Shown piece by piece: positions 1 through 64,000 of a stretch of 64,000 nt of DNA. The stretch lies in NCBI RefSeq assembly GCF_900143235.1, contig NZ_FRDF01000001.1, positions 124,001 through 188,000 of the forward strand, given 5' to 3'. A program made the position numbers and the translations under genes. Within the stretch, counting starts at the first letter, position 1, and the number at the start of each line of letters is the position of its first letter. The notes below the pieces were generated by a model. It had not been told where the DNA came from and did not search any database. It worked only from the letters and a program-made list of their open reading frames with translations. The DNA comes from Erythrobacter sanguineus. GTDB lineage: Bacteria > Pseudomonadota > Alphaproteobacteria > Sphingomonadales > Sphingomonadaceae.

Positions 1-1
1 C

Positions 2-613
2 CTTGCCTTCATCGCCCACGCGCAGACCACCGACAAGCTGCTGCTGGCCGCATCCGACGGACGGTTCTTCACGCTCGGTTGCGACAAGCTTCCCGGCGCG
101 CGCGGCTTTGGCGAACCGGTTCGCACCATGATCGACCTTGAAAGCGAGGCCAATGTTGCAGCGATGATGGTGCACCGTCCCGGCGGCCGGTTGCTGCTCG
201 CCTCAAACCACGGCAAGGGCTTTGTTGCACAGACCGAGGAATTGCTGGCCGAGACCCGCAAGGGCCGGCAGGTGGTGAACCTGAAGGACGGCGCGGTGCT
301 GCGGGTGATCCGCGAGATTCCCGAAGGCCACGATCACGTCGCCTGCGTCGGCGACAATCGCAAGCTGGTGGTGTTCAACCTTGAAGAACTGCCGGTGATG
401 ACCCGCGGGCAGGGGGTGCAGTTGCAGCGTTTCCGCGACGGGGGATTGTCGGACGCGATCACCTTCGTGCTCGGCGATGGCCTCAGCTGGCAGATGGGCG
501 GATCGGGCGAACGCACCCGGACAGAGACCGAAATCCGGATGTGGAAGGTGGCGCGCGGCGCAGCCGGGCGGATGCCGCCGCAGGGGTTCCCCAAATCCAA
601 CCGCTTCGATTGA
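2..613 (+). CDS. parC: DNA topoisomerase IV subunit A, C-terminal fragment
   Basis: About the last 203 codons of ParC; the reading frame is open from the left edge and ends at TGA 611-613. ParC is the DNA-breaking subunit of topoisomerase IV, works with ParE and decatenates daughter chromosomes. What is visible is the C-terminal DNA-wrapping beta-pinwheel: repeated blades such as LLLAASDGRFFTL, LLLASNHGKGFV and GVQLQRFRDGGL, with short charged loops between them. The catalytic tyrosine and the winged-helix region lie outside the window. A GyrA tail would look similar; the final blade and the tail ending PKSNRFD favour ParC, but the distinction rests on general resemblance only. A strong hairpin follows 17 bases after the stop. 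Confidence 0.85.
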   Translation, partial: LAFIAHAQTTDKLLLAASDGRFFTLGCDKLPGARGFGEPVRTMIDLESEANVAAMMVHRPGGRLLLASNHGKGFVAQTEELLAETRKGRQVVNLKDGAVLRVIREIPEGHDHVACVGDNRKLVVFNLEELPVMTRGQGVQLQRFRDGGLSDAITFVLGDGLSWQMGGSGERTRTETEIRMWKVARGAAGRMPPQGFPKSNRFD

Positions 614-629
614 CGCCGGGCGCAAAAAA

Positions 630-662
630 GGCCGGGGTGACGCTGTCGGCGCCGCCCCGGCC
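630..662. terminator. Rho-independent terminator, possibly bidirectional
   Basis: GGCCGGGG (630-637) pairs perfectly with CCCCGGCC (655-662). A run of six A precedes the stem and TTTC follows it, so it can act for parC on the plus strand and, with a U-run from the A tract, for the exported-protein gene converging from the right. Confidence 0.8.
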
Positions 663-691
663 TTTCGCTGTTAGGTGTTGAGGCCTGCGGC

Positions 692-1297
692 TTACTGCGC
701 GGCGCCGCTTGCCCCGTCGTCATCGCCCGTAGCACTGGCGGTTTCCTTGGCCCGGGCCTGTGCGGCAGTCAGGATTTCGGCGCCTTCGGGCACTTCGACG
801 GTGTTCGCGGCCAGCTGCTGGGCCGAATAGAGCGCCATCAGCATCCCTTCGGGGTTCACGGCGAAGGATTCGCGGGTCAGGCTGACGATGCCCGCGTCAT
901 TCTGGATGATCACGGCGTCTTCGCTGTCGATGGTGTAGATCGTGCCGGCCGGCATGCCATCGGCGCTGACCACCGCAGCGCCTTCGACCAGCGCGGCATC
1001 GCGCTTGGCATTGGCTTCGGCGACCTGCGCGTCCATCATCGCATCGATCTGGCCCTTGGTGGCGTTGATGCTGGGACCGGTTTCGCCCGCGCCGATCAGT
1101 TCAGCGGGGATCGGTGCCTTGTGCTTGCCGGTGTCGATCAGCACCACGCCGTCCTGGACAGCTTCGACCGTGCCGATCGGGTTGCCATCATTGCCGTAGA
1201 CGGTCGCGCCGACATCCTGCGCATTGGCGGCAACGGGAGTCAGGGCCGGAACGGCGGCGAGCAGGGTGGCCAGCAGCGCCAGCTTGAGGGATTTCAT
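692..1297 (-). CDS. Exported protein with two PRC-barrel-like repeats
   Basis: 201 residues. The ATG at 1297 is preferred over one five codons upstream because GGAG sits nine bases before it and the signal peptide then starts directly (MKSLKLALLATLLAAV, probable cleavage after ANA-QD). The mature protein has two related segments of the form G-x-x-V-x-x-x-DG-x-P-x-GT followed by V-V/I-L/I-I-x-x-D (residues about 34-70 and 110-150). This resembles PRC-barrel beta domains, though assignment by eye is tentative. The tail is rich in Ala, Gly and Asp. The function is unknown; a periplasmic role is inferred from the signal peptide. It is monocistronic, convergent with parC, and separated from cca by about 240 bases. 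Confidence 0.75.
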   Translation of the reverse strand: MKSLKLALLATLLAAVPALTPVAANAQDVGATVYGNDGNPIGTVEAVQDGVVLIDTGKHKAPIPAELIGAGETGPSINATKGQIDAMMDAQVAEANAKRDAALVEGAAVVSADGMPAGTIYTIDSEDAVIIQNDAGIVSLTRESFAVNPEGMLMALYSAQQLAANTVEVPEGAEILTAAQARAKETASATGDDDGASGAAQ

Positions 1298-1444
1298 CGA
1301 TGTTATCTCCATCTTTGCATTTCATAGAAGCACTGCCCGAGTGCAGAGGCGGCGGGATACGCAATGCCGGGTGGCCAAAAGACCGGGGCGAGAGGCCGGC
1401 AAAAGCACCGGTTGAGGTTGAACGTCCATGCAGTAAATGCACGA

Positions 1445-1459
1445 AACCCGCGCCGGGTT
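1445..1459 (-). terminator. Short hairpin downstream of cca
   Basis: AACCCG (1445-1450) pairs with CGGGTT (1454-1459) around a three-base loop, and TTTC follows on the minus strand. It is the best candidate for ending the operon that finishes with cca, but the stem is only 6 bp. The rest of 1298-1535 shows no coding potential and probably holds the promoter of the exported protein. Confidence 0.35.
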
Positions 1460-1535
1460 CCTAGACGGTCAAAGCGGCGGCTGACAACCGCATCGGCCGT
1501 GCGGGAGCTTCCGTTTGTCGTCCCTATGGTGCGGT

Positions 1536-2726
1536 TCACCCCGCCGGGCTGTATCCGTCCAGTGCCTCGGTCAGGAGTTGCTCGATCCGGGCGGGGCCGG
1601 GAAAGCCTTCCGCCACCCAGCTTTGCTCGACCATTTGCAGGATGCGCGCGACCGCCGGCCCGGCGGTGATACCGCGCGCCACGATCGCGCCGCCCTTGAG
1701 CGGAAACTCCGGTATCTGCCATTCCGCCAGTGCGCGCGCGTCGCTGCCCAGCAGCAGCAGCCGGTCGACGGCAAGCGGCATGGTGAGACGGTAGGCGAGG
1801 GCGTGGGGGTTGTCGCTGTCGTCCGCCTTGCGCTCGGCAGCGGTAACCAACCGGTTGCGCTGGGCTTTTGACAGCCGCAGCCGCGCGGCCACCGTTTCGG
1901 CGACATCGGGCGAGGGCGGCAGCAGCGCAGCGAGGCGGCGAACCGGATCGGCGGTAAAGCCTTGGCGCAGCTCGGCGGCGATCAGGCGTTCGAGCGCGGC
2001 AAGCTGCGCGGCGCAGGCCTCGGGCAGGATCACGCCGAGCACGCCGCCCGTCCGCATCCGTTCCAGCGTCGGGTGCGGATCGGGCAGCGCGAGCAGCGCC
2101 AGCAGCTCGGCTGCAATGCGTTCGCGGCTGAGGCCTTTCAGGGTATGAGCCAGTTCGGTGCAGGCCTGTTCGGCCTCGGTATCCAGTTCCGATCCGAACC
2201 GCGCCTGAAAGCGGTAATAGCGCAGGATCCGCAGGTGATCCTCGGCGATCCGTGCGCGTGCAGAGCCGATGAAGCGCACCCGGCGTGCGGTGAGATCAGC
2301 GAGGCCACCGAAGAAATCGGCAATCTCCAGCGTCTCCGGATGGGCATAGAGCGCGTTGATGGTGAAATCGCGCCTTGCGGCATCCTCGCGCCAGTCGCTG
2401 GCAAAGACGATGGTCGCGCGCCGCCCATCGGTGGCGACATCGCGGCGCAAAGTGGTGATCTCGACAGGCCCATCCTTGAGAATCGCGGTAATGGTGCCGT
2501 GGTCGATTCCCGTCGGCACGGTGCGGATGCCCGCTGCGCGGCAGCGGTCAATCACCGCATCGGGGGTGAGCAGGGTGGCGCAATCGACATCGCGCACCGG
2601 CTGCCCCAGCAGGCTGTCGCGCACCGCGCCGCCGACCCAGCGGATGTTCTCGGCGCCCAGCGCCGCAGTCAGCGTGGCCAGCCCGGCGCGGCGTGTCCAT
2701 TCGGCTTCGGCCAGATCACGCAGCAT
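1536..2726 (-). CDS. cca: CCA tRNA nucleotidyltransferase
   Basis: 396 residues, a class II polymerase-beta-fold nucleotidyltransferase that adds or repairs the 3' CCA of tRNA, or one of the closely related poly(A) polymerases. The N-terminal catalytic core shows GGAVRDSLLG (residues about 32-41), the metal-binding acidic pair in DVDCAT, the basic motif RRDFTINALY and the neck motif EDHLRILRYYRF. The rest is the helical RNA-binding tail. It is the last gene of a leftward chain in which all junctions but one overlap: its ATG lies 11 bases inside the end of the NUDIX gene. CCA-adding rather than poly(A) activity is inferred from the typical alphaproteobacterial neighbourhood and cannot be proven from the motifs. 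Confidence 0.9.
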   Translation of the reverse strand: MLRDLAEAEWTRRAGLATLTAALGAENIRWVGGAVRDSLLGQPVRDVDCATLLTPDAVIDRCRAAGIRTVPTGIDHGTITAILKDGPVEITTLRRDVATDGRRATIVFASDWREDAARRDFTINALYAHPETLEIADFFGGLADLTARRVRFIGSARARIAEDHLRILRYYRFQARFGSELDTEAEQACTELAHTLKGLSRERIAAELLALLALPDPHPTLERMRTGGVLGVILPEACAAQLAALERLIAAELRQGFTADPVRRLAALLPPSPDVAETVAARLRLSKAQRNRLVTAAERKADDSDNPHALAYRLTMPLAVDRLLLLGSDARALAEWQIPEFPLKGGAIVARGITAGPAVARILQMVEQSWVAEGFPGPARIEQLLTEALDGYSPAG

Positions 2727-3342
2727 CCTTCAGCCTTTCCACCGCGATGCGGCGCGCAAGGTTGGCGATGATCGCCGCGGTCACGCCCCAGATCCGGAAA
2801 CCCTGCCAGTCGAGTTCGAGATAACGCCGCGTGGCTCCGCGCCAGAACACCTCGTTGGTGGTCCAGCTGGCGGGATCGAGCAACAGCGAAAGCGGCGCTT
2901 CGAACCAGTCGGCCACCTCGATCGGATCGGGCTGCAAGTCGAGCCCCGGCGGGACCACGCCCAGCACTGGCGTGACGATGAAGCCGGTGCCGGTGTGATA
3001 GACATCGCTGGTGCCGATCACCCGCACTGCTTCGGGCGGCAGGGCAAGTTCCTCCTCGGCCTCGCGCAGGGCGGCGGTGACGGCGTCCTCGCCCGGATCG
3101 ATCTTGCCGCCGGGAAAGGCGACCTGCCCCGGGTGATCGCGCATCGATCGGGGGCGCTGGGTCAGGATGACCTGCGGATCATCGGGCACATCGGTCACGG
3201 CGATCAGCACGGCGGCAGGCGTGGCACGGCCATCGCGGGCGAATTGCGCATCGCTGAGCAGGTCGGGGATGTCGCGCGCGTGACCTTCCGCGAACAGGCG
3301 GGACAGCGGCTCGTAAAGGCTGGGGCGGGCAGGCATGGTCAT
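2716..3342 (-). CDS. NUDIX hydrolase, CoA pyrophosphatase type
   Basis: 208 residues. The Nudix box runs from residue 79 to 99 (GKIDPGED...REAEEEL) and contains the metal-binding REAEEE core. The preceding NQVAFPGG-like stretch (HPGQVAFPGGK) is the signature of the NudL/CoA-diphosphatase branch, which cleaves CoA and its derivatives to 4'-phosphopantetheine and 3',5'-ADP. Upstream, LTQRP matches the substrate strand of that branch. The start ATG overlaps the TGA of the DUF1285 gene as ATGA, indicating translational coupling; the 3' end overlaps cca by 11 bases. Substrate assignment comes from family resemblance. Confidence 0.85.
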   Translation of the reverse strand: MTMPARPSLYEPLSRLFAEGHARDIPDLLSDAQFARDGRATPAAVLIAVTDVPDDPQVILTQRPRSMRDHPGQVAFPGGKIDPGEDAVTAALREAEEELALPPEAVRVIGTSDVYHTGTGFIVTPVLGVVPPGLDLQPDPIEVADWFEAPLSLLLDPASWTTNEVFWRGATRRYLELDWQGFRIWGVTAAIIANLARRIAVERLKDAA

Positions 3343-3893
3343 GGCAGCAGCGAGAAGGTCGCGCCCCGGCTCGCGATCTGCCAGCCCTTGTCCTGGGCGC
3401 CTTCAGCCAGCGCGATGTCCGCGAGCTGGGCATAGGTCGAACGGTTGAGCCGCGCCTCGCAGCCGTGTCGGACTTGGAGGTAAAGCGCCGGGGTTTCGGC
3501 ATCGCCCGCAGCGCGCAAGGGGTGCTCCGGTCCGGCGATCACGAGGTCATCCGTGTTGAGTCGAAACACCAGCGCATCATCGGCGCGCGCGCAATCAGTG
3601 GCGATAAAGGCCGCGTCCTCGACTTCAATCGACAGCTTCTCGAACGGGGTGACGAGCCAGTGCTGACCGGCCTCCTCGCGCTTCAGCAGCCCGGCAAAGG
3701 CGCGCACCATCGCCTCGCGCCGGATCGGCGCGCCTTCGTGGTACCATGTCCCATCGGCAGCGATCCGCATGAAGCTGTCGCCTTGCCTTTGCGGCGCCCA
3801 GCCTTCCACCGCCGGCAATTTGCGCTGCGCGACGAGATCGGCGATTTGCGCAAGCGTCAGTTCGGCAAGGTATGGGGGCGGTTCGTAAGGCAT
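3339..3893 (-). CDS. DUF1285 family protein
   Basis: 184 residues, cytoplasmic, with no signal peptide or membrane segment. It matches the DUF1285 family in length and signature features: an N-terminal LPAVEGWAPQ segment, the FMRIAADGTWYHEGAPIRR block that reads like a nucleic-acid or ligand-binding beta sheet, and the central HWLVTPFEKLSIEVED. The function of the family is unknown; structures described for it suggest a small beta-rich fold. It sits between the GNAT and NUDIX genes and overlaps NUDIX by four bases, so it is co-transcribed with a CoA-related hydrolase and the CCA enzyme. Confidence 0.85.
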   Translation of the reverse strand: MPYEPPPYLAELTLAQIADLVAQRKLPAVEGWAPQRQGDSFMRIAADGTWYHEGAPIRREAMVRAFAGLLKREEAGQHWLVTPFEKLSIEVEDAAFIATDCARADDALVFRLNTDDLVIAGPEHPLRAAGDAETPALYLQVRHGCEARLNRSTYAQLADIALAEGAQDKGWQIASRGATFSLLP

Positions 3894-3947
3894 GGTATGT
3901 TCAATGCGATGCCAGAAGCAGGGGTTCCCGCCAAGAGGGGCAAAGAC

Positions 3948-4556
3948 TCAGGCCTCCCACGGCCCCAGCATCCCTTCGGCCGGCATGGCCGCCAGCGCCG
4001 CGCCGCGGGCCAGCAAGCGATCAGGTTCATAAGGGCCGGGACAGCGCCAGCCGCCGGTCATGGCGGCGGAAAAGCCCCAGCGCCCGTAATAATCCGCATC
4101 CCCGATCAGCACCTGCGGCAAGCGCGATTGCCGTACCGCTCCGCTACTTGAGGACGGGCTTCTCTGCCCTACCGCTCCGCTACTTGAGGACGGGATTGCC
4201 CCGCGGCCGTTTGCCGCGAGCCGTGCATCGGCATCGAGCATCGCGCTCATCAATCCCACGCCAAAGCCTTCGCCTTGCCGTTCGGGGACGACCGCAACCG
4301 GCCCGACCATTACCAGCGGCACCTGCCCCTGTTTGGTCTGCAAGGCGATCGGCCAGCACTGGATCGTGCCGACCAGCAGCTCGTCCTCGTCCAGTGCGGC
4401 GAAACTCAAGGTGGGCAGCCACGGCATCCCTTCGCGGATGCGATAGGCCGTGCGCGCGTGGCGATCCGGCCCGAAGGCACGGTCGAGCACCGCCTCGATC
4501 ATGGCGGGATCGACCGCCTCGAGCGGGATCAGCGTGGCAGTGGCGGCGGCGTTCAT
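3948..4556 (-). CDS. GNAT-family N-acetyltransferase interrupted by an in-frame repeat
   Basis: 202 residues, in the YhbS-like GNAT branch. The acetyl-CoA loop is in the VAVVPERQGEGFGVGLM segment (residues about 87-103; RQGEGFG takes the place of the Q/RxxGxG/A motif). The C-terminal strand VLIGDADYYGRWGFS is typical of the branch. Between LAANGR and LPQVLIGD the protein carries two 12-residue repeats, PSSSSGAVGQRS and PSSSSGAVRQSR, which have no place in the fold and come from a 36-bp DNA repeat (see 4122-4193). The insertion lies in the loop before the conserved strand, so activity may be kept. The start ATG overlaps the stop of the sugar-dehydrogenase gene (ATGA). The substrate is unknown. 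Confidence 0.85.
   Translation of the reverse strand: MNAAATATLIPLEAVDPAMIEAVLDRAFGPDRHARTAYRIREGMPWLPTLSFAALDEDELLVGTIQCWPIALQTKQGQVPLVMVGPVAVVPERQGEGFGVGLMSAMLDADARLAANGRGAIPSSSSGAVGQRSPSSSSGAVRQSRLPQVLIGDADYYGRWGFSAAMTGGWRCPGPYEPDRLLARGAALAAMPAEGMLGPWEA
4122..4193 (-). repeat. Two tandem 36-bp units inserted in frame in the GNAT gene
   Basis: Units 4158-4193 and 4122-4157 share CCGTCCTCAAGTAGCGGAGC and the following GGTA, then diverge (GGGCAGAGAAGC versus CGGCAATCGCGC). Because 36 is divisible by three the reading frame is kept, and each unit encodes PSSSSGAV plus four variable residues. The same core CTCAAGTAGCG with the next AGCG occurs twice, 36 bp apart, in the carotenoid oxygenase gene at 52358-52429, in the same orientation relative to the coding strand. 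Confidence 0.85.
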
Positions 4557-5725
4557 TGAGGGGTGAGCTTCAGCACCCGCCCGTCCTCGCCGTCCTCGGC
4601 AATCCAGATCGCCCCGTCCGGCCCCTGTTCGACCGAGCGCAGCCGCCGGTCGAATTCGTGGCGGGCGACTTCGCGTGCGCTGTCGCCTTCAATCGCGACC
4701 CGCACCAGTGCCTGGGTGCTGAGGCCCGCGATCAGCGCCTGCCCTTGCCACGCGCCGAACATCTCGCCCGAATAGAGGATCATGTCACCCGGCGCGATCA
4801 CCGGGGTCCAGCTGATGACTGGCTGAGCGAACCCATCATCCGCCGAATGATCGGGGATCGGGTCGCCATTATAATGTTCGCCATTGGAACGGATCGGCCA
4901 GCCGTAATTGGCGCCGCGCTGAACCAGGTTCAATTCATCCCCGCCCGCCGGGCCATGTTCAACTTCCCACAGGCGCCCTTCGGCATCCCAGTCCATGCCC
5001 AGAATATTGCGGTGGCCATAGGACCAGATTTCCGCCGTGACCCCGCCCTTGTCGGCCATCGGATTGCCGGCTGCAGGCGTGCCGTCGAGGTTGAGACGCA
5101 CAATGGTGCCGAGGGTGTTTGATGTGTCCTGCGAAGGCTGCATCTTCTGCCGCTCGCCGCTGGCGATGTAGAGATATTCGCCATCGGGCGAGATGCTGAT
5201 GCGGTGCGAATAATGCCCGCGGCCCGTTACCTTGGGGGTCTGGCGCCAGATCACGTCCAGCCCCTCGATGGCGCAGGCTTCAGCCTCGGCGCAGACCAGC
5301 GTGCCCTTGCCGACCACGGCGCCGCGGGTATCGTCCGCCCCGGCCTCGGCCCAGCTCAGATAGATGGTGCGGCGGCCCAGCTCGGCGGAAGCTTCGGATG
5401 CGAGAAAGGCGATGTCGCCAAGCCCGCCCTGACCGCCATAGGCAACCTCGGGCAGGCCGCTGACGGTGCCGACTGTTCCGCTTGCTGTGTCGAGGAACTT
5501 CATCGTTCCGGCTTGCTCGGTCACGAACAGGATCGGCGTGCCGGGGGCGAATTCGATGGCCCAGGGTTCGGCAAATGTGGCCATCTCGGCGACCTGAAAA
5601 GCGGCCCCGTCTGTTGCCAAAGTGGCGCTTTCCCCGGATTCAGCCCCGGTTTTTGCATAGCCGCAGCTTGCCAGCATCAGCGTGGGCAGGGACAGTGCGG
5701 CGAGGTAACGGGATGAACGGATCAT
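4553..5725 (-). CDS. PQQ-type sugar (glucose/sorbosone) dehydrogenase lipoprotein
   Basis: 390 residues. The start at 5725 gives a lipoprotein signal, MIRSSRYLAALSLPTLMLASC, with lipobox LASC and acylated Cys21. The mature part is a six-bladed beta-propeller of the soluble glucose dehydrogenase family. It includes AEPWAIEFAPG, GGQGGLGDIAF, GRGHYSHRISISPDGEYLYIA, LEVEHGPAGGDELN-like (WEVEHGPAGGDELN) and the closing RRLRSVEQGPDGAIWIAED. Members oxidise aldose sugars or sorbosone with PQQ, but many environmental paralogues have unknown substrates. It is anchored in a membrane facing the periplasm. It is first in the leftward overlapping operon through cca. Its ATG overlaps the divergent rnhB ATG in the bases CATG at 5723-5726, leaving no intergenic DNA. 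Confidence 0.85.
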   Translation of the reverse strand: MIRSSRYLAALSLPTLMLASCGYAKTGAESGESATLATDGAAFQVAEMATFAEPWAIEFAPGTPILFVTEQAGTMKFLDTASGTVGTVSGLPEVAYGGQGGLGDIAFLASEASAELGRRTIYLSWAEAGADDTRGAVVGKGTLVCAEAEACAIEGLDVIWRQTPKVTGRGHYSHRISISPDGEYLYIASGERQKMQPSQDTSNTLGTIVRLNLDGTPAAGNPMADKGGVTAEIWSYGHRNILGMDWDAEGRLWEVEHGPAGGDELNLVQRGANYGWPIRSNGEHYNGDPIPDHSADDGFAQPVISWTPVIAPGDMILYSGEMFGAWQGQALIAGLSTQALVRVAIEGDSAREVARHEFDRRLRSVEQGPDGAIWIAEDGEDGRVLKLTPQ

Positions 5726-6347
5726 GCTAGGGGTCACTCCGGGTTTTACTGTCACGAACGGCAAGATCATCATTGGCGTCGACGAGGCCGGTCGCGGGCC
5801 GCTGGCCGGGCCGGTGGTGGCCGCGGCGGTTGTGCTTGGGCGCGAGATACCTGCGGGGCTCGACGATTCCAAGCGTCTTTCCGCAAAACGCCGCGGCGTG
5901 CTCGATCAGGCGGTGCGCGCGGGTTGCTGTTGGGCGGTGGCAGTGGTCGCGCCCGACGAGATCGACCGTGTGAACATCTTTCAGGCGACGATGCTGGGCA
6001 TGACCCGCGCGGTGACGAGTCTGACAGCCGCGCTGGGTGCTGGCCCGTACGAGGTGCTGATCGATGGCAACATGACCCCGGCAGGCCGCTGCGGCGAATG
6101 GTGCTGGCCTGCGCGAGCGATTGTTGGCGGTGACGGGATCGAACCGGCCATCTCCGCTGCCTCTATCATCGCCAAGGAATGGCGCGACCGGATGATGGTG
6201 GAGGCCGCGCAGGCGCACCCGCATTACGGCTGGGAACGCAACAAGGGTTATGGCACGGTCGAACATATGGACGCGCTGCGGGTGCATGGGCCAACGCCGC
6301 TGCATCGCCGCAGCTTTGCGCCCGTCGCGCAATTGACGCTTGTCTGA
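5724..6347 (+). CDS. rnhB: Ribonuclease HII
   Basis: 207 residues. RNase HII cuts the RNA strand of RNA-DNA hybrids and starts removal of misincorporated ribonucleotides. The active site is visible: GVDEAGRGPLAGPV (residues about 18-31) supplies the first Asp-Glu pair, EVLIDGNMTPAG the central Asp, and the segment EPAISAASIIAKEWRD the conserved family motif with the final Asp. The ATG at 5724 is the only ATG before the DEAGRG motif, giving an N-terminal extension of about 14 residues. It lies on top of the start of the divergent lipoprotein gene, so the promoter must be inside that gene. Confidence 0.92.
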   Translation: MLGVTPGFTVTNGKIIIGVDEAGRGPLAGPVVAAAVVLGREIPAGLDDSKRLSAKRRGVLDQAVRAGCCWAVAVVAPDEIDRVNIFQATMLGMTRAVTSLTAALGAGPYEVLIDGNMTPAGRCGEWCWPARAIVGGDGIEPAISAASIIAKEWRDRMMVEAAQAHPHYGWERNKGYGTVEHMDALRVHGPTPLHRRSFAPVAQLTLV

Positions 6348-6380
6348 TCGGATTTTTCCATCCCATGATGATGGCGCGGT

Positions 6381-7729
<1,349 letters not shown>

Positions 7730-7746
7730 TTGCCGCAGACCTTCCC

Positions 7747-8862
7747 ATGACTGACTGCATCTACCTCCACCCGCTCACGCTTATCTCAGGGCCGCAGGCG
7801 GTGGATGGCGATGCCGTGCGGCTAGGCGGGTCGATGGCCTATGCCCGCGAATTCGCGCTGGTGCTGCGCGGGGCGGATGGCGGTGTGACCGAACGGATCG
7901 TCACCACGGCGGCGGGCATGGACGAGGCGATGGCGCGCCTGCCCGATCTTGCCGCGCGCGAGGCGGAGCGGCAGTGGAACAACATCCGGAAAATCCATGC
8001 CCCGCTGCAACTGGGTGGGCGCACGATCCGGCTCGACCAGCCGCAGGTGATGGGCATCCTCAATGTCACGCCTGACAGCTTTTCCGATGGCGGGCAGCAC
8101 GACAGCGCCGATGCGGCGCGCGCGCATGCCGCTGCCATGCTTGAGGCAGGCGCGGCGATCATCGACATTGGCGGGGAAAGCACGCGCCCGGGCGCAGCCG
8201 CGACCTTTGAGGACGAGGAAATCCGCCGGGTCGTACCGGCTGTGCGCGCCGCTGCCGATATGGGTGCGGCGATCAGCGTCGATACCCGCCGCGCCGGAGT
8301 GCTGGAGGCCGCGATTTCTGCCGGCGCGCACATGGCCAATGATGTCTCGGCCTTGCGCTATGATCCGCGCAGCGTTGAACTCGCGGCGCAACTGGGCTGC
8401 CCGGTGGTGCTGATGCACGCGCCCGGCAGCGGCGAGGATCTCCACGCCGGGGGCAAGTATCACGATGTGGTGTGCGACGTGTTCGATTTCCTGCGGCTGG
8501 CGCGCGAAAGGGCGATTGTCGCCGGGGTCGCCGAAGAACGCATCATGCTGGATCCCGGCATTGGCTTTGGCAAGTCGCTGGGCGAGAACCTTGGGTTGAT
8601 CAATGCCTTGCCGCTGTTCCATGCGCTGGGCAGCCCGCTGTTGCTGGGTGCCAGCCGCAAGCGCATGATCGGTGCGCTGTCGCACGAGGAAGAGGCGGCT
8701 GGCCGGCTGGCGGGATCGATCGCTCTTGCGGTCAGGGGCATGGAGGCCGGGGTTCACCTGCTGCGCGCGCATGATGTTGCCGAGACGGTGCAGGCGCGCA
8801 ATGTGTGGCGCGGTCTGCGCGATGCGGCGCTGACGGATTTTTCGCAGCTCCCGCCTCTTTGA
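7747..8862 (+). CDS. folP: Dihydropteroate synthase with N-terminal extension
   Basis: 371 residues against about 280 in E. coli. The TIM-barrel enzyme joins para-aminobenzoate to 6-hydroxymethyl-dihydropterin diphosphate in folate synthesis and is the sulfonamide target. The two family signatures are present: MGILNVTPDSFSDGG (from about residue 102) and DIGGESTRPGA. The strands DTRRAGV, NDVSALR, VVLMHAPG and LLLGASRKRMIG follow in order. The extra ~100 residues (YLHPLTLISGPQAV... through NNIRKIHAPL) have no recognised motif; similar extensions are, from general knowledge, seen in sphingomonad homologues. It lies 17 bases after ccrM and is probably co-transcribed. Confidence 0.92.
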   Translation: MTDCIYLHPLTLISGPQAVDGDAVRLGGSMAYAREFALVLRGADGGVTERIVTTAAGMDEAMARLPDLAAREAERQWNNIRKIHAPLQLGGRTIRLDQPQVMGILNVTPDSFSDGGQHDSADAARAHAAAMLEAGAAIIDIGGESTRPGAAATFEDEEIRRVVPAVRAAADMGAAISVDTRRAGVLEAAISAGAHMANDVSALRYDPRSVELAAQLGCPVVLMHAPGSGEDLHAGGKYHDVVCDVFDFLRLARERAIVAGVAEERIMLDPGIGFGKSLGENLGLINALPLFHALGSPLLLGASRKRMIGALSHEEEAAGRLAGSIALAVRGMEAGVHLLRAHDVAETVQARNVWRGLRDAALTDFSQLPPL

Positions 8863-8945
8863 GCCGGTCTTTCGCGCGCGCCACACATCTGTCATGCAGC
8901 GCGGCCAGAACATCGCCAATCGCGAATCTCCCAAGGAGCCTTTTG

Positions 8946-10124
8946 ATGCGCCAGTCGCTGCTTGCCGCCACCATTCTTGCCGCTTTCGGTCTCGCCGCCG
9001 GGCCGCTCATGGCCGATGATCATGCGGCGAGCAATGATGCGCCGGTTGCAGTCAGCCTTGCGCCCGATCAGTTGCTTGCGCCCTATTATGCCGAGCTGCG
9101 CAAGCAGGTGGTCATGCCCGAAGCCGGGCCGAACCCGGCGCTAAACCCCGCCACCACGCTCACCCGTATCGCCTTTGGCAGTTGCAACCACCAGTCCGCC
9201 CCGCAGCACATGTGGGCGCAGATTGCCGCCCAGAACCCGCAGCTGTTCCTGATGATCGGCGACAATGTCTATGGCGATAATGGCTGGGATGCCGATGCCG
9301 GGCTGGAAAGCTTGCGTAAATCCTATGCGCTTCAGGCCTCGCACCCAGAATTCGCGGGCTTTCGCGCGCAGTTCCCGATGATGGCGACGTGGGACGATCA
9401 TGATTTCGGCCTCAATGATGCGGGCGGCAGCTTCCCGATGCGGCGCTGGGGCGAGGAATTGTTCGAGACGTTCTGGAATTCGTCAGATGCGGTGCGCGCG
9501 CGCCCCGGGGTCCATGACAGCAGCATCACCGGGCCGGAAGGGCGCCGCGTGCAGGTGATCCTGCTCGACACCCGGTTCTTCCGTTCCGACTTGAAGCGCA
9601 TGGAATGGAGCCGCGCGCGCCCGCCGCTGGGCGGCTATCTGCCCGATGACAACCCGGCCAAGACCATGCTGGGGGCGGAACAATGGGCCTGGCTCGAAGG
9701 TGAGCTGGCCAAGCCCGCCGACCTGCGCATTCTCGTCTCATCGGTGCAGGTCATTACCGATGCGCACCAGTTCGAAGGCTGGACCAACATGCCCGCCCAG
9801 CGCGACCGGTTGTATGATCTGCTGGCAGACCGCGAAGACAGCGGGCTGGTGATCCTGTCAGGCGATCGCCACGCAGGCGGCATCTACAAGACCGAGCACA
9901 AGGGGGAGACCTTGTGGGAGCTGACCAGTTCCTCGCTCAACCTCGCCTTCGGCAATGACAATGACCGCAGCACCGCGCGCGAGCCCGATGGGCGCCGTGT
10001 GAGCAAGTTCTTCTCGGTCGAGAATTACGGTCTGGTCGATATCGACTGGCAAGCGAGGGCGCTGACCATGACGCTGAAAGGCAATGATAGCGGGACGCTG
10101 GCAGAACAGACGTTCAACTGGTGA
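8946..10124 (+). CDS. Exported PhoD-like metallophosphatase
   Basis: 392 residues. The ATG at 8946 has a perfect AAGGAG seven bases upstream and opens a Sec signal peptide (MRQSLLAATILAAFGLAAG, cleavage likely at LMA-DD). The mature part matches the PhoD-like metallophosphatase family: IAFGSCNHQ with the metal-binding residues, LMIGDNVYGDN, MMATWDDHDFGLND and the C-terminal VILSGDRHAGGIY. Substrates are probably phosphate diesters or monoesters in the periplasm. Unlike classic PhoD it has no obvious twin-arginine motif. Expression under phosphate limitation is plausible, but no Pho box was recognised. It ends just before a near-parS palindrome and converges on the SDR gene. Confidence 0.85.
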   Translation: MRQSLLAATILAAFGLAAGPLMADDHAASNDAPVAVSLAPDQLLAPYYAELRKQVVMPEAGPNPALNPATTLTRIAFGSCNHQSAPQHMWAQIAAQNPQLFLMIGDNVYGDNGWDADAGLESLRKSYALQASHPEFAGFRAQFPMMATWDDHDFGLNDAGGSFPMRRWGEELFETFWNSSDAVRARPGVHDSSITGPEGRRVQVILLDTRFFRSDLKRMEWSRARPPLGGYLPDDNPAKTMLGAEQWAWLEGELAKPADLRILVSSVQVITDAHQFEGWTNMPAQRDRLYDLLADREDSGLVILSGDRHAGGIYKTEHKGETLWELTSSSLNLAFGNDNDRSTAREPDGRRVSKFFSVENYGLVDIDWQARALTMTLKGNDSGTLAEQTFNW

Positions 10125-10131
10125 TGTTCTT

Positions 10132-10155
10132 GAAATGTTTCACGTAGAACATTTC
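10132..10155. promoter_or_regulatory. Palindrome containing a near-match to parS
   Basis: GAAATGTT (10132-10139) and AACATTTC (10148-10155) are perfect inverted arms. Inside, TGTTTCACGTAGAACA at 10136-10151 matches the canonical ParB site TGTTTCACGTGAAACA at 14 of 16 positions; the only change is GA to AG next to the centre. It lies between converging genes, where a terminator would also be expected, but the stem is AT-rich with no following T-run. No parA or parB gene is in the window. Confidence 0.45.
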
Positions 10156-10192
10156 CGGCCATGTTGGATCTGCGTGAAAAAATCCTGTCAGT

Positions 10193-10951
10193 TCAAAGCG
10201 TAAAGCCGCCGTCCGAAACCATCACATGTCCGGTGATGTTGGAAGCGGCATCGCTCAGCAGGTAAAGGATGGTCTCGGCCATCTCTTCCGAGGAGGCAAA
10301 GCGGCCCGAAGGCGTGGTCTTGGCCATGGCCTTCAGCGTTGAATCGCGCCCGATCGCGGCGACCGAGCGTTTGAAATCCTCCCCGCTTTCCCAGATCGCG
10401 GTGTCGACCCCGCCGGGTGCGATGGCGTTGACACGAATGCCCAGCTTCGCGTTTTCCACCGCCGCGATCCGCGCCATGTGGGCGACCGCGGCCTTGGACA
10501 CGCCATAGGGGCCAATGCCGGCCACCGGCTTGATCCCGGTGGTCGAGGCGACCACCACCGCGCTGCCGCCGCTCTCTCCCATCGCCCGCAACGACGAGGC
10601 GAGGGTCATGAAGGCGCCATCAAGATTGACCGCCATCACGCGGCGCCATTCGGCCAGCGAAAGGCTGGCAATCGGCCCGCCCGAACCAATCCCGGCATTG
10701 ACGATCGAATGATCGAGGCCGGTCATCTGCGGTTCGAGTTCGGCCCACAGCGCTTCGTCGGCGACGCTGCCGGTGATGCGGTGGACATTGCCCGCAAGAT
10801 CCAGCGCATCCAGCCCCGCGCCATCGACATCGACGAGAAACAGCTGCGCTGCCCCGCGCTCCGCCAGCGAGCGTGCACAGGCGGCCCCGATGCCCGATGC
10901 CGCCCCGGTAACGAGCGCCGAGCGCCCTTGGAAATCCTGAATTTGTGTCAT
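10193..10951 (-). CDS. Short-chain dehydrogenase/reductase
   Basis: 252 residues, a classical SDR that oxidises or reduces a hydroxyl/carbonyl with NAD(P). TGAASGIG (15-22) binds the nucleotide, and an Asp after the second strand (LFLVDVDGAG) favours NAD(H). NAGIGSGG is the NNAG-type motif and YGVSK the catalytic Tyr-Lys pair, preceded by VVVASTTG with the Ser. The C terminus ends SNITGHVMVSDGGFTL, typical of FabG-like members. The substrate cannot be named. It converges on the phosphatase gene and lies 31 bases downstream of the response regulator, so the two could form one transcript. Confidence 0.88.
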   Translation of the reverse strand: MTQIQDFQGRSALVTGAASGIGAACARSLAERGAAQLFLVDVDGAGLDALDLAGNVHRITGSVADEALWAELEPQMTGLDHSIVNAGIGSGGPIASLSLAEWRRVMAVNLDGAFMTLASSLRAMGESGGSAVVVASTTGIKPVAGIGPYGVSKAAVAHMARIAAVENAKLGIRVNAIAPGGVDTAIWESGEDFKRSVAAIGRDSTLKAMAKTTPSGRFASSEEMAETILYLLSDAASNITGHVMVSDGGFTL

Positions 10952-10982
10952 GTTGACCGGCTAGGCCTGCCAGCCGCACCAA

Positions 10983-12428
10983 TCAAGCGGCGTTATCGAT
11001 CCCGAGATCGGAAAGCTTGCGATACAGGGTCGAACGCCCGATCCCCAGCCGGCGCGCCACTTCGGTCATGCGCCCGCGATAATGCCCGATCGCCAGCCGG
11101 ATCACGTCCGCCTCGATTTCCTCCAGCGGGCGCAGATTGCCGTCCGGGGTGTAGAGCATGATGCCCACGCCATCATGCGCATCCAGCGGCCGCGCGTTGC
11201 CCTGTTCGCCCAGCAATTCGGACAGCTGCGGAAAACTTTCGGCGGTCAGCGTGTTGCTCTCGCAATAGACCGCGGCGCGGAACAGCACCGATTGCAGCTG
11301 GCGGACATTGCCCGGCCAGTCATAGGCCGCCAGCAACGTCAGCGCGCCTTCGGAAACAGACAGGTGGTTCAGGCCCGGCTGTTCGCCGATCCGGGCAAGG
11401 AAATGGCGAGCAAGCGCCGAAATATCGCCGGTCCGCTCGCGCAGAGGTGGCAGGTGGATGCGGGTGGCCCCGAGCCTTGCACCAAGCGCGGCGTCGAACT
11501 GCCCGGCTTCGACCATCCGGTCGAGCCCGACATTGCTGGTCACCAGCAGCCGCACATCGAACCTGTAGCCATAGCTCGCGCCCACCGGGCGGATGATTCC
11601 GCTTTCAAGCGCCTCGCCAAGGCGCTGTTGCAGCACCGGGGTCAGGCGGTCGACATCATCCAGAACCAGTGTTCCGCCGTCGCAATGCTGGAACGCACCG
11701 ATCTGGCGGTCAAACGCGCCGGGGAAGGAGCCGGGTTCGTGCCCGAACAGCACGGATTCGATCGAGCCTTGCGGAACGCTGGCAAGGGCGATGGTCCGCA
11801 AGGGTTCCTTGGCACGCGGACTGGCCGCGTGCATCGCGCGCATCAGCATTTCCTTGCCGGTGCCGCTTTCGCCTTCGATCAGCACATGGCCGTGGCCGCG
11901 CGCAGCCTTGGCCGCCTGCGCCAGCGCGGTGCGAAAGGGCGGGGCGGTGCCGATCATCGCGTCGAAATCGAGGCTGGCCGACATCTTTTCGGTCAGCGGG
12001 GCGAGTTCATCGCGCGGGGACTCGCGGGTGGTGGCGCTGCGCAGGGCTTCCATCAGGCGGTCGGGAGAGACCGGCTTGACGAGGTAATCGCTGGCGCCTG
12101 CGCGCATGGCCTCGACTGCCAGCAGCGGCGAGGCGCTGGTCGTGAGCATCAGGATCGGCAGCGCGGGGCGCCGCGATTTCAGTTCGGCGATCAGTTCGCA
12201 GGCATTGTCACCCGGCACCCATTGGTCGAGCAGGATGGCGGAAAGCAGCATCCCTTCGCGCGTGCCGAGCATGGCGATCGCGGTTTCGGCATCGGGCGCG
12301 ACGATGGTGCGCCATCCATCGCGCGCGGCAATCGCCGAAACGAGCCGCGATTGCGCAGGCTCATCGTCGATCAGCATCACGATTCGCGCATCGCCATCAA
12401 TCTCGGGGTGGCAATCCATTTCAGCCAT
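10983..12428 (-). CDS. NtrC-type response regulator with altered sigma-54 contact motif
   Basis: 481 residues from ATG 12428; a GTG at 12479 would add 17. Domain order is receiver (about 15-132: acidic pair D21-D22, phospho-acceptor D68, K118), AAA+ (about 155-385) and Fis-type helix-turn-helix (about 445-481, RLGIGRSTLYRKL). Walker A GESGTGKE (186-193) is intact. The GAFTGA loop that contacts sigma-54 reads GSFPGA (233-238) and Walker B ends LVLDDVD instead of the usual DE. Such changes are known in family members that act on sigma-70 promoters, so sigma-54 activation is doubtful. No histidine kinase is adjacent. Target genes are unknown. Confidence 0.85.
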   Translation of the reverse strand: MAEMDCHPEIDGDARIVMLIDDEPAQSRLVSAIAARDGWRTIVAPDAETAIAMLGTREGMLLSAILLDQWVPGDNACELIAELKSRRPALPILMLTTSASPLLAVEAMRAGASDYLVKPVSPDRLMEALRSATTRESPRDELAPLTEKMSASLDFDAMIGTAPPFRTALAQAAKAARGHGHVLIEGESGTGKEMLMRAMHAASPRAKEPLRTIALASVPQGSIESVLFGHEPGSFPGAFDRQIGAFQHCDGGTLVLDDVDRLTPVLQQRLGEALESGIIRPVGASYGYRFDVRLLVTSNVGLDRMVEAGQFDAALGARLGATRIHLPPLRERTGDISALARHFLARIGEQPGLNHLSVSEGALTLLAAYDWPGNVRQLQSVLFRAAVYCESNTLTAESFPQLSELLGEQGNARPLDAHDGVGIMLYTPDGNLRPLEEIEADVIRLAIGHYRGRMTEVARRLGIGRSTLYRKLSDLGIDNAA

Positions 12429-12700
12429 CAACCTTGCCGCTCGCCTTTCCTGGCCCGATCTCTTTTGCCGGGCTGACACAGGCCCTCTGCATAAGACGCA
12501 GGGGTAAAGACGGGATTAAGGCTGTTGTACGAGCGAAAGAGGCATTGTTTGGCAGCCGTGGGCGGAGGACTCTCATTAAAGGTGACTTGAGCACAAGGCT
12601 CTGCTTCGATACGGGGACGGTCAGAAATTCCGGCACCGTGCGTTTTGCTGCAACCAAATGCCGCCTGCGGTGTTGAAGAGCCCAAGGGGAAAGACACGAG

Positions 12701-12823
12701 ATGAACGTTCACGACATTGAAAAGGCCGAAGCGACCTACAGCGGGTTCATGACGGCGCTGAAATGGGCTGTTCCGGTGATTGCGCTGATCGTCCTGTTCG
12801 TCATCATGCTGATCGCGGGTTAG
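12701..12823 (+). CDS. aa3-type cytochrome c oxidase subunit IV (40 residues)
   Basis: A 40-residue single-span membrane protein beginning MNVHDIEKAEATYSGFMTAL, followed by a hydrophobic helix (WAVPVIALIVLFVIMLI) and a stop. Length, the acidic amphipathic start and the single helix fit the bacterial COX4_pro_2 family, the small fourth subunit of aa3 cytochrome c oxidase, whose precise role is unclear. GGGG lies about ten bases before the ATG. It precedes pntAA by 12 bases, an arrangement I recall from related genomes. The 270-base divergent region to its left (12429-12700) holds one GANTC (12568-12572) but no promoter that I can define. Confidence 0.8.
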   Translation: MNVHDIEKAEATYSGFMTALKWAVPVIALIVLFVIMLIAG

Positions 12824-12835
12824 GGCGGGGCAAAC

Positions 12836-13960
12836 ATGAAGATCGCCATTCTGAAGGAGCGCGCGCCCGGTGAGACGCGCGTCGCAGCCACGCCCGAAAC
12901 GGTAAAGAAGTTTTCCGGCCTTGGCCTGTCGCTCGCCGTCGAGAAGGGAGCCGGGCTTGCCGCCTCCGTCACCGACGAAGCCTATGCCGAAGCCGGTGCC
13001 AGCATCGGCACTGCCGCCGCGACGGTGAAGGACGCGGATATCGTGCTGGGCATTCAGGCACCTGACCTGAAGCTGCTCAAGGGTGCAAAGCCGGGTGCAT
13101 GGGTGGCGGCGCTGTTTGATCCGTTCGCGGCCCGCAATGTGGTCGATGCCTATGCTGCTGCCGGGTTTGAGGCGCTCAGCATGGAATTCATGCCGCGCAT
13201 CACCCGTGCCCAGAGCATGGACGTGCTGTCTTCGCAATCGAACCTGGCCGGTTACAAGGCGGTGCTGGCGGCAGCCGATGTCTATGGCCGCGCCTTTCCG
13301 ATGATGATGACGGCAGCGGGCACAGTGCAGGCTGCACGCGCTTTCATCATGGGGGTGGGCGTGGCGGGCCTTCAGGCGATCGCCACCGCGCGGCGGCTGG
13401 GCGCGCAGGTGTCAGCCACGGACGTGCGCTCTGCCACCAAGGAACAGATCCAGTCATTGGGCGCGAAGCCGATCTTCGTGGAAAATGTCGCGGGGATCGA
13501 AGGCGAAGGTTCGGGCGGCTATGCCACCGAAATGAGCGAGGAATACCAGAAGGCGCAGGCCGAACTGGTCAGCTCGCACATTGCCAAGCAGGACATCGTC
13601 ATCACCACGGCCCTGATCCCGGGCCGCGCCGCGCCGCGTCTGATCACCGACGCGCAGATCGCAACGATGAAGCCCGGCAGCGTGATCTTCGATCTCGCCG
13701 TGGCGCAGGGCGGGAATGTGGAAGGATCAAAGCCGGATGAGGTCGTGGTCAGTCACGGCGTCAACATCATCGGCTTTTCCAACACGCCTGCGCACCTGCC
13801 CGCCGATGCTTCGGCGCTGTTTGCGCGCAACCACTATAATTTCCTGTCGGCTTTCTGGGACAAGGAGGCGCAGCGGCCCGTGCTCGACGAGGAAATCGGA
13901 GGCGCGATCCGCCTGACTCAGGGCGGCAAGGTCGTTAACGAACGGCTGCTGGGGGCTTAA
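12836..13960 (+). CDS. pntAA: NAD(P) transhydrogenase subunit alpha part 1
   Basis: 374 residues. This is the NAD(H)-binding domain I of proton-translocating transhydrogenase, encoded separately as in Rhodospirillum and other alphaproteobacteria. It begins MKIAILKERAPGETRVAATPETV, the alanine dehydrogenase/PNT N-terminal signature. A Rossmann segment with GVGVAGLQAIATARRLGA binds NAD, and the RQD-loop-like region follows. It transfers hydride from NADH to NADP+ using the proton gradient, supplying NADPH. The subunit is soluble and peripheral on the cytoplasmic side. pntAB starts 3 bases after its stop and pntB follows, forming one operon. Confidence 0.93.
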   Translation: MKIAILKERAPGETRVAATPETVKKFSGLGLSLAVEKGAGLAASVTDEAYAEAGASIGTAAATVKDADIVLGIQAPDLKLLKGAKPGAWVAALFDPFAARNVVDAYAAAGFEALSMEFMPRITRAQSMDVLSSQSNLAGYKAVLAAADVYGRAFPMMMTAAGTVQAARAFIMGVGVAGLQAIATARRLGAQVSATDVRSATKEQIQSLGAKPIFVENVAGIEGEGSGGYATEMSEEYQKAQAELVSSHIAKQDIVITTALIPGRAAPRLITDAQIATMKPGSVIFDLAVAQGGNVEGSKPDEVVVSHGVNIIGFSNTPAHLPADASALFARNHYNFLSAFWDKEAQRPVLDEEIGGAIRLTQGGKVVNERLLGA

Positions 13961-13963
13961 ACC

Positions 13964-14245
13964 ATGGACTTCATTTCAATTCTCAGCATCTTCGTACTGG
14001 CCTGCTTCGTGGGCTATTACGTTGTCTGGTCGGTGACCCCGGCGCTTCACACTCCGCTGATGGCGGTAACCAATGCGATCTCCTCGGTGATCATCGTCGG
14101 CGCGCTGATCGCGGCGGCCGAGGCGCAGAGCCCGGTGGCCAAGTACCTCGGCCTGTTCGGGGTGGTGCTCGCCAGCGTCAATATCTTCGGTGGGTTCGCG
14201 GTAACGCAGCGAATGCTCGCCATGTACAAGAAAAAGGAGAAGTAA
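13964..14245 (+). CDS. pntAB: NAD(P) transhydrogenase subunit alpha part 2
   Basis: 93 residues, the small membrane subunit. There are three to four hydrophobic helices: an N-terminal one (ISILSIFVLACFVGYYVVW), then HTPLMAVTNAISSVIIVGAL, which is the family's conserved loop-helix, and YLGLFGVVLASVNIFGGFAV. It ends in a basic tail, MYKKKEK. It forms part of the proton channel (domain II) together with PntB. It lies between pntAA (3-base gap) and pntB, whose start follows directly after its TAA. Confidence 0.93.
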   Translation: MDFISILSIFVLACFVGYYVVWSVTPALHTPLMAVTNAISSVIIVGALIAAAEAQSPVAKYLGLFGVVLASVNIFGGFAVTQRMLAMYKKKEK

Positions 14246-14248
14246 GTG

Positions 14249-15706
14249 ATGGACTTCTCCATTCTTGCCGCCGGGGCCTCCGGCGAAGGCGCGGTGCCTG
14301 CCTGGGCGATGCTGGCCTATCTTGCCGCCGGCGTGTTCTTCATCCTCGCGCTGCGTGGGCTTTCCAGCCCGGCGACCAGCCAGGCGGGCAACCGCAATGG
14401 CATGATCGGCATGGCGGTGGCGGTAATCACGACGCTGGTCACCCACAACATCGCCAACATCGTAGAGATTGCCATCGCGATTTTCATCGGTGCGATCATC
14501 GGTGTGACGATTGCCCGGCGGATCGCTATGACCGCGATGCCGGAACTGGTGGCAGGCTTCCACAGCCTTGTCGGTCTGGCTGCCGTGGTGGTGGGCTTTG
14601 CTGCGTGGCTGAACCCCGCAGCCTTCGGGATTACCGATGCGGCGGATCAGATCCTTGCGGTCAGCCGCGTCGAACTCGGCCTCGGTATCGCCATCGGGGC
14701 GATCACCTTCTCAGGCTCGATCATCGCGTTCCTGAAATTGTCTGGCCGGATGAGCGGTTCGCCGATCATGCTGCCGGGGCGGCACGTCATCAACCTCGGC
14801 ACGCTGGTGGCTATCCTTGCGCTGATCGGGATTTACACCGTCTCGCCAGAAGGCGGCGCTGGTCAGGGCTATCTCGTTATCGCGGTCGCGCTGCTGGCCT
14901 TTATCATCGGTTTCCTGCTGATTATCCCGATTGGCGGGGCGGATATGCCGGTGGTCGTTTCGATGCTGAACTCCTATTCGGGCTGGGCGGCCGCGGCGAT
15001 GGGCTTCACGCTGGGGAACAGCGCGATGATCATCACCGGGGCGCTGGTTGGCTCCTCCGGGGCGATCCTCAGCTACATCATGTGCCGGGCTATGAACCGC
15101 AGCTTCATTTCAGTGATCGCGGGCGGGTTTGGCGCCGATGCAGGCGCCGCCGCCGCTGGCGGCGCGCGCGAACAGCGACCCTACAAGCAGGGCAGCGCGG
15201 AAGATGCGGCCTACATGCTCGAACAGGCCGAAAAGGTCATCATCATCCCCGGTTACGGGATGGCGGTGGCGCAGGCCCAGCACGCGCTGCGCGAGATGGG
15301 CGACAAGCTGCGCGAAAAGGGTGTGGAGGTGAAATACGCCATCCACCCCGTCGCAGGGCGCATGCCGGGGCACATGAACGTGCTGCTCGCCGAAGCATCC
15401 GTGCCTTATGACGAGGTGTTCGAACTGGAGGACATCAACTCCGAATTCGCGCAGGCGGACGTTGCCTTCATCATCGGCGCAAACGACGTGGTCAATCCCG
15501 CGGCTAAGACCGACAAGTCATCGCCCATCTACGGGATGCCGGTGTTCGATGTCGACAAGGCCAAGCAGGTGTTCTTCATCAAGCGTTCGATGGGGGGCGT
15601 CGGCTATGCCGGGGTCGATAACGACGTGTTCTACATGAACCAGACGGTGATGCTGCTGGCCGATGCCAAGAAGATGGTCGAGGAAATCGTCAAGTCGCTC
15701 GATTGA
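14249..15706 (+). CDS. pntB: NAD(P) transhydrogenase subunit beta
   Basis: 485 residues from ATG 14249; a GTG immediately upstream at 14246 is equally in frame, and AGGAG at 14235-14239 serves either. About nine membrane helices (residues 1-270) complete the proton channel. The C-terminal NADP(H)-binding domain III contains IIPGYGMAVAQAQ, HPVAGRMPGHMNVLLAEA, FIIGANDVVNPAA and KRSMGGVGYAGVDN, all hallmarks of the family. With PntAA and PntAB it makes the NADPH-generating, proton-driven transhydrogenase of the inner membrane. Confidence 0.94.
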   Translation: MDFSILAAGASGEGAVPAWAMLAYLAAGVFFILALRGLSSPATSQAGNRNGMIGMAVAVITTLVTHNIANIVEIAIAIFIGAIIGVTIARRIAMTAMPELVAGFHSLVGLAAVVVGFAAWLNPAAFGITDAADQILAVSRVELGLGIAIGAITFSGSIIAFLKLSGRMSGSPIMLPGRHVINLGTLVAILALIGIYTVSPEGGAGQGYLVIAVALLAFIIGFLLIIPIGGADMPVVVSMLNSYSGWAAAAMGFTLGNSAMIITGALVGSSGAILSYIMCRAMNRSFISVIAGGFGADAGAAAAGGAREQRPYKQGSAEDAAYMLEQAEKVIIIPGYGMAVAQAQHALREMGDKLREKGVEVKYAIHPVAGRMPGHMNVLLAEASVPYDEVFELEDINSEFAQADVAFIIGANDVVNPAAKTDKSSPIYGMPVFDVDKAKQVFFIKRSMGGVGYAGVDNDVFYMNQTVMLLADAKKMVEEIVKSLD

Positions 15707-15719
15707 TGCAGGTTCGCCG

Positions 15720-15863
15720 ATGCGCAAGCTGATCATTGCGGTGCTGCTGCTCGCCTTGCTGGCGGGCGGCGCGTTGGTCAAGCGCTTGCGCCGGGTGGAA
15801 GATGGCGAGGCGGTCGGCGTGCTCACCGCCAGTGCGGCTCTCTGCGCGATCGGGGTCGGATAG
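15720..15863 (+). CDS. Small hydrophobic protein, hypothetical
   Basis: 47 residues starting MRKLIIAVLLLALLAGGAL, an N-terminal membrane helix or signal-like segment followed by a basic stretch (VKRLRRVEDG) and a second weakly hydrophobic part. No clear ribosome binding site is visible and I do not recognise a family. It lies 13 bases after pntB and ahead of the exported repeat protein. It could equally be a chance open frame. Confidence 0.35.
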   Translation: MRKLIIAVLLLALLAGGALVKRLRRVEDGEAVGVLTASAALCAIGVG

Positions 15864-15935
15864 CGCGGCCACCCCGTTACGCTCTTGCCTTTGCGCTCCT
15901 CGTTGCCGCACAATGGCAAGCGAGGAGAGAACCTG

Positions 15936-17456
15936 ATGCCCAGATTTTTGCCGAGATTTACGCTGGCCGCCGCCGCTTTGGCCCTCAGCGCCATTCCCAT
16001 GGCTTCCGGCCATGCGCAGTCTGGCGATCCGGCAGGCGAACGCGTCGGCACCGAATTCATGGTGTTTGAAGCAGACACCAACCCGCAGGCGCGCGCGCAT
16101 TTCCTGCGCGGGCTCGCGCTGCTCCACAATTTCGAATACGCGCGTGCCGCCGCCGCATTCCGCGAAAGCCAGACATCCGATCCCGGGTTCGTCATGGCCT
16201 ATTGGGGCGAGGCGATGACCCATAATCACCCGCTGTGGGAACAGCAGGATCGTGGTGCGGCGCGCGCCATCCTCGCCCGGCTTGCCCCCACGCCCGCAGC
16301 CCGTGCGGCCAAGGCTGGCACACCCGGCGAAAAGGCATGGCTGGATGCGCTGGAGACGCTTTATGGCGAACAAGGCACCAAGGAACAGCGCGACCTCGCC
16401 TATCTTGCAAAGATGCGCGCGATGCTGGCTGCATGGCCCGAAGATATTGATGTGCACGCCTTTACCGGCCTTGCGGTGCTCGGCTCCTCGCATGGCGGGC
16501 GGCAAGTGCCGATCTACATGGAGGCGGCAGGTATCCTCGAACCGGGCTTCATGACGCACCAGAAGCATCCCGGCATCCTGCACTACCTGATCCATTCCTA
16601 CGATGATCCGGTGCATGCCCCGCTGGGCGAGCGCATGGCGGAGCGTTATGCCGTGGTCGCGCCCGATGCGGGCCACGCGCAACATATGGTGAGCCACATC
16701 TTCCACGCGCTGGCCGATTGGGAAGCGTCGGAAGCGGCCAATGTGAAGGCCGATGCCGTGGTCGATCGTCAGCGCATCGCTGCCGGGCGCGATCCTGCCG
16801 ATTGCGGCCATTACAACGAATGGCTGGTCTATGCCCGCCTGCAACTCGGCAAGGACGCGAGCGATCTGGTGTCTGCCTGCCGCGCCGAGGCCGGGCAGAG
16901 CGCGGGCGGTGAGATCGCCTATGGCCCGGTCAGGAGTTACTCGGTCATGGCCGCATGGCAGGCGGTCGATGCCGGGATCTGGCCGGAACCACTTGGCGAA
17001 GATGCGCGCGCATTCCCGCTTCCGCGTGTGACGATGACCCACATCGCCGCGCTGCGGCACAGCAATGATGCAGGGGCTTTGGCGCAGGCCGTTGAAACGA
17101 TGCGCCGCGATGCCGAAGCCCTGCTCGCACAACTGGCAAGGATGGCACCGGATGATCGCACGACCATGCCCTGGGTGGAGCGCGCAATTGCGCAGGTCGA
17201 TGCGATCCGGCTGCTGGCATCGGGCGAAAGGGAAAGCGGGCTCGTTGCCTTGCGCGCAGCTGCCGAAGCCGAGGCCGCGTTGCCGACCATATTCGGCCCG
17301 CCCGCGATTGCCAAACCGAGCTATGAATTGCTCGGCGAGGAACTGTTGAAGCTGGGCCGCAAGGCCGAGGCCGCCGATGCGTTCCGCAAGTCGCTCGCCT
17401 TCGCGCCGGGACGGCTGTTGTCGCTCAGGGGGCTCGAAGCTGCGACGCAAGGTTGA
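15936..17456 (+). CDS. Exported TPR-like repeat protein
   Basis: 506 residues. The ATG at 15936 follows GAGGAGA and starts a signal peptide (MPRFLPRFTLAAAALALSAI, cleavage near GHA-QS). The mature protein is all-helical with TPR-like pairs, for example ARAHFLRGLALLHNFEYARAA followed by AAAFRESQ, and a C-terminal ELLKLGRKAEAADAFRKSL. Conserved patches include HPGILHYLIHSYDDP with several His residues and GHAQHMVSHIFHALADWE, a His-rich pattern that could bind a metal; this is inference. It heads a run of exported proteins (beta-helix, diheme cytochrome, hydrolase) with small gaps, so a shared periplasmic function is likely. Confidence 0.8.
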   Translation: MPRFLPRFTLAAAALALSAIPMASGHAQSGDPAGERVGTEFMVFEADTNPQARAHFLRGLALLHNFEYARAAAAFRESQTSDPGFVMAYWGEAMTHNHPLWEQQDRGAARAILARLAPTPAARAAKAGTPGEKAWLDALETLYGEQGTKEQRDLAYLAKMRAMLAAWPEDIDVHAFTGLAVLGSSHGGRQVPIYMEAAGILEPGFMTHQKHPGILHYLIHSYDDPVHAPLGERMAERYAVVAPDAGHAQHMVSHIFHALADWEASEAANVKADAVVDRQRIAAGRDPADCGHYNEWLVYARLQLGKDASDLVSACRAEAGQSAGGEIAYGPVRSYSVMAAWQAVDAGIWPEPLGEDARAFPLPRVTMTHIAALRHSNDAGALAQAVETMRRDAEALLAQLARMAPDDRTTMPWVERAIAQVDAIRLLASGERESGLVALRAAAEAEAALPTIFGPPAIAKPSYELLGEELLKLGRKAEAADAFRKSLAFAPGRLLSLRGLEAATQG

Positions 17457-17516
17457 GGGCACTTGTCATCGCCGCCTTCGATGGGCCACATAGGCGCATT
17501 GGAGGGAGAGAGTTTC

Positions 17517-18722
17517 ATGATAAAACCCGCTTTGGTTGCTGCGCTGCTGGCATCCGCCGCCCCGGTGCTTGCCGAAACCCACATGATCGCCTCCGGCGAG
17601 GGCGCGCAGGAGCGCCTACAGGAAGCGCTGATTCTTGCCGAGCCGGGTGACGAGATCGTGCTTGAAGCAGGGCGTTACATCCTTACCGACGGGCTCAGCC
17701 TTGATGTCGATGGGGTGACCTTGCGCGGCGCGGGGCCGGCCCAGAGCATACTTGATTTCACCACCCAGCAGGGCGCAGGCGAGGGGCTGCTGGTTACCTC
17801 TGACAACGTGACCTTGCGCGATTTCGCTCTCGAAAACCCCAAGGGTGACGGGATCAAGTCGAAAGGCGCCGACAATATCATCTACCACCGCATCCGCGTG
17901 ACATGGACCGGCGGCCCGAAGGCGGAGAACGGGGCCTATGGCATCTACCCGGTCGAAAGCACCGGGGTGCTGGTCAGCCATAGCGATGTTTCGGGCGCGT
18001 CTGACGCCGGCATTTACGTGGGCCAGTCCTCGAAGATCACCGTGCGCAATTCCGTCGCCACCGATAATGTGGCGGGAATCGAGATCGAGAACAGCCGCGA
18101 TGCGATCGTCACCCAGAATTATGTCAGCCGCAACACCGGGGGCATTCTGGTGTTCGACCTGCCCGGCCTGCCGGTGATGGGCGGGGGCAATGTGCTGGTC
18201 ACGAACAACCTTGTTGCGGGCAACAACACGCCGAACTTCGCGCCGCCGGGCAACATCGTCGCCGGGGTGCCGCGTGGAACCGGGATCATGGTGATGGCCA
18301 ACGAGCGCGTGTGGATCGAGGGCAATGTCGTCTACGACAACCCGACCGCGCCCTTCATGGTGATCGCCTACACCCAGGAATACGAGGATGCGCGTTACAA
18401 CCCCTACCCGCGCGAGGTGGTGATTGCGGGCAATGTGGTGGATGATGGCGCCAGCGATCCTGACCTGCCAGGCGGCGAAATGCTGCTCGCAGCGTTCGGA
18501 GGCATGCTGCCGCCGGTGATCGGTGACGGGCTGAATGATCCGAAGGGGGCAGCGCCGCTGTTCGTCGATGCAGGGCTTGCCGGGTGGTCGCTCAATCTGC
18601 AGCGGCAGGGCCAGGCGCTTGCCGAAGCGCAGCCGGGGCCGCTGAATGTGCCCGCGCCCGGTGCGGCTTGGTCGCTTGATGGGATCGGCGCGCCGCCCGA
18701 GCTGGAAGCGCGGCTGAAGTGA
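17517..18722 (+). CDS. Exported parallel beta-helix protein (TIGR03805-like)
   Basis: 401 residues, ATG 17517 with GGAG upstream. The signal peptide is MIKPALVAALLASAAPVLAE. The mature chain is a right-handed parallel beta-helix of pectin-lyase type: successive coils such as ITVRNSVATDNVAGIEIENS, DAIVTQNYVSRNTGGILVFD and NVLVTNNLVAGNN repeat the V/I-x-x-N ladder. The combination of this protein with a following diheme cytochrome c corresponds, as I recall, to the TIGRFAM pair TIGR03805/TIGR03806, conserved together without known function. No lyase catalytic residues are evident. It starts 60 bases after the repeat protein and ends 10 bases before the cytochrome. Confidence 0.82.
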   Translation: MIKPALVAALLASAAPVLAETHMIASGEGAQERLQEALILAEPGDEIVLEAGRYILTDGLSLDVDGVTLRGAGPAQSILDFTTQQGAGEGLLVTSDNVTLRDFALENPKGDGIKSKGADNIIYHRIRVTWTGGPKAENGAYGIYPVESTGVLVSHSDVSGASDAGIYVGQSSKITVRNSVATDNVAGIEIENSRDAIVTQNYVSRNTGGILVFDLPGLPVMGGGNVLVTNNLVAGNNTPNFAPPGNIVAGVPRGTGIMVMANERVWIEGNVVYDNPTAPFMVIAYTQEYEDARYNPYPREVVIAGNVVDDGASDPDLPGGEMLLAAFGGMLPPVIGDGLNDPKGAAPLFVDAGLAGWSLNLQRQGQALAEAQPGPLNVPAPGAAWSLDGIGAPPELEARLK

Positions 18723-18732
18723 GGCACAATTG

Positions 18733-19737
18733 ATGAGACACGGCGCGTTCCTCGCCCTTGCTCTGGCGGCGCTCCTCGCCTCGATCGCGGGTGCGCGCGG
18801 CCCGGCGCGGGTCGATGATGCGGCGGTGCTGGCGGGCATGGTGAAGAATCTGTCCGACTACGGCTTTTTCGCCGATGGCGCGCGGCAGGTGCCGGGGGCG
18901 GGGGTTGCACCCTATGCGTTGAATACCCCGCTATGGTCGGACGGAGCGGAGAAGTTGCGGTTTGTCTATCTGCCCGAAGGCACGCAGCTGATCGCCGATG
19001 GAGACGGCCTGCTGCAATTCCCGGTCGGCAGCGCAATCATCAAGACCTTTGGATTTGGGGAAGGCGAGGGCCGCCGGTTGATCGAGACCCGTTTGCTGCT
19101 GCACCGCGCGGATGGCTGGGTGGCATTGCCCTATCGCTGGAATGCCGATCAGACCGATGCCACGCTGGCACTGGCGGGCGGCAGGATGGATCTGCTGACC
19201 CCGGCGGGTGAGACGATTTCCTATGCCATCCCCAACAAGAACCAGTGCAAGACCTGCCACAGCAAGGATGGCGAGGTGATCCCGATTGGCCCCAAGGCCC
19301 GCAACCTGTCCGGTGAATGGCTGGGGCAGATGGCGCAGGCGGGGCTGCTTGACCAGATGCCGGATGGTGCGGACAGCCTGCCTGACTGGAGCACTCATGC
19401 TACCGGCTCCGCCGCACCGCTTGCCCGCGCCTATCTTGATGTCAATTGCGCGCATTGCCACCAGCCCGGCGGGGGCGCGTCCAATTCCGGGCTCGATCTG
19501 CGCTGGGAACAGGATGATCCCCATGCGCTTGGCATCCTGAAACGCCCGGTCGCGGCGGGGCGTGGAGCTGGCGGACATGATTTCTCGGTGCTGCCCGGTC
19601 AGCCCGACACATCGATCCTGCTTTACCGCATGAACTCGGCCGAACCGGGGATCGCGATGCCCGAACTGGGCAAATCAACGGTGGATCGTGAAGGCGTGGC
19701 GGTGGTGCGCCGCTGGATTGCGGAGATGCAGCAATAA
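18733..19737 (+). CDS. Periplasmic diheme cytochrome c (SO2930/HNE_0200 family)
   Basis: 334 residues, ATG 18733. It has an N-terminal signal segment MRHGAFLALALAALLASIAG and two haem-attachment sites, CKTCH (172-176) and CAHCH (239-243), each in a cytochrome c-like fold with a late Met (IAMPELG) as possible ligand. The segment YALNTPLWSDGAEK is characteristic of the HNE_0200 family. As a c-type cytochrome it must mature in the periplasm and could accept electrons from a partner dehydrogenase; the neighbouring beta-helix protein is the obvious candidate, but this is inference. Its stop overlaps the next start as TAATG. Confidence 0.87.
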   Translation: MRHGAFLALALAALLASIAGARGPARVDDAAVLAGMVKNLSDYGFFADGARQVPGAGVAPYALNTPLWSDGAEKLRFVYLPEGTQLIADGDGLLQFPVGSAIIKTFGFGEGEGRRLIETRLLLHRADGWVALPYRWNADQTDATLALAGGRMDLLTPAGETISYAIPNKNQCKTCHSKDGEVIPIGPKARNLSGEWLGQMAQAGLLDQMPDGADSLPDWSTHATGSAAPLARAYLDVNCAHCHQPGGGASNSGLDLRWEQDDPHALGILKRPVAAGRGAGGHDFSVLPGQPDTSILLYRMNSAEPGIAMPELGKSTVDREGVAVVRRWIAEMQQ

Positions 19738-20735
19738 TGAAATGGGTTTTTCGCGGGGTTCTGGCGCTGTTGGCGCTGGTGGTGGTCCTGTTCCTGATCT
19801 TCCGCACTCCGGATACTGACGCTGCGGAAATGCGTGCCAAATATGGCGGGCCGCCGTCCCAATTCGTCGAAATTGGCGATGGAGTGACGGTGCATCTGCG
19901 CGACGAGGGGCCCAAAGATGCGCCTGCCATTGTGCTGCTGCACGGCTCCAACGCCGATCTGCACACGTGGGAGCCCTGGGTGCAGACGCTCAAGGCGAAC
20001 TATCGCGTCATCCGCTTCGATCAGGTCGGCCACGGGCTCACCGGCCCTGATTCCGCGCATGATTACAGCCGCGCCAATTATGTCGCCGATATCCGCGAGG
20101 TGGCCGATGCGCTGGGGCTGGAGAGCTTTATCCTCGGCGGCAATTCGATGGGCGGGAAGCATGCCCTGGCCTTTGCCGTCGCCCATCCCGAACGTGTCAG
20201 CGGCCTGGTGCTGGTCGATGGCAGCGGCGGTCCGATGCTCGATGGCAAAAAGGAGGCTGCCGAACCGAAGAAGAAATCCGGGGGCAGCGGCAATATCGGC
20301 TTCACGATTGCCCAGACGCCCGGGATCAACCTCTTGGTCGAACAGATCACGCCGCGCAGCCTGATAGCGCAGAGCCTTGAACAATCGGTTTCGGTCAAAT
20401 CGGTGGCAAGCGAGCAAGCCGTGACCCGTTACTGGGAACTGCTGCGCTATCCCGGCAACCGCCGCGCCACGCTGAAGCGTTTCTCGCAGCCCTATGACCC
20501 GCTGACCAAAGCCGAAATTGCCGCGGTTGCCGTGCCGACGCTGATCCTGTGGGGCGAGGAAGACCGCCTGATCCCGGTCGAGGCCGGACGCTGGCTGGAT
20601 CAGACAATGCCCGACAGCACGCTGGTGGTCTATCCCGCGATCGGTCATCTGCCGCAGGAAGAGGCGGTGGCGGAGACGCTTGCCGACCTTGTGCCCTGGC
20701 TTGCCCGTCTGACCGATGATACGCCCCCCCGGTAA
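19737..20735 (+). CDS. Membrane-anchored alpha/beta hydrolase
   Basis: 332 residues. An N-terminal hydrophobic helix (FRGVLALLALVVVLFLIF) anchors it, with the catalytic domain probably on the periplasmic side like its neighbours. The fold shows HGSNADLHTW (oxyanion region from residue 69), nucleophile S137 in GGNSMGG, the acid in WGEEDRLIP and catalytic His in AIGHLPQEE. The cap region contains a Lys/Gly-rich stretch. The substrate is unknown. Its ATG overlaps the cytochrome stop by one base, indicating translational coupling. Confidence 0.87.
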   Translation: MKWVFRGVLALLALVVVLFLIFRTPDTDAAEMRAKYGGPPSQFVEIGDGVTVHLRDEGPKDAPAIVLLHGSNADLHTWEPWVQTLKANYRVIRFDQVGHGLTGPDSAHDYSRANYVADIREVADALGLESFILGGNSMGGKHALAFAVAHPERVSGLVLVDGSGGPMLDGKKEAAEPKKKSGGSGNIGFTIAQTPGINLLVEQITPRSLIAQSLEQSVSVKSVASEQAVTRYWELLRYPGNRRATLKRFSQPYDPLTKAEIAAVAVPTLILWGEEDRLIPVEAGRWLDQTMPDSTLVVYPAIGHLPQEEAVAETLADLVPWLARLTDDTPPR

Positions 20736-20823
20736 GACGCGCCGTATATGCGGCCTATGGACGCAACGCGCCCTTCCTCGCTACATCCGTTGGCAACTGC
20801 ACATGAATTAGAAGGATACGCCT

Positions 20824-21528
20824 TTGCGCAAACTGGGGATCATCGGCGGCATGAGCTGGGTGTCGACGGCGATGTATTACGATCGGATCAACCGCATCGT
20901 CCAGAAACGCGCCGCGCCGATGGCCAGTGCGCCGCTGCTGATCGAAAGTCTGGATTTTTGCCAGCTTTACGCCCTTGTCGAGGAGCGTGACTGGCAGCGC
21001 GCGGCCAGCGTGCTTGTCGACAGCGCAAGGCGGCTTGAAGGTGCCGGGGCCGAAGGCTTGATCATCGGTGCCAATTCGATGCACCGGCTGTATGATGATG
21101 TCGCTGCGAGCGTGAACATCCCGATCCTGCACATCGCCGAATATGTCGGCACCGCGATCAAGCGCGCAGGCCATAAAAGCGCCGCGCTGATCGGCACCCG
21201 CAACGTGATGACCGAAAGTTTCTATCGCAAGCGGCTGGTCGCCCACGGCATCGATTTGCTGCCGCCAAGGATGGAGTTCGTCGAGATGCTCGACAAGATC
21301 ATCTATGACGAGTTGATGGTCGGCAAGGTCACGCGTGAGGCGCAGCGGACCCTGAAGACGATCATTACCAACAAGGCACAGGAAGGGGCCGAGGCGATCG
21401 TGCTGGCCTGCACCGAGCTTGATCTGGTGGTCGATGTGGATGCCAACGTCTTGCCGGTGTTCGACAGCACCCGCATCCATTGCGAGGCGGCGGCCAACTG
21501 GATACTTGAACAAGAAGCGGTGCATTAG
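20824..21528 (+). CDS. Aspartate/glutamate racemase family protein
   Basis: 234 residues from a TTG start at 20824 with AAGGA nine bases upstream; no ATG is available before LGIIGGMSW, the family's opening motif. Two-base racemases use two cysteines. Here the second is present (C196 in LACTELD), but the first position reads GANSMH with Ala83 in place of Cys. E. coli YgeA, which has Thr at that place, shows that one-Cys relatives can still act on amino acids, with broader or altered specificity. Cytoplasmic. It follows the exported cluster after about 90 bases and is probably a separate unit. Confidence 0.85.
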   Translation: MRKLGIIGGMSWVSTAMYYDRINRIVQKRAAPMASAPLLIESLDFCQLYALVEERDWQRAASVLVDSARRLEGAGAEGLIIGANSMHRLYDDVAASVNIPILHIAEYVGTAIKRAGHKSAALIGTRNVMTESFYRKRLVAHGIDLLPPRMEFVEMLDKIIYDELMVGKVTREAQRTLKTIITNKAQEGAEAIVLACTELDLVVDVDANVLPVFDSTRIHCEAAANWILEQEAVH

Positions 21529-21832
21529 TCACCACTTCGTCTCTTAACCGAAACATTCCGGCGCAGCAATTGTTTGCAAGGGATGCAACCTTGTCCGGGG
21601 CCGTCTAAGGGCGCCCGTGGGATTTGTCATAACGTGAGTGAGGCAGGTTCCGGGTCTTCGGGTCGCACCGACAGGCCCATGGGGCCGCCTTACCTCCCCC
21701 CCCCAATCACCGGTAAGCGGCCCCATAAAGTTCCGGCGGCGACCGCGTCCGCGCGCAGTTTATGCGCATTTGTCCGATGTTTTGCATCTGTTCCGGTTGA
21801 GCCGCGGCGCATGCTGACCTAATCGCGCTTGG
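21529..21832. other. Intergenic stretch with a large imperfect hairpin
   Basis: There is no coding potential in this 304-base stretch. It holds GGGGCCGCCTTACC (21681-21694) facing GGTAAGCGGCCCC (21712-21724), a 13-bp stem with one bulged C, and a loop that contains a run of nine C. There is no T-run after it. It may end racemase transcription or act as a leader element for dgt. No tRNA, riboswitch or clear sigma-70 promoter was recognised. Confidence 0.45.
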
Positions 21833-22999
21833 GTGACTTTCCGCGCGCCCTATGCTGCCGACCCGCAGGCCCATGGCGGGCGTGAATGGGGCCGTGAGAC
21901 GAGCGGCGAACAGCGCGGGCCGCGCAGCGCCTTTCAGCGTGATCGCGATCGCATCATCCATTCGATGAGCTTCCGGCGGCTGAAGTCCAAGACCCAGGTC
22001 TTCATTTCGCCGCTGGGCGACCACTATCGGACGCGCCTCACCCACAGCCTTGAAGTCGCCCAGATCGGACGGGTGATCGCCCGCGCGCTCGGGCTGGACG
22101 AAGACCTGACCGAGGCGCTGTGTCTTGCCCATGATCTTGGGCATCCGCCATTTGGCCATGCGGGCGAGGCGGCGCTTTCGGCGGCGATGGCGCGCCACGG
22201 CGGCTTTTGCCACAATGCCCAGGCGCTGCGCACGGTGATGCGGATCGAATGCCCCTATCCCGAACATGACGGGCTGAACCTGACCTGGGACCTGCTCGAA
22301 GGGCTGGCCAAGCACAACGGGCCGGTCGTGGCTCCCAATTGGGCGCTGGCCGAGCTTGATGATGCGTTTCCGCTGATGCTCGGCACCTGGCCCTCGCTGG
22401 AGGCGCAGGTGGCGGCGGTGGCGGACGACATTGCCTATGACAACCACGATATCGACGATGGCCTGCGTGCAGGCTTCCTTGAGCTTGACGACCTGCTGAC
22501 GCTTGATTTCGTCGCGGACCAGTGGCGCGCGGTCGAAAAACGCTTTCCCCATGCCCCGCGCGATCGCTTGCTGCGCGAGATGGTGCGCGATCAGATCGGA
22601 TTGATGGTGAACGACGTGCTCGAACACACGCGAGATCAGGCCGCCGGCCTTCGCGCGGTTGCCGAGGTGCGCGAGGCCGGGCGGCAGATTGCGGGATTTT
22701 CGCCCGCGATGGCGGCGCAGGAACGGCGGCTCAAAGCCTTCATGTATGAACGGCTCTATTACCACCCCGAACAGGTGTCCGCTGCCGAGCGTGCCCGCGA
22801 TGTCGTTGCCCGGCTGTTTGCCGCCTATGCGCAAGATGCGCGGCTGATGCCCGAGGATTGGCAGGCGCGGCTGCCCGGGCAGGATCCCCAGCGCGCCAGA
22901 GTGATCGCTGATTTCATCGCCGGGATGAGCGATCATTTCGCCATGCAGGCCTGCGGCGCGATCTATGGCGAACGACCGGCGGGACTGGTCAATGTCTGA
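21833..22999 (+). CDS. dgt: dGTP triphosphohydrolase-like protein
   Basis: 388 residues from GTG 21833, which places the conserved APYAADPQAHGGRE near the start. HD-domain enzyme that removes triphosphate from dGTP or other dNTPs. The metal-binding residues are in RTRLTHSLEV (His), LAHDLGHPPFGH (His-Asp plus the family's PPFGHAGE) and DDIAYDNHDIDDG (the last Asp). RSAFQRDRDRIIHS is the N-terminal signature. The length fits the alphaproteobacterial Dgt-like group. Its TGA overlaps the next start by eight bases, so it heads a three-gene coupled operon. Confidence 0.92.
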   Translation: MTFRAPYAADPQAHGGREWGRETSGEQRGPRSAFQRDRDRIIHSMSFRRLKSKTQVFISPLGDHYRTRLTHSLEVAQIGRVIARALGLDEDLTEALCLAHDLGHPPFGHAGEAALSAAMARHGGFCHNAQALRTVMRIECPYPEHDGLNLTWDLLEGLAKHNGPVVAPNWALAELDDAFPLMLGTWPSLEAQVAAVADDIAYDNHDIDDGLRAGFLELDDLLTLDFVADQWRAVEKRFPHAPRDRLLREMVRDQIGLMVNDVLEHTRDQAAGLRAVAEVREAGRQIAGFSPAMAAQERRLKAFMYERLYYHPEQVSAAERARDVVARLFAAYAQDARLMPEDWQARLPGQDPQRARVIADFIAGMSDHFAMQACGAIYGERPAGLVNV

Positions 23000-23708
23000 G
23001 ACCCGCGGCCCCGTGCGCATCGCGCTGGTTGGTGCGACCGGACTGATCGGCGGCAAGGTGATCGAACTGGCCAGCGCGGGCGATGAGGCGCGGGTCGTCG
23101 GCGTTGCCCGGCGCGAAGCGCCGCTGCCGCCGGGTGCGCGGATGGAGATGTTCGTGGCCGATCCTGCCAAGTGGGGCGAGGTGTTCGAAGCGGTGCGCCC
23201 GCGCGCGCTGATCTGTGCGCTTGGGACCACCTGGAAAAAGGCCGGGCGCGATGAAGCCGCGTTTCGCGGTGTCGATCACGATTTGGTGCTGGCAACAGCG
23301 CAGGCCGCGCACCGCGCCGGTGTGCCGAACATGGTGCTGGTCAGCGCTGCCGGGGCCGATGCGCGTTCGAAAAGCCTCTACATGCGCGTCAAGGGCGAGG
23401 CGGAGGACGCGGTTTTGCGCGTGGGGTTCAAACGGCTCGATATTCTGCATCCCGGCCTGCTGCGCGGGAGCCGGGAGAACGACCTGCGCCTGGCAGAGCG
23501 CGCCGCGTTGATCGCTGCGCCGCTGGTTGATCCGCTGCTGTCGGGATCGTGGGAGCGGTTCCGTTCGATCGATGCCGCGCTGGTGGCCGAAGCCGCACTG
23601 GGTCTGGCGTTGCGCCGGGCTGGCGGGCGGTTTACCCATGACAACGAGGCGATGCGCCGTGCCGCGCGTGAATGGCGGCGGGTGCGCGAGACGGAGAGCG
23701 CGGAATGA
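22992..23708 (+). CDS. NAD(P)-binding protein, HTATIP2/atypical SDR type
   Basis: 238 residues, ATG 22992 inside the end of dgt. An N-terminal Rossmann motif, GATGLIGGKV (about 14-23), is followed by the basic residues of GVARRE that suggest NADP. ALICALGTTWKKAGRDEAAFRGVDHD, then NMVLVSAAGADARSKSLYMRVKGEAE, gives a YxxxK-like Tyr-Met-Arg-Val-Lys placement. This matches the oxidoreductase HTATIP2-like branch. The exact reaction is unknown. It overlaps the ABA4-like gene by four bases (ATGA), so it may modify the same class of substrate, possibly a terpenoid; that is inference. Confidence 0.83.
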   Translation: MSETRGPVRIALVGATGLIGGKVIELASAGDEARVVGVARREAPLPPGARMEMFVADPAKWGEVFEAVRPRALICALGTTWKKAGRDEAAFRGVDHDLVLATAQAAHRAGVPNMVLVSAAGADARSKSLYMRVKGEAEDAVLRVGFKRLDILHPGLLRGSRENDLRLAERAALIAAPLVDPLLSGSWERFRSIDAALVAEAALGLALRRAGGRFTHDNEAMRRAAREWRRVRETESAE

Positions 23709-24157
23709 TCGACTGGGATGCCCTGTTCAGCATGGTCAACCTGCTGGCGCTGATTGCATGGGCCGGCTTGATCCTGCTGCCGCGCTGGCCCGCACTGCTT
23801 TCGGGCGTGATGTATCTGGGCGTTGGCCTGCTCTGTCTGATCTATGCCGCCGGTTTGATCGGCTTGGTGAGCGGCCTGATTCCGAATGTCGAAGGCGGCG
23901 GGGCGGACTTTACCAGCATCGAAGGCGTGCAGGCGATCTTTGCTACCCGCGCCGGGGCGACGATCGGCTGGACCCATTATCTGGCCTTCGATCTGTTCGT
24001 GGGCCTGTGGATCGCGCGTGATGGCGATGCGAAGAATATTTCGCGCTTCATTCAGGCACCGATCCTGCTGACCACCTTCATGGCCGGGCCGCTCGGCCTG
24101 CTGTTGTGGTTGCTGCTGCGCGAACCTGCCGCGCGCAGGCAAGGGCGGTTTCGCTAA
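23705..24157 (+). CDS. ABA4-like integral membrane protein (DUF4281)
   Basis: 150 residues with four hydrophobic helices: about 6-26, 32-55, 88-103 and 117-138. The segment GWTHYLAFDLFVGLWIARD, with its central His and Asp, is the signature of the ABA4-like family. In plants ABA4 is needed for neoxanthin synthesis from violaxanthin; the bacterial role is unknown, but carotenoid-producing alphaproteobacteria carry it. The start ATG overlaps the preceding stop. It ends a dgt-oxidoreductase-ABA4 chain; the acyl-CoA ligase starts 74 bases later. Confidence 0.85.
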   Translation: MIDWDALFSMVNLLALIAWAGLILLPRWPALLSGVMYLGVGLLCLIYAAGLIGLVSGLIPNVEGGGADFTSIEGVQAIFATRAGATIGWTHYLAFDLFVGLWIARDGDAKNISRFIQAPILLTTFMAGPLGLLLWLLLREPAARRQGRFR

Positions 24158-24231
24158 AAACGCGGCTGGACGAGGCCCGACGCCCTGCTAGTCTCCCCGC
24201 CTAAAACACGCCAGCCGGGGAGAGAGACGCG

Positions 24232-25797
24232 ATGGCAAGCACGCCAGTGCTCAATTATATCACCTTCGATGAGTTCCTGCGCCATTGGGCGGCGCAGCGC
24301 CCCGATGGCTTGGCGCTGGTGGAAGGCGAGCGGCGCACCACCTATGCCCAGGCCGAGGTGCTGACCCGCCAGTTGATCGCCTTTCTGCAAGCGCATGGCG
24401 TTGGTCGGGGTGATCGCTTTGCCTGGTATGGCAAGAATTCGGACCGCTATTTCCTGCTGCTGTTTGCCGCTGCGCGCATGGGCGCGGTGATCGCGCCGGT
24501 CGGCTGGCGCCTCGCCCCGCGCGAGGTGGGCTATATCCTCGCCGATACGGAATCGAAGCTGGTGATCGCGGGCGAGGATTTCGTCGCAGCGGCACAGGCG
24601 GTCGAAGCCGGGATCGACAATGGCCCGGCGGTGTTCGAGGCGGCTGCGGCCTTTGCCGAGGCCGCAGGGATGGAGCCTGCTGCCAGCTTCGCACAGCCCG
24701 ATCCTGATGAGGCGGTGCTGCAACTCTACACCTCCGGCACGACCGGCAATCCCAAGGGCGTGTTGCTGTCCAACCGCAACCTGTTCAGCCTGCGCCGCGC
24801 CAGCCGCGTGGCGAATATGCCGTGGGACAAACTCGATGCGCAGGACTGCCTGCTCGGCGCGATGCCGATTGCCCATATCGGCGGAACCGGCAGCGGCCCG
24901 ATTGCGGTGGCGAACGGCATCCCCGTGCATGTCCTGCCCGAATACACGCCCGACGGCACGCTCGCCGCGATCGAGGCAGGCACGACCCTGCTGTTTCTGG
25001 TGCCTGCCGCCGTGCAGTTCATGATGCAGCATCCGCGCGCGGCGACGACCGATTTCAGCCGTCTCAAATATCTGATGTATGGCGCTGCGCCGATGCCGCT
25101 CGAACTGCTCAAGGAAGCGGTCAAGATGATGCCGGCGACCGGCTTTATCCAGCTTTACGGCATGACCGAAACCACCGGCACCGTGTCGTTGTTGCCGCCC
25201 GAGGATCACGATGTCGGCGGCAACCGGCGGATGCGCTCGGCGGGCAAGGCGGTGCCGGGGGTCAGGATCGAGGTGCGCGGACCTGACAACCAGCCGGTGC
25301 CGACCGGCGAGATCGGCGAAATCTGCATCCTTTCGCCGTCCAACACCGCCGGTTACTGGAAACTGCCCGAGGCCACCGCCAGCACCATCGATCCCGATGG
25401 CTGGCTGCACACCGGCGATGCCGGGATCATGGACGAAGACGGCTATGTCTATATTCAGGACCGGATCAAGGACATGATCATTTCGGGCGGCGAGAACGTC
25501 TATCCCGCCGAGGTTGAAAGCGCGATCTATGGCCACCCCGCCATCGCCGAAGTTGCTGTCATCGGCGTGCCCAGCGCCAAATGGGGCGAGGAGGTTAAGG
25601 CCTGCGTCGTCGCCAAACCGGGGCATGAGATTGACGCCGCCGACGTCATCGCATGGGCGCGCGAGCGGATCGCGGCGTTCAAGGCGCCCAAAAGCGTCGA
25701 TGTCATCCCGCTGATGCCGCGCAATGCCAGCGGCAAGATCCTGCGCCGCGAACTGCGCGCGCCCTATTGGGAAGGCCAGGAGCGGCAGATCTCGTGA
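24232..25797 (+). CDS. Acyl-CoA synthetase (class I adenylate-forming enzyme)
   Basis: 521 residues, ATG 24232 after a GGGGAGAGAG ribosome binding site. It activates a carboxylic acid with ATP to the acyl-AMP and then the CoA thioester. The P-loop LYTSGTTGNPKG (about 164-175), LYGMTETTG, the hinge region DRIKDMIISGGENVYPAEVE and catalytic Lys in NASGKILRRELR are all in order. It resembles fatty acid-CoA ligases used in beta-oxidation; chain length cannot be read from the sequence. The DUF938 gene follows after 13 bases. Confidence 0.9.
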   Translation: MASTPVLNYITFDEFLRHWAAQRPDGLALVEGERRTTYAQAEVLTRQLIAFLQAHGVGRGDRFAWYGKNSDRYFLLLFAAARMGAVIAPVGWRLAPREVGYILADTESKLVIAGEDFVAAAQAVEAGIDNGPAVFEAAAAFAEAAGMEPAASFAQPDPDEAVLQLYTSGTTGNPKGVLLSNRNLFSLRRASRVANMPWDKLDAQDCLLGAMPIAHIGGTGSGPIAVANGIPVHVLPEYTPDGTLAAIEAGTTLLFLVPAAVQFMMQHPRAATTDFSRLKYLMYGAAPMPLELLKEAVKMMPATGFIQLYGMTETTGTVSLLPPEDHDVGGNRRMRSAGKAVPGVRIEVRGPDNQPVPTGEIGEICILSPSNTAGYWKLPEATASTIDPDGWLHTGDAGIMDEDGYVYIQDRIKDMIISGGENVYPAEVESAIYGHPAIAEVAVIGVPSAKWGEEVKACVVAKPGHEIDAADVIAWARERIAAFKAPKSVDVIPLMPRNASGKILRRELRAPYWEGQERQIS

Positions 25798-25810
25798 GGA
25801 TATTGTCCTG

Positions 25811-26410
25811 ATGGCAAAGCAGCACGCCCCCGCCACCCTGCGCAACCGCGAGCCGATTGCCGAGGCGCTGGCGCGCGAATTGCCGAGCGCGGGACTGGTG
25901 CTGGAAATTGCCAGCGGCACGGGGGAGCACGCCGTCCATTTTGCCGAAAGCTTCCCCGCACTGCACTGGCAGCCTAGCGATCCTTCGCCAGAGGCGCTCG
26001 CCTCGATCAAGGCCTATCGCGCGGATTACGCGGGAGGCAATCTCGCCGATCCGGTGCTGCTTGATGCTGCGATACCCGCCAGTTGGGCCGTGGCGGCGGC
26101 TGATGCCATTTTGTGCATCAACATGGTGCATATCAGCCCATGGGAAGCGACCGAGGGGCTGATCGCTGGCGCTGCCCGATTATTGGCCAGCAGCGGCGGG
26201 CCATTGATCCTTTATGGCCCCTATCTTGAGCGGGGCGTGGAAACTGCGCCTTCAAATCTCGACTTCGACGCCAGTCTCAAGTCTCGCGACCCCCGTTGGG
26301 GATTGCGGGCCGCCGAGGATCTGGACAGGCTGGCGGCAAGCCACGGCATGAACCGCAGCGCACGCCATGCCATGCCGGCCAACAACATCATGCTGGTCTA
26401 TCGGGGCTAG
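25811..26410 (+). CDS. DUF938 SAM-dependent methyltransferase-like protein
   Basis: 199 residues from ATG 25811 with GAGGA ten bases before it. A class I methyltransferase fold is suggested by VLEIASGTGEHAVHFA (SAM-binding motif I, about 30-45), WQPSDPSPEA with the ribose-binding acidic residue, and ILCINMVHISPWEAT; it ends ARHAMPANNIMLVYRG. These match the DUF938 family, whose substrate is unknown. Probably co-transcribed with the ligase upstream. Confidence 0.87.
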   Translation: MAKQHAPATLRNREPIAEALARELPSAGLVLEIASGTGEHAVHFAESFPALHWQPSDPSPEALASIKAYRADYAGGNLADPVLLDAAIPASWAVAAADAILCINMVHISPWEATEGLIAGAARLLASSGGPLILYGPYLERGVETAPSNLDFDASLKSRDPRWGLRAAEDLDRLAASHGMNRSARHAMPANNIMLVYRG

Positions 26411-26428
26411 AAAGGCGCCTGCACGCCA

Positions 26429-26560
26429 TCAATCAATCGCGCGCTTGCCCGCCCGGCCGACTGATTTGATGTCATCTCCCAGCCCGTCCACCGTGTTGCA
26501 GGCAGTGCCGGTCAGGGTGAGTGCGGCGAGCGCGGCCGCGATCAAGGTCTTGCGAATCAT
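26429..26560 (-). CDS. Entericidin A/B family lipoprotein
   Basis: 43 residues: MIRKTLIAAALAALTLTGTACNTV. It has a short lipoprotein signal with acylated Cys21, then the entericidin pattern CNTVDGLGDDIKSVGRAGKR. The residue at -3 of the lipobox is unusual (Gly), but the mature part fits well. Such small lipoproteins are stress-induced and thought to affect envelope integrity. GAGGA is about ten bases before the ATG. An EcfG-like promoter lies upstream inside the end of the EamA gene, consistent with general stress control. Confidence 0.85.
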   Translation of the reverse strand: MIRKTLIAAALAALTLTGTACNTVDGLGDDIKSVGRAGKRAID

Positions 26561-26587
26561 CGGTGTGGTCCTCTTGTCGAATCCTTC

Positions 26588-26613
26588 AACGCACGAGCAT
26601 TGATATTTATTCC
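26588..26613 (-). promoter_or_regulatory. EcfG-like general stress promoter for the entericidin gene
   Basis: On the minus strand GGAAT (26613-26609) is followed after exactly 17 bases by CGTT (26591-26588). The alphaproteobacterial EcfG/sigma-EcfG consensus is GGAAC-N16/17-CGTT, so only one base of the -35 differs. The predicted transcript would start roughly 20 bases before the ATG at 26560. The site overlaps the last codons of the EamA gene. Confidence 0.55.
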
Positions 26614-27530
26614 TGACCAGCGCGTGAAGCGGTGGCTCGTTGTCTGGCAAGCTGCCGCTCGCGCCAGGCGATCAGCAAGCCTGCGGCAATGATCAATGGT
26701 GCGCCCAGCCATAGACTGGCTGGCGCGGCGCGATCGAACACGTAGATGCCGTAGAAACTTGCCCACAGCAGGGCGGTGTAATCCATCAGCAGGATAACCG
26801 CCGCCGAACCGAACCGCAGCGAGGTGGTCAGCAGCATCTGCGCGCAGGCTCCCATCAGCGCCATGGCAAGGATGATGCCCCAGGTGGTTGCATCATGCGA
26901 GCCCATCACGAAGGGCAGGGCGAGCGCAGCAACCGGCGTGCTCAATGCAGCGAACCAGAACACGATGCTCCACGGGGTTTCGGTGGTGTTCAAGTCCTGG
27001 ATCTGGAAGCTGATCAGCGCCACCATGAGGGGGGCGATCAGGCCGACGATCACGCCGGTCAGCGTCACGCCTTCGGCTGTGCCATTGCCCGGCTGCATCA
27101 CCACCAGCACCCCGGCAAAGCCGATGACGACTGCCGCCCAGCGATAGGGCCCGATTTTCTCGCGGAACAGCAACAGCGCGATCAGCACGGCAAAGATCGG
27201 CGCGGTGAAGGAGAGCGTGGTCGCTTCGGCCAGCGGCAACAGCAACACAGCGCCATAGGTGAACAGCATGCCGACAAGACCGGTCGCCGCACGCCGCGCA
27301 TGGGCCGGAAGTCTGGTGGTGCGCAGCATTGCGAGGCGGCCAGTCAGCGCCAGTCCAACGGCGATCAGCCCGGTGGTGAGCAATTGCCGCCAGAAAATCA
27401 GTTCAACCAGATGCGCGCCGCGTTCCCCGGCCAGCTTCACCAGCATTGCCATCGTCGCCAGCGCCAGCGCGGTCAGCAACCGGATGCCGAGCGCGAGCAA
27501 GGGGCGGGGGCGGGCGATCGAGCCATCCAT
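26607..27530 (-). CDS. EamA-family (DMT) transporter 1
   Basis: 307 residues from ATG 27530. Ten hydrophobic helices form two EamA repeats, the first from LGIRLLTALALATMAMLVKL to about residue 150, the second from TGVIVGLIAPLMVALISF to LIIAAGLLIAWRERQ. A basic C-terminal tail faces the cytoplasm. Drug/metabolite-type exporters carry amino acids, nucleobases or other small molecules; no substrate can be inferred. It is divergent from the small membrane protein at 27596, with only 65 bases between the starts. Confidence 0.87.
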   Translation of the reverse strand: MDGSIARPRPLLALGIRLLTALALATMAMLVKLAGERGAHLVELIFWRQLLTTGLIAVGLALTGRLAMLRTTRLPAHARRAATGLVGMLFTYGAVLLLPLAEATTLSFTAPIFAVLIALLLFREKIGPYRWAAVVIGFAGVLVVMQPGNGTAEGVTLTGVIVGLIAPLMVALISFQIQDLNTTETPWSIVFWFAALSTPVAALALPFVMGSHDATTWGIILAMALMGACAQMLLTTSLRFGSAAVILLMDYTALLWASFYGIYVFDRAAPASLWLGAPLIIAAGLLIAWRERQLARQRATASRAGQE

Positions 27531-27595
27531 CGCGCGGGGGCTTGGCGCAGGCCGGGGGATTGCGCAAGCGGGCAAGGCGCCTACATCAGCGCGCG

Positions 27596-27838
27596 ATGGA
27601 ACTCCTCGACCGCTTTATGCTCCTCAGTGATGCCGCACAGTTTGCGATTACCGGCGGGCTGTTCTGGGCGTTCGCAGGTTTTGCCGGTGTGATGGAGCGC
27701 CGCCGGATGAAGCGGCGCGATGTTTCCCGGCTCGAACAGGTCGGCTGGGTGCCGTGGCTTGGCCTGTTCATGGCTTGCGCAGTCATCGGCGGCGGGATGC
27801 TGGCGATGAGCCTGCCGGTGGTGCTGGGGAGCCTTTGA
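27596..27838 (+). CDS. Small two-helix membrane protein, hypothetical
   Basis: 80 residues, ATG 27596. Two hydrophobic helices (AAQFAITGGLFWAFAGFAGVM and WLGLFMACAVIGGGMLAMSL) flank a strongly basic cytoplasmic loop, ERRRMKRRDVSRLEQ. The protein ends VVLGSL. I do not recognise a family. The hydrophobic-basic-hydrophobic plan argues that it is a real inner-membrane protein. It lies between the divergent exporter and the palindromic repeat cluster. Confidence 0.65.
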   Translation: MELLDRFMLLSDAAQFAITGGLFWAFAGFAGVMERRRMKRRDVSRLEQVGWVPWLGLFMACAVIGGGMLAMSLPVVLGSL

Positions 27839-27850
27839 GTTTCGTGCTCC

Positions 27851-28079
27851 TGCCTCGTCAGAGGCAGGCCTCAAAAACGAACCCGCAGGGTTCGCAAGGC
27901 CGGAGTCGAAGCCGAAGGCGCAGACGTGCGAAGCACACCTGCAGGGCCGCCGGCCGGTTAGGCCGATCCCGTCTGCCTCGTCAGAGGCAGGCCTCCAGAA
28001 CGAACCCGCAGGGTTCGCAAGGCCGACTGGCCGCCGGCCGGTTAGGCCGATCCCGTCTGCCTCGTCAGAGGCAGGCCTC
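27851..28079. repeat. Cluster of palindromic repeat units at the 3' end of cpaF
   Basis: TGCCTCGTCAGAGGCAGGCC plus TC occurs at 27851-27872, 27974-27995 and 28058-28079. After the first two copies comes GAACCCGCAGGGTTC (6-bp hairpin arms) and then GCCGCCGGCCGGTTAGGCCG with CCCGTC. The first unit has about 39 extra bases, so spacing is 123 and 84 bp. Each unit can fold into three small hairpins (TGCCTC/GAGGCA, GAACCC/GGGTTC, CGGCC/GGCCG). The third copy contains the cpaF stop codon (28065-28067). It is a BIME-like array; it lacks the regular spacer-repeat form of CRISPR. Confidence 0.8.
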
Positions 28080-29600
28080 AAGATACGCCTGATCAAACCC
28101 GAATTGCCGGGCCTTTTCGAGCGTGTAGGGGCGCAGACCCGATGAGCGGAATTCGCCGAGGATCTTGCCGTCTTCGCTCTCGTCCAGATATTCGAACTTG
28201 AACAATTCCTGCGTCACGATCACGTCGCCTTCCATCCCGATCACCTCGGTGATGTTGGTGGTGCGGCGCGAACCATCGCGCAGACGCTTGACCTGCACGA
28301 TCAGATCGACCGATTCGGCGATCTGGCGGCTGATGGCTTCCTTGGGGATCTTGATGTCGCCCATCAGGATCATGTTTTCCATACGGCCAAGGCATTCGCG
28401 CGGGGAGTTGGCGTGGAGCGTACACATCGACCCATCGTGACCGGTGTTCATCGCGGCCAGAAGGTCGAAACATTCCGCGCCGCGAATTTCGCCCAGGATG
28501 ATGCGGTCAGGACGCATACGCAGGGCGTTCTTCACAAGGTCGCCGATGGTGATCGCGCCTTGCCCTTCAAGGTTCGGCGGGCGGGTTTCGAGCGGCAGCC
28601 AGTGCGGCTGTTGCAGGCGAAGTTCCGCCGCGTCTTCGATGGTCAGCACGCGCTCACCCGGGTCGATCATCTTCGACAGGGCGTTGAGCATGGTGGTTTT
28701 ACCCGAACCCGTACCGCCCGAAATGACGACATTCATCCGGCATGCGCCTGCGATCTTCAGCGCGGTGCACATCTTGTCCGACATCGACCCGAAATCGCGC
28801 AGCATGTCGAGCGTGATGGGCTTTTCGGAAAACTTACGAATCGAGATCGCGGTGCCGCGCAGCGACAGCGGCGGGACGATCACGTTCACACGCGAACCGT
28901 CCTTCAAGCGGGCGTCGGCCAGCGGCGTGGTCTGGTCGACGCGGCGGCCGACCTGGTTTACGATCCGCTGGGCGATCTGGAACAGGTGCTGTTCGTCGCG
29001 GAAGCGGATCGGGGCGAGGGTCAGCTTGCCCTTCTTTTCGATGTAGGTCTGATCCGGGCCGTTGACCATGATATCGGACACGTCGGGATCGTTGAGCAAT
29101 TCTTCGAGCGGGCCGAAGCCGAGCAACTCGTCGATCAGCACCTTTTCCAGCGCGAATTGTTCGCGCCGGTTCAATGTGACCTTCAGTTCGGCCAGCACTT
29201 CCATGATGATCGGGCGGAATTCCTCGGAGAGTTCCTCCTTGGACAGCGTTGCCGCCGCTTCGGGATCGACCCGTTCGAGCAGGCGCGGCAGCACCTGTTC
29301 CTTGATCTTGTGGACGCTCGCTTCGAACCCGCCGACTTCGGAATTGCCGTCGTTGACCGAGGCCATGCGCTCGTTCAGACGGTCGATCGCCTCGGCACTT
29401 GTGGTCGGACGGCTTGGGGCGGGTGATGGGACCGGTGCGGCTTTGGCCGGCTCGCCCGGGATCGGCGGAAACTGCTCCCCACCGCGCTGACCGCCGGACG
29501 AGGCGCTGCCAGCCCCCTTCATCGGCCTTGCGACCCCGAAGGCTGGCCTGCTGCCGGGCTTCATTCCGCCAGCATTGCCCTTTTTGCCGAATGCGCTCAT
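28065..29600 (-). CDS. cpaF: CpaF-type pilus/secretion ATPase
   Basis: 511 residues. It is a hexameric ATPase of the tight-adherence (Flp pilus) type II/IV secretion family that powers pilus assembly on the cytoplasmic face. A disordered Gly/Pro-rich N terminus (about 90 residues) is followed by the three-helix N-terminal domain and the ATPase core: Walker A SGGTGSGKTTML, the Asp box LTIEDAAELRL, Walker B region MRPDRIILGEIRGAE and the His box. The last codons, EACL plus stop, lie in a palindromic repeat. No other cpa/tad gene is adjacent, which is unusual for this family. Confidence 0.9.
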   Translation of the reverse strand: MSAFGKKGNAGGMKPGSRPAFGVARPMKGAGSASSGGQRGGEQFPPIPGEPAKAAPVPSPAPSRPTTSAEAIDRLNERMASVNDGNSEVGGFEASVHKIKEQVLPRLLERVDPEAAATLSKEELSEEFRPIIMEVLAELKVTLNRREQFALEKVLIDELLGFGPLEELLNDPDVSDIMVNGPDQTYIEKKGKLTLAPIRFRDEQHLFQIAQRIVNQVGRRVDQTTPLADARLKDGSRVNVIVPPLSLRGTAISIRKFSEKPITLDMLRDFGSMSDKMCTALKIAGACRMNVVISGGTGSGKTTMLNALSKMIDPGERVLTIEDAAELRLQQPHWLPLETRPPNLEGQGAITIGDLVKNALRMRPDRIILGEIRGAECFDLLAAMNTGHDGSMCTLHANSPRECLGRMENMILMGDIKIPKEAISRQIAESVDLIVQVKRLRDGSRRTTNITEVIGMEGDVIVTQELFKFEYLDESEDGKILGEFRSSGLRPYTLEKARQFGFDQAYLEACL

Positions 29601-29877
29601 TCCCAGCCCCCGAGGCTTGTCATCATGTTCTGTCCCCCTTCCGCCATTCTTGCGAAGGGTGTCTTCCGAAAAATGGTGAATAGGCAGGAAAGCTTATTTT
29701 TTCCCTAAGGCCGCGCGGGCGCTCTCGTGAATGGTGAAGGGTATTGCGCGGGTAGGCCCGGCGCTTCTGGGGCGGTTTGCAATCCGATGGTATTGGATCA
29801 ACTGCTCCAGAATTCTGATTTACCGCGTTTTCAGGGTTAACGGGTGATTCCATCCGGCTCCAGAACGCTCTAGGCGG

Positions 29878-30783
29878 ATGGGCATGACTGATCAGCGCCG
29901 CGCCGGACTGGCCTATGCCGTCACCGGATTTGCCATTCTTTCTGTCGGGGATGCGGTGGTCAAGTCGATGGCTGGCGCCTGGCCCGCCTTTGCCGTCGCG
30001 GCCTTGCGTTTCACCATCGGCGCTGCGGGGCTTTCGCTGCTGCTTTTCAGAACCGAGGGCCTGCATGCCTTTGTGCCGGTGCGGCCGTGGCTGCAGGCGG
30101 CACGCGGGGTATGTCTGGCAGTGGCTTCGGTCAGCTTCTTTTCGGCGATCTACCTGATGCCGCTGGCCGAGGCCATGGCGATCGGATTTCTTGCGCCGGT
30201 GCTGACCCAGATGCTGGCCGGGCTGCTGCTGGGCGAGCGGGTCGAGCGCCGCGTCTGGCTGGCGTCGCTGGTCGCGCTTGCGGGCGTGGCCATCGTGCTG
30301 CGGCCCAATCTGGCAGAGCTTGGTCTTGTCGCCCTGCTGCCGCTCAATTCGGCGCTGTTCTTTGCGCTGATGATGGTCGCCAACCGCGCCAGCGCCGGGC
30401 TGGGCAGCGCGCTTTCGGCGCAGGTTTTCATCGCCGGTTTCTGCGCGCCGATTCTGATTGCGGGCGCGGCAGCGGCCAAGCTGTCGGGGATCCCGGCGTT
30501 CGATTTCGGTTGGCCGACATGGGATGTGGCAGCGCGTTGCACGGTGGTTGCGGTTACCGCCAGCTCCGCGCACTGGCTTGCCTATATCGGCACCACCAAG
30601 GCTGGCGCGGCGCAGGTTGCCCCGGCGATCTATGTGCAGATGCTGGTCGCGATCACCCTGGGCTGGTGGTGGTTCGATGACCGGCCCGATCTCTACACCC
30701 TTGCCGGGGCCGGGCTGATTATTTCTGCCGGGCTCTATCTTTGGCACGGTAGCGCACGCGGGGCCTTGCCGATCAACCGCTAA
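29878..30783 (+). CDS. EamA-family (DMT) transporter 2
   Basis: 301 residues; ATG 29878 or the in-frame ATG two codons later. Ten hydrophobic helices lie in two EamA repeats, beginning GLAYAVTGFAILSVGDAVVKSMAG and ending LAGAGLIISAGLYLWHG. It differs from the exporter at 26607 in sequence, so the two are not a recent duplication. Substrate unknown. The 277 bases between it and cpaF (29601-29877) hold only weak palindromes such as CCAGAATTCTG and a GGTTAACGGG; no gene was found. glmS starts 43 bases after its stop. Confidence 0.87.
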   Translation: MGMTDQRRAGLAYAVTGFAILSVGDAVVKSMAGAWPAFAVAALRFTIGAAGLSLLLFRTEGLHAFVPVRPWLQAARGVCLAVASVSFFSAIYLMPLAEAMAIGFLAPVLTQMLAGLLLGERVERRVWLASLVALAGVAIVLRPNLAELGLVALLPLNSALFFALMMVANRASAGLGSALSAQVFIAGFCAPILIAGAAAAKLSGIPAFDFGWPTWDVAARCTVVAVTASSAHWLAYIGTTKAGAAQVAPAIYVQMLVAITLGWWWFDDRPDLYTLAGAGLIISAGLYLWHGSARGALPINR

Positions 30784-30826
30784 TGGCTAGAGCGGTCGGC
30801 GGGCCGAAAGGAAGGACAGGCAGGCA

Positions 30827-32662
30827 ATGTGCGGCATAATCGGTATCGTGGGTAGCACCAGTGTCGCCGAACGGCTGGTCGACGGCCTCAGGCGCATGGA
30901 ATATCGCGGTTATGACAGCGCCGGGATCTGCACATTGCATGAAGGCGCGCTGGTGCGGCGCCGGGCCGAAGGCAAGCTTTCCAATCTCGCCCGCGTGCTT
31001 GATGCCGATCCGGCGCTCGGCACTGTTGGCATCGCGCACACCCGCTGGGCCACGCATGGCGCCCCGACCGCGGCCAATGCCCATCCGCACGCGACCGGCG
31101 AGGTCGCGATCGTCCACAACGGCATCATCGAGAATTTCAGGGAATTGCGCGCCGAACTGGCCGCGCATGGCCGCGTGTTCGAAAGCGAGACCGACAGCGA
31201 GGTGGTCGCCCACCTGATCTCCGCCGAAATCGAGCGCGGTGCCGACCCGGTCGAAGCCGTGCGCGAGGTGCTGCCCCGACTGCGCGGAGCCTTCGCGCTG
31301 GCCATCGCCTTTCGCCGGCATCCTGATCTGTTGATCGGCGCGCGGCTTGGTTCGCCGCTGGTGCTGGGCTATGGCCCCGAAGGCGAGGAGGCCGAGATGT
31401 ATCTGGGTTCCGATGCTCTGGCACTCGCCCCCCTGACTCAGCGCATCGCCTATCTCGAAGAAGGCGACTGGGTCGTTGTCGCGCGCGACAGCGCGCAGAT
31501 CTACGACGTCGAGAACCAGCGAGTTACCCGCGAAATCCGCGCCTCGGGCGCTTCGGCGGCGGCGGTGGAGAAGGGCAGTTACCGCCACTTCATGCAGAAG
31601 GAAATCTACGAGCAGCCGACCGTCGTGGCGCAGACCCTCGCCTCCTATCTGCGCCGTTCGGATAATTCGGTGGCACTGCCGCAGATGGAGGTCGACCTGT
31701 CGCAGGTGCGCCGCCTGACGATCGTTGCCTGCGGCACCTCCTTCTATGCCGGGATGGTGGCGAAATACTGGTTTGAACAATTCGCCCGCGTGCCGGTGGA
31801 TATCGATGTCGCTTCGGAATTCCGCTACCGCGAACCGGTGCTGGAAGAAGGTGGCCTTGCTCTGTTCATTTCGCAGAGTGGGGAAACCGCCGATACGCTC
31901 GCCGCGCTGCGCCATTGCAAGGCGCACGGGCAGACTATCGCAGTGGTGGTCAACGTGCCGACCAGCACCATGGCGCGCGAGGCCGATCTGTTGCTGCCGA
32001 CCCATGCCGGGCCGGAAATCGGCGTCGCCTCGACCAAGGCGTTCACCTGCCAGCTGGCGGTGCTGGCCGCGCTGGCCGCGCATATGGCGGTCAAGAAGGG
32101 CCGACTCACCCGCGATCAGGAGGCGGACATCGTGCGCCACCTGCTAGAAGCGCCCGCCGCACTGAATGCAGCGCTCGACCATGATGACGACATTGCCGCC
32201 ATGGCCCACCTTATCGCTCCGGCGCGTGATGTGCTTTATCTCGGGCGCGGGCAGGATTATCCGCTGGCGCTGGAAGGCGCGTTGAAGCTCAAGGAAATCA
32301 GCTATATCCATGCCGAAGGCTATGCCGCGGGTGAAATGAAGCACGGGCCGATCGCTCTGATCGACGAATCAGTGCCGGTGGTGGTGATCGCCCCATCGGG
32401 GCCGTTGTTCGAAAAGACCGTTTCCAACATGGAGGAAGTGCGCGCGCGCGGCGGGCAGGTGGTGCTGATTTCCGATGCCAAGGGGCTGGAAGAGGCCGGC
32501 GAAGGCTGCATTGCCACCATCGAAATGCCGGTGGTTCACCCGCTGATCGTGCCGCTGGTCTATGCTATCCCCGTGCAATTGCTCGCCTATCATGTGGCGG
32601 TGGTGAAGGGCACCGATGTCGACCAGCCGCGCAACCTCGCCAAGTCGGTGACTGTCGAGTAA
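30827..32662 (+). CDS. glmS: Glutamine-fructose-6-phosphate aminotransferase (isomerizing)
   Basis: 611 residues. It makes glucosamine-6-phosphate from fructose-6-phosphate and glutamine, the first step to UDP-GlcNAc for peptidoglycan and lipid A. The N-terminal class II glutaminase begins MCGIIGIVGS, with Cys2 as nucleophile, and includes HTRWATHG and HNGIIENF. Two SIS sugar-binding domains follow (ACGTSFYAGMVAKYW; FISQSGETADT; GRGQDYPLALEGALKLKEISYIHAEGYAAGEMKHGP). It ends in the typical DQPRNLAKSVTVE. Cytoplasmic. No leader ribozyme is present or expected. Confidence 0.96.
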   Translation: MCGIIGIVGSTSVAERLVDGLRRMEYRGYDSAGICTLHEGALVRRRAEGKLSNLARVLDADPALGTVGIAHTRWATHGAPTAANAHPHATGEVAIVHNGIIENFRELRAELAAHGRVFESETDSEVVAHLISAEIERGADPVEAVREVLPRLRGAFALAIAFRRHPDLLIGARLGSPLVLGYGPEGEEAEMYLGSDALALAPLTQRIAYLEEGDWVVVARDSAQIYDVENQRVTREIRASGASAAAVEKGSYRHFMQKEIYEQPTVVAQTLASYLRRSDNSVALPQMEVDLSQVRRLTIVACGTSFYAGMVAKYWFEQFARVPVDIDVASEFRYREPVLEEGGLALFISQSGETADTLAALRHCKAHGQTIAVVVNVPTSTMAREADLLLPTHAGPEIGVASTKAFTCQLAVLAALAAHMAVKKGRLTRDQEADIVRHLLEAPAALNAALDHDDDIAAMAHLIAPARDVLYLGRGQDYPLALEGALKLKEISYIHAEGYAAGEMKHGPIALIDESVPVVVIAPSGPLFEKTVSNMEEVRARGGQVVLISDAKGLEEAGEGCIATIEMPVVHPLIVPLVYAIPVQLLAYHVAVVKGTDVDQPRNLAKSVTVE

Positions 32663-32728
32663 ACGCGGGACAAGCGGTTAACTATCGCTTCGGCGTGCAG
32701 CCCGCGGGAATTTACCGCAACCTAACCT

Positions 32729-35104
32729 TTGACGGTTAACGCCGAACGGGTGACCGAACCGTCCACCTCTTCTGCCAGCCTGCTGTCGGCCGATCTGCCT
32801 GTTTCTGTCGTGCTTGGTCTGTCGGACAAGGGCGACATGGACTGGGCACGGCTGCGCGGGCTGCAATTGGCAGCGACGGCCAAGCTGTCGCTCTATCGGG
32901 CCATCGCGAACGCCATCCTTGCGGTGTTCGTGGCCCAGATCTACCTAGGCAAGGTCGGGCTGATCGGATTTGGCCTGTGGGCCGTGCTGCTGGCTGCGTT
33001 GCAATGGCGCAGTACGCGGCTCAATCTCACGCTTGCTGATATCAACCGATGCCGGATTACCCGTACGGAGTTGCGCCAGCAGTCCCTGACTGCGGTGCTG
33101 TCCGGTCTGGTCTGGGGCGGCGCTGTTCTGACCTTCCCTTTCTTCGGCAATCTGGCCGACCTGATGGCGATGCTGCTGGTCATCGCGATCCTTTGCGCGG
33201 CGTCGGTGTTTTTCTACACCGCCGCGCCGATCGGGATTGTCTTCTTCCTGATCATCCTTGGCGCCTGCACGATGATCCAACTCGCCTTTGCCGGTGCCTG
33301 GTTTGCCATGGTTGCAACCCTGCTGTTTGTCATCGTGGCGCTGCTCGGGACGATCGAGATGGGCCGCAACTTCCTGACCGCGCGGCTTGCCGAGGCAACC
33401 ATCGCCGAAAAGGAACAGGTCGTTTCGCTGCTGCTGCGCGAATTCGAGGAGAACGAGGCCGACTGGCTGTGGGAAATCGATGTCACCCGCCGGCTACGAT
33501 CAGTCAGCCCGCGCTTCGCCTTTGCGCTGGGACGGCCGCAGGTCGAAGTTGAGGGCATGCCGTTGCTTGAACTGGTTGCCGGCCGGAGCTGGGCGAGTGG
33601 CCAGTTTCCGCAGAGCCTGCACGACCTTGCCGAGCAGCTCAAGAACCGCGAAAACTTCTCGAACATGCCAGTGCAGGTCTCGATCCTTGGCGAGGAACGC
33701 TGGTGGGAATTGTCGGGCACACCGATGCGCGATGAACATGGGCGTTTCACCGGTTTCCGCGGGGTCGGTTCCGACGTTACCGAACAGCGCAAGTCGTCGG
33801 AAAAGATCGCCTACCTTGCGCGCTATGATACGCTGACCCAGTTGCCCAACCGCCTCCAGCTGACCGAAGCGCTGGGCGAGGCGCTGCGCTATGCCGCGCA
33901 ATGGCGTTCGCGCTGCGCGCTGTTGATGGTCGATCTCGACCGGTTCAAGTCGGTCAATGATTCGCTCGGGCACATGACCGGCGACAAGCTGCTGGCGCAG
34001 GTTTCAGCCAGGTTGCAATCGCTGATGGAGGAGAACCAGATGTGCGGGCGTCTGGGTGGTGACGAGTTCGCCATCGTCATTCGCGATCTGCAAAAAGCCG
34101 ACGAAATGAACCAGCTTGCGAAGCGCGTGATCGACCGTCTGTCGGAGCCCTATCAGGTCGATCAACACACGCTTTATGTCGGGGCCAGTGTGGGTTCGGC
34201 CATGGGCCCGCGCGATGGCAAATCGGTTGAGGAACTGATGCGCAACGCGGACCTCGCGCTCTACCGCGCCAAGGATACCGGCGGGGCCGAGCACTGCCAG
34301 TTCGAGCCTGTGCTCCACGCCTCGGCCGAGGAACGCCGCCAGCTTGAGGTGGCGCTGCGCAAGGCGTTGGGCCGAGACGAAATGGAGCTGCATTACCAGC
34401 CCGTGGTCGATGCCCGCAGTGAAAGTGTGGTCGGTTTCGAGGCGCTGGTGCGCTGGAACAGCGCCGATCACGGCTTCGTGAGCCCCGGCAAGTTCATTCC
34501 GCTGGCAGAAGATACCCGCCTGATCGTGCCGATCGGCAAGTGGGTGATGCGCAAGGCCTGCGAGGAAGCGCGCAACTGGCCTGACCACATCAAGGTCAAT
34601 GTCAACGTCTCGCCCGAGCAGCTGCTTGAGCCAGGTTTCCATCAGGAGGTGGTTGAGGCCTTGGCGGCGAGCGGTCTCAGGCCCGAACGGCTCGAAGTGG
34701 AAGTGACCGAAAGCATCTTCCTGCGCGATGCCAGCGTTGCGCGCAACGCGCTCGAACAGGTGATGGCGCTGGGTTGTTCCGTCGCGCTTGACGATTTTGG
34801 AACCGGCTATTCCTCGCTAGGATACATCCGCAAGCTGCGGTTCTCGACGATCAAGGTCGATCGCACCTTCGTGCAGGGTGCAGCTCAGGGCAGCGCGGAA
34901 AGCCTTGCCATCATCAACGCGGTGGTGGCGATGGCGAACAGCCTGAATATGACCACTACGGCTGAAGGGGTGGAAACCGCCGAGGAAGCCGAACTGATCC
35001 GCAATCTGGGATGCGACAAGATCCAGGGCTATTATTTCGGCCGCCCGATGGCGAGCCATGATGCCCGGCAGTTGTTTCCGGGACTGGCGCAGCGCCGCGC
35101 CTGA
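32729..35104 (+). CDS. Membrane-bound GGDEF-EAL cyclic-di-GMP protein with PAS domain
   Basis: Up to 791 residues. The start is uncertain: TTG 32729, GTG 32750 or ATG 32837; the ATG has AAGGG a few bases upstream. Five or six hydrophobic helices (about 50-210) precede a PAS-like domain (LLREFEENEADWLWEIDV to the PAC end FRGVGSDVTEQRKSSEK). The GGDEF domain keeps RLGGDEFAIV; the EAL domain keeps EALVRW, DDFGTGYSSLGYIRKL and KVDRTFV. Both active-site signatures are intact, so it may both make and degrade cyclic-di-GMP in response to a membrane or PAS signal. An inverted repeat TAACC-N6-GGTTA (32723-32738) lies over the TTG. Confidence 0.9.
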   Translation: MTVNAERVTEPSTSSASLLSADLPVSVVLGLSDKGDMDWARLRGLQLAATAKLSLYRAIANAILAVFVAQIYLGKVGLIGFGLWAVLLAALQWRSTRLNLTLADINRCRITRTELRQQSLTAVLSGLVWGGAVLTFPFFGNLADLMAMLLVIAILCAASVFFYTAAPIGIVFFLIILGACTMIQLAFAGAWFAMVATLLFVIVALLGTIEMGRNFLTARLAEATIAEKEQVVSLLLREFEENEADWLWEIDVTRRLRSVSPRFAFALGRPQVEVEGMPLLELVAGRSWASGQFPQSLHDLAEQLKNRENFSNMPVQVSILGEERWWELSGTPMRDEHGRFTGFRGVGSDVTEQRKSSEKIAYLARYDTLTQLPNRLQLTEALGEALRYAAQWRSRCALLMVDLDRFKSVNDSLGHMTGDKLLAQVSARLQSLMEENQMCGRLGGDEFAIVIRDLQKADEMNQLAKRVIDRLSEPYQVDQHTLYVGASVGSAMGPRDGKSVEELMRNADLALYRAKDTGGAEHCQFEPVLHASAEERRQLEVALRKALGRDEMELHYQPVVDARSESVVGFEALVRWNSADHGFVSPGKFIPLAEDTRLIVPIGKWVMRKACEEARNWPDHIKVNVNVSPEQLLEPGFHQEVVEALAASGLRPERLEVEVTESIFLRDASVARNALEQVMALGCSVALDDFGTGYSSLGYIRKLRFSTIKVDRTFVQGAAQGSAESLAIINAVVAMANSLNMTTTAEGVETAEEAELIRNLGCDKIQGYYFGRPMASHDARQLFPGLAQRRA

Positions 35105-35115
35105 CGCGCGTCTTC

Positions 35116-35820
35116 TCAGGCGCTCGCAAGCGCTGAGAGGATGTTTTCGAAAAGGCGCCGGCCGTCGGCCCCGCCAAGCGATGCCACAGCCGCCGGTTCG
35201 ATCGCGCGCTCGGGGTGCGGCATCATGCCCAGAATCCGGCCATTGTCGCTCAGGACACCGGCAATATCGCGCGCCGAACCATTGCAGGTCTCGGCATAGC
35301 GGAACGCGATCCGGCCTTCGCCCTCGAGCCGGTCAAGCGTTTCGGCATCGGCAAAATAGTTGCCATCGTGATGCGCCACCGGAATGCGCAGGCTCTCACC
35401 CGCCGCAAAGCCATTGGTGAACAGCGAACTGGTGTTCTCGACCTTGAGCGTGACGGTGCGGCAGATGAAGCGCTGGTCGGCATTGCGCATCAGTGCGCCG
35501 GGCAGCAGCCGTGCCTCGGTCAGAACCTGAAAGCCGTTGCACACGCCCAGCACCGGCACGCCGCGTGCCGCAGCAGCAGCCACCGCGCGCATGATCGGGC
35601 TCATCGCGGCCATCGCGCCTGAACGCAGGTAATCGCCATAGGAAAAGCCGCCGGGCAGGGCGATCAAATCGAGCCGTTCGGGCAGATCGGCATCGCCGTG
35701 CCATACCCTGACCGCGGGTTGTCCCGACACGGCCTCAAGCGCGGCAGCCATGTCGCGGTCGCAATTCGAGCCGGGGAAGGTGACCACGGCGGCCCTGAAG
35801 CCATTCGCCGGGAAGGCCAT
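35116..35820 (-). CDS. purQ: Phosphoribosylformylglycinamidine synthase, glutaminase subunit
   Basis: 234 residues from ATG 35820. A class I glutamine amidotransferase that supplies ammonia to PurL in step 4 of purine synthesis, bridged by PurS. The nucleophile is Cys in [11 protein letters not shown], with the His-Glu pair in [26 protein letters not shown] and [15 protein letters not shown] are PurQ signatures. Its ATG shares one base with the purS stop (TGATG), so it is translationally coupled. purL is not in the window. Confidence 0.95.
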
Positions 35821-36059
35821 CAGATGTTGTCCCCGGTCTCGATGGTGAAATTCTCGATCACGGTGTTGGCGAGCAGTTTTTCGCACATTTCGGTCAGCGT
35901 CGCAGGATCGGTGCCATCGGCCACGTCGAGTTCGATCATCCGCCCGATCCGCACATCCTCGACCCCGGCAAAGCCGAGGCCTTCAAGCGCATGATGCACC
36001 GCACGGCCCTGCGGATCGAGCACGCCGGGCTTCAAACGGACAAGGACGCGAACTTTCAT
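35820..36059 (-). CDS. purS: Phosphoribosylformylglycinamidine synthase subunit PurS
   Basis: 79 residues, [21 protein letters not shown] to the end GDNI. This small protein links PurQ and small PurL into the FGAM synthase complex. The conserved segments [19 protein letters not shown] and [11 protein letters not shown] are clear. The longer upstream open frame has no relation to the family, and ATG 36059 fits homologue starts. In many alphaproteobacteria purC lies immediately upstream of purS; here purC is about 3.7 kb away. Confidence 0.93.
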
Positions 36060-36139
36060 GGGCAATGGTTCCTCGCAGGGCTGGCCGGGACGAAATCTGC
36101 CGCCGATATAGCGCGCGCGCGCCAAGGTGCAATCGCAAG

Positions 36140-36490
36140 CCTGCCGGTTGTTCACGCCGTGACGCGCGGCACCGCGCGCGGCTTCTATTTCGACAGCGAT
36201 TTCGATGTCACCACCGTCAGTTTCGATTTCCCGCCGCCGGTCACGGTCAACCACACCAACGAAGCCTGGGCGCTGTTCGGTCAGGTCAGCTGCGCATTGA
36301 CCGAAAGCCCGCGTGTCACCGGCGGTCTTCGCGTGGGTTATATCGCTGGCAAGCCGAGTAGGAAATCGCCGCCATTGCCCGCAATATCACCAATGAAGAC
36401 AATGTGCTGGGCGTGGCCGATTTCAACAACAACACCGCCTTCGTCAACGAACCGGGCGTGATCGGGGTATCCTTCGGGATCAGTTACTGA
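36140..36490 (+). pseudogene. Eroded TonB-dependent receptor remnant
   Basis: Frame one (to about 36360) reads as part of an outer-membrane receptor: GFYFDSDFDVTTVSFDF, VTVNHTNEAWALFGQVS, then RVTGGLRVGYIAG. Just after GKPS the sense continues in another frame: EIAAIARNITNEDNVLG, VADFNNNTAFVNEPGVIGV, SFGISY and a stop at 36488-36490. This resembles the extreme C-terminal strands of TonB-dependent receptors. The two pieces normally lie hundreds of residues apart, so a large internal deletion plus frameshift has occurred, and the plug and signal peptide are missing. It is not expected to be functional. Limits are approximate. Confidence 0.7.
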
Positions 36491-36527
36491 TCGCGCCGTC
36501 CCTGTTGAGGGAATGCGCAATCGGACA

Positions 36528-36551
36528 ACCGGCAGGGGTGATCCTGCCGGT
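36528..36551. terminator. Terminator-like hairpin downstream of the M16 peptidase
   Basis: ACCGGCAGG (36528-36536) pairs perfectly with CCTGCCGGT (36543-36551) around a six-base loop. It lies between the pseudogene end and the stop of the leftward peptidase gene, and can act in both directions; there is no strong T-run. Confidence 0.55.
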
Positions 36552-36571
36552 CTTCCCGTGCCTGCAACGGC

Positions 36572-39466
36572 CTAATCGGCGTTGGCTGCGGGCACCACCA
36601 TCACCTCCACGGCAGCGCCTTCGGCGAGCCACCTTGCCGCAGCGGCTTGCAGGTCTTCAGGGGTTGCCGCGCGGATCAGATCGGGCGCGGCAAACCAGCG
36701 GTCGAGCCGTGCGGGATCGCTCTGCGCGCGTGCGGCAAGGCTGATCCAGCCCCCCAGGTCCTTGAGCGCATTGTCATAGTTTTCGAGCAGCGGGCGGCGC
36801 GCCCGTTCGATCAGGTCGGCGCTGGGCGGCGCGGCACGCAGTTCGGAAAGCACATCTTCCACCGCCGCGCGGGCGGCCTCGACCTGTGCGACATCGACCG
36901 ACACGCCAAGGCTGAAGGTCCCGAAATCGCGATAATGGCGGCTGTTCGATGCGCTGGCAGAGGGCGAATAGGCCTGTCCCAGTTCCTCGCGCAGCTTTTC
37001 GGTCAGCGCGATCCGCACCACCCGGGCCAGCAGGGCGAGACGCAAGGTTTCCGCCTGATCGCGGTCGTCGGTGGTTGGCCAGACCCAGCGCAGCAGCGCC
37101 TGATCGGCCTCGCCCTGATGGGTGAGCACGCGCTGGCCGCGGGTTGCGGTGAAACGGCGGTTGCGGGCCGCCTCGCGCGGGTTGAATTCGGGTTCGCGAA
37201 CCGGGAGCGCGCCCAATGTCGCGGCAACCGCGGCAATCGCCTCATCCTCGTCGAAATCACCCGCCAGCGCGAGTTCGGCAGCGCCGCCTGTCAGCCGGTC
37301 GCCGATCGCTTCGCGCAAGCCCGCATAATCAAGCGCGAGGAACGCTTCTTTGGGCTGGAGCGTGAAGCGCGGGTCATTGTCCGACAGGATCCCGCCCAGC
37401 GCCGTGCCAAGCGCGCGGGCCGGGGTCGCATCAAGCGTGGCGAAGTAATTCTCGATCCCCTTGCGGAAGCGCTCCTCACCTTCCGGACGATAGCCCGGAT
37501 CGCTCAGCAATGCGGCCAGCACCTGCATCTGCAGCGCAAGGTCGCGGGTGGTGGTGTTGCCAGAGGTGGTGAAGGCATCGGCCGCGCTCGACAGGCTGAA
37601 ACCGACGCTGCGCCCGGCCAGCACGCTTGAAAGTTCGTCCTGACTATGTCGCCCGAGCCCGCCCAGCGCGAGCGAATCCGTCAACGCCACCCGCAGGGGC
37701 GCCTCGGCGGAATTCATCAGATCACCGCCATCGACTGCAAGCGTGAAGGCGATGCGATCCTCGCGGATGGTGGTTGGCTTCAAGGTCAGGCGAACCCCAT
37801 TGGCAAAGCGGATCAGCCGCAGGCCAAGCCGGGGTTCGCGCATATCCGAGATGATCGCGCCCGGCGCGCCGAAATCGTCATAGGCAAAGGTCTGCGGGCC
37901 GTTATCCGCGGGCGGAGCAATGGGCAGCGCCATCGCTTCGGCAAGGGCGGCGCGCAGGGCTGCCTCTCCGCCTACAGGTGCGGTGCGGCCTTCAAACCGG
38001 ATCAGCGGATCTTCGAGCGGGACAGCATCCGCCTTGACCGCATCCCACGCCGCCCCGGGCGTCAGGGTTGCGGCCACCCGTTCGAACTGCGCCAGTTGCC
38101 ATTGCGGCGTGGCCGGCACCCGCTCGTCGCTCGCCAGCGCCAGTGCCCCGCCGACGAACACGGCATGGCTGCGGGTCTCGGCCCCTTCAACCGCGTTTTC
38201 ATAGGCGGTGCGCAGGTTGGCCAGCTGTTCGTCCACCTCGGCGCGGGTGAAGCCATAGGCCAGCGCCGCATTGATCTCGCGCATTGCCGCGAGCATGCCC
38301 GGCTTCCACTCGCCATCGGCGGCGCGTACGGTGAGGCTGGTGATGCGCGCATCCTCGAACAGGTCTCCGGTGCCGAAGCTCGCCCCGCGAAAAGGTGCGT
38401 CAGCGCCGCGGGCAAGGCGCGCAAGGCGGCGGTTGATGATGCCATAACCGATCCGCTCCACCAGCGCGGCATCGCGGTTGGCAATGGTATCGGGCTGGTC
38501 GCGCCACGCCGACAGGCGCGAGATCGTGACTTCCTCTGCCAGCGCCGGGTCGAGATAGATGTCGGTCAATCCCTTGCGGGTGACGTCGATCGGCCCGGCG
38601 GCGGGTTGCGGCGGGGCAGGGGCGGGCGCCCAGTCGGCAAAGTGCTGCGCAATGGCGGCTTCGACGACTTCGACCGGGTAATCGCCGACCACCACCAGCA
38701 CGGCGTTGGCGGGGGTGTAGGTGCGCGCATAGAGGCCTCTGATCTGTTCGGCACCGGCGCTCTCCAGCACGTCGAGCGTCCCGATCGGCAGGCGCTCGCC
38801 ATAACGCGCGCCGGGAGCGAGGAAGGCGACATTGTCCTCGAAATTGCGCTGCTGGAAGCCTGCCCGGTCGCGCCGTTCGGCAAGGATCACGCCGCGCTCA
38901 CGCTCCACCGCGCCTTGCGCGATGGTAAGTTCGCTCGCAGTCTCGCGCATCAGCATCAGCGCGGTATCGAGCAGCGCTTCGTCATTGCGCGGGAGGTTGA
39001 GCATGTAGGTGATGCTTTCGAACCCGGTCGAGGCATTGGTGTCCGCCCCGAAGGCCAGCCCCTCGCGTTCGAGCAGCTTGATCATCTCGCCCTCGGGAAT
39101 GCCGGTCGAACCGTTGAAGGCCATATGTTCGAGAAAATGTGCAAGCCCGCGTTCGTCGTCGCGCTCCTCAAGGCTCCCTGAGCCGATCCGCATCCGCACC
39201 AGCGCCGTCCCTTCAGGCGTGGCATTGCGGCGGATGATATAGCGCAGCCCGTTGTCGAGCTGGCCAAAGGTGTAGCCTTGGTCGACCGGAACATCGCTGA
39301 CGTCGAACGCCCAGGCCGGGGCCGCGCGGGATATCTCCGTGCTCGCCTCGACAACCGGGCGATCCTGTGCGGTCAGTGCAAGGGGGCACAACGCCAGCAG
39401 AAAGCCTGCCGCAAGAGCGCGCAAACCTGTGATTATCGGAGGAGAGGCAACCGGTCGCAAAGGCAT
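36572..39466 (-). CDS. Exported M16-family zinc metallopeptidase (two-domain)
   Basis: 964 residues from ATG 39466. A signal peptide (GLRALAAGFLLALCPLALTA) is followed by two M16 halves of about 450 residues. The inverted zinc motif HFLEH is at 110-114, with the distal Glu in the following helix (VERERGVILAERR). The second half is the inactive-type partner (from about residue 530). This is the PqqL/pitrilysin-like layout found in the periplasm of many proteobacteria; targets are probably peptides or receptor-derived fragments. It is transcribed with the same orientation as purC, but about 290 bases separate them, so it likely has its own promoter. Confidence 0.9.
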   Translation of the reverse strand: MPLRPVASPPIITGLRALAAGFLLALCPLALTAQDRPVVEASTEISRAAPAWAFDVSDVPVDQGYTFGQLDNGLRYIIRRNATPEGTALVRMRIGSGSLEERDDERGLAHFLEHMAFNGSTGIPEGEMIKLLEREGLAFGADTNASTGFESITYMLNLPRNDEALLDTALMLMRETASELTIAQGAVERERGVILAERRDRAGFQQRNFEDNVAFLAPGARYGERLPIGTLDVLESAGAEQIRGLYARTYTPANAVLVVVGDYPVEVVEAAIAQHFADWAPAPAPPQPAAGPIDVTRKGLTDIYLDPALAEEVTISRLSAWRDQPDTIANRDAALVERIGYGIINRRLARLARGADAPFRGASFGTGDLFEDARITSLTVRAADGEWKPGMLAAMREINAALAYGFTRAEVDEQLANLRTAYENAVEGAETRSHAVFVGGALALASDERVPATPQWQLAQFERVAATLTPGAAWDAVKADAVPLEDPLIRFEGRTAPVGGEAALRAALAEAMALPIAPPADNGPQTFAYDDFGAPGAIISDMREPRLGLRLIRFANGVRLTLKPTTIREDRIAFTLAVDGGDLMNSAEAPLRVALTDSLALGGLGRHSQDELSSVLAGRSVGFSLSSAADAFTTSGNTTTRDLALQMQVLAALLSDPGYRPEGEERFRKGIENYFATLDATPARALGTALGGILSDNDPRFTLQPKEAFLALDYAGLREAIGDRLTGGAAELALAGDFDEDEAIAAVAATLGALPVREPEFNPREAARNRRFTATRGQRVLTHQGEADQALLRWVWPTTDDRDQAETLRLALLARVVRIALTEKLREELGQAYSPSASASNSRHYRDFGTFSLGVSVDVAQVEAARAAVEDVLSELRAAPPSADLIERARRPLLENYDNALKDLGGWISLAARAQSDPARLDRWFAAPDLIRAATPEDLQAAAARWLAEGAAVEVMVVPAANAD

Positions 39467-39722
39467 GGAAGCGGGCAGACTAGCGCAAAGTCCCGCCGTG
39501 TCAGCCCCTTGATTTCGCGGCCGTGTCGATCGTCGCTTGCCCGCTTGTTGTCCGCATGTCGGCTGGCAGGGTGGGGCGGGGCCCGTCCAGTCAATTTCGA
39601 ACATTGCCGGACCTGTCCGCAGCGCGCCCCGCGGCTGCCCGATATTGTCCGGAATCACCACCTTGGGCACGGTTATTTCGCGGCAACACCCGCGGGGCTT
39701 GTCAGATTATGCGAGGATGAGC

Positions 39723-39751
39723 GGCGCGGAAAAGGCGCGATTTTCCGCGCC
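39723..39751 (-). terminator. purC terminator hairpin
   Basis: GGCGCGGAAAA (39723-39733) and TTTTCCGCGCC (39741-39751) form a perfect 11-bp stem with a 7-base loop, starting 3 bases beyond the purC stop. The tail is not T-rich but the stem is strong. The remaining 39467-39722 contains no recognisable gene. Confidence 0.7.
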
Positions 39752-39754
39752 TCG

Positions 39755-40558
39755 TTACTTCTTCAGGGGCGGGGGGCCGCGCAGGCGGCTGCGGGCGTGC
39801 GACAGGTCGAACACCTCACCCGGGCCATTATCCTCACCGTTGAGGAGGCCCAGCCGGCGCGCGACTTCGCGATAGGCCTCTTCCTCGCCGCCGAGATCGC
39901 GGCGGAAGCGATCCTTGTCGAGCTTTTCGCCGGTGGCCATGTCCCACAGGCGGCAGCCATCGGGGCTGATTTCGTCGGCCAGGATCACGCGGCTGTAATC
40001 GCCATCGTAAAGCCGCCCGAATTCGAGTTTGAAATCGACCAGCCGGATATCGATCGCGGCGAACATCCCGCACAGGAAATCGTTGATCCGGATCGCCATC
40101 GAGGAAATGTCGTGCATTTCCTCGTGGCTGCACCAGTTGAAGCAGGCGATGTGTTCCTCGGCCACCAGCGGATCGCCCAGTGCATCGTCCTTGTAATAAT
40201 ATTCGATCAGGGTGTGGGGCAGCGGCTCGCCTTCCTCGATCCCGAGGCGTTTCGACAGAGATCCGGCCGCAACATTGCGCAGCACCACTTCGATCGGGAT
40301 GATTTCGACCTGCCGGACCAGCTGCTCGCGCATGTTGAGGCGACGGATGAAATGGGTGGGGATGCCGATATGCGCGAGCCGTGTGAACACGTGTTCGCTG
40401 ATGCGGTTGTTGATCACGCCCTTGCCGGCGATCGTGCCTTTCTTCTCGGCGTTGAAGGCGGTCGCATCATCTTTGAAATACTGGATGATCGTGCCGGGTT
40501 CGGGCCCTTCGTAAAGGATCTTGGCCTTGCCTTCGTAGATCTTGGTGCGGCGGGACAT
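39755..40558 (-). CDS. purC: Phosphoribosylaminoimidazole-succinocarboxamide synthase
   Basis: 267 residues from ATG 40558: [20 protein letters not shown] is the SAICAR synthetase N terminus. The enzyme joins CAIR and aspartate with ATP in purine synthesis. Also seen are FKDDATAFN, the [20 protein letters not shown] signature, [14 protein letters not shown] and [10 protein letters not shown], then [15 protein letters not shown]. The length is close to that of bacterial members. The longer upstream frame would run into the tRNA region and is not used. tRNA-Phe lies 39 bases upstream on the same strand. Confidence 0.96.
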
Positions 40559-40597
40559 GATAACGCAACTCCCAGCTCGGCCCGTGCAAACAGCGAA

Positions 40598-40672
40598 TGG
40601 TGCCCGGGGGCGGATTTGAACCACCGACACGCGGATTTTCAATCCGCTGCTCTACCCCTGAGCTACCCGGGC
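40598..40672 (-). tRNA. tRNA-Phe (GAA)
   Basis: 75 bases including an encoded CCA (40600-40598 read on the minus strand). The acceptor stem is GCCCGGG paired with CCCGGGC, then discriminator A. The D-arm begins TAGCTCAGGGG. The anticodon loop is in GGATTGAAAATCC with GAA at 40640-40638, and the T-arm contains GGTTCAAATCC. All four stems fold. It lies between yacG and purC on the same strand. Confidence 0.97.
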
Positions 40673-40802
40673 ATTCGCTGCAGCGGCGGGTCAGCATCAA
40701 ACGCTGCCCCGGCGAGCAAATGAGTGCGCGCCTATGGCGAAGCGGGGGGCGCTTGGCAAGAGGCTTTTGCGCAGGCTGGCACGGATAAGGCCCGGGCGGC
40801 TT

Positions 40803-40991
40803 TCAATCCTGCTCGCGCCAGTTCTCCTGCGCCAGGTCCTCGGGTTCGGCAGGCGGGCCGGGGACGGCGTAGGAATCGGAAAACCAGCGGGCAAGGTCGC
40901 GGTCGCGGCACCGCTGCGAGCAGAAGGGATGGTGATCGCTGTGGCGCGGCTTGCGGCAGATCGGGCAGGGTTTGGGAACAGATCGGGTCAT
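40803..40991 (-). CDS. yacG: DNA gyrase inhibitor YacG
   Basis: 62 residues from ATG 40991. A zinc-ribbon protein with CPIC near the start and CSQRCRDRDLARWFSD after it, the four-Cys motif of YacG, followed by a proline-rich acidic tail ending ENWREQD. E. coli YacG binds GyrB and blocks DNA binding. The ATG overlaps the TGA of the RNase G-like gene by four bases, so the two are coupled. Confidence 0.92.
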   Translation of the reverse strand: MTRSVPKPCPICRKPRHSDHHPFCSQRCRDRDLARWFSDSYAVPGPPAEPEDLAQENWREQD

Positions 40992-41965
40992 GCCTGCAAT
41001 AGCTGGGCATGTGCGGCCTCGATGGCAAGGGCCGGATCGACGGCAACCTCCAGCGCGCGCCCCGTCCGGCGCGACAGCTCGGCCAGCCACGGCTGCTTGA
41101 TCTTCGCCTTGAGCGCCGGATGGACCGTCAGCAGCAAGGTCCTGCCTGTGCCGCCAGCGGCTGCCAACTCGGCACGCCTCAACGCCATGCGCGTTGCCGC
41201 CCCCAGCCGGGCGGTCGCGAAGCGATGCAGCAGCGAGGGGCCCAGCGCCCGCGCAACCAGCTGGACAAAGCCGAAACCGTTCATCGCGGTGCGTTCATGC
41301 GGCCAGCCGGCCAGCGCTGCCTCCAATGCCTCGTCCACCGCACGGCGATCCGCCTTGGCGGCCAGCGTGGGAAAGTCGATCCCGATATTCCCGCCAAGGT
41401 CGAACCACCGCAGCGCCCGCGCGATTCCAGGGACGGCGGCCAGTGCGACGTCGCGCGGGGAGCCGACCCCGTCAATATCGATCACGGTCATTGCAGGGGT
41501 GACGCTGAGGAGAATTTCGCCGCCCGGAAAATCGAGACTGGCCGAAGATGCTGCATGCCACACTTCATCCCACGATCCTGCGGGAAAACGCTGGACCACG
41601 CGGCCTTCGGGCAGCGGTGGGGCCGCGACGGGGGCATCCGTGCTGGCGACGCGTGCCTGCGCCCGCTTCAGCCGCCCGCGCTCGGCCAGCGCGGCTCGGG
41701 TGATCACCACCGCGATCGTCTGCCCCTCGGTCACGCCAGGTGGCAGATGATCGACCAGCGCCTCGGTGCCATCATCTAGCAATGCCACGCCGCGCCGCGT
41801 CCCGGCGAGTTTGGAGATAAGTCTGGCGCGCCGATGTTCGCCTGCGCGCAGTTCGCCCGGCCAATAGATCCGTGCCGCCAGCACCTGTTCGCCGCCCATC
41901 AGCAGCGCGCGGGTTTCGGCAATCCCCTGCTCGATCAGCCACTCGGGCGGCGCTTGCCTAGCCAA
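40988..41965 (-). CDS. Ribonuclease G/E-family protein, short form
   Basis: 325 residues from a TTG at 41965 that overlaps maf by 8 bases; no ATG exists before the conserved PEWLIEQGIAETRALL. It resembles the catalytic part of RNase E/G: an S1-like N-terminal region, VIDIDGVGSPRDVALAAVPGIARALRWFDLGGNIGIDF with the metal-binding Asp residues, then the small domain. It lacks the CPxCxG zinc-link of full-length RNase G and is shorter (about 490 is usual). YacG, encoded next to it and coupled, provides a zinc ribbon. The likely role is RNA processing; substrate unknown. Confidence 0.8.
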   Translation of the reverse strand: MARQAPPEWLIEQGIAETRALLMGGEQVLAARIYWPGELRAGEHRRARLISKLAGTRRGVALLDDGTEALVDHLPPGVTEGQTIAVVITRAALAERGRLKRAQARVASTDAPVAAPPLPEGRVVQRFPAGSWDEVWHAASSASLDFPGGEILLSVTPAMTVIDIDGVGSPRDVALAAVPGIARALRWFDLGGNIGIDFPTLAAKADRRAVDEALEAALAGWPHERTAMNGFGFVQLVARALGPSLLHRFATARLGAATRMALRRAELAAAGGTGRTLLLTVHPALKAKIKQPWLAELSRRTGRALEVAVDPALAIEAAHAQLLQA

Positions 41966-42542
41966 TTGCGAAACCCGCCGCCTTCAGCAGCACCCGCGTT
42001 TCATAAAGCGGCAGACCCATCACCCCCGAATGGGTGCCCCTGATCCATTCGACGAGGCCTTCGGCTGCCCCCTGAATGGCATAGCCGCCCGCCTTGCCGC
42101 GCCATTCGTCGCCCGCCAGATAATCGGTGATTTCCGCGTCGGAGAGCCGCTTGAAACGCACCACCGTTTCGCTCAACCGTTCGCGCAAGGAACCGTCGGG
42201 CGAACGCAGCACCACGCTGGACAGGACCTGATGGCGCCGTCCGCTGATCAGTTCGAGGCACGCCCGCGCCTCGGCTGCGGTTTCGGTCTTGGGCAGGATC
42301 CGCCGCCCGACTGCCACCACCGTATCGCCCGCCAGCACATATCCGGGCGCATCGACGGCGCGCGCCTTTTCGCGCCCCATGCGCAGGGCATAGGCGCGGG
42401 GCAATTCATCCCCCAGCGGCGTTTCGTCGATATCGGCGGGGGTCACGGCATCGGGCGCAAGGCCCAGCCGCGCGAGCAATTCGCGCCGCCGGGGCGAGGC
42501 TGAGGCCAGCGTGATGTGCGCCTTGTCCCTTGGGCAGCCCAT
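41958..42542 (-). CDS. maf: Maf-like nucleoside triphosphate pyrophosphatase
   Basis: 194 residues. ITLASASPRRRELLARLGL is the Maf N-terminal signature; DETPLGDELP, VLAGDTVVAVGRRILPK and GKAGGYAIQGAAEGLVEWIRGTHSGVMGLPL follow. Maf proteins hydrolyse dTTP, UTP or modified nucleotides to monophosphates, acting as housecleaning enzymes. The start ATG lies 15 bases after the infA stop. The group of infA, maf, RNase G-like and yacG is a commonly seen alphaproteobacterial order. Confidence 0.92.
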   Translation of the reverse strand: MGCPRDKAHITLASASPRRRELLARLGLAPDAVTPADIDETPLGDELPRAYALRMGREKARAVDAPGYVLAGDTVVAVGRRILPKTETAAEARACLELISGRRHQVLSSVVLRSPDGSLRERLSETVVRFKRLSDAEITDYLAGDEWRGKAGGYAIQGAAEGLVEWIRGTHSGVMGLPLYETRVLLKAAGFAIG

Positions 42543-42557
42543 CAGCAGCGCGAACGC

Positions 42558-42803
42558 TTACTGCGGCCCGGGACCACCGCGGCCCGGCATGAAGCGATAG
42601 GTGATGCGTGCCTTGGTGAGGTCATACGGGGTCAGCTCGCACAGCACTTCATCGCCGACCAGCACGCGGATGCGGTTCTTGCGCATCTTGCCTGCCGTAT
42701 GGCCGAGCACTTCATGGCCGTTTTCAAGCTCCACCCGGAACATCGCATTGGGCAGCAACTCAACCACGCGCCCGCGCATTTCGAGGAGTTCTTCCTTGGC
42801 CAT
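42558..42803 (-). CDS. infA: Translation initiation factor IF-1
   Basis: 81 residues, slightly longer than the 72 of E. coli because of a Gly/Pro tail ([10 protein letters not shown]). It is a single OB-fold S1-type domain: [20 protein letters not shown], then [33 protein letters not shown], and [14 protein letters not shown]. It occupies the ribosomal A site during initiation. It is the first gene of the leftward group. The 223-base divergent region up to the receptor gene probably carries both promoters. Confidence 0.97.
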
Positions 42804-43026
42804 GTATTTCCTTTGTCTCTGGTGCGGCGCAAATGACGCCTGTCGAAAAGCCTGCGCGCTTTAGCGATGCAGGAACCAAAAGGGAAGGCTCAAGCGTTAT
42901 GAGCCGTGCGGGCCTGAATTGGCCGGGCACTCTGCGTCCTGCTTGCGGCCCTTTGCCGTATGCCGGGCGGCGGACGAGGACCGTTAACAGACGGCCTCGC
43001 TGACGATCTTTACCTAAAGGGACAAA

Positions 43027-46000
43027 ATGAACCTCTCCCCACTTTCCTGCGCCGTACTGCGCGCCGGCACATGTATCGTCAGCCTCGCCGCAGCCATGCC
43101 GGTTTTCGCCAGCGAAACCACGGCCAGCCAGCCACAACAGGGCGCGGTGGCGCAGGCCGATCGGGATGATGATCCCGAAACGGCCAGCGGCACGGCGGTC
43201 TCGTCGGGCGAAATCGTCGTCACCGCAGGTCGGCTGCGCGGCCAGCTGGTGGTGGAACAGGCCCCGCTGCTCGAGCTCGACGAGGCGGCGATTGCAGCAG
43301 AGGGCGTGACCTCGATTACCGACCTTATCGCCCAGATCAGCGCTCAGACCGGTTCGGCACGCGGGCGCGGCGGCGGACGGCCGGTGATCCTCGTGAACGG
43401 CATCCGCATCGGCTCGTTCCGCGAGTTTGCTTCCTATCCACCCGAAGCGCTGGCGCGGGTCGAGGTGTTCCCCGAAGAGGTGGCCCAGCGGTTCGGCTTT
43501 CCGCCCGATCGCCGCGTGATCAACCTGATCCTCAAGGACAATTATTCCAACCGCGAGGTCGAATTCGAGTTCGAGGCCCCCTCGCGCGGCGGATTTTTCC
43601 GTACCGAACAGGATTTCGGCTATCTCAAGATTGCCGATGGCGGCAGGTTCAACCTCGATTTCGAACTGACCGATACCTCGCTGCTGACCGAGGATGAACG
43701 TGATATTCCGCAGACCCCCGGTTCGATCTCGCAGGTCGCCGGCGATCCCGATCAGGCCGCATTCCGCAGCCTGCGTGCCGATACCTTCAGCTTTGAAGGG
43801 AATCTTTCGTGGGCCAAGGCGCTGATTGAAAGCGGCACTTCGCTCAGCGCGAATCTGAATTACACCCGCAATGAAAGCCGCAGCCTCGACGGGCTCAATA
43901 CCGTGGTGCTGACCGATGATCCCGCAGTGCCGGGCATCGTGCGAACCTTTGGTGCCGAGACTCCGCTGGCGCGGCGTTCGTCGACCGATTCGCTGTCGGC
44001 GGCGGGCTCGCTCACCCGTCCGGTCAATTCCTTCCGCCTCACCACCACCTTTGATGCCACGCTTGACGAGACCGAGACCGAGATCGACCGCCGCTTTGAT
44101 ACGCAGGCGCTGGTCGATGCCGCGCTTGCCGGTACGCTTGCGCCCGACGGCCCGCTGCCCGCCACTGCCGCGGCTGGCTTTGACGTGGCGCGCAGCCGGG
44201 CCATCAACGGCCAGTCGCTGACCACGCTCGAAGGCCCGCTGGGCGAACTGCCCGCCGGTGAAGTGCTGGCGACCTTCGATGTCGGGATCGACTGGCAGCG
44301 GATCGAGAGCAACGACACCCGCAGCCTGACCGAAGCCACGCTGACCCGCCGCCAGATTTCGACCGGTGCGAACCTTGTGGTGCCGCTTACCAGCAGCCGC
44401 GCCGGGTTTGCCGATGCACTTGGCAGCTTCACCCTCAACCTTCAGGCCGGGGTGCAGGATCTTTCCGATTTCGGCGTGCTGGGTGATTGGAATGCGGGGC
44501 TGACCTGGGCGCCGTTCGGCAATCTCGACCTGTCGGCGACCTATATCTGGCGCGAAGTTGCGCCGGGTCTTGGGGCGCTCGGCAATCCGATTATCGTCAA
44601 TCTGAATGTGCCAGTGTTCGATTTCAGCCGCGGTGAGGTGGTGCTGGCCGATGTCACCACAGGGGGCAATCCCGCGCTTCCGGCAGAAACCCAGCGCGAC
44701 TGGAAATTCGCCGCCAATTGGCGGCTGCCGTTCTGGGACAACACCCGGCTGACAGTGGAATATATCCGCAACCGTTCGGATAATGTCGTCAGCGCCTTTC
44801 CGCAGATCACCCCCGAAGTCGAAGCCGCGTTCCCGGGACGGGTCACGCGCGATGCAGATGGCCGCCTGATCGCGCTTGATCGGCGTTCGGTCAGCTTTGC
44901 CGAAACCCGCGCCGACCGGCTGCAGTTCACCCTGTCGACCAATGGCAATATCGGCGGGGGCGCAAGCGGCGGCTTTGGGGGCGGCGGACGGCCCGGTGCA
45001 TCGGGCGGTGGTCGCCCGGCTGGGGCTGGCGGCGATGCTGCTCCGGCGGCGGGCGGCGCGGGCGGTGCGCCTGCGGCAGGTGGTGCGCCGACAGCGGCCC
45101 AGCGCGAACAGTTCATGGCCTTGCGCGAACGGCTGTGCGCCGATGACGGGCTCGACTTCATGCAGCGGCTGGTGGCTGCCATCGATAGCGGCGCGGATCT
45201 TTCGGCAGAATTTCCCGGTGTCGACCCTGCACGGCTTGCGCCGATGCTGGCACGGTTGCGCGGTGCGGACGGGACAATCGACCCCGAGCGGCTGGCGCAG
45301 TTCCGCACCCGCATATGCAGCGTCGATCCGGCGATATTCGGCGGCGCTCCGGCGCAGGCGGCTGCGCCAAGTGCCATGTCCGCCTTCCGGGAACGCGCCT
45401 GCGGCCCTGATGGCAATGCCGCCATCGCCGAGCTGATTGCGAAGATCGAGCGCGGCGAGGATGTCTCGGCCGAATTGCCCGGCGTCGATCCGGCCTTCAT
45501 CAAGATGGCGATCGATCGTTCGCGCGATGCCGATGGCAATATCCCGCCCGAGGCTCTGGCGCAGTTCAAGGAACGGTTCTGCGCCGCGGCACCGCAGCAG
45601 GCCCAAGCGGGCGGACAGCCCGGCGGGCAGGCAGGCGGCGCACCTGCTGGAGGAGGGGCTCCGGCCTTCAACCCGCTGGCCGGGCGCAATTTCCAGGGCT
45701 GGCGCTATTTCGCCAATCTCAACCACACGATCGAGCTCGACAACCAGATCCTGATCGCCCCGGGGCTTGCCCCGCTTGACCAGCTCGATGGGCAGGCAAC
45801 GGGGGCCTTCGGCCTGCCGCGCCATTCCAGCCGCCTCGAAGCGGGGCTGTTCGGCAAGGGCGTGGGCTTCCGCCTGTCGGGCATCTACACCGGCGAGACG
45901 CGGCTTGACGGTTCCGGCCTGCCGGGCAGCACCGATCTGTTCTTCGACGATATCCTCACCTTCAACCTGCGGATCTTCGCCAATCTCGCCGAATTGACCG

Positions 46001-46173
46001 GCAAGAGCGATGGTTTCCTCAAGGATACGCGGGTGAGCCTGCGCGCCGACAATCTGTTCGATGCGCAGCGCCGGGTGCGGGATTCGAACGGCGACACCCC
46101 GGTCAATTACCAGCCCTTCGTGATTGATCCGCTGGGGCTGTATCTGGGGATTGATCTGAGAAAATTGTTCTAG
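43027..46173 (+). CDS. TonB-dependent receptor with a two-module cysteine insert
   Basis: 1048 residues. The signal peptide (to about VFA-S, residue 29) is followed by a plug domain (about 60-170: SITDLIAQISAQTGSARG, RPVILVNGIRIGSF, VEVFPEEVAQRFGFPPDRRVINLILKD) and a beta-barrel that ends LGIDLRKLF with the terminal Phe. Between barrel strands at about 643 and 878 lies a Gly/Ala-rich linker region with two related modules of about 70 residues, each starting and ending with Cys (LRERLCADDG...RTRICSV and FRERACGPDG...KERFCAA) and sharing SAE-x-PGVDP and ADG-x-I-x-PE-x-LAQF. The ligand is unknown; the insert is probably surface-exposed. Confidence 0.85.
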   Translation: MNLSPLSCAVLRAGTCIVSLAAAMPVFASETTASQPQQGAVAQADRDDDPETASGTAVSSGEIVVTAGRLRGQLVVEQAPLLELDEAAIAAEGVTSITDLIAQISAQTGSARGRGGGRPVILVNGIRIGSFREFASYPPEALARVEVFPEEVAQRFGFPPDRRVINLILKDNYSNREVEFEFEAPSRGGFFRTEQDFGYLKIADGGRFNLDFELTDTSLLTEDERDIPQTPGSISQVAGDPDQAAFRSLRADTFSFEGNLSWAKALIESGTSLSANLNYTRNESRSLDGLNTVVLTDDPAVPGIVRTFGAETPLARRSSTDSLSAAGSLTRPVNSFRLTTTFDATLDETETEIDRRFDTQALVDAALAGTLAPDGPLPATAAAGFDVARSRAINGQSLTTLEGPLGELPAGEVLATFDVGIDWQRIESNDTRSLTEATLTRRQISTGANLVVPLTSSRAGFADALGSFTLNLQAGVQDLSDFGVLGDWNAGLTWAPFGNLDLSATYIWREVAPGLGALGNPIIVNLNVPVFDFSRGEVVLADVTTGGNPALPAETQRDWKFAANWRLPFWDNTRLTVEYIRNRSDNVVSAFPQITPEVEAAFPGRVTRDADGRLIALDRRSVSFAETRADRLQFTLSTNGNIGGGASGGFGGGGRPGASGGGRPAGAGGDAAPAAGGAGGAPAAGGAPTAAQREQFMALRERLCADDGLDFMQRLVAAIDSGADLSAEFPGVDPARLAPMLARLRGADGTIDPERLAQFRTRICSVDPAIFGGAPAQAAAPSAMSAFRERACGPDGNAAIAELIAKIERGEDVSAELPGVDPAFIKMAIDRSRDADGNIPPEALAQFKERFCAAAPQQAQAGGQPGGQAGGAPAGGGAPAFNPLAGRNFQGWRYFANLNHTIELDNQILIAPGLAPLDQLDGQATGAFGLPRHSSRLEAGLFGKGVGFRLSGIYTGETRLDGSGLPGSTDLFFDDILTFNLRIFANLAELTGKSDGFLKDTRVSLRADNLFDAQRRVRDSNGDTPVNYQPFVIDPLGLYLGIDLRKLF

Positions 46174-46180
46174 CGCCCTG

Positions 46181-46234
46181 CCGCGGCCAAGGCCTCGGCA
46201 ATCACCTAAAAGACGCCGCGGCCAAGGCCTCGGC
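46181..46234. repeat. 19-bp direct duplication at the end of the flavoprotein gene
   Basis: CCGCGGCCAAGGCCTCGGC occurs at 46181-46199 and again at 46216-46234. The second copy is the coding 3' end of the flavoprotein gene and the first lies just beyond its stop, so a short duplication with 16 bases between the copies is likely. Confidence 0.7.
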
Positions 46235-47410
46235 GCAGGCAAAGCCGCTCGCCCAGGCCCACTGGAAATTATAACCGCCGAGCCAGCCGGTGACATCCAC
46301 CGCCTCGCCGATGGCATAAAGGCCGGGGACTTTGGCGGCCTCCATCGTGCGGCTGGAAAGCTCTGCCGTGGCGATGCCGCCGGCGGTGACTTCGGCCTTG
46401 GCAAGGCCTTCGGTGCCGTTGGGGGCAAAGCGCCAGTCGGCCAGTTGCACCTGTGCGGCGCGCAGTTCCTTGTCCGAGGCATTGCCAATCTCGCGTTCCA
46501 GACCCAGCCGGTCGGCCAGTGCATCGGCAACGCGATCTGGCAGGCGTTCACGCAGGAGCGTGCGCAGGTGTGTGCGTGGTCGGTCGCGCTTGGTGGCGAT
46601 CAGCCAGTCGCTTGCGGCATCGGGCAGGAAGGTGATGCCTACCTCCTCGCCATGCCGCCAGTAGCTTGAGATTTGCAGGATCGCCGGACCGGACAGCCCC
46701 TTGTGCGTGAACAGCGCGGCCTCGGCGAATTCGGTCTTGCGTTTGCCTGCTCCAGCGCGCGCCAGCACCGGCGCGGCGACGCCGGACAATTCGCGGAACA
46801 GCGCGTCCTCGTCTCCCAGTGTCAGCGGGACGAGCGCCGGACGCGGCTCGACCACCTTCAGCCCGAACTGGCGCGCCAACCGATAGGCAAAATCGCTCGC
46901 CCCCATTTTGGGAATCGAAGGGCCGCCGGTGGCGATCACCAGCGCGGGTGCGCGCCAGATGCGGCCATCGGCGGCGGTGACGGTGAAGCTGCCGTCATCG
47001 CCGCGCTCGACTTGCGAAATCTCCACATCGCAGGTCAGGCTCACACGGTCCGCCGGGCATTCGTCCCGCAACATCGCCACGATCTGTTTCGCCGAACCGT
47101 CGCAGAATAACTGCCCCAGCGTCTTTTCGTGCCAAGCGATGCCGTGCTTATCGACCAGCGCGATGAAATCGGCAGGCGAGTACCGGGCCAGCGCGCTCTT
47201 GGCGAAATGCGGGTTGGCCGAGAGGTAATTGCCCGGCCCCGCGCCGAGGTTGGTGAAATTGCAGCGCCCGCCGCCCGAAATCAGGATTTTCTTGCCCGGC
47301 GCATCGGTCTTCTCCAGCAGCGCGACGCGCAAGCCCCGCTGCCCCGCCTGTCCGGCAGCGAACAGCCCGGCCGCGCCTGCGCCAAGGATGATGACATCGG
47401 TTTCGGTCAT
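46202..47410 (-). CDS. HI0933/BaiN-family flavoprotein
   Basis: 402 residues, an FAD-binding oxidoreductase of the YhiN/HI0933 group. DVIILGAGAAGLFAAGQAGQRG (about 5-26) binds FAD; GKKILISGGGRCNFTN is the family signature; ATGGPSIPKMGASDFAYRLA and the C-terminal GLYAIGEAVDVTGWLGGYNFQWAWASG complete the two-FAD-motif layout. Family members have been linked to redox steps such as bile-acid reduction, but most are uncharacterised. It converges on the TonB receptor with only 28 bases between the stops. Confidence 0.9.
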   Translation of the reverse strand: MTETDVIILGAGAAGLFAAGQAGQRGLRVALLEKTDAPGKKILISGGGRCNFTNLGAGPGNYLSANPHFAKSALARYSPADFIALVDKHGIAWHEKTLGQLFCDGSAKQIVAMLRDECPADRVSLTCDVEISQVERGDDGSFTVTAADGRIWRAPALVIATGGPSIPKMGASDFAYRLARQFGLKVVEPRPALVPLTLGDEDALFRELSGVAAPVLARAGAGKRKTEFAEAALFTHKGLSGPAILQISSYWRHGEEVGITFLPDAASDWLIATKRDRPRTHLRTLLRERLPDRVADALADRLGLEREIGNASDKELRAAQVQLADWRFAPNGTEGLAKAEVTAGGIATAELSSRTMEAAKVPGLYAIGEAVDVTGWLGGYNFQWAWASGFACAEALAAASFR

Positions 47411-47432
47411 GAGCGCCTGCCCCTAGCGGCTT

Positions 47433-48713
47433 CTAAGCGATCTGTGCAGCCTGAACCGGCCGCCGCCGCGCAACGAAATAGAGCAGCGTGCCAACCACCA
47501 GCAGAAAGCCGAACACCTCCCAAGCCTCGGGCTTGGCGTGGCTGGCAACCCACACAGTCGATGCCGCGGCCAGCAGCGAGGCGGGCAGGTGCCACCACGG
47601 CGGGGGCACGGCGTCGCGGCGTTGCAGCACCGGCAGCGCCAGCGCGGCGAGCAGGTACATCAACAGCCGGGACAGCGTGCTGGCCACCGCCAAGGTGGCA
47701 AAACCGGCCCACAGGCTGAACAGGACAGCAATCCCGCCAAAGAACAGGATCGAGACATCGGGCGTCTGAAACCGCCGGGAGACATGGGCGAAGATCGCCG
47801 GGAGCAGGCCTTGTTCCGCCATGCCGAACGTCATGCGCGGGGTCACAATGCCGCCGCCCAGCGTGTTAGCGCAGATCGAAACCGCAGCTGCAATCGCGAT
47901 CACCATCGCGCCTGCGGGGCCTGCCAGCGTCTCTGCCGCTGCCGACAGGGCGCTTGCATTCCCCCCCACCACTGGCGCGATCGCCAGATAGGCCCAGATC
48001 ACCAGCATGTAAAACACCGCCACCGCGCCCAGCGCGGTCATCAGCGCCAGCGGCAGGGTGCGCTGCGGATTGCGCATTTCGCCGGCAGCGAAGGTCGCGT
48101 TCTCGAACGCCATATAGGCATAGAAGGTCAGCAGCACGACGCCTTCGAACTCGCTGAAGCGCGGCAGCGCAAAACCGACCGCCGGATCGCGGGTGGCGAG
48201 ACCGAAAATGATGAGGGCGATCAGCGGGACGAGCTTCATCACCGTCATCACGCCCAGCGCCCCGACCGATGTCCGCATCCCCACCAGATTGATGATGGTG
48301 GTGAGGATGATGAAACCGATCACCGCGCTGGCCTTGATCACAGGGTCTTCCAGCGCGGGCACCAGCACCGCGAGATAGGCGATGGCGACCTGCGTGTTCG
48401 CCGCCACCGCCACCACGCCCGAGGCATAGCGCGACCAGCCCGCCTGAAACCCCAGAAACGGACCGAACGCGGCAGTCGCATAGAGCACCGGCCCGCCGTG
48501 ACTGTCGAACCGCGCGGCAAGGGCGGAGAAGACGAACACCAGCGGCAGCACCAGCAGCGCGCCGAACAGCATCATCCACGGCGCAAAACTGCCCACCGCT
48601 GCAACCATGATCGCAGGCAGTGCGAATATCCCTGCGCCGATCATGCCGTTGACCGGGAACAGCGCAGCGCCCCAGAAGCCCACGGTGCGCGGCAGGATGT
48701 CCGGCTGTGTCAT
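47433..48713 (-). CDS. APC-superfamily amino acid permease
   Basis: 426 residues from ATG 48713. Twelve hydrophobic helices; the first is broken by GMIGAGIFALPA, the substrate-binding GxG motif of APC transporters. The sixth contains FYAYMAFENATFAAGEMRNPQRTLPLAL, the other unwound helix motif. It imports or exchanges amino acids or amines across the inner membrane; specificity is unknown. The upstream region faces uvrC (95 bases between the starts). The flavoprotein gene starts 22 bases after its stop, so the two are probably one transcript. Confidence 0.88.
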   Translation of the reverse strand: MTQPDILPRTVGFWGAALFPVNGMIGAGIFALPAIMVAAVGSFAPWMMLFGALLVLPLVFVFSALAARFDSHGGPVLYATAAFGPFLGFQAGWSRYASGVVAVAANTQVAIAYLAVLVPALEDPVIKASAVIGFIILTTIINLVGMRTSVGALGVMTVMKLVPLIALIIFGLATRDPAVGFALPRFSEFEGVVLLTFYAYMAFENATFAAGEMRNPQRTLPLALMTALGAVAVFYMLVIWAYLAIAPVVGGNASALSAAAETLAGPAGAMVIAIAAAVSICANTLGGGIVTPRMTFGMAEQGLLPAIFAHVSRRFQTPDVSILFFGGIAVLFSLWAGFATLAVASTLSRLLMYLLAALALPVLQRRDAVPPPWWHLPASLLAAASTVWVASHAKPEAWEVFGFLLVVGTLLYFVARRRPVQAAQIA

Positions 48714-48808
48714 CTTGCTTGTCCCCCGCTGCAATGGGCCATCGTGGACTGTGCAAGGACGCAGCACAAGCTTTGCCAAACCCCGCCGCCTTTCCTATCT
48801 GGTCGAGC

Positions 48809-50782
48809 ATGGCCCGAACCCCTGCAGGCACCCCCAACGATCCGCCCCATGGCCCCGGGGGTGCGGAGCGTTTCAACGAGGAGCGCGCCGCCTATACCGT
48901 CGCCAGCGCCCAGCCCGATCTGGAAGGCGGGGTGCAGGCGATCCGCGACATGGTGAAGGTGCTGAAGCCTGTCCCCGGCGTCTACCGGATGTGTGATGCG
49001 CGCGGCGAGGTGCTGTATGTCGGCAAGGCGCGCAGCCTCAAGGCGCGGGTCGCCAATTACACTCAGATCGCCGGGCTTTCGGGCCGCTTGCAGCGTATGG
49101 TCAGCCAAACCCGCTCGATGGAGATCATCACCACCAATTCCGAGGCCGAGGCGCTGCTGCTGGAAGCGCAGCTGATCAAACGCTTCCGCCCGCCCTTCAA
49201 CGTGCTGTTGCGCGATGACAAGAGCTTCCCCTTCATCCTCCTGCGCGCCGATCATGCCTTCCCGCGCATCCAGAAACATCGCGGGGCGCGGCGGGCGAAG
49301 GGCAACTACTACGGGCCGTTCGCCAGTGCAGGCAGCGTCAACACGACGCTGAACGCGCTGCAAAAGCTGTTCCTGCTGCGATCCTGCACCGACAGCTTCT
49401 TTAACAACCGCGACCGGCCTTGTCTGCTCTACCAGATCAAGCGTTGTTCGGCCCCCTGCGTCGGGCGCATTGATGAGCCTGATTATGATGCGCTGGTGGG
49501 CCAGGCGAAGGACTTTCTCGCGGGCAAGTCGGGCGCTGTGCAGGCTGATCTGGAGCGCCAGATGGCGCAAGCCGCCGCGAATCTCGATTTCGAAACCGCG
49601 GCGATCTTGCGTGATCGGCTGCGCGCCGCGACTTTCATCCAAGGGTCGCAGGCCATCAACGCGGCGGGGCTGGGCGATGCCGATGTCTTCGCGCTGGCGG
49701 CCAAGGGCGGGGTGATGGGCGTGCAGGCCTTCTTCATTCGCGGCGGGCAGAACTGGGGCCACCGCGCCTTCTTCCCGCGCCACACCAATGATGTGGACGA
49801 AGCGCAGGTGCTCGCCAGCGTGATGCTGCAGTTCTACGAGGAGGTGCCGCCGCCGCCGACGATCCTCGTCGATCGCGATCTGCCAGAGCGCGAGCTGATC
49901 GAGGCCGCTTTGTCCGAGGTTGCCGGTCGCAAGGTGCGGATCACCATCCCCGAACGCGGCGACCGGCGCAAGCTGATGGCGCAGGCGCAGCGCAATGCCA
50001 TCGAGGCGCTCGAACGGCGACTGGCCGAGACCGGCACCAAGGCCAAGATGGGCCGCGAGCTCGCCGAGTTTCTGGAGCTCGACGCCCCGCCGCAGCGGAT
50101 CGAGGTCTACGACAACAGCCACATCCAGGGCGCCAAGGCGGTGGGCGCGATGATCGTCTCTGGCCCGGAGGGGTTCGAGAAGGGGCAGTATCGCAAGTTC
50201 AACATCCGCGAGGCGCAGTCCAATGATGACTTCGCGATGATGCGCGAGGTGATGGCGCGCCGGTTCCGCGGTTTTGCCGAGGGCGAGCCGGGGCCCGACG
50301 CCAAGCCCGGCGGGCACGAGGGCGTCTTGCCCGATCTCATCCTGATCGACGGTGGCAAGGGCCAGCTCTCCAGCGTGACGAGCGTGCTCGAACAGCTTGG
50401 CCTTGCCGATGAGGTCGCAGTCATCGGCATCGCCAAGGGCCCCCACCACGGGCGCGAGGGGCGCGAGGTGTTCCACTTCCCCGACGGGCGCGAGAAGCTG
50501 CTCCCGCAAGGGTCGCCGCTCTTGTTCCACCTCCAGAACCTGCGCGACGAGGTGCACCGCTATGTCATCGGCGCGCACCGGGCCAAGCGGTCCAGAGCGA
50601 TCACCGCCTCGCCGCTTGACGAGATCCCCGGCATCGGCCCGGCGAGGAAGCGCGCGCTGCTGCTCCACTTCGGCACCGCCAGCAAGGTCCGCGCCGCCGC
50701 GCTGGAAGACCTGCAACGCGCTCCGGGGGTCAGTGCCGCCGTGGCCCGCAAGGTGTACGACTTCTACCACGCGGGTGGGTGA
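48809..50782 (+). CDS. uvrC: Excinuclease ABC subunit C
   Basis: 657 residues from ATG 48809, since earlier in-frame codons overlap the divergent permease start region. UvrC makes both incisions in nucleotide excision repair. The GIY-YIG nuclease is PVPGVYRMCDARGEVLYVGKARSLKARV; the four-Cys cluster is in RSCTDSFFNNRDRPCLLYQIKRCSAPCVG; the UvrB-binding UVR motif is EDxx-like in NLDFETAAILRDRLRA. The RNase H-like C-terminal nuclease has IEVYDNSHIQGAKAVGAMIV and DLILIDGGKGQL, and the end is a helix-hairpin-helix (IPGIGPARKRALLLHFGT). Complete. Confidence 0.95.
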   Translation: MARTPAGTPNDPPHGPGGAERFNEERAAYTVASAQPDLEGGVQAIRDMVKVLKPVPGVYRMCDARGEVLYVGKARSLKARVANYTQIAGLSGRLQRMVSQTRSMEIITTNSEAEALLLEAQLIKRFRPPFNVLLRDDKSFPFILLRADHAFPRIQKHRGARRAKGNYYGPFASAGSVNTTLNALQKLFLLRSCTDSFFNNRDRPCLLYQIKRCSAPCVGRIDEPDYDALVGQAKDFLAGKSGAVQADLERQMAQAAANLDFETAAILRDRLRAATFIQGSQAINAAGLGDADVFALAAKGGVMGVQAFFIRGGQNWGHRAFFPRHTNDVDEAQVLASVMLQFYEEVPPPPTILVDRDLPERELIEAALSEVAGRKVRITIPERGDRRKLMAQAQRNAIEALERRLAETGTKAKMGRELAEFLELDAPPQRIEVYDNSHIQGAKAVGAMIVSGPEGFEKGQYRKFNIREAQSNDDFAMMREVMARRFRGFAEGEPGPDAKPGGHEGVLPDLILIDGGKGQLSSVTSVLEQLGLADEVAVIGIAKGPHHGREGREVFHFPDGREKLLPQGSPLLFHLQNLRDEVHRYVIGAHRAKRSRAITASPLDEIPGIGPARKRALLLHFGTASKVRAAALEDLQRAPGVSAAVARKVYDFYHAGG

Positions 50783-50821
50783 GAGCGGAGGGACGGTCAG
50801 CCCGCCCCTCCGCACATCACC

Positions 50822-51718
50822 TTACTGCCCGTCAAGCGCCTTGCTCACCAGCACATTGACCGAGACGCGGCGGTTCTGCGCGCGGCCGCTGGCGGTGGTG
50901 TTGTCGGCTGCCGGATCGGCGGTCGCCATGCCGGTCGGCGTCAGCATCCGGTAAGGCTTCCACTTGCACACCTGCTGCAGGTGATTGACCACCGCTGCCG
51001 CACGCTTTTCGGAAAGCGCCTGATTGAGTTCGGGCGACCCGGTCGAATCGGTGTAGCCCAGCACCAGCATCAGCGAATTCTCGTTGGCATTGGCCTGCTG
51101 CGCCGCGGCGCACAGTTCAGACTTCGCGCCGGGTGCAATCACCGCCTTGCCAGTGTCGAAATAGACATTGGTGGTGCTTTTCAGGTTGTACTTGTCGATA
51201 TCGCCCAGCCGCCCGCGCAGCGCCTCGGTCGCGGCGGTGTTCTTCTGGATCGAAGCGCCCTGCTCGGCGAATTGCTGGGCCGTGCCGCCGCGGATCATCG
51301 CCGCGATCTGGCGATCATCGCTGGCAAAGCGCACTTCGCTCGCCACCAGCCCATCGCCGTACTGGCGCGTGCGCACCCGCACCGGCAGGCCGTTGATCAG
51401 GGCGCTCTGGTCGAAGGTCTTGTTGCCGATCCCCAAAAAGCCCCCGCGGGTGCGGATTTCGGTGTCGGGATGCAGCGTCAGGATCGTGCTGGTGCCGTCT
51501 TCCGATGTCACCTGCAGCCGCTGGCCCTGCCGGGCGGAGATGATGCCATCGATCCGCGGACCTTCGGCCATGTCGGTCATGGTCGGCAGGTTGCCATAGA
51601 CCGTGGTCAGAACCTCTCCTTCACGGGTGTTCTGGGCGGCAAGGCCGGTCGCTGCCGGCAACGCAAGCGCGGCAAGCAGCGCAAGGGTAAGTGGGGCGCG
51701 GATGGGGGTGTTCACCAT
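50822..51718 (-). CDS. OmpA-family outer membrane protein
   Basis: 298 residues from ATG 51718. The signal peptide TLALLAALALPAATGLAA ends near residue 30. The middle (about 45-150) is beta-rich with DGIISARQGQRLQV and FLGIGNKTFDQ, perhaps an OB-like domain. The C-terminal OmpA domain (about 185-290) has YFDTGKAVIAPGAK, LVLGYTDSTGSPELNQALSEKRAAAVVNHL and the final GRAQNRRVSV, which bind peptidoglycan. It probably anchors the envelope; with two Cys (LCAAAQQ, QVCKW) it may have a disulfide. Convergent with uvrC. Confidence 0.87.
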   Translation of the reverse strand: MVNTPIRAPLTLALLAALALPAATGLAAQNTREGEVLTTVYGNLPTMTDMAEGPRIDGIISARQGQRLQVTSEDGTSTILTLHPDTEIRTRGGFLGIGNKTFDQSALINGLPVRVRTRQYGDGLVASEVRFASDDRQIAAMIRGGTAQQFAEQGASIQKNTAATEALRGRLGDIDKYNLKSTTNVYFDTGKAVIAPGAKSELCAAAQQANANENSLMLVLGYTDSTGSPELNQALSEKRAAAVVNHLQQVCKWKPYRMLTPTGMATADPAADNTTASGRAQNRRVSVNVLVSKALDGQ

Positions 51719-52132
51719 GTTGATACTCCTGTCGTTCGGGCCGGCGATCCCGGGGGTGGCCCTTGCTTGGCATTGTGCAACCAGACCGGTGTTCATGCCA
51801 ACCTTGCTCGCAGATGAACATGGCCTGCCAGGTTACCACAGGAGCGGGCAACCGGGGCAGGGGATACGACGAGCCGAGTCGCAGCCGCCGCGTGTTGGAG
51901 ACACATGAGACACTGTCCAGGGACAGAAAAACCGCCGATCATCGCCATCGCCTTCAGGCCCGGCGATAGCGCCGCGGCGATTCGCGCGAAGATCAGGGCA
52001 GGCGATGGCATCACGGGCATGGAGCCAGACCTACCGCCGCGCGCCGCAGTAGGAAAGCGGCCCCGCGTTTGATTCCGGGAATGATCGCTCGCACGGCAGG
52101 ATGGCGCTGTCCCGCCATGCCCGCCGCGCCGT
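51719..52132. other. Gene-free stretch
   Basis: In 414 bases no frame with convincing codon pattern, tRNA, repeat or strong hairpin is visible; the small open frames are arginine- and proline-rich and look like noise. The left part probably holds the promoter of the OmpA-family gene; the right part is downstream of the carotenoid oxygenase. Confidence 0.5.
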
Positions 52133-53701
52133 TCAGCGGCTGGCGACAGCCTGCAATCCTTGCGCATGGAAGGCTGCATCGCTGCGCAATTGATCATGTT
52201 CGACCCACACCGAATGCGTGCCCGAACAGATCTTGTGCGGCAGGGCGAGGCGGCAGATCGGGCCTTTGGTCACGTCACTGGCATCAAGGATCGCGCATTG
52301 CGACGTGCCGGTGTTCTCGTCGATCAGGAAGGTGACGAGGTAGCCGGAGTCTTCCGAGGGTCCTTGTCGCCCTGTCGCTTCGCTACTTGAGGGAGTCTTT
52401 TGTTGCCCTATCGCTTCGCTACTTGAGGGCTTGCGCGGGATCATCGGGCTTTCGCTGGCGTAGACGCCTTCGGGCAGGCGGTAGACCTGTTCCTCGCCGG
52501 TTTCGGTATCGTGGCGGACATAGCCGTTGAACAGGAACCAGCCGGGCCGGGTGGTGGTCGACCAGACATAGCGGCTTTTGGTCATCGCATAACGCGGGTT
52601 GATCATCCCGAATTCGACGATGCAGTCCGACAGGCGCTCCTCACGGGTCTCGCCCGTCTTCAGGTTGAAGCGCCAGCGGTGCAGGCGCGACTGGAAGCTG
52701 TGTTCATCGACATAGGCCATCATGTGGCTGTACCGGCCCATTTCCTCCAGCGGATCGGGCATGGGCTTGGCCTGATGGTATCCTTCGAGCACCACCTCGT
52801 CGCCGTCCTCATACGCATTGGTCCAGTGCAGCACATAGGTGGGCGAAGCCTCGAACCAGCGGATATCTTCGGGCTGGCCATGGCGCGGAATCAGCGCAAA
52901 ACGGGTCGGCACGCCCTGATGCAGCCGCGCGGCGTGGATGTTGCTGTCCAGCAGATCCTTGTCCCAGTACAATGGCATGTCGTTGAGGATCGACCAGTTT
53001 TTGGTGATCGCCATGTCATGCGGCAGGCGCGGGCCGGGCAGCGGGACGGGGACGTAATGCACCAGCCGCCCGGTGCGATCGACCACGCCATAATGCATGA
53101 ACGGGGCGTATTTGGAGTAGTTGAAGAACATCATCTCTCCGGTCGCCTCGTCCACCTTGGGGTGGGCGGAGATACCATCCAGCGGCACCCACGGCGCCTT
53201 GCCCCGGCTGGCAAGCGTCACCGGGTCGAGCATCCACGCCTCGCCGCACTGGTACAGCGTGGCATAGGCCGTGCCGGCATGGACGATGATGTCGGTGCTG
53301 CCGGTGTCCTTCAGCCCGCCATGCGCGCCAAAGCCGGGGCGTTTGCTCGTCCCTGCCGGGTCCATCAGCCCGCCCCACAGCGACTGACCCGCAATCTGTT
53401 CCGCCTCGAAGCAATGCGTGCGCACAAAGCGGTTGCGATAGCTCGCCTTGCCGCCGGAGATGTTGACCTGATGGATCATCGCATCGCCATCAAAAGGATG
53501 GTGCCGGCCCAGCGGCTGATGCACCTGATTTTCGGTGTTGCGCAGGTAGATGCCGTCGATATCGACCGGGATCGCCCCTTCGATCACCTCCAGCTCGGCA
53601 ACGTCGACCTCCTCGTGCAGCGGTGTCCACGCACCTGTAAGATAGGGGTGGTTGGACGGTTCCAGCGTGGTTTTCACCGGCGGATGGCGCGTGATCTGCA
53701 T
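52133..53701 (-). CDS. Carotenoid oxygenase with in-frame 36-bp repeat insert
   Basis: 522 residues from ATG 53701. A seven-bladed propeller non-haem iron dioxygenase that cleaves carotenoid or related alkene bonds. The four iron-binding His lie in ISAHPKVDE, LPHDMAIT, VLHWTNAYEDGD and CSGTHSVWV. YLRNTENQVHQPLGRHHPFDGDAMIH is the N-terminal signature. After ESPMIPRK and before SEDSGYLVTFL come two 12-residue repeats, PSSSEAIGQQKT and PSSSEATGRQGP, which are not part of the family fold and match the insert in the GNAT gene. The insert lies in a loop before the last His, so activity may survive. Divergent from the stress protein. Confidence 0.9.
   Translation of the reverse strand: MQITRHPPVKTTLEPSNHPYLTGAWTPLHEEVDVAELEVIEGAIPVDIDGIYLRNTENQVHQPLGRHHPFDGDAMIHQVNISGGKASYRNRFVRTHCFEAEQIAGQSLWGGLMDPAGTSKRPGFGAHGGLKDTGSTDIIVHAGTAYATLYQCGEAWMLDPVTLASRGKAPWVPLDGISAHPKVDEATGEMMFFNYSKYAPFMHYGVVDRTGRLVHYVPVPLPGPRLPHDMAITKNWSILNDMPLYWDKDLLDSNIHAARLHQGVPTRFALIPRHGQPEDIRWFEASPTYVLHWTNAYEDGDEVVLEGYHQAKPMPDPLEEMGRYSHMMAYVDEHSFQSRLHRWRFNLKTGETREERLSDCIVEFGMINPRYAMTKSRYVWSTTTRPGWFLFNGYVRHDTETGEEQVYRLPEGVYASESPMIPRKPSSSEAIGQQKTPSSSEATGRQGPSEDSGYLVTFLIDENTGTSQCAILDASDVTKGPICRLALPHKICSGTHSVWVEHDQLRSDAAFHAQGLQAVASR
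52358..52429 (-). repeat. Two tandem 36-bp units inserted in frame in the carotenoid oxygenase gene
   Basis: Units 52394-52429 and 52358-52393 both begin CCCTCAAGTAGCGAAGCGA and continue with TAGGGCAACAAAAGACT or CAGGGCGACAAGGACCC. Length 36 keeps the frame. They share the core CTCAAGTAGCG plus AGCG with the units in the GNAT gene, in the same orientation and in the same reading frame relative to the repeat. Confidence 0.85.
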
Positions 53702-53767
53702 GGGTTCCTCTCTCTCGGGAACAGGATGAACCGGGCACGCGCAGTCTGCAAGCTGTGCGTTGCAAAT

Positions 53768-53781
53768 TTGATCCCGATCAA
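53768..53781 (+). promoter_or_regulatory. FNR/Anr/FixK box upstream of the universal stress protein
   Basis: TTGATCCCGATCAA is an exact match to the FNR-family consensus TTGAT-N4-ATCAA. It ends 52 bases before the stress-protein ATG. A class II position near -41 would place transcription about 20 bases before the ATG. It also lies 67 bases upstream of the divergent carotenoid oxygenase start, so it could affect both genes. Confidence 0.75.
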
Positions 53782-53833
53782 GGCGGCGTGCATCATGAAG
53801 GCGCATTTCAGGGTCATTATCGGGAGAACAGCC

Positions 53834-54649
53834 ATGAAATCGATTCTGCTTCATATTGATCACGACCGCGCGATGGACGCCCGTTTGCAGGTCGCGCTCG
53901 ACATTGCGCGGGCCACCAATGGCCACATCACCTGCGTTCAGGCGGTCAGTTATGAGGTCTTTGCGCCCGGCGATTTCTACGGTTCGGCAATCGCGGCGGC
54001 GATGCCGGTGATCAAGGAAAACGCGGAAAAGCTGCGCGCCGATATCGAGGCTGAAATCAGCAATGAAGGGGTGAGCTGGAATTGGCGGTTCCTGTATGGC
54101 ATCGCCCAGCACCGGCTGCTGGAACATTCCGCGCTGGCCGATGTCGTGATCGTCGGCCCGTCGGACCCGGGCGAGGACGGGCGCGGGCCTTCGGCGCTGG
54201 TCGGTGATCTCGTGCTCAAGGCGCCGGTGCCGGTGCTGGTGGTGCCGGAGGATACCAAAAGCTTCGATGCCAATGCGCCGGTCATGGTGGCATGGAACGG
54301 GTCTTCGGAAGCCTGCGTTGCCCTGCGTGCGGCGGTGCCGCTGCTGGCGGCGGCGAGCAAGGTCTATCTGGTCAGCGTGGCCGAACCATCGGACAGGCAG
54401 CGCTTTGATTTTCCCGTGCTGGAGGGGGCGCAATATCTCAGCCGCCACGGGATCGAATGCGAGGTGGTGGAAATCCCGCGCGGGGAGGCGAAGATTTCCG
54501 ACACGCTGTTTTCCGCCGCCCAGCTGCGCGATTGCGGGCTGATGGTGATGGGCGCCTATGGCCATTCGCGGCTGGCGGAAATGCTGCTGGGCGGGGTCAC
54601 GCGGCGGATGTTGCGCGATCCGCAGATGCCGATCCTGCTGGCGCATTGA
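53834..54649 (+). CDS. Tandem universal stress protein
   Basis: 271 residues from ATG 53834 with GGGAGA upstream. Two UspA-fold halves: residues 1-140 (LHIDHDRAMDARLQVALDIARATNGHITCVQAV... SALADVVIVGPSD) and 145-271. The second carries the ATP-loop-like GAYGHSRLAEMLLGG. Two-domain USPs help survival in starvation or low oxygen; the perfect FNR-type box upstream supports oxygen-responsive expression. Cytoplasmic. It converges on tesB. Confidence 0.9.
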   Translation: MKSILLHIDHDRAMDARLQVALDIARATNGHITCVQAVSYEVFAPGDFYGSAIAAAMPVIKENAEKLRADIEAEISNEGVSWNWRFLYGIAQHRLLEHSALADVVIVGPSDPGEDGRGPSALVGDLVLKAPVPVLVVPEDTKSFDANAPVMVAWNGSSEACVALRAAVPLLAAASKVYLVSVAEPSDRQRFDFPVLEGAQYLSRHGIECEVVEIPRGEAKISDTLFSAAQLRDCGLMVMGAYGHSRLAEMLLGGVTRRMLRDPQMPILLAH

Positions 54650-54656
54650 CGATTTT

Positions 54657-54676
54657 CGCAGCCCCTCCGGGCTGCG
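54657..54676. terminator. Bidirectional terminator between stress protein and tesB
   Basis: CGCAGCCC (54657-54664), four-base loop, GGGCTGCG (54669-54676), then ATTTCC; TTTT precedes the stem and serves the minus strand. Smaller inverted repeats follow to 54760 (GACC/GGTC and GACCGTC/GACGGTC), so the intergenic region is highly structured. Confidence 0.75.
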
Positions 54677-54790
54677 ATTTCCTCGCTCATGCGACCTGAA
54701 GGTCGGGTGACTGACCGTCGGCGGTTCAGCTTCGCTTCCGCTGCGGGCGGACGGTCGCCCCTGCGGCAGCGGCGGCGCCGTTGGCTCACC

Positions 54791-55726
54791 CTAGCGGGAA
54801 ACCCTTTTCCTCATCATCCCTTCCTGCGCGACGCTGGCCACCAGTTCGCCTGCCTGATTGAAGATCCGCCCGCGATTGAACCCGCGCCCCCCGCCCGACC
54901 ACGGCGCGTCGGTGGCGTAAAGCAGCCATTCGTCCGCGCGCGGTGGTTTGTCCTTGGGCGAGTGGAACCAGATCGCATGGTCAAGGCTTGCGCCGACCAG
55001 TTCGTCGCGCATCCAGCTAAGGCCGTGCGGCAGGGCGCTGGTGCCGAGCAGCGTGTAATCGCTGGCATAGGTGATGATCGCGCGGTGCAGTTCGGGGGTG
55101 TCGTCCGCCCCGGTGATCGGTGCAACCACCCGGAACCATGTATGCGCGCGCGGTTCACGCGGCTCGCGGCTCATCCAATGCAGACGATCAATCGTGCGCA
55201 TCTCGATCGGGCGCGGGCGCAGCATCAGCCGGCGCTGGTCCTCGCTCAGCCGGTCGCTCCACTGGTCGGCGATTTCGCGGCGGACTTCGATGTCCGGGCG
55301 CAGGTCTTCGGGCCGGGCGAGTTCGGGCATCGGCGAATCGACGTGCTCCAGCCCTTCTTCCGGGGTCTGGAAGCTGGCGGTGAGGTTGAGGATCGGCACC
55401 GGCATGCCATGTTCGTCTTCCTGACTGGCGACCACCCGGCGGTTGGCAAAGCTGCGCCCGTCGAAATCGCGTTCGATGCGGTATTCGATTCCCGCCCCCT
55501 CGCGCCCGCCGCGCAGGAAATAGGCGTGGAGCGAATGCGCGCGCTTGCCGTCGGTGACGCTGGCCTGTGCCGCCTGAAGCGCCTGCGCCAGCACCTGCCC
55601 GCCGAACACCCGCCCGATCCCGTCAGCCTGCGGTGGCCCGGCATAGATGTCCGCGGCGCGTTTTTCGACCGTCAGCAGGCCGATCAGGCCAGCGACCAGT
55701 TGTTCGTTGGTGGGTGTCTCGCTCAT
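54791..55726 (-). CDS. tesB: Acyl-CoA thioesterase II
   Basis: 311 residues, a double hotdog thioesterase that releases fatty acids from acyl-CoA. Seen: GRVFGGQVLAQALQAAQASV and LHAYFLRGG in the first hotdog, ITYASDYTLLGTSALPH, LDHAIWFHSP with the catalytic Asp, and GRGFNRGRIFNQAGELVASVAQEGMMR with the Gln and Thr/Ser region. The TesB length is about 286 in E. coli; here it has a slightly longer middle. It lies downstream of hppA but behind a strong terminator, so it is likely transcribed separately. Confidence 0.92.
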   Translation of the reverse strand: MSETPTNEQLVAGLIGLLTVEKRAADIYAGPPQADGIGRVFGGQVLAQALQAAQASVTDGKRAHSLHAYFLRGGREGAGIEYRIERDFDGRSFANRRVVASQEDEHGMPVPILNLTASFQTPEEGLEHVDSPMPELARPEDLRPDIEVRREIADQWSDRLSEDQRRLMLRPRPIEMRTIDRLHWMSREPREPRAHTWFRVVAPITGADDTPELHRAIITYASDYTLLGTSALPHGLSWMRDELVGASLDHAIWFHSPKDKPPRADEWLLYATDAPWSGGGRGFNRGRIFNQAGELVASVAQEGMMRKRVSR

Positions 55727-55820
55727 GGCGCAAGGCCATGCTGCGGGCTTACGCGCCCGTCAAGCCGCGCTTTCGCAGCGCCCGGAAACCGATGCGGGGA
55801 CAGGACGCTGCGCAAAGATA

Positions 55821-55850
55821 AACCCCGCCGGAATTGCTCCCGGCGGGGTT
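55821..55850 (-). terminator. hppA terminator
   Basis: AACCCCGCCGG (55821-55831) and CCGGCGGGGTT (55840-55850) form an 11-bp perfect stem with an 8-base loop. On the minus strand it follows the hppA stop by about 25 bases and is followed by TATCTTT; on the plus strand GTGTTTTT follows. Confidence 0.85.
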
Positions 55851-55875
55851 GGTGTTTTTCACGCGAAGTGAAGCG

Positions 55876-58020
55876 TCAAGCCGCGCCGTGCGCCAGTGTG
55901 GCCAGCAGCAGCAGAGCGACGATGTTGGTGATCTTGATCATCGGGTTCACCGCCGGGCCAGCCGTGTCCTTGTAGGGATCGCCGACGGTATCGCCTGTCA
56001 CCGCGGCCTTGTGGGCTTCGGAGCCTTTGCCGCCGTGATTGCCGTCTTCGATGTACTTCTTGGCATTGTCCCACGCGCCGCCGCCAGCGGTCATGGACAG
56101 CGCCACGAACAGCCCGCCCACGATCACGCCCAGCAGCAATGCACCCAGCGCTGCAAAGCCATTGTCCTGCCCGGCAATCGCGGTGATCACGAAGTACACC
56201 ACGATCGGGGTCAGCACCGGCAGCAGCGAGGGGATGATCATCTCCTTGATCGCCGCCTTGGTCACAAGGTCCACGGTGCGGGCATAATCGGGCTTGGACG
56301 TGCCCGCCATGATCCCCGGATTTTCGCGGAACTGATCGCGCACGTCGATCACCACATCGCCCGCCGCGCGGCCCACAGCGGTCATGCCCATCGCCCCGAA
56401 CAGATAGGGCAGCAGCGCGCCGAGGAACAAGCCGACGATGACATAGGGGTTTTCGAGGCTGAAGGAGACTTCGCCATTGGCAAGGTCGCCGTCGCGGAAC
56501 GCCGGGAAGAACACCGTGAGATCGGTGGTGTAGGCCGCAAACAGCACCAGCGCGCCGAGGCCCGCCGAACCGATTGCATAGCCCTTTGTCACCGCCTTGG
56601 TGGTGTTGCCGACCGCATCGAGCAGATCGGTCTTCTCGCGCACGCTATCGTCCAGCCCCGCCATTTCGGCGATGCCGCCTGCGTTGTCGGTGACCGGGCC
56701 ATAGGCATCCAGCGCAACGACCATTCCGGCAAGCGCCAGCATCGCGGTGGCGGCATAGGCAATGCCCATGAGGCCGGCGAGCTGATAGGCGATGACGATA
56801 CCAGCGGCGATCACCAGCGTCGGCAGCGCGGTCGATTCAAGGCTGATGGCAAGGCCCTGGATCACGTTGGTGCCATGGCCTGTTTCCGAAGCCTTGGCGA
56901 TGGATCGCACCGGACGGAACTTGGTCCCGGTGTAATATTCGGTGATCCAGATGATCAGCCCGGTGATGACAAGGCCAAGCAGGGCGCAGTAGAACAGCGA
57001 CCGGCCGGTGAATTCGACCATGCCCTGATCCGGGTTGATCACCGTGTTCATATCCATGCCCACGCTGCCCAGCGCGAACTGGGTCACGATCCAGATCAGC
57101 GGGATCGAGGTGACGGCGGTGACGATGAAGCCCTTGTACATGGCCCCCATCACATTGGTTCCGCCGCCAAGCCGCACGAAATAGGTGCCAAGGATCGATG
57201 TGACGATACACGCCCCGCCGATCAGCAACGGCAGCGCCATCAGCGGCAGCAGCAGATCGCCCAGTTGGGTCAGCAGCAGCGCGGTCAGCACCATGGTGGC
57301 GCCGACGGTGACGACATAGGTTTCGAACAGGTCAGCCGCCATGCCCGCGCAATCGCCCACGTTGTCGCCGACGTTATCGGCGATCACCGCAGGGTTGCGC
57401 GGGTCATCTTCAGGAATGCCGGCTTCGACCTTGCCAACAAGATCGGCGCCGACATCGGCCGCCTTGGTGAAGATCCCGCCGCCCAGACGCGCGAAGATCG
57501 AGATCAGCGAAGCGCCGAAGGCAAGGCCGACAAGGCCATCAATCACCACGCGATCGGAAGGGCTCATGCCCATCGGGCCAACCAGCACGTAAAAGAACAC
57601 CGCAATGGCGAGCAGCGCAAGGCCGGCCACCAGCATCCCGGTGATCGCCCCGGCGCGGAAGGCGAGCGTCAGGCCCGCCTGCAGGCTGGTGCTGGCAGCT
57701 TCTGCGGTGCGGACATTGGCGCGCACCGAGATATTCATGCCGATATAGCCCGCCACGCCCGAAAGCACCGCCCCGGCGATAAAGCCGATGGCAGGAACAC
57801 TGCCGAGCGCAAAGGCGACCACGGCGGCAACCACCACGCCGACGATGGCGATGGTGGTATACTGGCGGTTGAGGTAGGCCTGCGCGCCTTCCTGGATCGC
57901 GGCGGCGATCTCCTGCATCCGCGCATTGCCGGGGCTGGCCCCCAGCACCTGACTGCTGGTGATGACGCCATAGACAATGGCGAGCAGCCCCAGCCCGATA
58001 GAAATGAGCAATAGGTTCAC
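55876..58020 (-). CDS. hppA: K+-insensitive proton-pumping pyrophosphatase
   Basis: 714 residues from GTG 58020 with AGGGG upstream. An integral membrane enzyme of about 16 helices that couples pyrophosphate hydrolysis to proton export. The pyrophosphate-binding motif is [20 protein letters not shown]; a second acidic set is [19 protein letters not shown] and the third [24 protein letters not shown], with Lys rather than Ala after GNTT, is the known mark of the K+-independent subfamily. In aerobes it saves energy from biosynthetic pyrophosphate. It follows thiL after 183 bases. Confidence 0.96.
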
Positions 58021-58203
58021 GAGTTATCCCCTCTCGTCTTGTTATTCTTCCCCGCGGGAAGCCTCGCGCGCCTTTGAAATCCCCAGGGCGCAAGGGCGCA
58101 CAGTCATAGGGGCTCGGAAAGGGCTGGCAAGCCTTTGGCGTGCGTGAATGCCCGCTTTGCCGGGGGTTTCACCAGTTTTGCCAGGGAAAAGCGGGCGCGC
58201 AGG

Positions 58204-59061
58204 TCAACCGTGGCGATAGCCGAGGTTCGCCGGATCGGCGAGCGGGGCCTCGTCCAGCAGCAGCGGGGCCGATCCGCGCGGGCGCACCGTGCCGATGCGA
58301 AATGCAGGAACCGGAAGCGCCGCCCCTTCGGGCGCGGTGAACAGCAATTCGTAATCGTCGCCCCAGCGCATGCATTCCTGCATCCGCGGGCGCGAGGCGA
58401 CCGGCACGACAGCGCTGTCAATCGCAAGGGTCACCCCGCTTACCCACGCCATGCGCCAGCAATCCAGCAGTAGCCCGTCGGAAATGTCCATCATCGCGCT
58501 GACATGGGGGGCAAGCGCAATGCCTTCGGCCAAGCGCGGAACCGGGCGGTTGAAGGCTTGCAGATGATCTTCGTCACCCTCGAAGCCCAGCATCGCGCGG
58601 CCGACGGGGCCGGTGACATGGATACCATCGCCCGGCTGTGCGCCCTTGCGCGAAGGCACGGGCAGATGCGCCGCGCGGCCGATCGCGGTCATGCCATAGG
58701 TGCTGGTGCCGGTGGTCGCGACCGTGTCTCCGCCCATGATCGGCACGCCATAGGTGCGCAAGCCCTCGTCCAGACCTGCCAGAAAGCGGGCATCATCGCT
58801 CCCCAGCGAATGGCCAAGCAGCACGCCAATCGGCCCAGCCCCCTTGGCGGCCAGATCGGAAAGGTTGGCGGCAAGCAGTTTCCACGCCACGTCGGCCATA
58901 TCGGCGTGGCTCAGGAAATGGGTGTCCTCGGCCATCATGTCGTGGGTGATGACCAGCGTTTCGCCGCCGATGGTCAGGACCGCGCAATCATCCTCAAGCC
59001 CGCGCGCGCCCGGGTGGAGCGGCAATTTGCGCAGGGCAGCGATGAATTCGGACTCGTTCAT
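58204..59061 (-). CDS. thiL: Thiamine-monophosphate kinase
   Basis: 285 residues from ATG 59061. It phosphorylates thiamine phosphate to thiamine diphosphate, the active cofactor. It is of the AIR synthase/PurM-like fold: GLEDDCAVL and THDMMAEDTHF bind Mg-ATP, AAKGAGPIGVLLG, MGGDTVATTG, GDGIHVTGPVGRAMLG and the C-terminal DISDGLLLD are all present. It is shorter than the E. coli enzyme (325). Sixteen bases after nusB, so it belongs to the hisG-hisD-nusB-thiL unit. Confidence 0.92.
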   Translation of the reverse strand: MNESEFIAALRKLPLHPGARGLEDDCAVLTIGGETLVITHDMMAEDTHFLSHADMADVAWKLLAANLSDLAAKGAGPIGVLLGHSLGSDDARFLAGLDEGLRTYGVPIMGGDTVATTGTSTYGMTAIGRAAHLPVPSRKGAQPGDGIHVTGPVGRAMLGFEGDEDHLQAFNRPVPRLAEGIALAPHVSAMMDISDGLLLDCWRMAWVSGVTLAIDSAVVPVASRPRMQECMRWGDDYELLFTAPEGAALPVPAFRIGTVRPRGSAPLLLDEAPLADPANLGYRHG

Positions 59062-59077
59062 GATGCAGAGCCGGGGT

Positions 59078-59560
59078 TTAGCCTGCGCGCGCGCCCTTGG
59101 CCACGGCATCAAGAACGCCGTTCACGAATTTCGCCTGCCCGTCATCGAAGAACGCCTTGGCGACCTCGACATATTCGTTGATTGCCACGGCGGCGGGCAC
59201 ATCGGGGCGGGCGATCAATTCATAGGTGCCGGCGCGCAGCACCTGCAACATCGCCTTGTCGAGCCGCGCAATGCTCCACCCGGCGGCCAGCCTTGCGCCC
59301 AGCAGCGCATCGATTTCCTCGCGCCGCGCATCAACGCCGCGCACCACGTCATCGAAAAACGGCACCTCGGCCTCGGCATAGGCGGCATCGCCGAAATCAT
59401 CATTGTCGATGTCGCGGCCCAGCCGGTGCTGGTGGAATTCATCGAGCAGCTTGGCCAGCGCGGTGCTTTCCATGTGCTGCTGGTAAAGCGCCTGCACGGC
59501 GGCAAGGCGCGCGGCCGAGCGGGCCTGCGAAGGCTGGCCGGAAGGGGTGGGCGTGTTCAT
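59078..59560 (-). CDS. nusB: Transcription antitermination factor NusB
   Basis: 160 residues. An all-helical protein that with NusE binds boxA in rRNA operons. ARSAARLAAVQALYQQHM is the N-terminal signature; ARLDKAMLQVLRAGTYELIARPDVPAAVAINEYVEVAKAFFDDG is the conserved C-terminal half, closing FVNGVLDAVAKGA. The ATG overlaps the hisD stop by four bases, which indicates coupling. Confidence 0.94.
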   Translation of the reverse strand: MNTPTPSGQPSQARSAARLAAVQALYQQHMESTALAKLLDEFHQHRLGRDIDNDDFGDAAYAEAEVPFFDDVVRGVDARREEIDALLGARLAAGWSIARLDKAMLQVLRAGTYELIARPDVPAAVAINEYVEVAKAFFDDGQAKFVNGVLDAVAKGARAG

Positions 59561-60852
59561 TTGATCCTGAGTTCCACGGATTTGGCATGCGCGGGCAGCC
59601 CTTCGGCATGGGCGAGGGTGGCGGCGGCGGGGCCGATGGCGTTGAAGGATGTCTGGTCGAGCCCCAGAAAACTGGTGCGCTTCATGAAGTCGAGCACCGA
59701 AAGCCCGCTCGAAAACCGCGCCCTGCGGCCTGTCGGCAGCACGTGGTTCGGCCCGGCGACATAATCGCCCACGGCCTCGGGCGTCATCCGGCCAAGGAAG
59801 ATGCTGCCCGCATGGCGGATCTTGTGCATCAGGCTTTCCGGATTATCGACCGCAAGTTCCACATGCTCGGCAGCCAGACGATTGGCGAGCGCCGGGGCTT
59901 CGGCATCGAGGTCATTGACGACGATCATCACCCCATGCGCATCCCAGCTTGCACGTGCCGTGCGGCCGGTGGAAAGCTGGCTGATCTGGATGTCGATACA
60001 ATCTTCGACCTGTCGCGCGAACACGGCATCATCGGTGATCAGGATCGATTGCGAGGTCGGGTCATGTTCGGCCTGGGACAACAGATCGGCGGCGATCCAG
60101 TCAGGATCATTGCTGCCATCGGCGATGACGAGGATTTCGGAAGGCCCGGCGACCATGTCGATCCCGACCACGCCGTAAAGCTGGCGCTTGGCCTCGGCCA
60201 CCCAGGCATTGCCGGGGCCGGTGATGACATCGACCGGGCGAATGCGTTGGGTGCCATAGGCCAGCGCGCCCACCGCCTGCGCCCCGCCGACGCGCCAGAT
60301 CTCGTCCACGCCTGCGATATGCGCGGCGGCCAGCACCAGCGGATTGGATACCCCCTTGGGTGTCGGCGTGACGATGGCAATCCGTTCCACCCCGGCGACC
60401 CGCGCCGGGATGGCGTTCATCAGAAGCGATGAAGGATAGGCCGCGCGCCCGCCCGGAACATACAGGCCCGCCGCATCCACGGCACGCCAGATCGCGCCCA
60501 GCCGCACGCCTGCCGCGTCGACATAATCGCGGTTCTCGGGCAGCTGCGCCTCGTGATAGGAACGGATCCGCGCCGCCGCGAGGTCGAGCGCGTCGCGCAG
60601 ATCGCCGGGCAGGTCCTTGTAGGCCTGCTCGCACGCCTCAGGCGGGATCGACCAGTCGGCGTCTTCTGCCAGCGTGTAACCGTCGAAGCGGTGGGTAAAC
60701 TCCGCCAGCGCCGCATCGCCGCGCAGCTTCACCGTCTGAAGAATGTCGGTCACCTGCCCGGCAACATCATTGTCGGTTTCGCGGCGGGCTTCCACGATCC
60801 GTTCGAACTTCTGGGCGAAGTCGGGCTGGAGGGTGGAAAGGATGTTGATCAT
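59557..60852 (-). CDS. hisD: Histidinol dehydrogenase
   Basis: 431 residues from ATG 60852. It catalyses the last two oxidations of histidine synthesis, histidinol to histidine, with NAD+ and Zn. [27 protein letters not shown], the signature [28 protein letters not shown] with the zinc-binding Gln-His, and [13 protein letters not shown] with the catalytic Glu-His are all present. The ATG overlaps the end of hisG by four bases and its end overlaps nusB by four. Confidence 0.95.
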
Positions 60853-61547
60853 GCCGCTCGCGCCCCGTCGCTTTCGGCATCGCGGCGGAAGGCATCGACC
60901 AGCGCCGCGACGCGGGCGTCGGTCTTCAATGCCGTGCGGTTGACGATCAGTCGCGCCGATATTTCGAGGATGGTGCTGGTTTCGACCAACCCGTTTTCCT
61001 TCAGCGTCTTGCCGGTCGACACCAGATCGACGATCTGCCGCGCCAGCCCGAGCGAGGGGGCCAGCTCCATCGCGCCGTTCAGCTTGACGCATTCGGCCTG
61101 CACGCCTGCAGCCTCGAAATGGCGGCGGGTGAGGCTGGGATATTTGGTCGCCACGCGCAGATGGCTTGCGCCAGCAGCTTCGTCCGTGTCGGCGGCGAGG
61201 CGCGCGACCGACAGGCGGCACAGCCCGATGCCGAGATCAACCGGAGCATAAAGATCGGCGTAGTCGAATTCCTCGATCACGTCGGAGCCGACGATGCCCA
61301 CCTGCGCCGCGCCGTGGGCAACGAAGGTCGCGACATCGAAGGCGCGCACGCGGATGAGGCGCATGTCATCGCGGTTGGTGCCGAACGCCAATGCGCGGTT
61401 TTTGGGATCGTGAAACGCCGCCTCCGGCTCGACCCCGGCGCGCGCCATCACCGGCAGCGCCTCATCAAGAATGCGCCCCTTGGGGACAGCGAAGGTCAGC
61501 TGTCCGGGCCGGAAAAGGCTGTTGTCGTGGATAGCATTGGTGGTCAT
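60849..61547 (-). CDS. hisG: ATP phosphoribosyltransferase, short form
   Basis: 232 residues from ATG 61547. First enzyme of histidine synthesis: ATP plus PRPP to phosphoribosyl-[25 protein letters not shown] and [12 protein letters not shown], then [33 protein letters not shown], the HisG signature, are clear. It lacks the C-terminal regulatory ACT-like domain of long HisG, so it should need the HisZ subunit for feedback control; hisZ is not in the window. First gene of the leftward his-nus-thi unit; divergent from DUF2332. Confidence 0.94.
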
Positions 61548-61586
61548 GATCGAGCGCGCACTTAAGGGCGGTGCAGGAAAAGGGCA

Positions 61587-62684
61587 ATGGGAATGGGCAT
61601 GACGGGTGATCGTCCGGCGTATGAATTGGTCGACATGAATAAGACCGGCGCGGGCGCGGTGGCGACGGCCTTTGCCAATCAGGTCGCCTATTGTGCCCAT
61701 GCAGGCGCGCACATCACAGCGCGGGTGGTGGCGGGGATTGCGGCGGTGCTGGGGTCCGGGGCGCAAGGCAAGCTGCTGGCGCGCGTCCGCGACTGGCCGG
61801 GCGCGCCGCTGGCCGATGCGCTGCCCTTGCGCGTGGCGGGTGGGCTGCACGCGCTGCACCTGTCGGGCACCGCGCCCGCGCTCGCGCCGATCTATCACGA
61901 TGAGTCCGCTCAGGATGAAGCGATCATCGCCGAGGTCATGGCGGTGCATGAGGCGGCATTGCTACCTTGGCTCGATGGCCCACCGCAGACCAACGAGGCG
62001 GGTCGCTCGGCCAATTTCATTGCCGCAATGCTGTGGCTGGCGGATCAAGGTGTGCCCGCGCGGTTCGACTGCCTTGAAATCGGATCGAGCGCTGGGATCA
62101 ATCTGATGCTGGATCGCTATGCCTATGATCTGGGCGGGGTGAGGGTGGGGCCAGCCGACGCGGTGATGCATTTCGCGCCTGCATGGCAGGGCACGCCGCC
62201 GCCCGGGCACGACATTGCCATCCTTTCGACCAAAGGTTGCGATATCGCCCCGGTCGACCTGACCGATCCCGCGCAGGCGCTCCGATTGAAGGCCTATATC
62301 TGGCCCGAACACACAGTGCGCTTCGAACGGATGGACGCCGCAATCCGCGCCGCAAGCGAGCGCAAGCCCGATCTGGTGCAGGCGAGCGCTGCCGATTTCG
62401 TCGAGGCCGAACTGGCACGGTCGCAAGCACCCGGCACCACCCGCATCCTTATGCATTCGATTGTCTGGCAATATGTCCCCGCCGACCAGCAAGCCCGCGT
62501 CACCGCCGCGATGGAAGCGGCAGGCGCGAAGGCGTCACCCGATGCGCCGCTGGCATGGGTGATGGTCGAGGCTGATCGCACCATCCATCGGCACAAGCTG
62601 ACCGTGCGATACTGGCCGGGGAGCGGCGAGGAGGTGCAACTCGCCTGGTCGCACCCGCATGGGGCGGATGTGGAGTGGCTCTAG
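61587..62684 (+). CDS. DUF2332 family protein
   Basis: 365 residues from ATG 61587; ATG codons at 61593 and 61599 are also possible. The features match DUF2332: the N-terminal [16 protein letters not shown], the internal [25 protein letters not shown] (a SAM-binding-like glycine-rich motif), then [19 protein letters not shown] ([15 protein letters not shown]) and the tail [21 protein letters not shown]. It looks like a methyltransferase-fold protein, but function is unknown. It is divergent from hisG by 39 bases. Confidence 0.87.
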
Positions 62685-62688
62685 TTTT

Positions 62689-62826
62689 TTCGCGCCAAGC
62701 CGCCAAGGGCCGCCAAAATGAAGCACTTGCGGCAAAGCCGCGCATCTCGGTGATCCCTGCGCCACAAAGACCAAGGCCTGCGGCACAGGATCGCCCTCTT
62801 GGCGGCGCTTGGCGGCTTGGCGCGAA
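62689..62826. repeat. 138-bp inverted-repeat element
   Basis: The left arm 62689-62716 and the right arm 62799-62826 are 28 bases long and complementary except at one position. They are built from CCAAGCCGCCAA and GCCGCCAA blocks. The 82-base centre holds a small GCGGC-AAA-GCCGC hairpin and no coding potential. It lies between two converging genes. It resembles REP/MITE-type elements; the whole unit could fold into one long stem. Confidence 0.85.
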
Positions 62827-62831
62827 CCCAT

Positions 62832-63728
62832 CTAGTCCGCCAGAAACGCCTCCATCGCCGCGTTGACCGCGTCCGGCGCTTCCCACGGCACGAAATGCCC
62901 GCAATCCGGCACGCGCACGATGGTGAGCGGATCGACAATATCCTCCAGCCCTTCGAGGTTTTCGGGCGGCAGGGCGAGATCGTCCAAGGCCCAGATCACC
63001 AGCGTCGGGATGGTCAGCTTCGGCAGGGCGGGCGGGGTATAGTCTGCGGGGACTTCGAACGGCGCATCCATCGTCGGCACGTCGATCGGGCTGGCGCGGT
63101 AGTAATTGAGCATCCCGAAGGCGGCATCGCGGTTCTGCCAGTCGCGCAGCAATTGGTCACGTTCTTCCGGTTCCATTGCGGATGGGCGGTCCCACTTCAC
63201 CTCCTTCAGCAAGAGGCCGGTGAGGCCGTGTTCCTTGACCAGCGCATCATTGGCGGGGTCGCGGAAACCGCGGATATACTGGCTCGCCTCGCGCTGGCCG
63301 GGGTGGGTGTAGAGCAGGCGCTGGAAGATCGCGGGATGCGGCGCGTTGGCGATGATCGCGCGGTTCACCCGCGCGTGCTGCCCGGCCAATGCCACGCCCC
63401 AGGCAATCGCGCCGCCCCAGTCATGGCCGACAATGGTGAAGCTGCCGATCCCCAGTGCATCGGCCAGCAGGAAGATGTCGCCGATCAGCTGGTCCGGCGT
63501 GTAGGCGGCCACATCCTGCGGCTTGGACGATCCGCGATAGCCGCGCTGGTCGGGCGCGATGCAGCGGTAACGATCCTTGAAATGCGCGATCTGGTGGCGC
63601 CATGTGCGGTGGCTTTCGGGAAAGCCGTGGAGGAAGATCAGCACCGGCGCATCCACCGGGCCTTCGTCCACCACGTTGAGGTGGATACCGTTTGGCAGCG
63701 CCACGCGCTTCAGTTCAAACCCGGTCAT
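62832..63728 (-). CDS. Epoxide-hydrolase-like alpha/beta hydrolase
   Basis: 298 residues. HGFPESHRTW (oxyanion region), the nucleophile in VGHDWGGAIAWG (Asp in place of Ser), a cap domain, the acid in WALDDLALPPENL and His in DCGHFVPWEAPD. The Asp nucleophile after GH and the HGFPES motif are those of epoxide hydrolases and some haloacetate dehalogenases. Cytoplasmic, no signal peptide. Its ATG overlaps the stop of the upstream SDR by four bases. Confidence 0.9.
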   Translation of the reverse strand: MTGFELKRVALPNGIHLNVVDEGPVDAPVLIFLHGFPESHRTWRHQIAHFKDRYRCIAPDQRGYRGSSKPQDVAAYTPDQLIGDIFLLADALGIGSFTIVGHDWGGAIAWGVALAGQHARVNRAIIANAPHPAIFQRLLYTHPGQREASQYIRGFRDPANDALVKEHGLTGLLLKEVKWDRPSAMEPEERDQLLRDWQNRDAAFGMLNYYRASPIDVPTMDAPFEVPADYTPPALPKLTIPTLVIWALDDLALPPENLEGLEDIVDPLTIVRVPDCGHFVPWEAPDAVNAAMEAFLAD

Positions 63729-64000
63729 TCGGCCGCCTCCAGCTTTTCCATGTAGCCTTTGGCGACCATGTTCGCCACCTGATCGAACAGCGCATCGGGG
63801 GTGCGGCGCAGTTCCCCCATCGCCTTTTCGCCGCCTTGCGCAACGATGATTTCGCGGGTGCCGGCAGCGATGGCATCAAGCATTTCGCGCGCTGCTACAT
63901 CGGCGGGGATGCCTTCCTCGATCGCCTTGTCGCTGCGCCCGCGCTTTGTGCCGTCGGCCGTCAGCGCATTGCGCGCAACGCCGGTGGCGACCGATCCGGG
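63725..64000 (-). CDS. Short-chain dehydrogenase, C-terminal fragment
   Basis: The last 91 codons of a gene that continues beyond the right edge. It reads PGSVATGVARNALTADGTKR (the usual PG-x-x-x-T after the SDR active site), then a helix-rich tail KAIEEGIPADVAAREMLDAI and an end with KGYMEKLEAAE. This fits the SDR family (dehydrogenase/reductase, DHRS7-like); the cofactor motif and Tyr-Lys pair are outside the window. Overlap ATGA with the hydrolase gene suggests the two act in one pathway. Confidence 0.75.
   Translation of the reverse strand, partial: PGSVATGVARNALTADGTKRGRSDKAIEEGIPADVAAREMLDAIAAGTREIIVAQGGEKAMGELRRTPDALFDQVANMVAKGYMEKLEAAE

Follow-up and report, generated by a model that had tools for sequence, protein, structure and literature searches.

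The described repeats nearest to the element analysed here are the CGTC-tagged REPs, which, as set out in excerpts of PMC3733652, comprise CGTC-1 to CGTC-4, RPE-4 and RPE-6 of Rickettsia, and dRS3 of Neisseria. According to those excerpts they lack a transposase, are mostly alphaproteobacterial and partly intragenic, and are nested in palindromes in one species (PMC3733652). Their hallmarks are an unpaired terminal CGTC (or TGTC/CCTC) and an 8–9 bp stem that opens with AT and ends in a loop of 4–5 nt (PMC3733652). Dimers of CGTC REPs are predominantly head-to-head, with a negligible share arranged head-to-tail, and head-to-tail dimers of REPs are described in the same excerpts as absent or rare (PMC3733652). 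Intragenic REPs of an Erythrobacter are placed there in a tRNA synthetase and a tRNA pseudouridine synthase (PMC3733652). Rickettsia palindromic elements, for which our comparison draws on excerpts of PMC10969869 and PMC2635572, measure about 150 bp (PMC10969869).

We describe a repeat, the CTCAAG hairpin element, that is probably a hairpin-forming, interspersed and non-autonomous unit of about 36 nt (34–36 nt per unit), and that is best classed among short palindromic repeats of the REP/RPE kind. The finding of the initial annotation holds up, and its extent is greater than described there: what was noted in two genes is a widespread minimal hairpin element.

Two host genes in the window

The initial annotation described a 36-bp unit inserted twice in tandem, in the same orientation and phase, in two unrelated genes. 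The tandem pairs are indeed present on the minus strand of a GNAT and a carotenoid oxygenase gene, with 36-bp spacing, one shared phase and the core CTCAAGTAGCGRAGCG, and the hosts match PF13527 (acetyltransferase) and PF03055 (carotenoid oxygenase, RPE65 family), respectively. Across the window, by which we mean the whole 64-kb stretch of Erythrobacter sanguineus DNA that was analysed, an exact 16-mer from the core occurs 4 times, every time inside one of these two genes; shuffled windows (n = 100) gave a mean of 1.09 matches with 3 mismatches permitted. The features are as follows.

3948..4556, minus strand: GNAT acetyltransferase gene, host of two copies (open reading frame; PF13527, E 7.3e-6)
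4123..4197, minus strand: 75-bp insert of the GNAT gene relative to empty orthologues, boundaries ± about 2 bp (30-locus alignment)
4169..4188, minus strand: core of GNAT copy 1; 5' arm GTC at 4189–4191 and 3' arm GGC at 4166–4168, pairing at 2 of 3 positions
4133..4152, minus strand: core of GNAT copy 2, final base changed to C
52133..54646, minus strand: 837-aa open frame with the carotenoid oxygenase (open reading frame and Pfam)
52358..52429, minus strand: two-unit insert of the oxygenase (alignment of 31 distinct loci)
52408..52427, minus strand: core of oxygenase copy 1; arms GCC and GGC, perfectly paired
52372..52391, minus strand: core of oxygenase copy 2, ending in GACAG; arms TCC and GGC

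The annotation had also held that only the phase encoding PSSS stays open on the coding strand. This holds for copy 1 of each tandem (the 5' copy in the gene), which has stops in two forward phases, and fails for copy 2, which has a stop in a single forward phase. In each of the four copies, two of three reverse phases contain no stop.

The RPE65 domain match spans residues 341–815 of the 837-aa frame (about 52202–53626), and the loop that carries the insert lies ahead of an EDxGYL stretch, which can be aligned to solved relatives. Because the two units add a net 63 bp to the common empty site, a few host bases must also have been replaced. The oxygenase frame (52133–54646, minus strand) continues upstream into a further frame of some 300 residues; the two are matched separately or split by a stop in most genomes of the genus, and one other genome (G026) resembles that of E. 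sanguineus in having no stop codons between them. Elsewhere the window contains a 55-bp direct repeat in three copies (27822–28083; two 98% alike, one 62%; spacing 123 and 84 bp) and an inverted repeat with 28-nt arms that are 96% complementary and 82 nt apart (62689–62826).

Orthologous sites without the insert residues are common, and the universal presence that would have spoken against a mobile repeat was not found. GNAT orthologues are present in 59 of 61 genomes of the genus; at the insertion site, 28 of 30 loci are empty and 2 are filled, in E. sanguineus and in G017. The oxygenase site is filled in 13 of 31 distinct loci with one to three units (one of them degenerate) and empty in 16, while the remaining 2 differ by a short unrelated stretch and have no element. 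All filled oxygenases carry it in one common loop, and the 12 clear ones read it in one frame, three of these frames being deduced by reading the aligned DNA. At a third site, a gene junction alignable in 29 of 30 loci, we found 8 filled loci (one degenerate) and 21 empty ones, including that of E. sanguineus. Here a single unit adds 36 bp to the commonest empty length and supplies an apparent in-frame N-terminus, MPSSSEAVGQQG; where there are two units, one may precede the start codon. The comparison of filled and empty states is one between species, and several genomes have the same loop filled; some insertions may accordingly be old and inherited. A clear target-site duplication, as a MITE or a relic of a DDE transposon would leave and as the annotation proposed to look for, was not found at the filled sites inspected by eye, and none was visible by eye at the gene junction or in the host palindrome described below. 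GGCAATC stands at both ends of the GNAT insert and may be a duplication or element sequence.

Fold of the element

The element opens with a 3-bp outer arm of variable sequence followed by CT paired with AG, which together form a 5-bp outer stem. Next comes a conserved, asymmetric internal loop, with CAAGYA on one side and GRY opposite, and then an inner stem-loop whose sequence is variable but mostly GC-GAA-GC. The hairpin is followed by an A-rich tail of about 9 nt.

The arms covary. Copies without full flanks and those with repeated flanks were removed before counting. Among the 244 distinct copies, the three pairs flanking the 20-base core have mutual information of 1.15, 0.88 and 0.27 bits, and the next-best value, 0.26 bits, lies between neighbouring positions. 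A perfect 3-bp arm is present in 196 of these 244 copies, mostly as GTC, GCG, GCC or GGC. Without any arm filter the arm is perfect in 294 of 378 copies and in 211 of 244 single copies; the element list behind the gene-placement and Robiginitomaculum counts below required at least two of three arm pairs, and its arm figures are biased accordingly. Copying of the arms from the target was considered and then abandoned, as four triplets account for 170 of the 196 perfect arms.

In an alignment of 57 copies, 95.5% of cells pair, and the covariation is 0.345, against 0.139 when shuffled and at most 0.130 when slid. Two-sided pair changes numbered 3 in this alignment and 2.9 in shuffles, which is not above the control (472/500), and none of its inner pairs is altered on both sides, so that the covariation concerns the outer arms only. 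Covariation inside the element is weak, the Y7–R17 pair being T-G in 202, T-A in 121, C-G in 42 and C-A in 13 of 378 copies. Inner-stem variants are still paired (GC-GAA-GC, GCC-GCTA-GGC, GCGC-GAA-GCGC, GCC-GAA-GGC and others) in a search that itself demanded two inner pairs. A relaxed pattern gave 400 hits in loci mostly chosen for the presence of the core, and 0 in the same loci reversed. The folding energies of the bare hairpin are unremarkable (z from -0.3 to -2.1).

Two sets of loci depart from this layout. L340–L344 have longer inner stems, which reach about 9 pairs and contain a GA/GA mismatch. In L114, L141, L140, L171 and L336 the arms reach 9–12 bp and the A-rich tail is not clear, as if the bare core lay in the loop of a terminator-like palindrome.

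Neighbouring copies less than 150 bp apart are arranged head-to-tail in 110 cases and inverted in 9. In 45 of 81 cases neighbours share the same 5' arm, against 18% expected.

Dispersal and placement

The core is common in related genomes, and the absence that would have undone the mobile-repeat reading was not found. The E. sanguineus genome (2.98 Mb, 25 contigs) contains the exact 16-mer in 8 copies, spread over 5 loci, and matches it at 14 sites when up to one mismatch is allowed, against 1 for a reversed-pattern control. A covariance model made from the 57 aligned copies, with 150 of 1,848 candidates scored, returned at least 25 matches at E up to 0.1 and at least 20 at E < 1e-5; in three model matches on contig C18 the core was not seen at the places inspected. 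Taken together, this genome holds about 20–25 copies. The exact core is present in 46 of 61 genomes of the genus (0 to 14 copies; 1 match overall in the reversed control) and in 33 of 199 genomes of the family (3 matches in the control), and, of 385 genomes of the class, 22 gave a match to the covariance model.

Among the matches listed, the core was found in Erythrobacter, Porphyrobacter, Qipengyuania, Croceibacterium, Parvularcula, Robiginitomaculum, several Rhodobacteraceae, Brevundimonas, Methyloceanibacter and actinobacterial MAGs. Two Robiginitomaculum MAGs contain 72 and 68 copies of the exact 20-mer. The four actinobacterial MAGs bearing the exact core comprise two Euzebyaceae, with 20 copies on 15 contigs and 14 on 13, and two Nitriliruptorales, with 7 copies on 4 contigs and 4 on 2; copies on so many different contigs are hard to ascribe to one contaminant contig, although some contamination of the MAGs may remain. 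Putative viral contigs gave 41 matching stretches, a phage collection partial matches only (E ≥ 2), and plasmids 24 matching records, 8 of which cover at least 80% of the query. In E. coli no match to the element was found. In the viral-contig loci L200, L203, L215, L223, L225, L226 and L230, copies lie in or near terminase-type genes, and L223 and L230 have an in-frame copy at the N-terminus.

In 789 kb of a Robiginitomaculum MAG there are 55 relaxed copies in 28 arrays (0 in the reversed sequence). Its intergenic arrays favour gaps between convergent genes (14 of 23, where 55 of all 398 gaps are convergent; p 7e-7), the others being 8 antisense, 1 sense and 0 divergent, and this placement is not random. 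Of 42 right halves of a host palindrome located there by pattern, 27 have the element or a degenerate copy in the loop and 15 are bare; by eye, the element is visible in the loop in 20 of 23 stretches inspected. The element may spread in this MAG along with its host palindrome. In G642 (L422–L461) the interspersed palindrome, GCATTTTT...AAAAATGC, is a separate repeat family and carries most of the arrays there.

Placement relative to genes was assessed for 225 first-of-array copies in loci above 55% G+C, using a simple codon-usage gene caller; the set omits later array members, loci below 55% G+C and L241–L300, and 21 of the 225 copies lie at locus edges. Inside genes there are 46 copies, 43 sense and 3 antisense. 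The SSSEAVG frame accounts for 37 of the 43 sense copies, with 5 in the second frame and 1 in the third; these in-gene counts include orthologous, non-independent sites (the oxygenase contributes 4 of the 37). Among the 5 second-frame copies, 4 host frames terminate at the element itself, whose TAG is the stop. A second-frame copy is also present in an E. sanguineus CN_hydrolase protein, as a variant with a longer inner stem. Since stop-free phases alone predict twice as many antisense as sense copies in genes and the sense strand is what is seen, the simplest reading is that the bias reflects selection for a hydrophilic peptide.

The annotation's question whether other proteins carry the repeat-encoded peptide is answered by these 37 copies, which fall in about 25 kinds of protein, counting GNAT, the oxygenase and UvrB, the last of which has one copy close to the C-terminus in E. 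sanguineus. We ran Pfam on 28 of the 36 listed in-frame hosts, one of the 37 (below 300 nt) being omitted; 3 of the 28 had no match. The matches include PheS (3 loci), a TyrRS, GlyQ, MnmG, MutL, an Mfd-like protein, PutA (2 loci), an MgsA-type ATPase, a histidine kinase, a citrate-type transporter, a hydantoinase and two kinds of phage terminase.

Outside genes, the mixed set shows no strand preference: copies between co-directional genes are 58 sense and 49 antisense (p 0.44), and a further 29 lie between convergent and 22 between divergent genes. Tight co-directional junctions favour the sense strand (17 of 58 against 5 of 49; p 0.017). In nine selected Rhodobacteraceae rRNA loci (L083, L084, L087, L098, L117, L129, L146, L160 and L187), 10 copies lie in the 23S gene, adjoining it or before 16S; all 10 are on the sense strand, in operons that are related and not independent. 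In L038, L040, L056 and L076 the element, with different arms, ends about 10 nt upstream of a start codon, and the gene downstream looks like one small gene in four genomes. The element may serve as a translation leader of that gene in the four genomes.

Mechanism and relation to known repeats

With dispersal, covarying arms, filled and empty sites, head-to-tail arrays and frame filtering established, the observations are best explained, with good probability, by a dispersed hairpin element that is locally amplified in tandem and filtered by frame within genes. The annotation had left open whether the repeat was mobile or amplified by slippage; the data are compatible with dispersal in the past and also with tandem growth of a slippage-like kind. 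We hypothesize that the folded single strand would be recognised by a trans-acting recombinase or a repair process and copied to new sites, and that neighbouring copies would then arise through tandem duplication, given that neighbours often have the same arms. Within genes, selection would retain those insertions whose open frame is read as a hydrophilic SSSEAVG loop, which would place them on the same strand and in the same phase in unrelated genes. It is possible, if somewhat doubtful, that the element forms part of a cross-phylum family of minimal mobile hairpins of about 36 nt, in which an internal loop is conserved between two variable stems, the fold rather than the arm sequence is recognised by an enzyme or repair process of wide distribution, and copies colonise proteins as well as rRNA operons, phages and palindrome loops.

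Candidate mobilisers (Y1 transposase, reverse transcriptase and IS110) were not found in the E. sanguineus genome, and none tracks the element across the 61 genomes of the genus. Reverse transcriptase (PF00078) is found in 15 of the 61, being present in 13 of 46 element-bearing and 2 of 15 element-free genomes, and IS110 (PF01548) in 13, with 11 of 46 and 2 of 15; both were set aside as candidates. When 2,912 reading frames near elements in L073–L240 were clustered, the listed clusters of at least three loci, judged by eye, held frames in rRNA, phage genes and ordinary genes, and no autonomous copy was recognised among them.

The element offers a countable, easily recognised marker for very short DNA entering and being tolerated in coding genes. 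The arm covariation indicates that the folded strand, and not the arm sequence, is under selection, and because the fold is selected without constraint on arm sequence, the mover of transposase-less, REP-like repeats becomes directly testable. For annotation, SSSEAVG stretches in such proteins should be taken as inserted repeats.

Descent as a divergent branch of the CGTC-type REP superfamily, including Rickettsia RPE-4 and RPE-6, is unlikely. CGTC-1 also has a GCGAAGC-like inner part, which counts for such descent. Both are short hairpins of alphaproteobacterial hosts with intragenic units, no associated transposase and, in some families, nesting in palindromes, and intragenic REPs are known from an Erythrobacter (excerpts of PMC3733652). 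However, the element has neither an unpaired terminal CGTC, since in the 43 of 378 copies with CGTC directly 5' of the core the GTC forms the paired arm, nor an 8–9 bp stem opening with AT; it has instead three variable, GC-rich arm pairs plus CT/AG, a conserved internal loop and an inner stem. Its tail is A-rich rather than CCA-like, and its 110 head-to-tail and 9 inverted neighbours contrast with head-to-head dimers. Among 461 loci, a CGTC-like sequence turned up in 1, where it is an element of its own.

A hairpin with a function in RNA, for example one that binds a protein or marks a processing site, selected in the transcript and multiplied for its usefulness, would agree with the frequent wobble pairs inside the element, its sense orientation in 9 of 9 selected Rhodobacteraceae rRNA loci, its position just ahead of the start codon of one small gene in each of four genomes, and its convergent and 3'-end placement in one MAG. 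We regard this as distinctly improbable, as the strands are divided 58:49 between co-directional genes in the mixed set, many unrelated proteins carry in-frame copies, orthologous sites show gain and loss, and the rRNA loci represent related, non-independent operons.

The idea that a RAYT (Y1 transposase) moves the element in trans, as a GTAG REP, draws on a hairpin with GTAG motifs and on its TAG, which supplies the stop codon in 4 copies, as GTAG REPs do for flanking genes in the excerpts of PMC3733652. Yet GTAG lies inside the stem on both sides and is not terminal, and the element does not co-occur with Y1 transposase genes: PF01797 is found in 4 of 61 genomes of the genus, E. sanguineus not among them (3 of 46 bearing, 1 of 15 free), and the exact core is missing from the genome with 6 matches. 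No element-flanked gene was recognised among the listed frame clusters of L073–L240. RAYT mobilisation in this genus is thus largely refuted, and the GTAG REP reading as a whole is very hard to sustain. The tandem arrangement would suit ancestral residues or a coding repeat local to the GNAT and oxygenase genes, but this reading is refuted, and left with practically no standing, by the mostly empty orthologues and by the same core in intergenic DNA and unrelated genes.

For a dispersed, folded and frame-filtered hairpin, attC sites and the ends of IS200/IS605 elements may serve as an analogy; in both, what is recognised is a single strand folded into variable stems with extrahelical bases, although we found no transposase link for the element. 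A scan of 11 loci with Rfam covariance models (E up to 5) gave no match overlapping the element, and no title or abstract among the listed matches of the open-licence literature describes the core sequence, the peptide or the element. The likeness to Rickettsia palindromic elements suggested initially stands for behaviour, namely in-frame insertion into unrelated proteins, and falls for size (about 36 bp against about 150 bp), sequence and hosts (excerpts of PMC10969869 and PMC2635572). The tested defining features of REPs and of Rickettsia palindromic elements are largely lacking in the element. CGTC-tagged REPs are the nearest kind, and, given the PheS copies found here, the intragenic Erythrobacter REPs mentioned in PMC3733652 may include this element.
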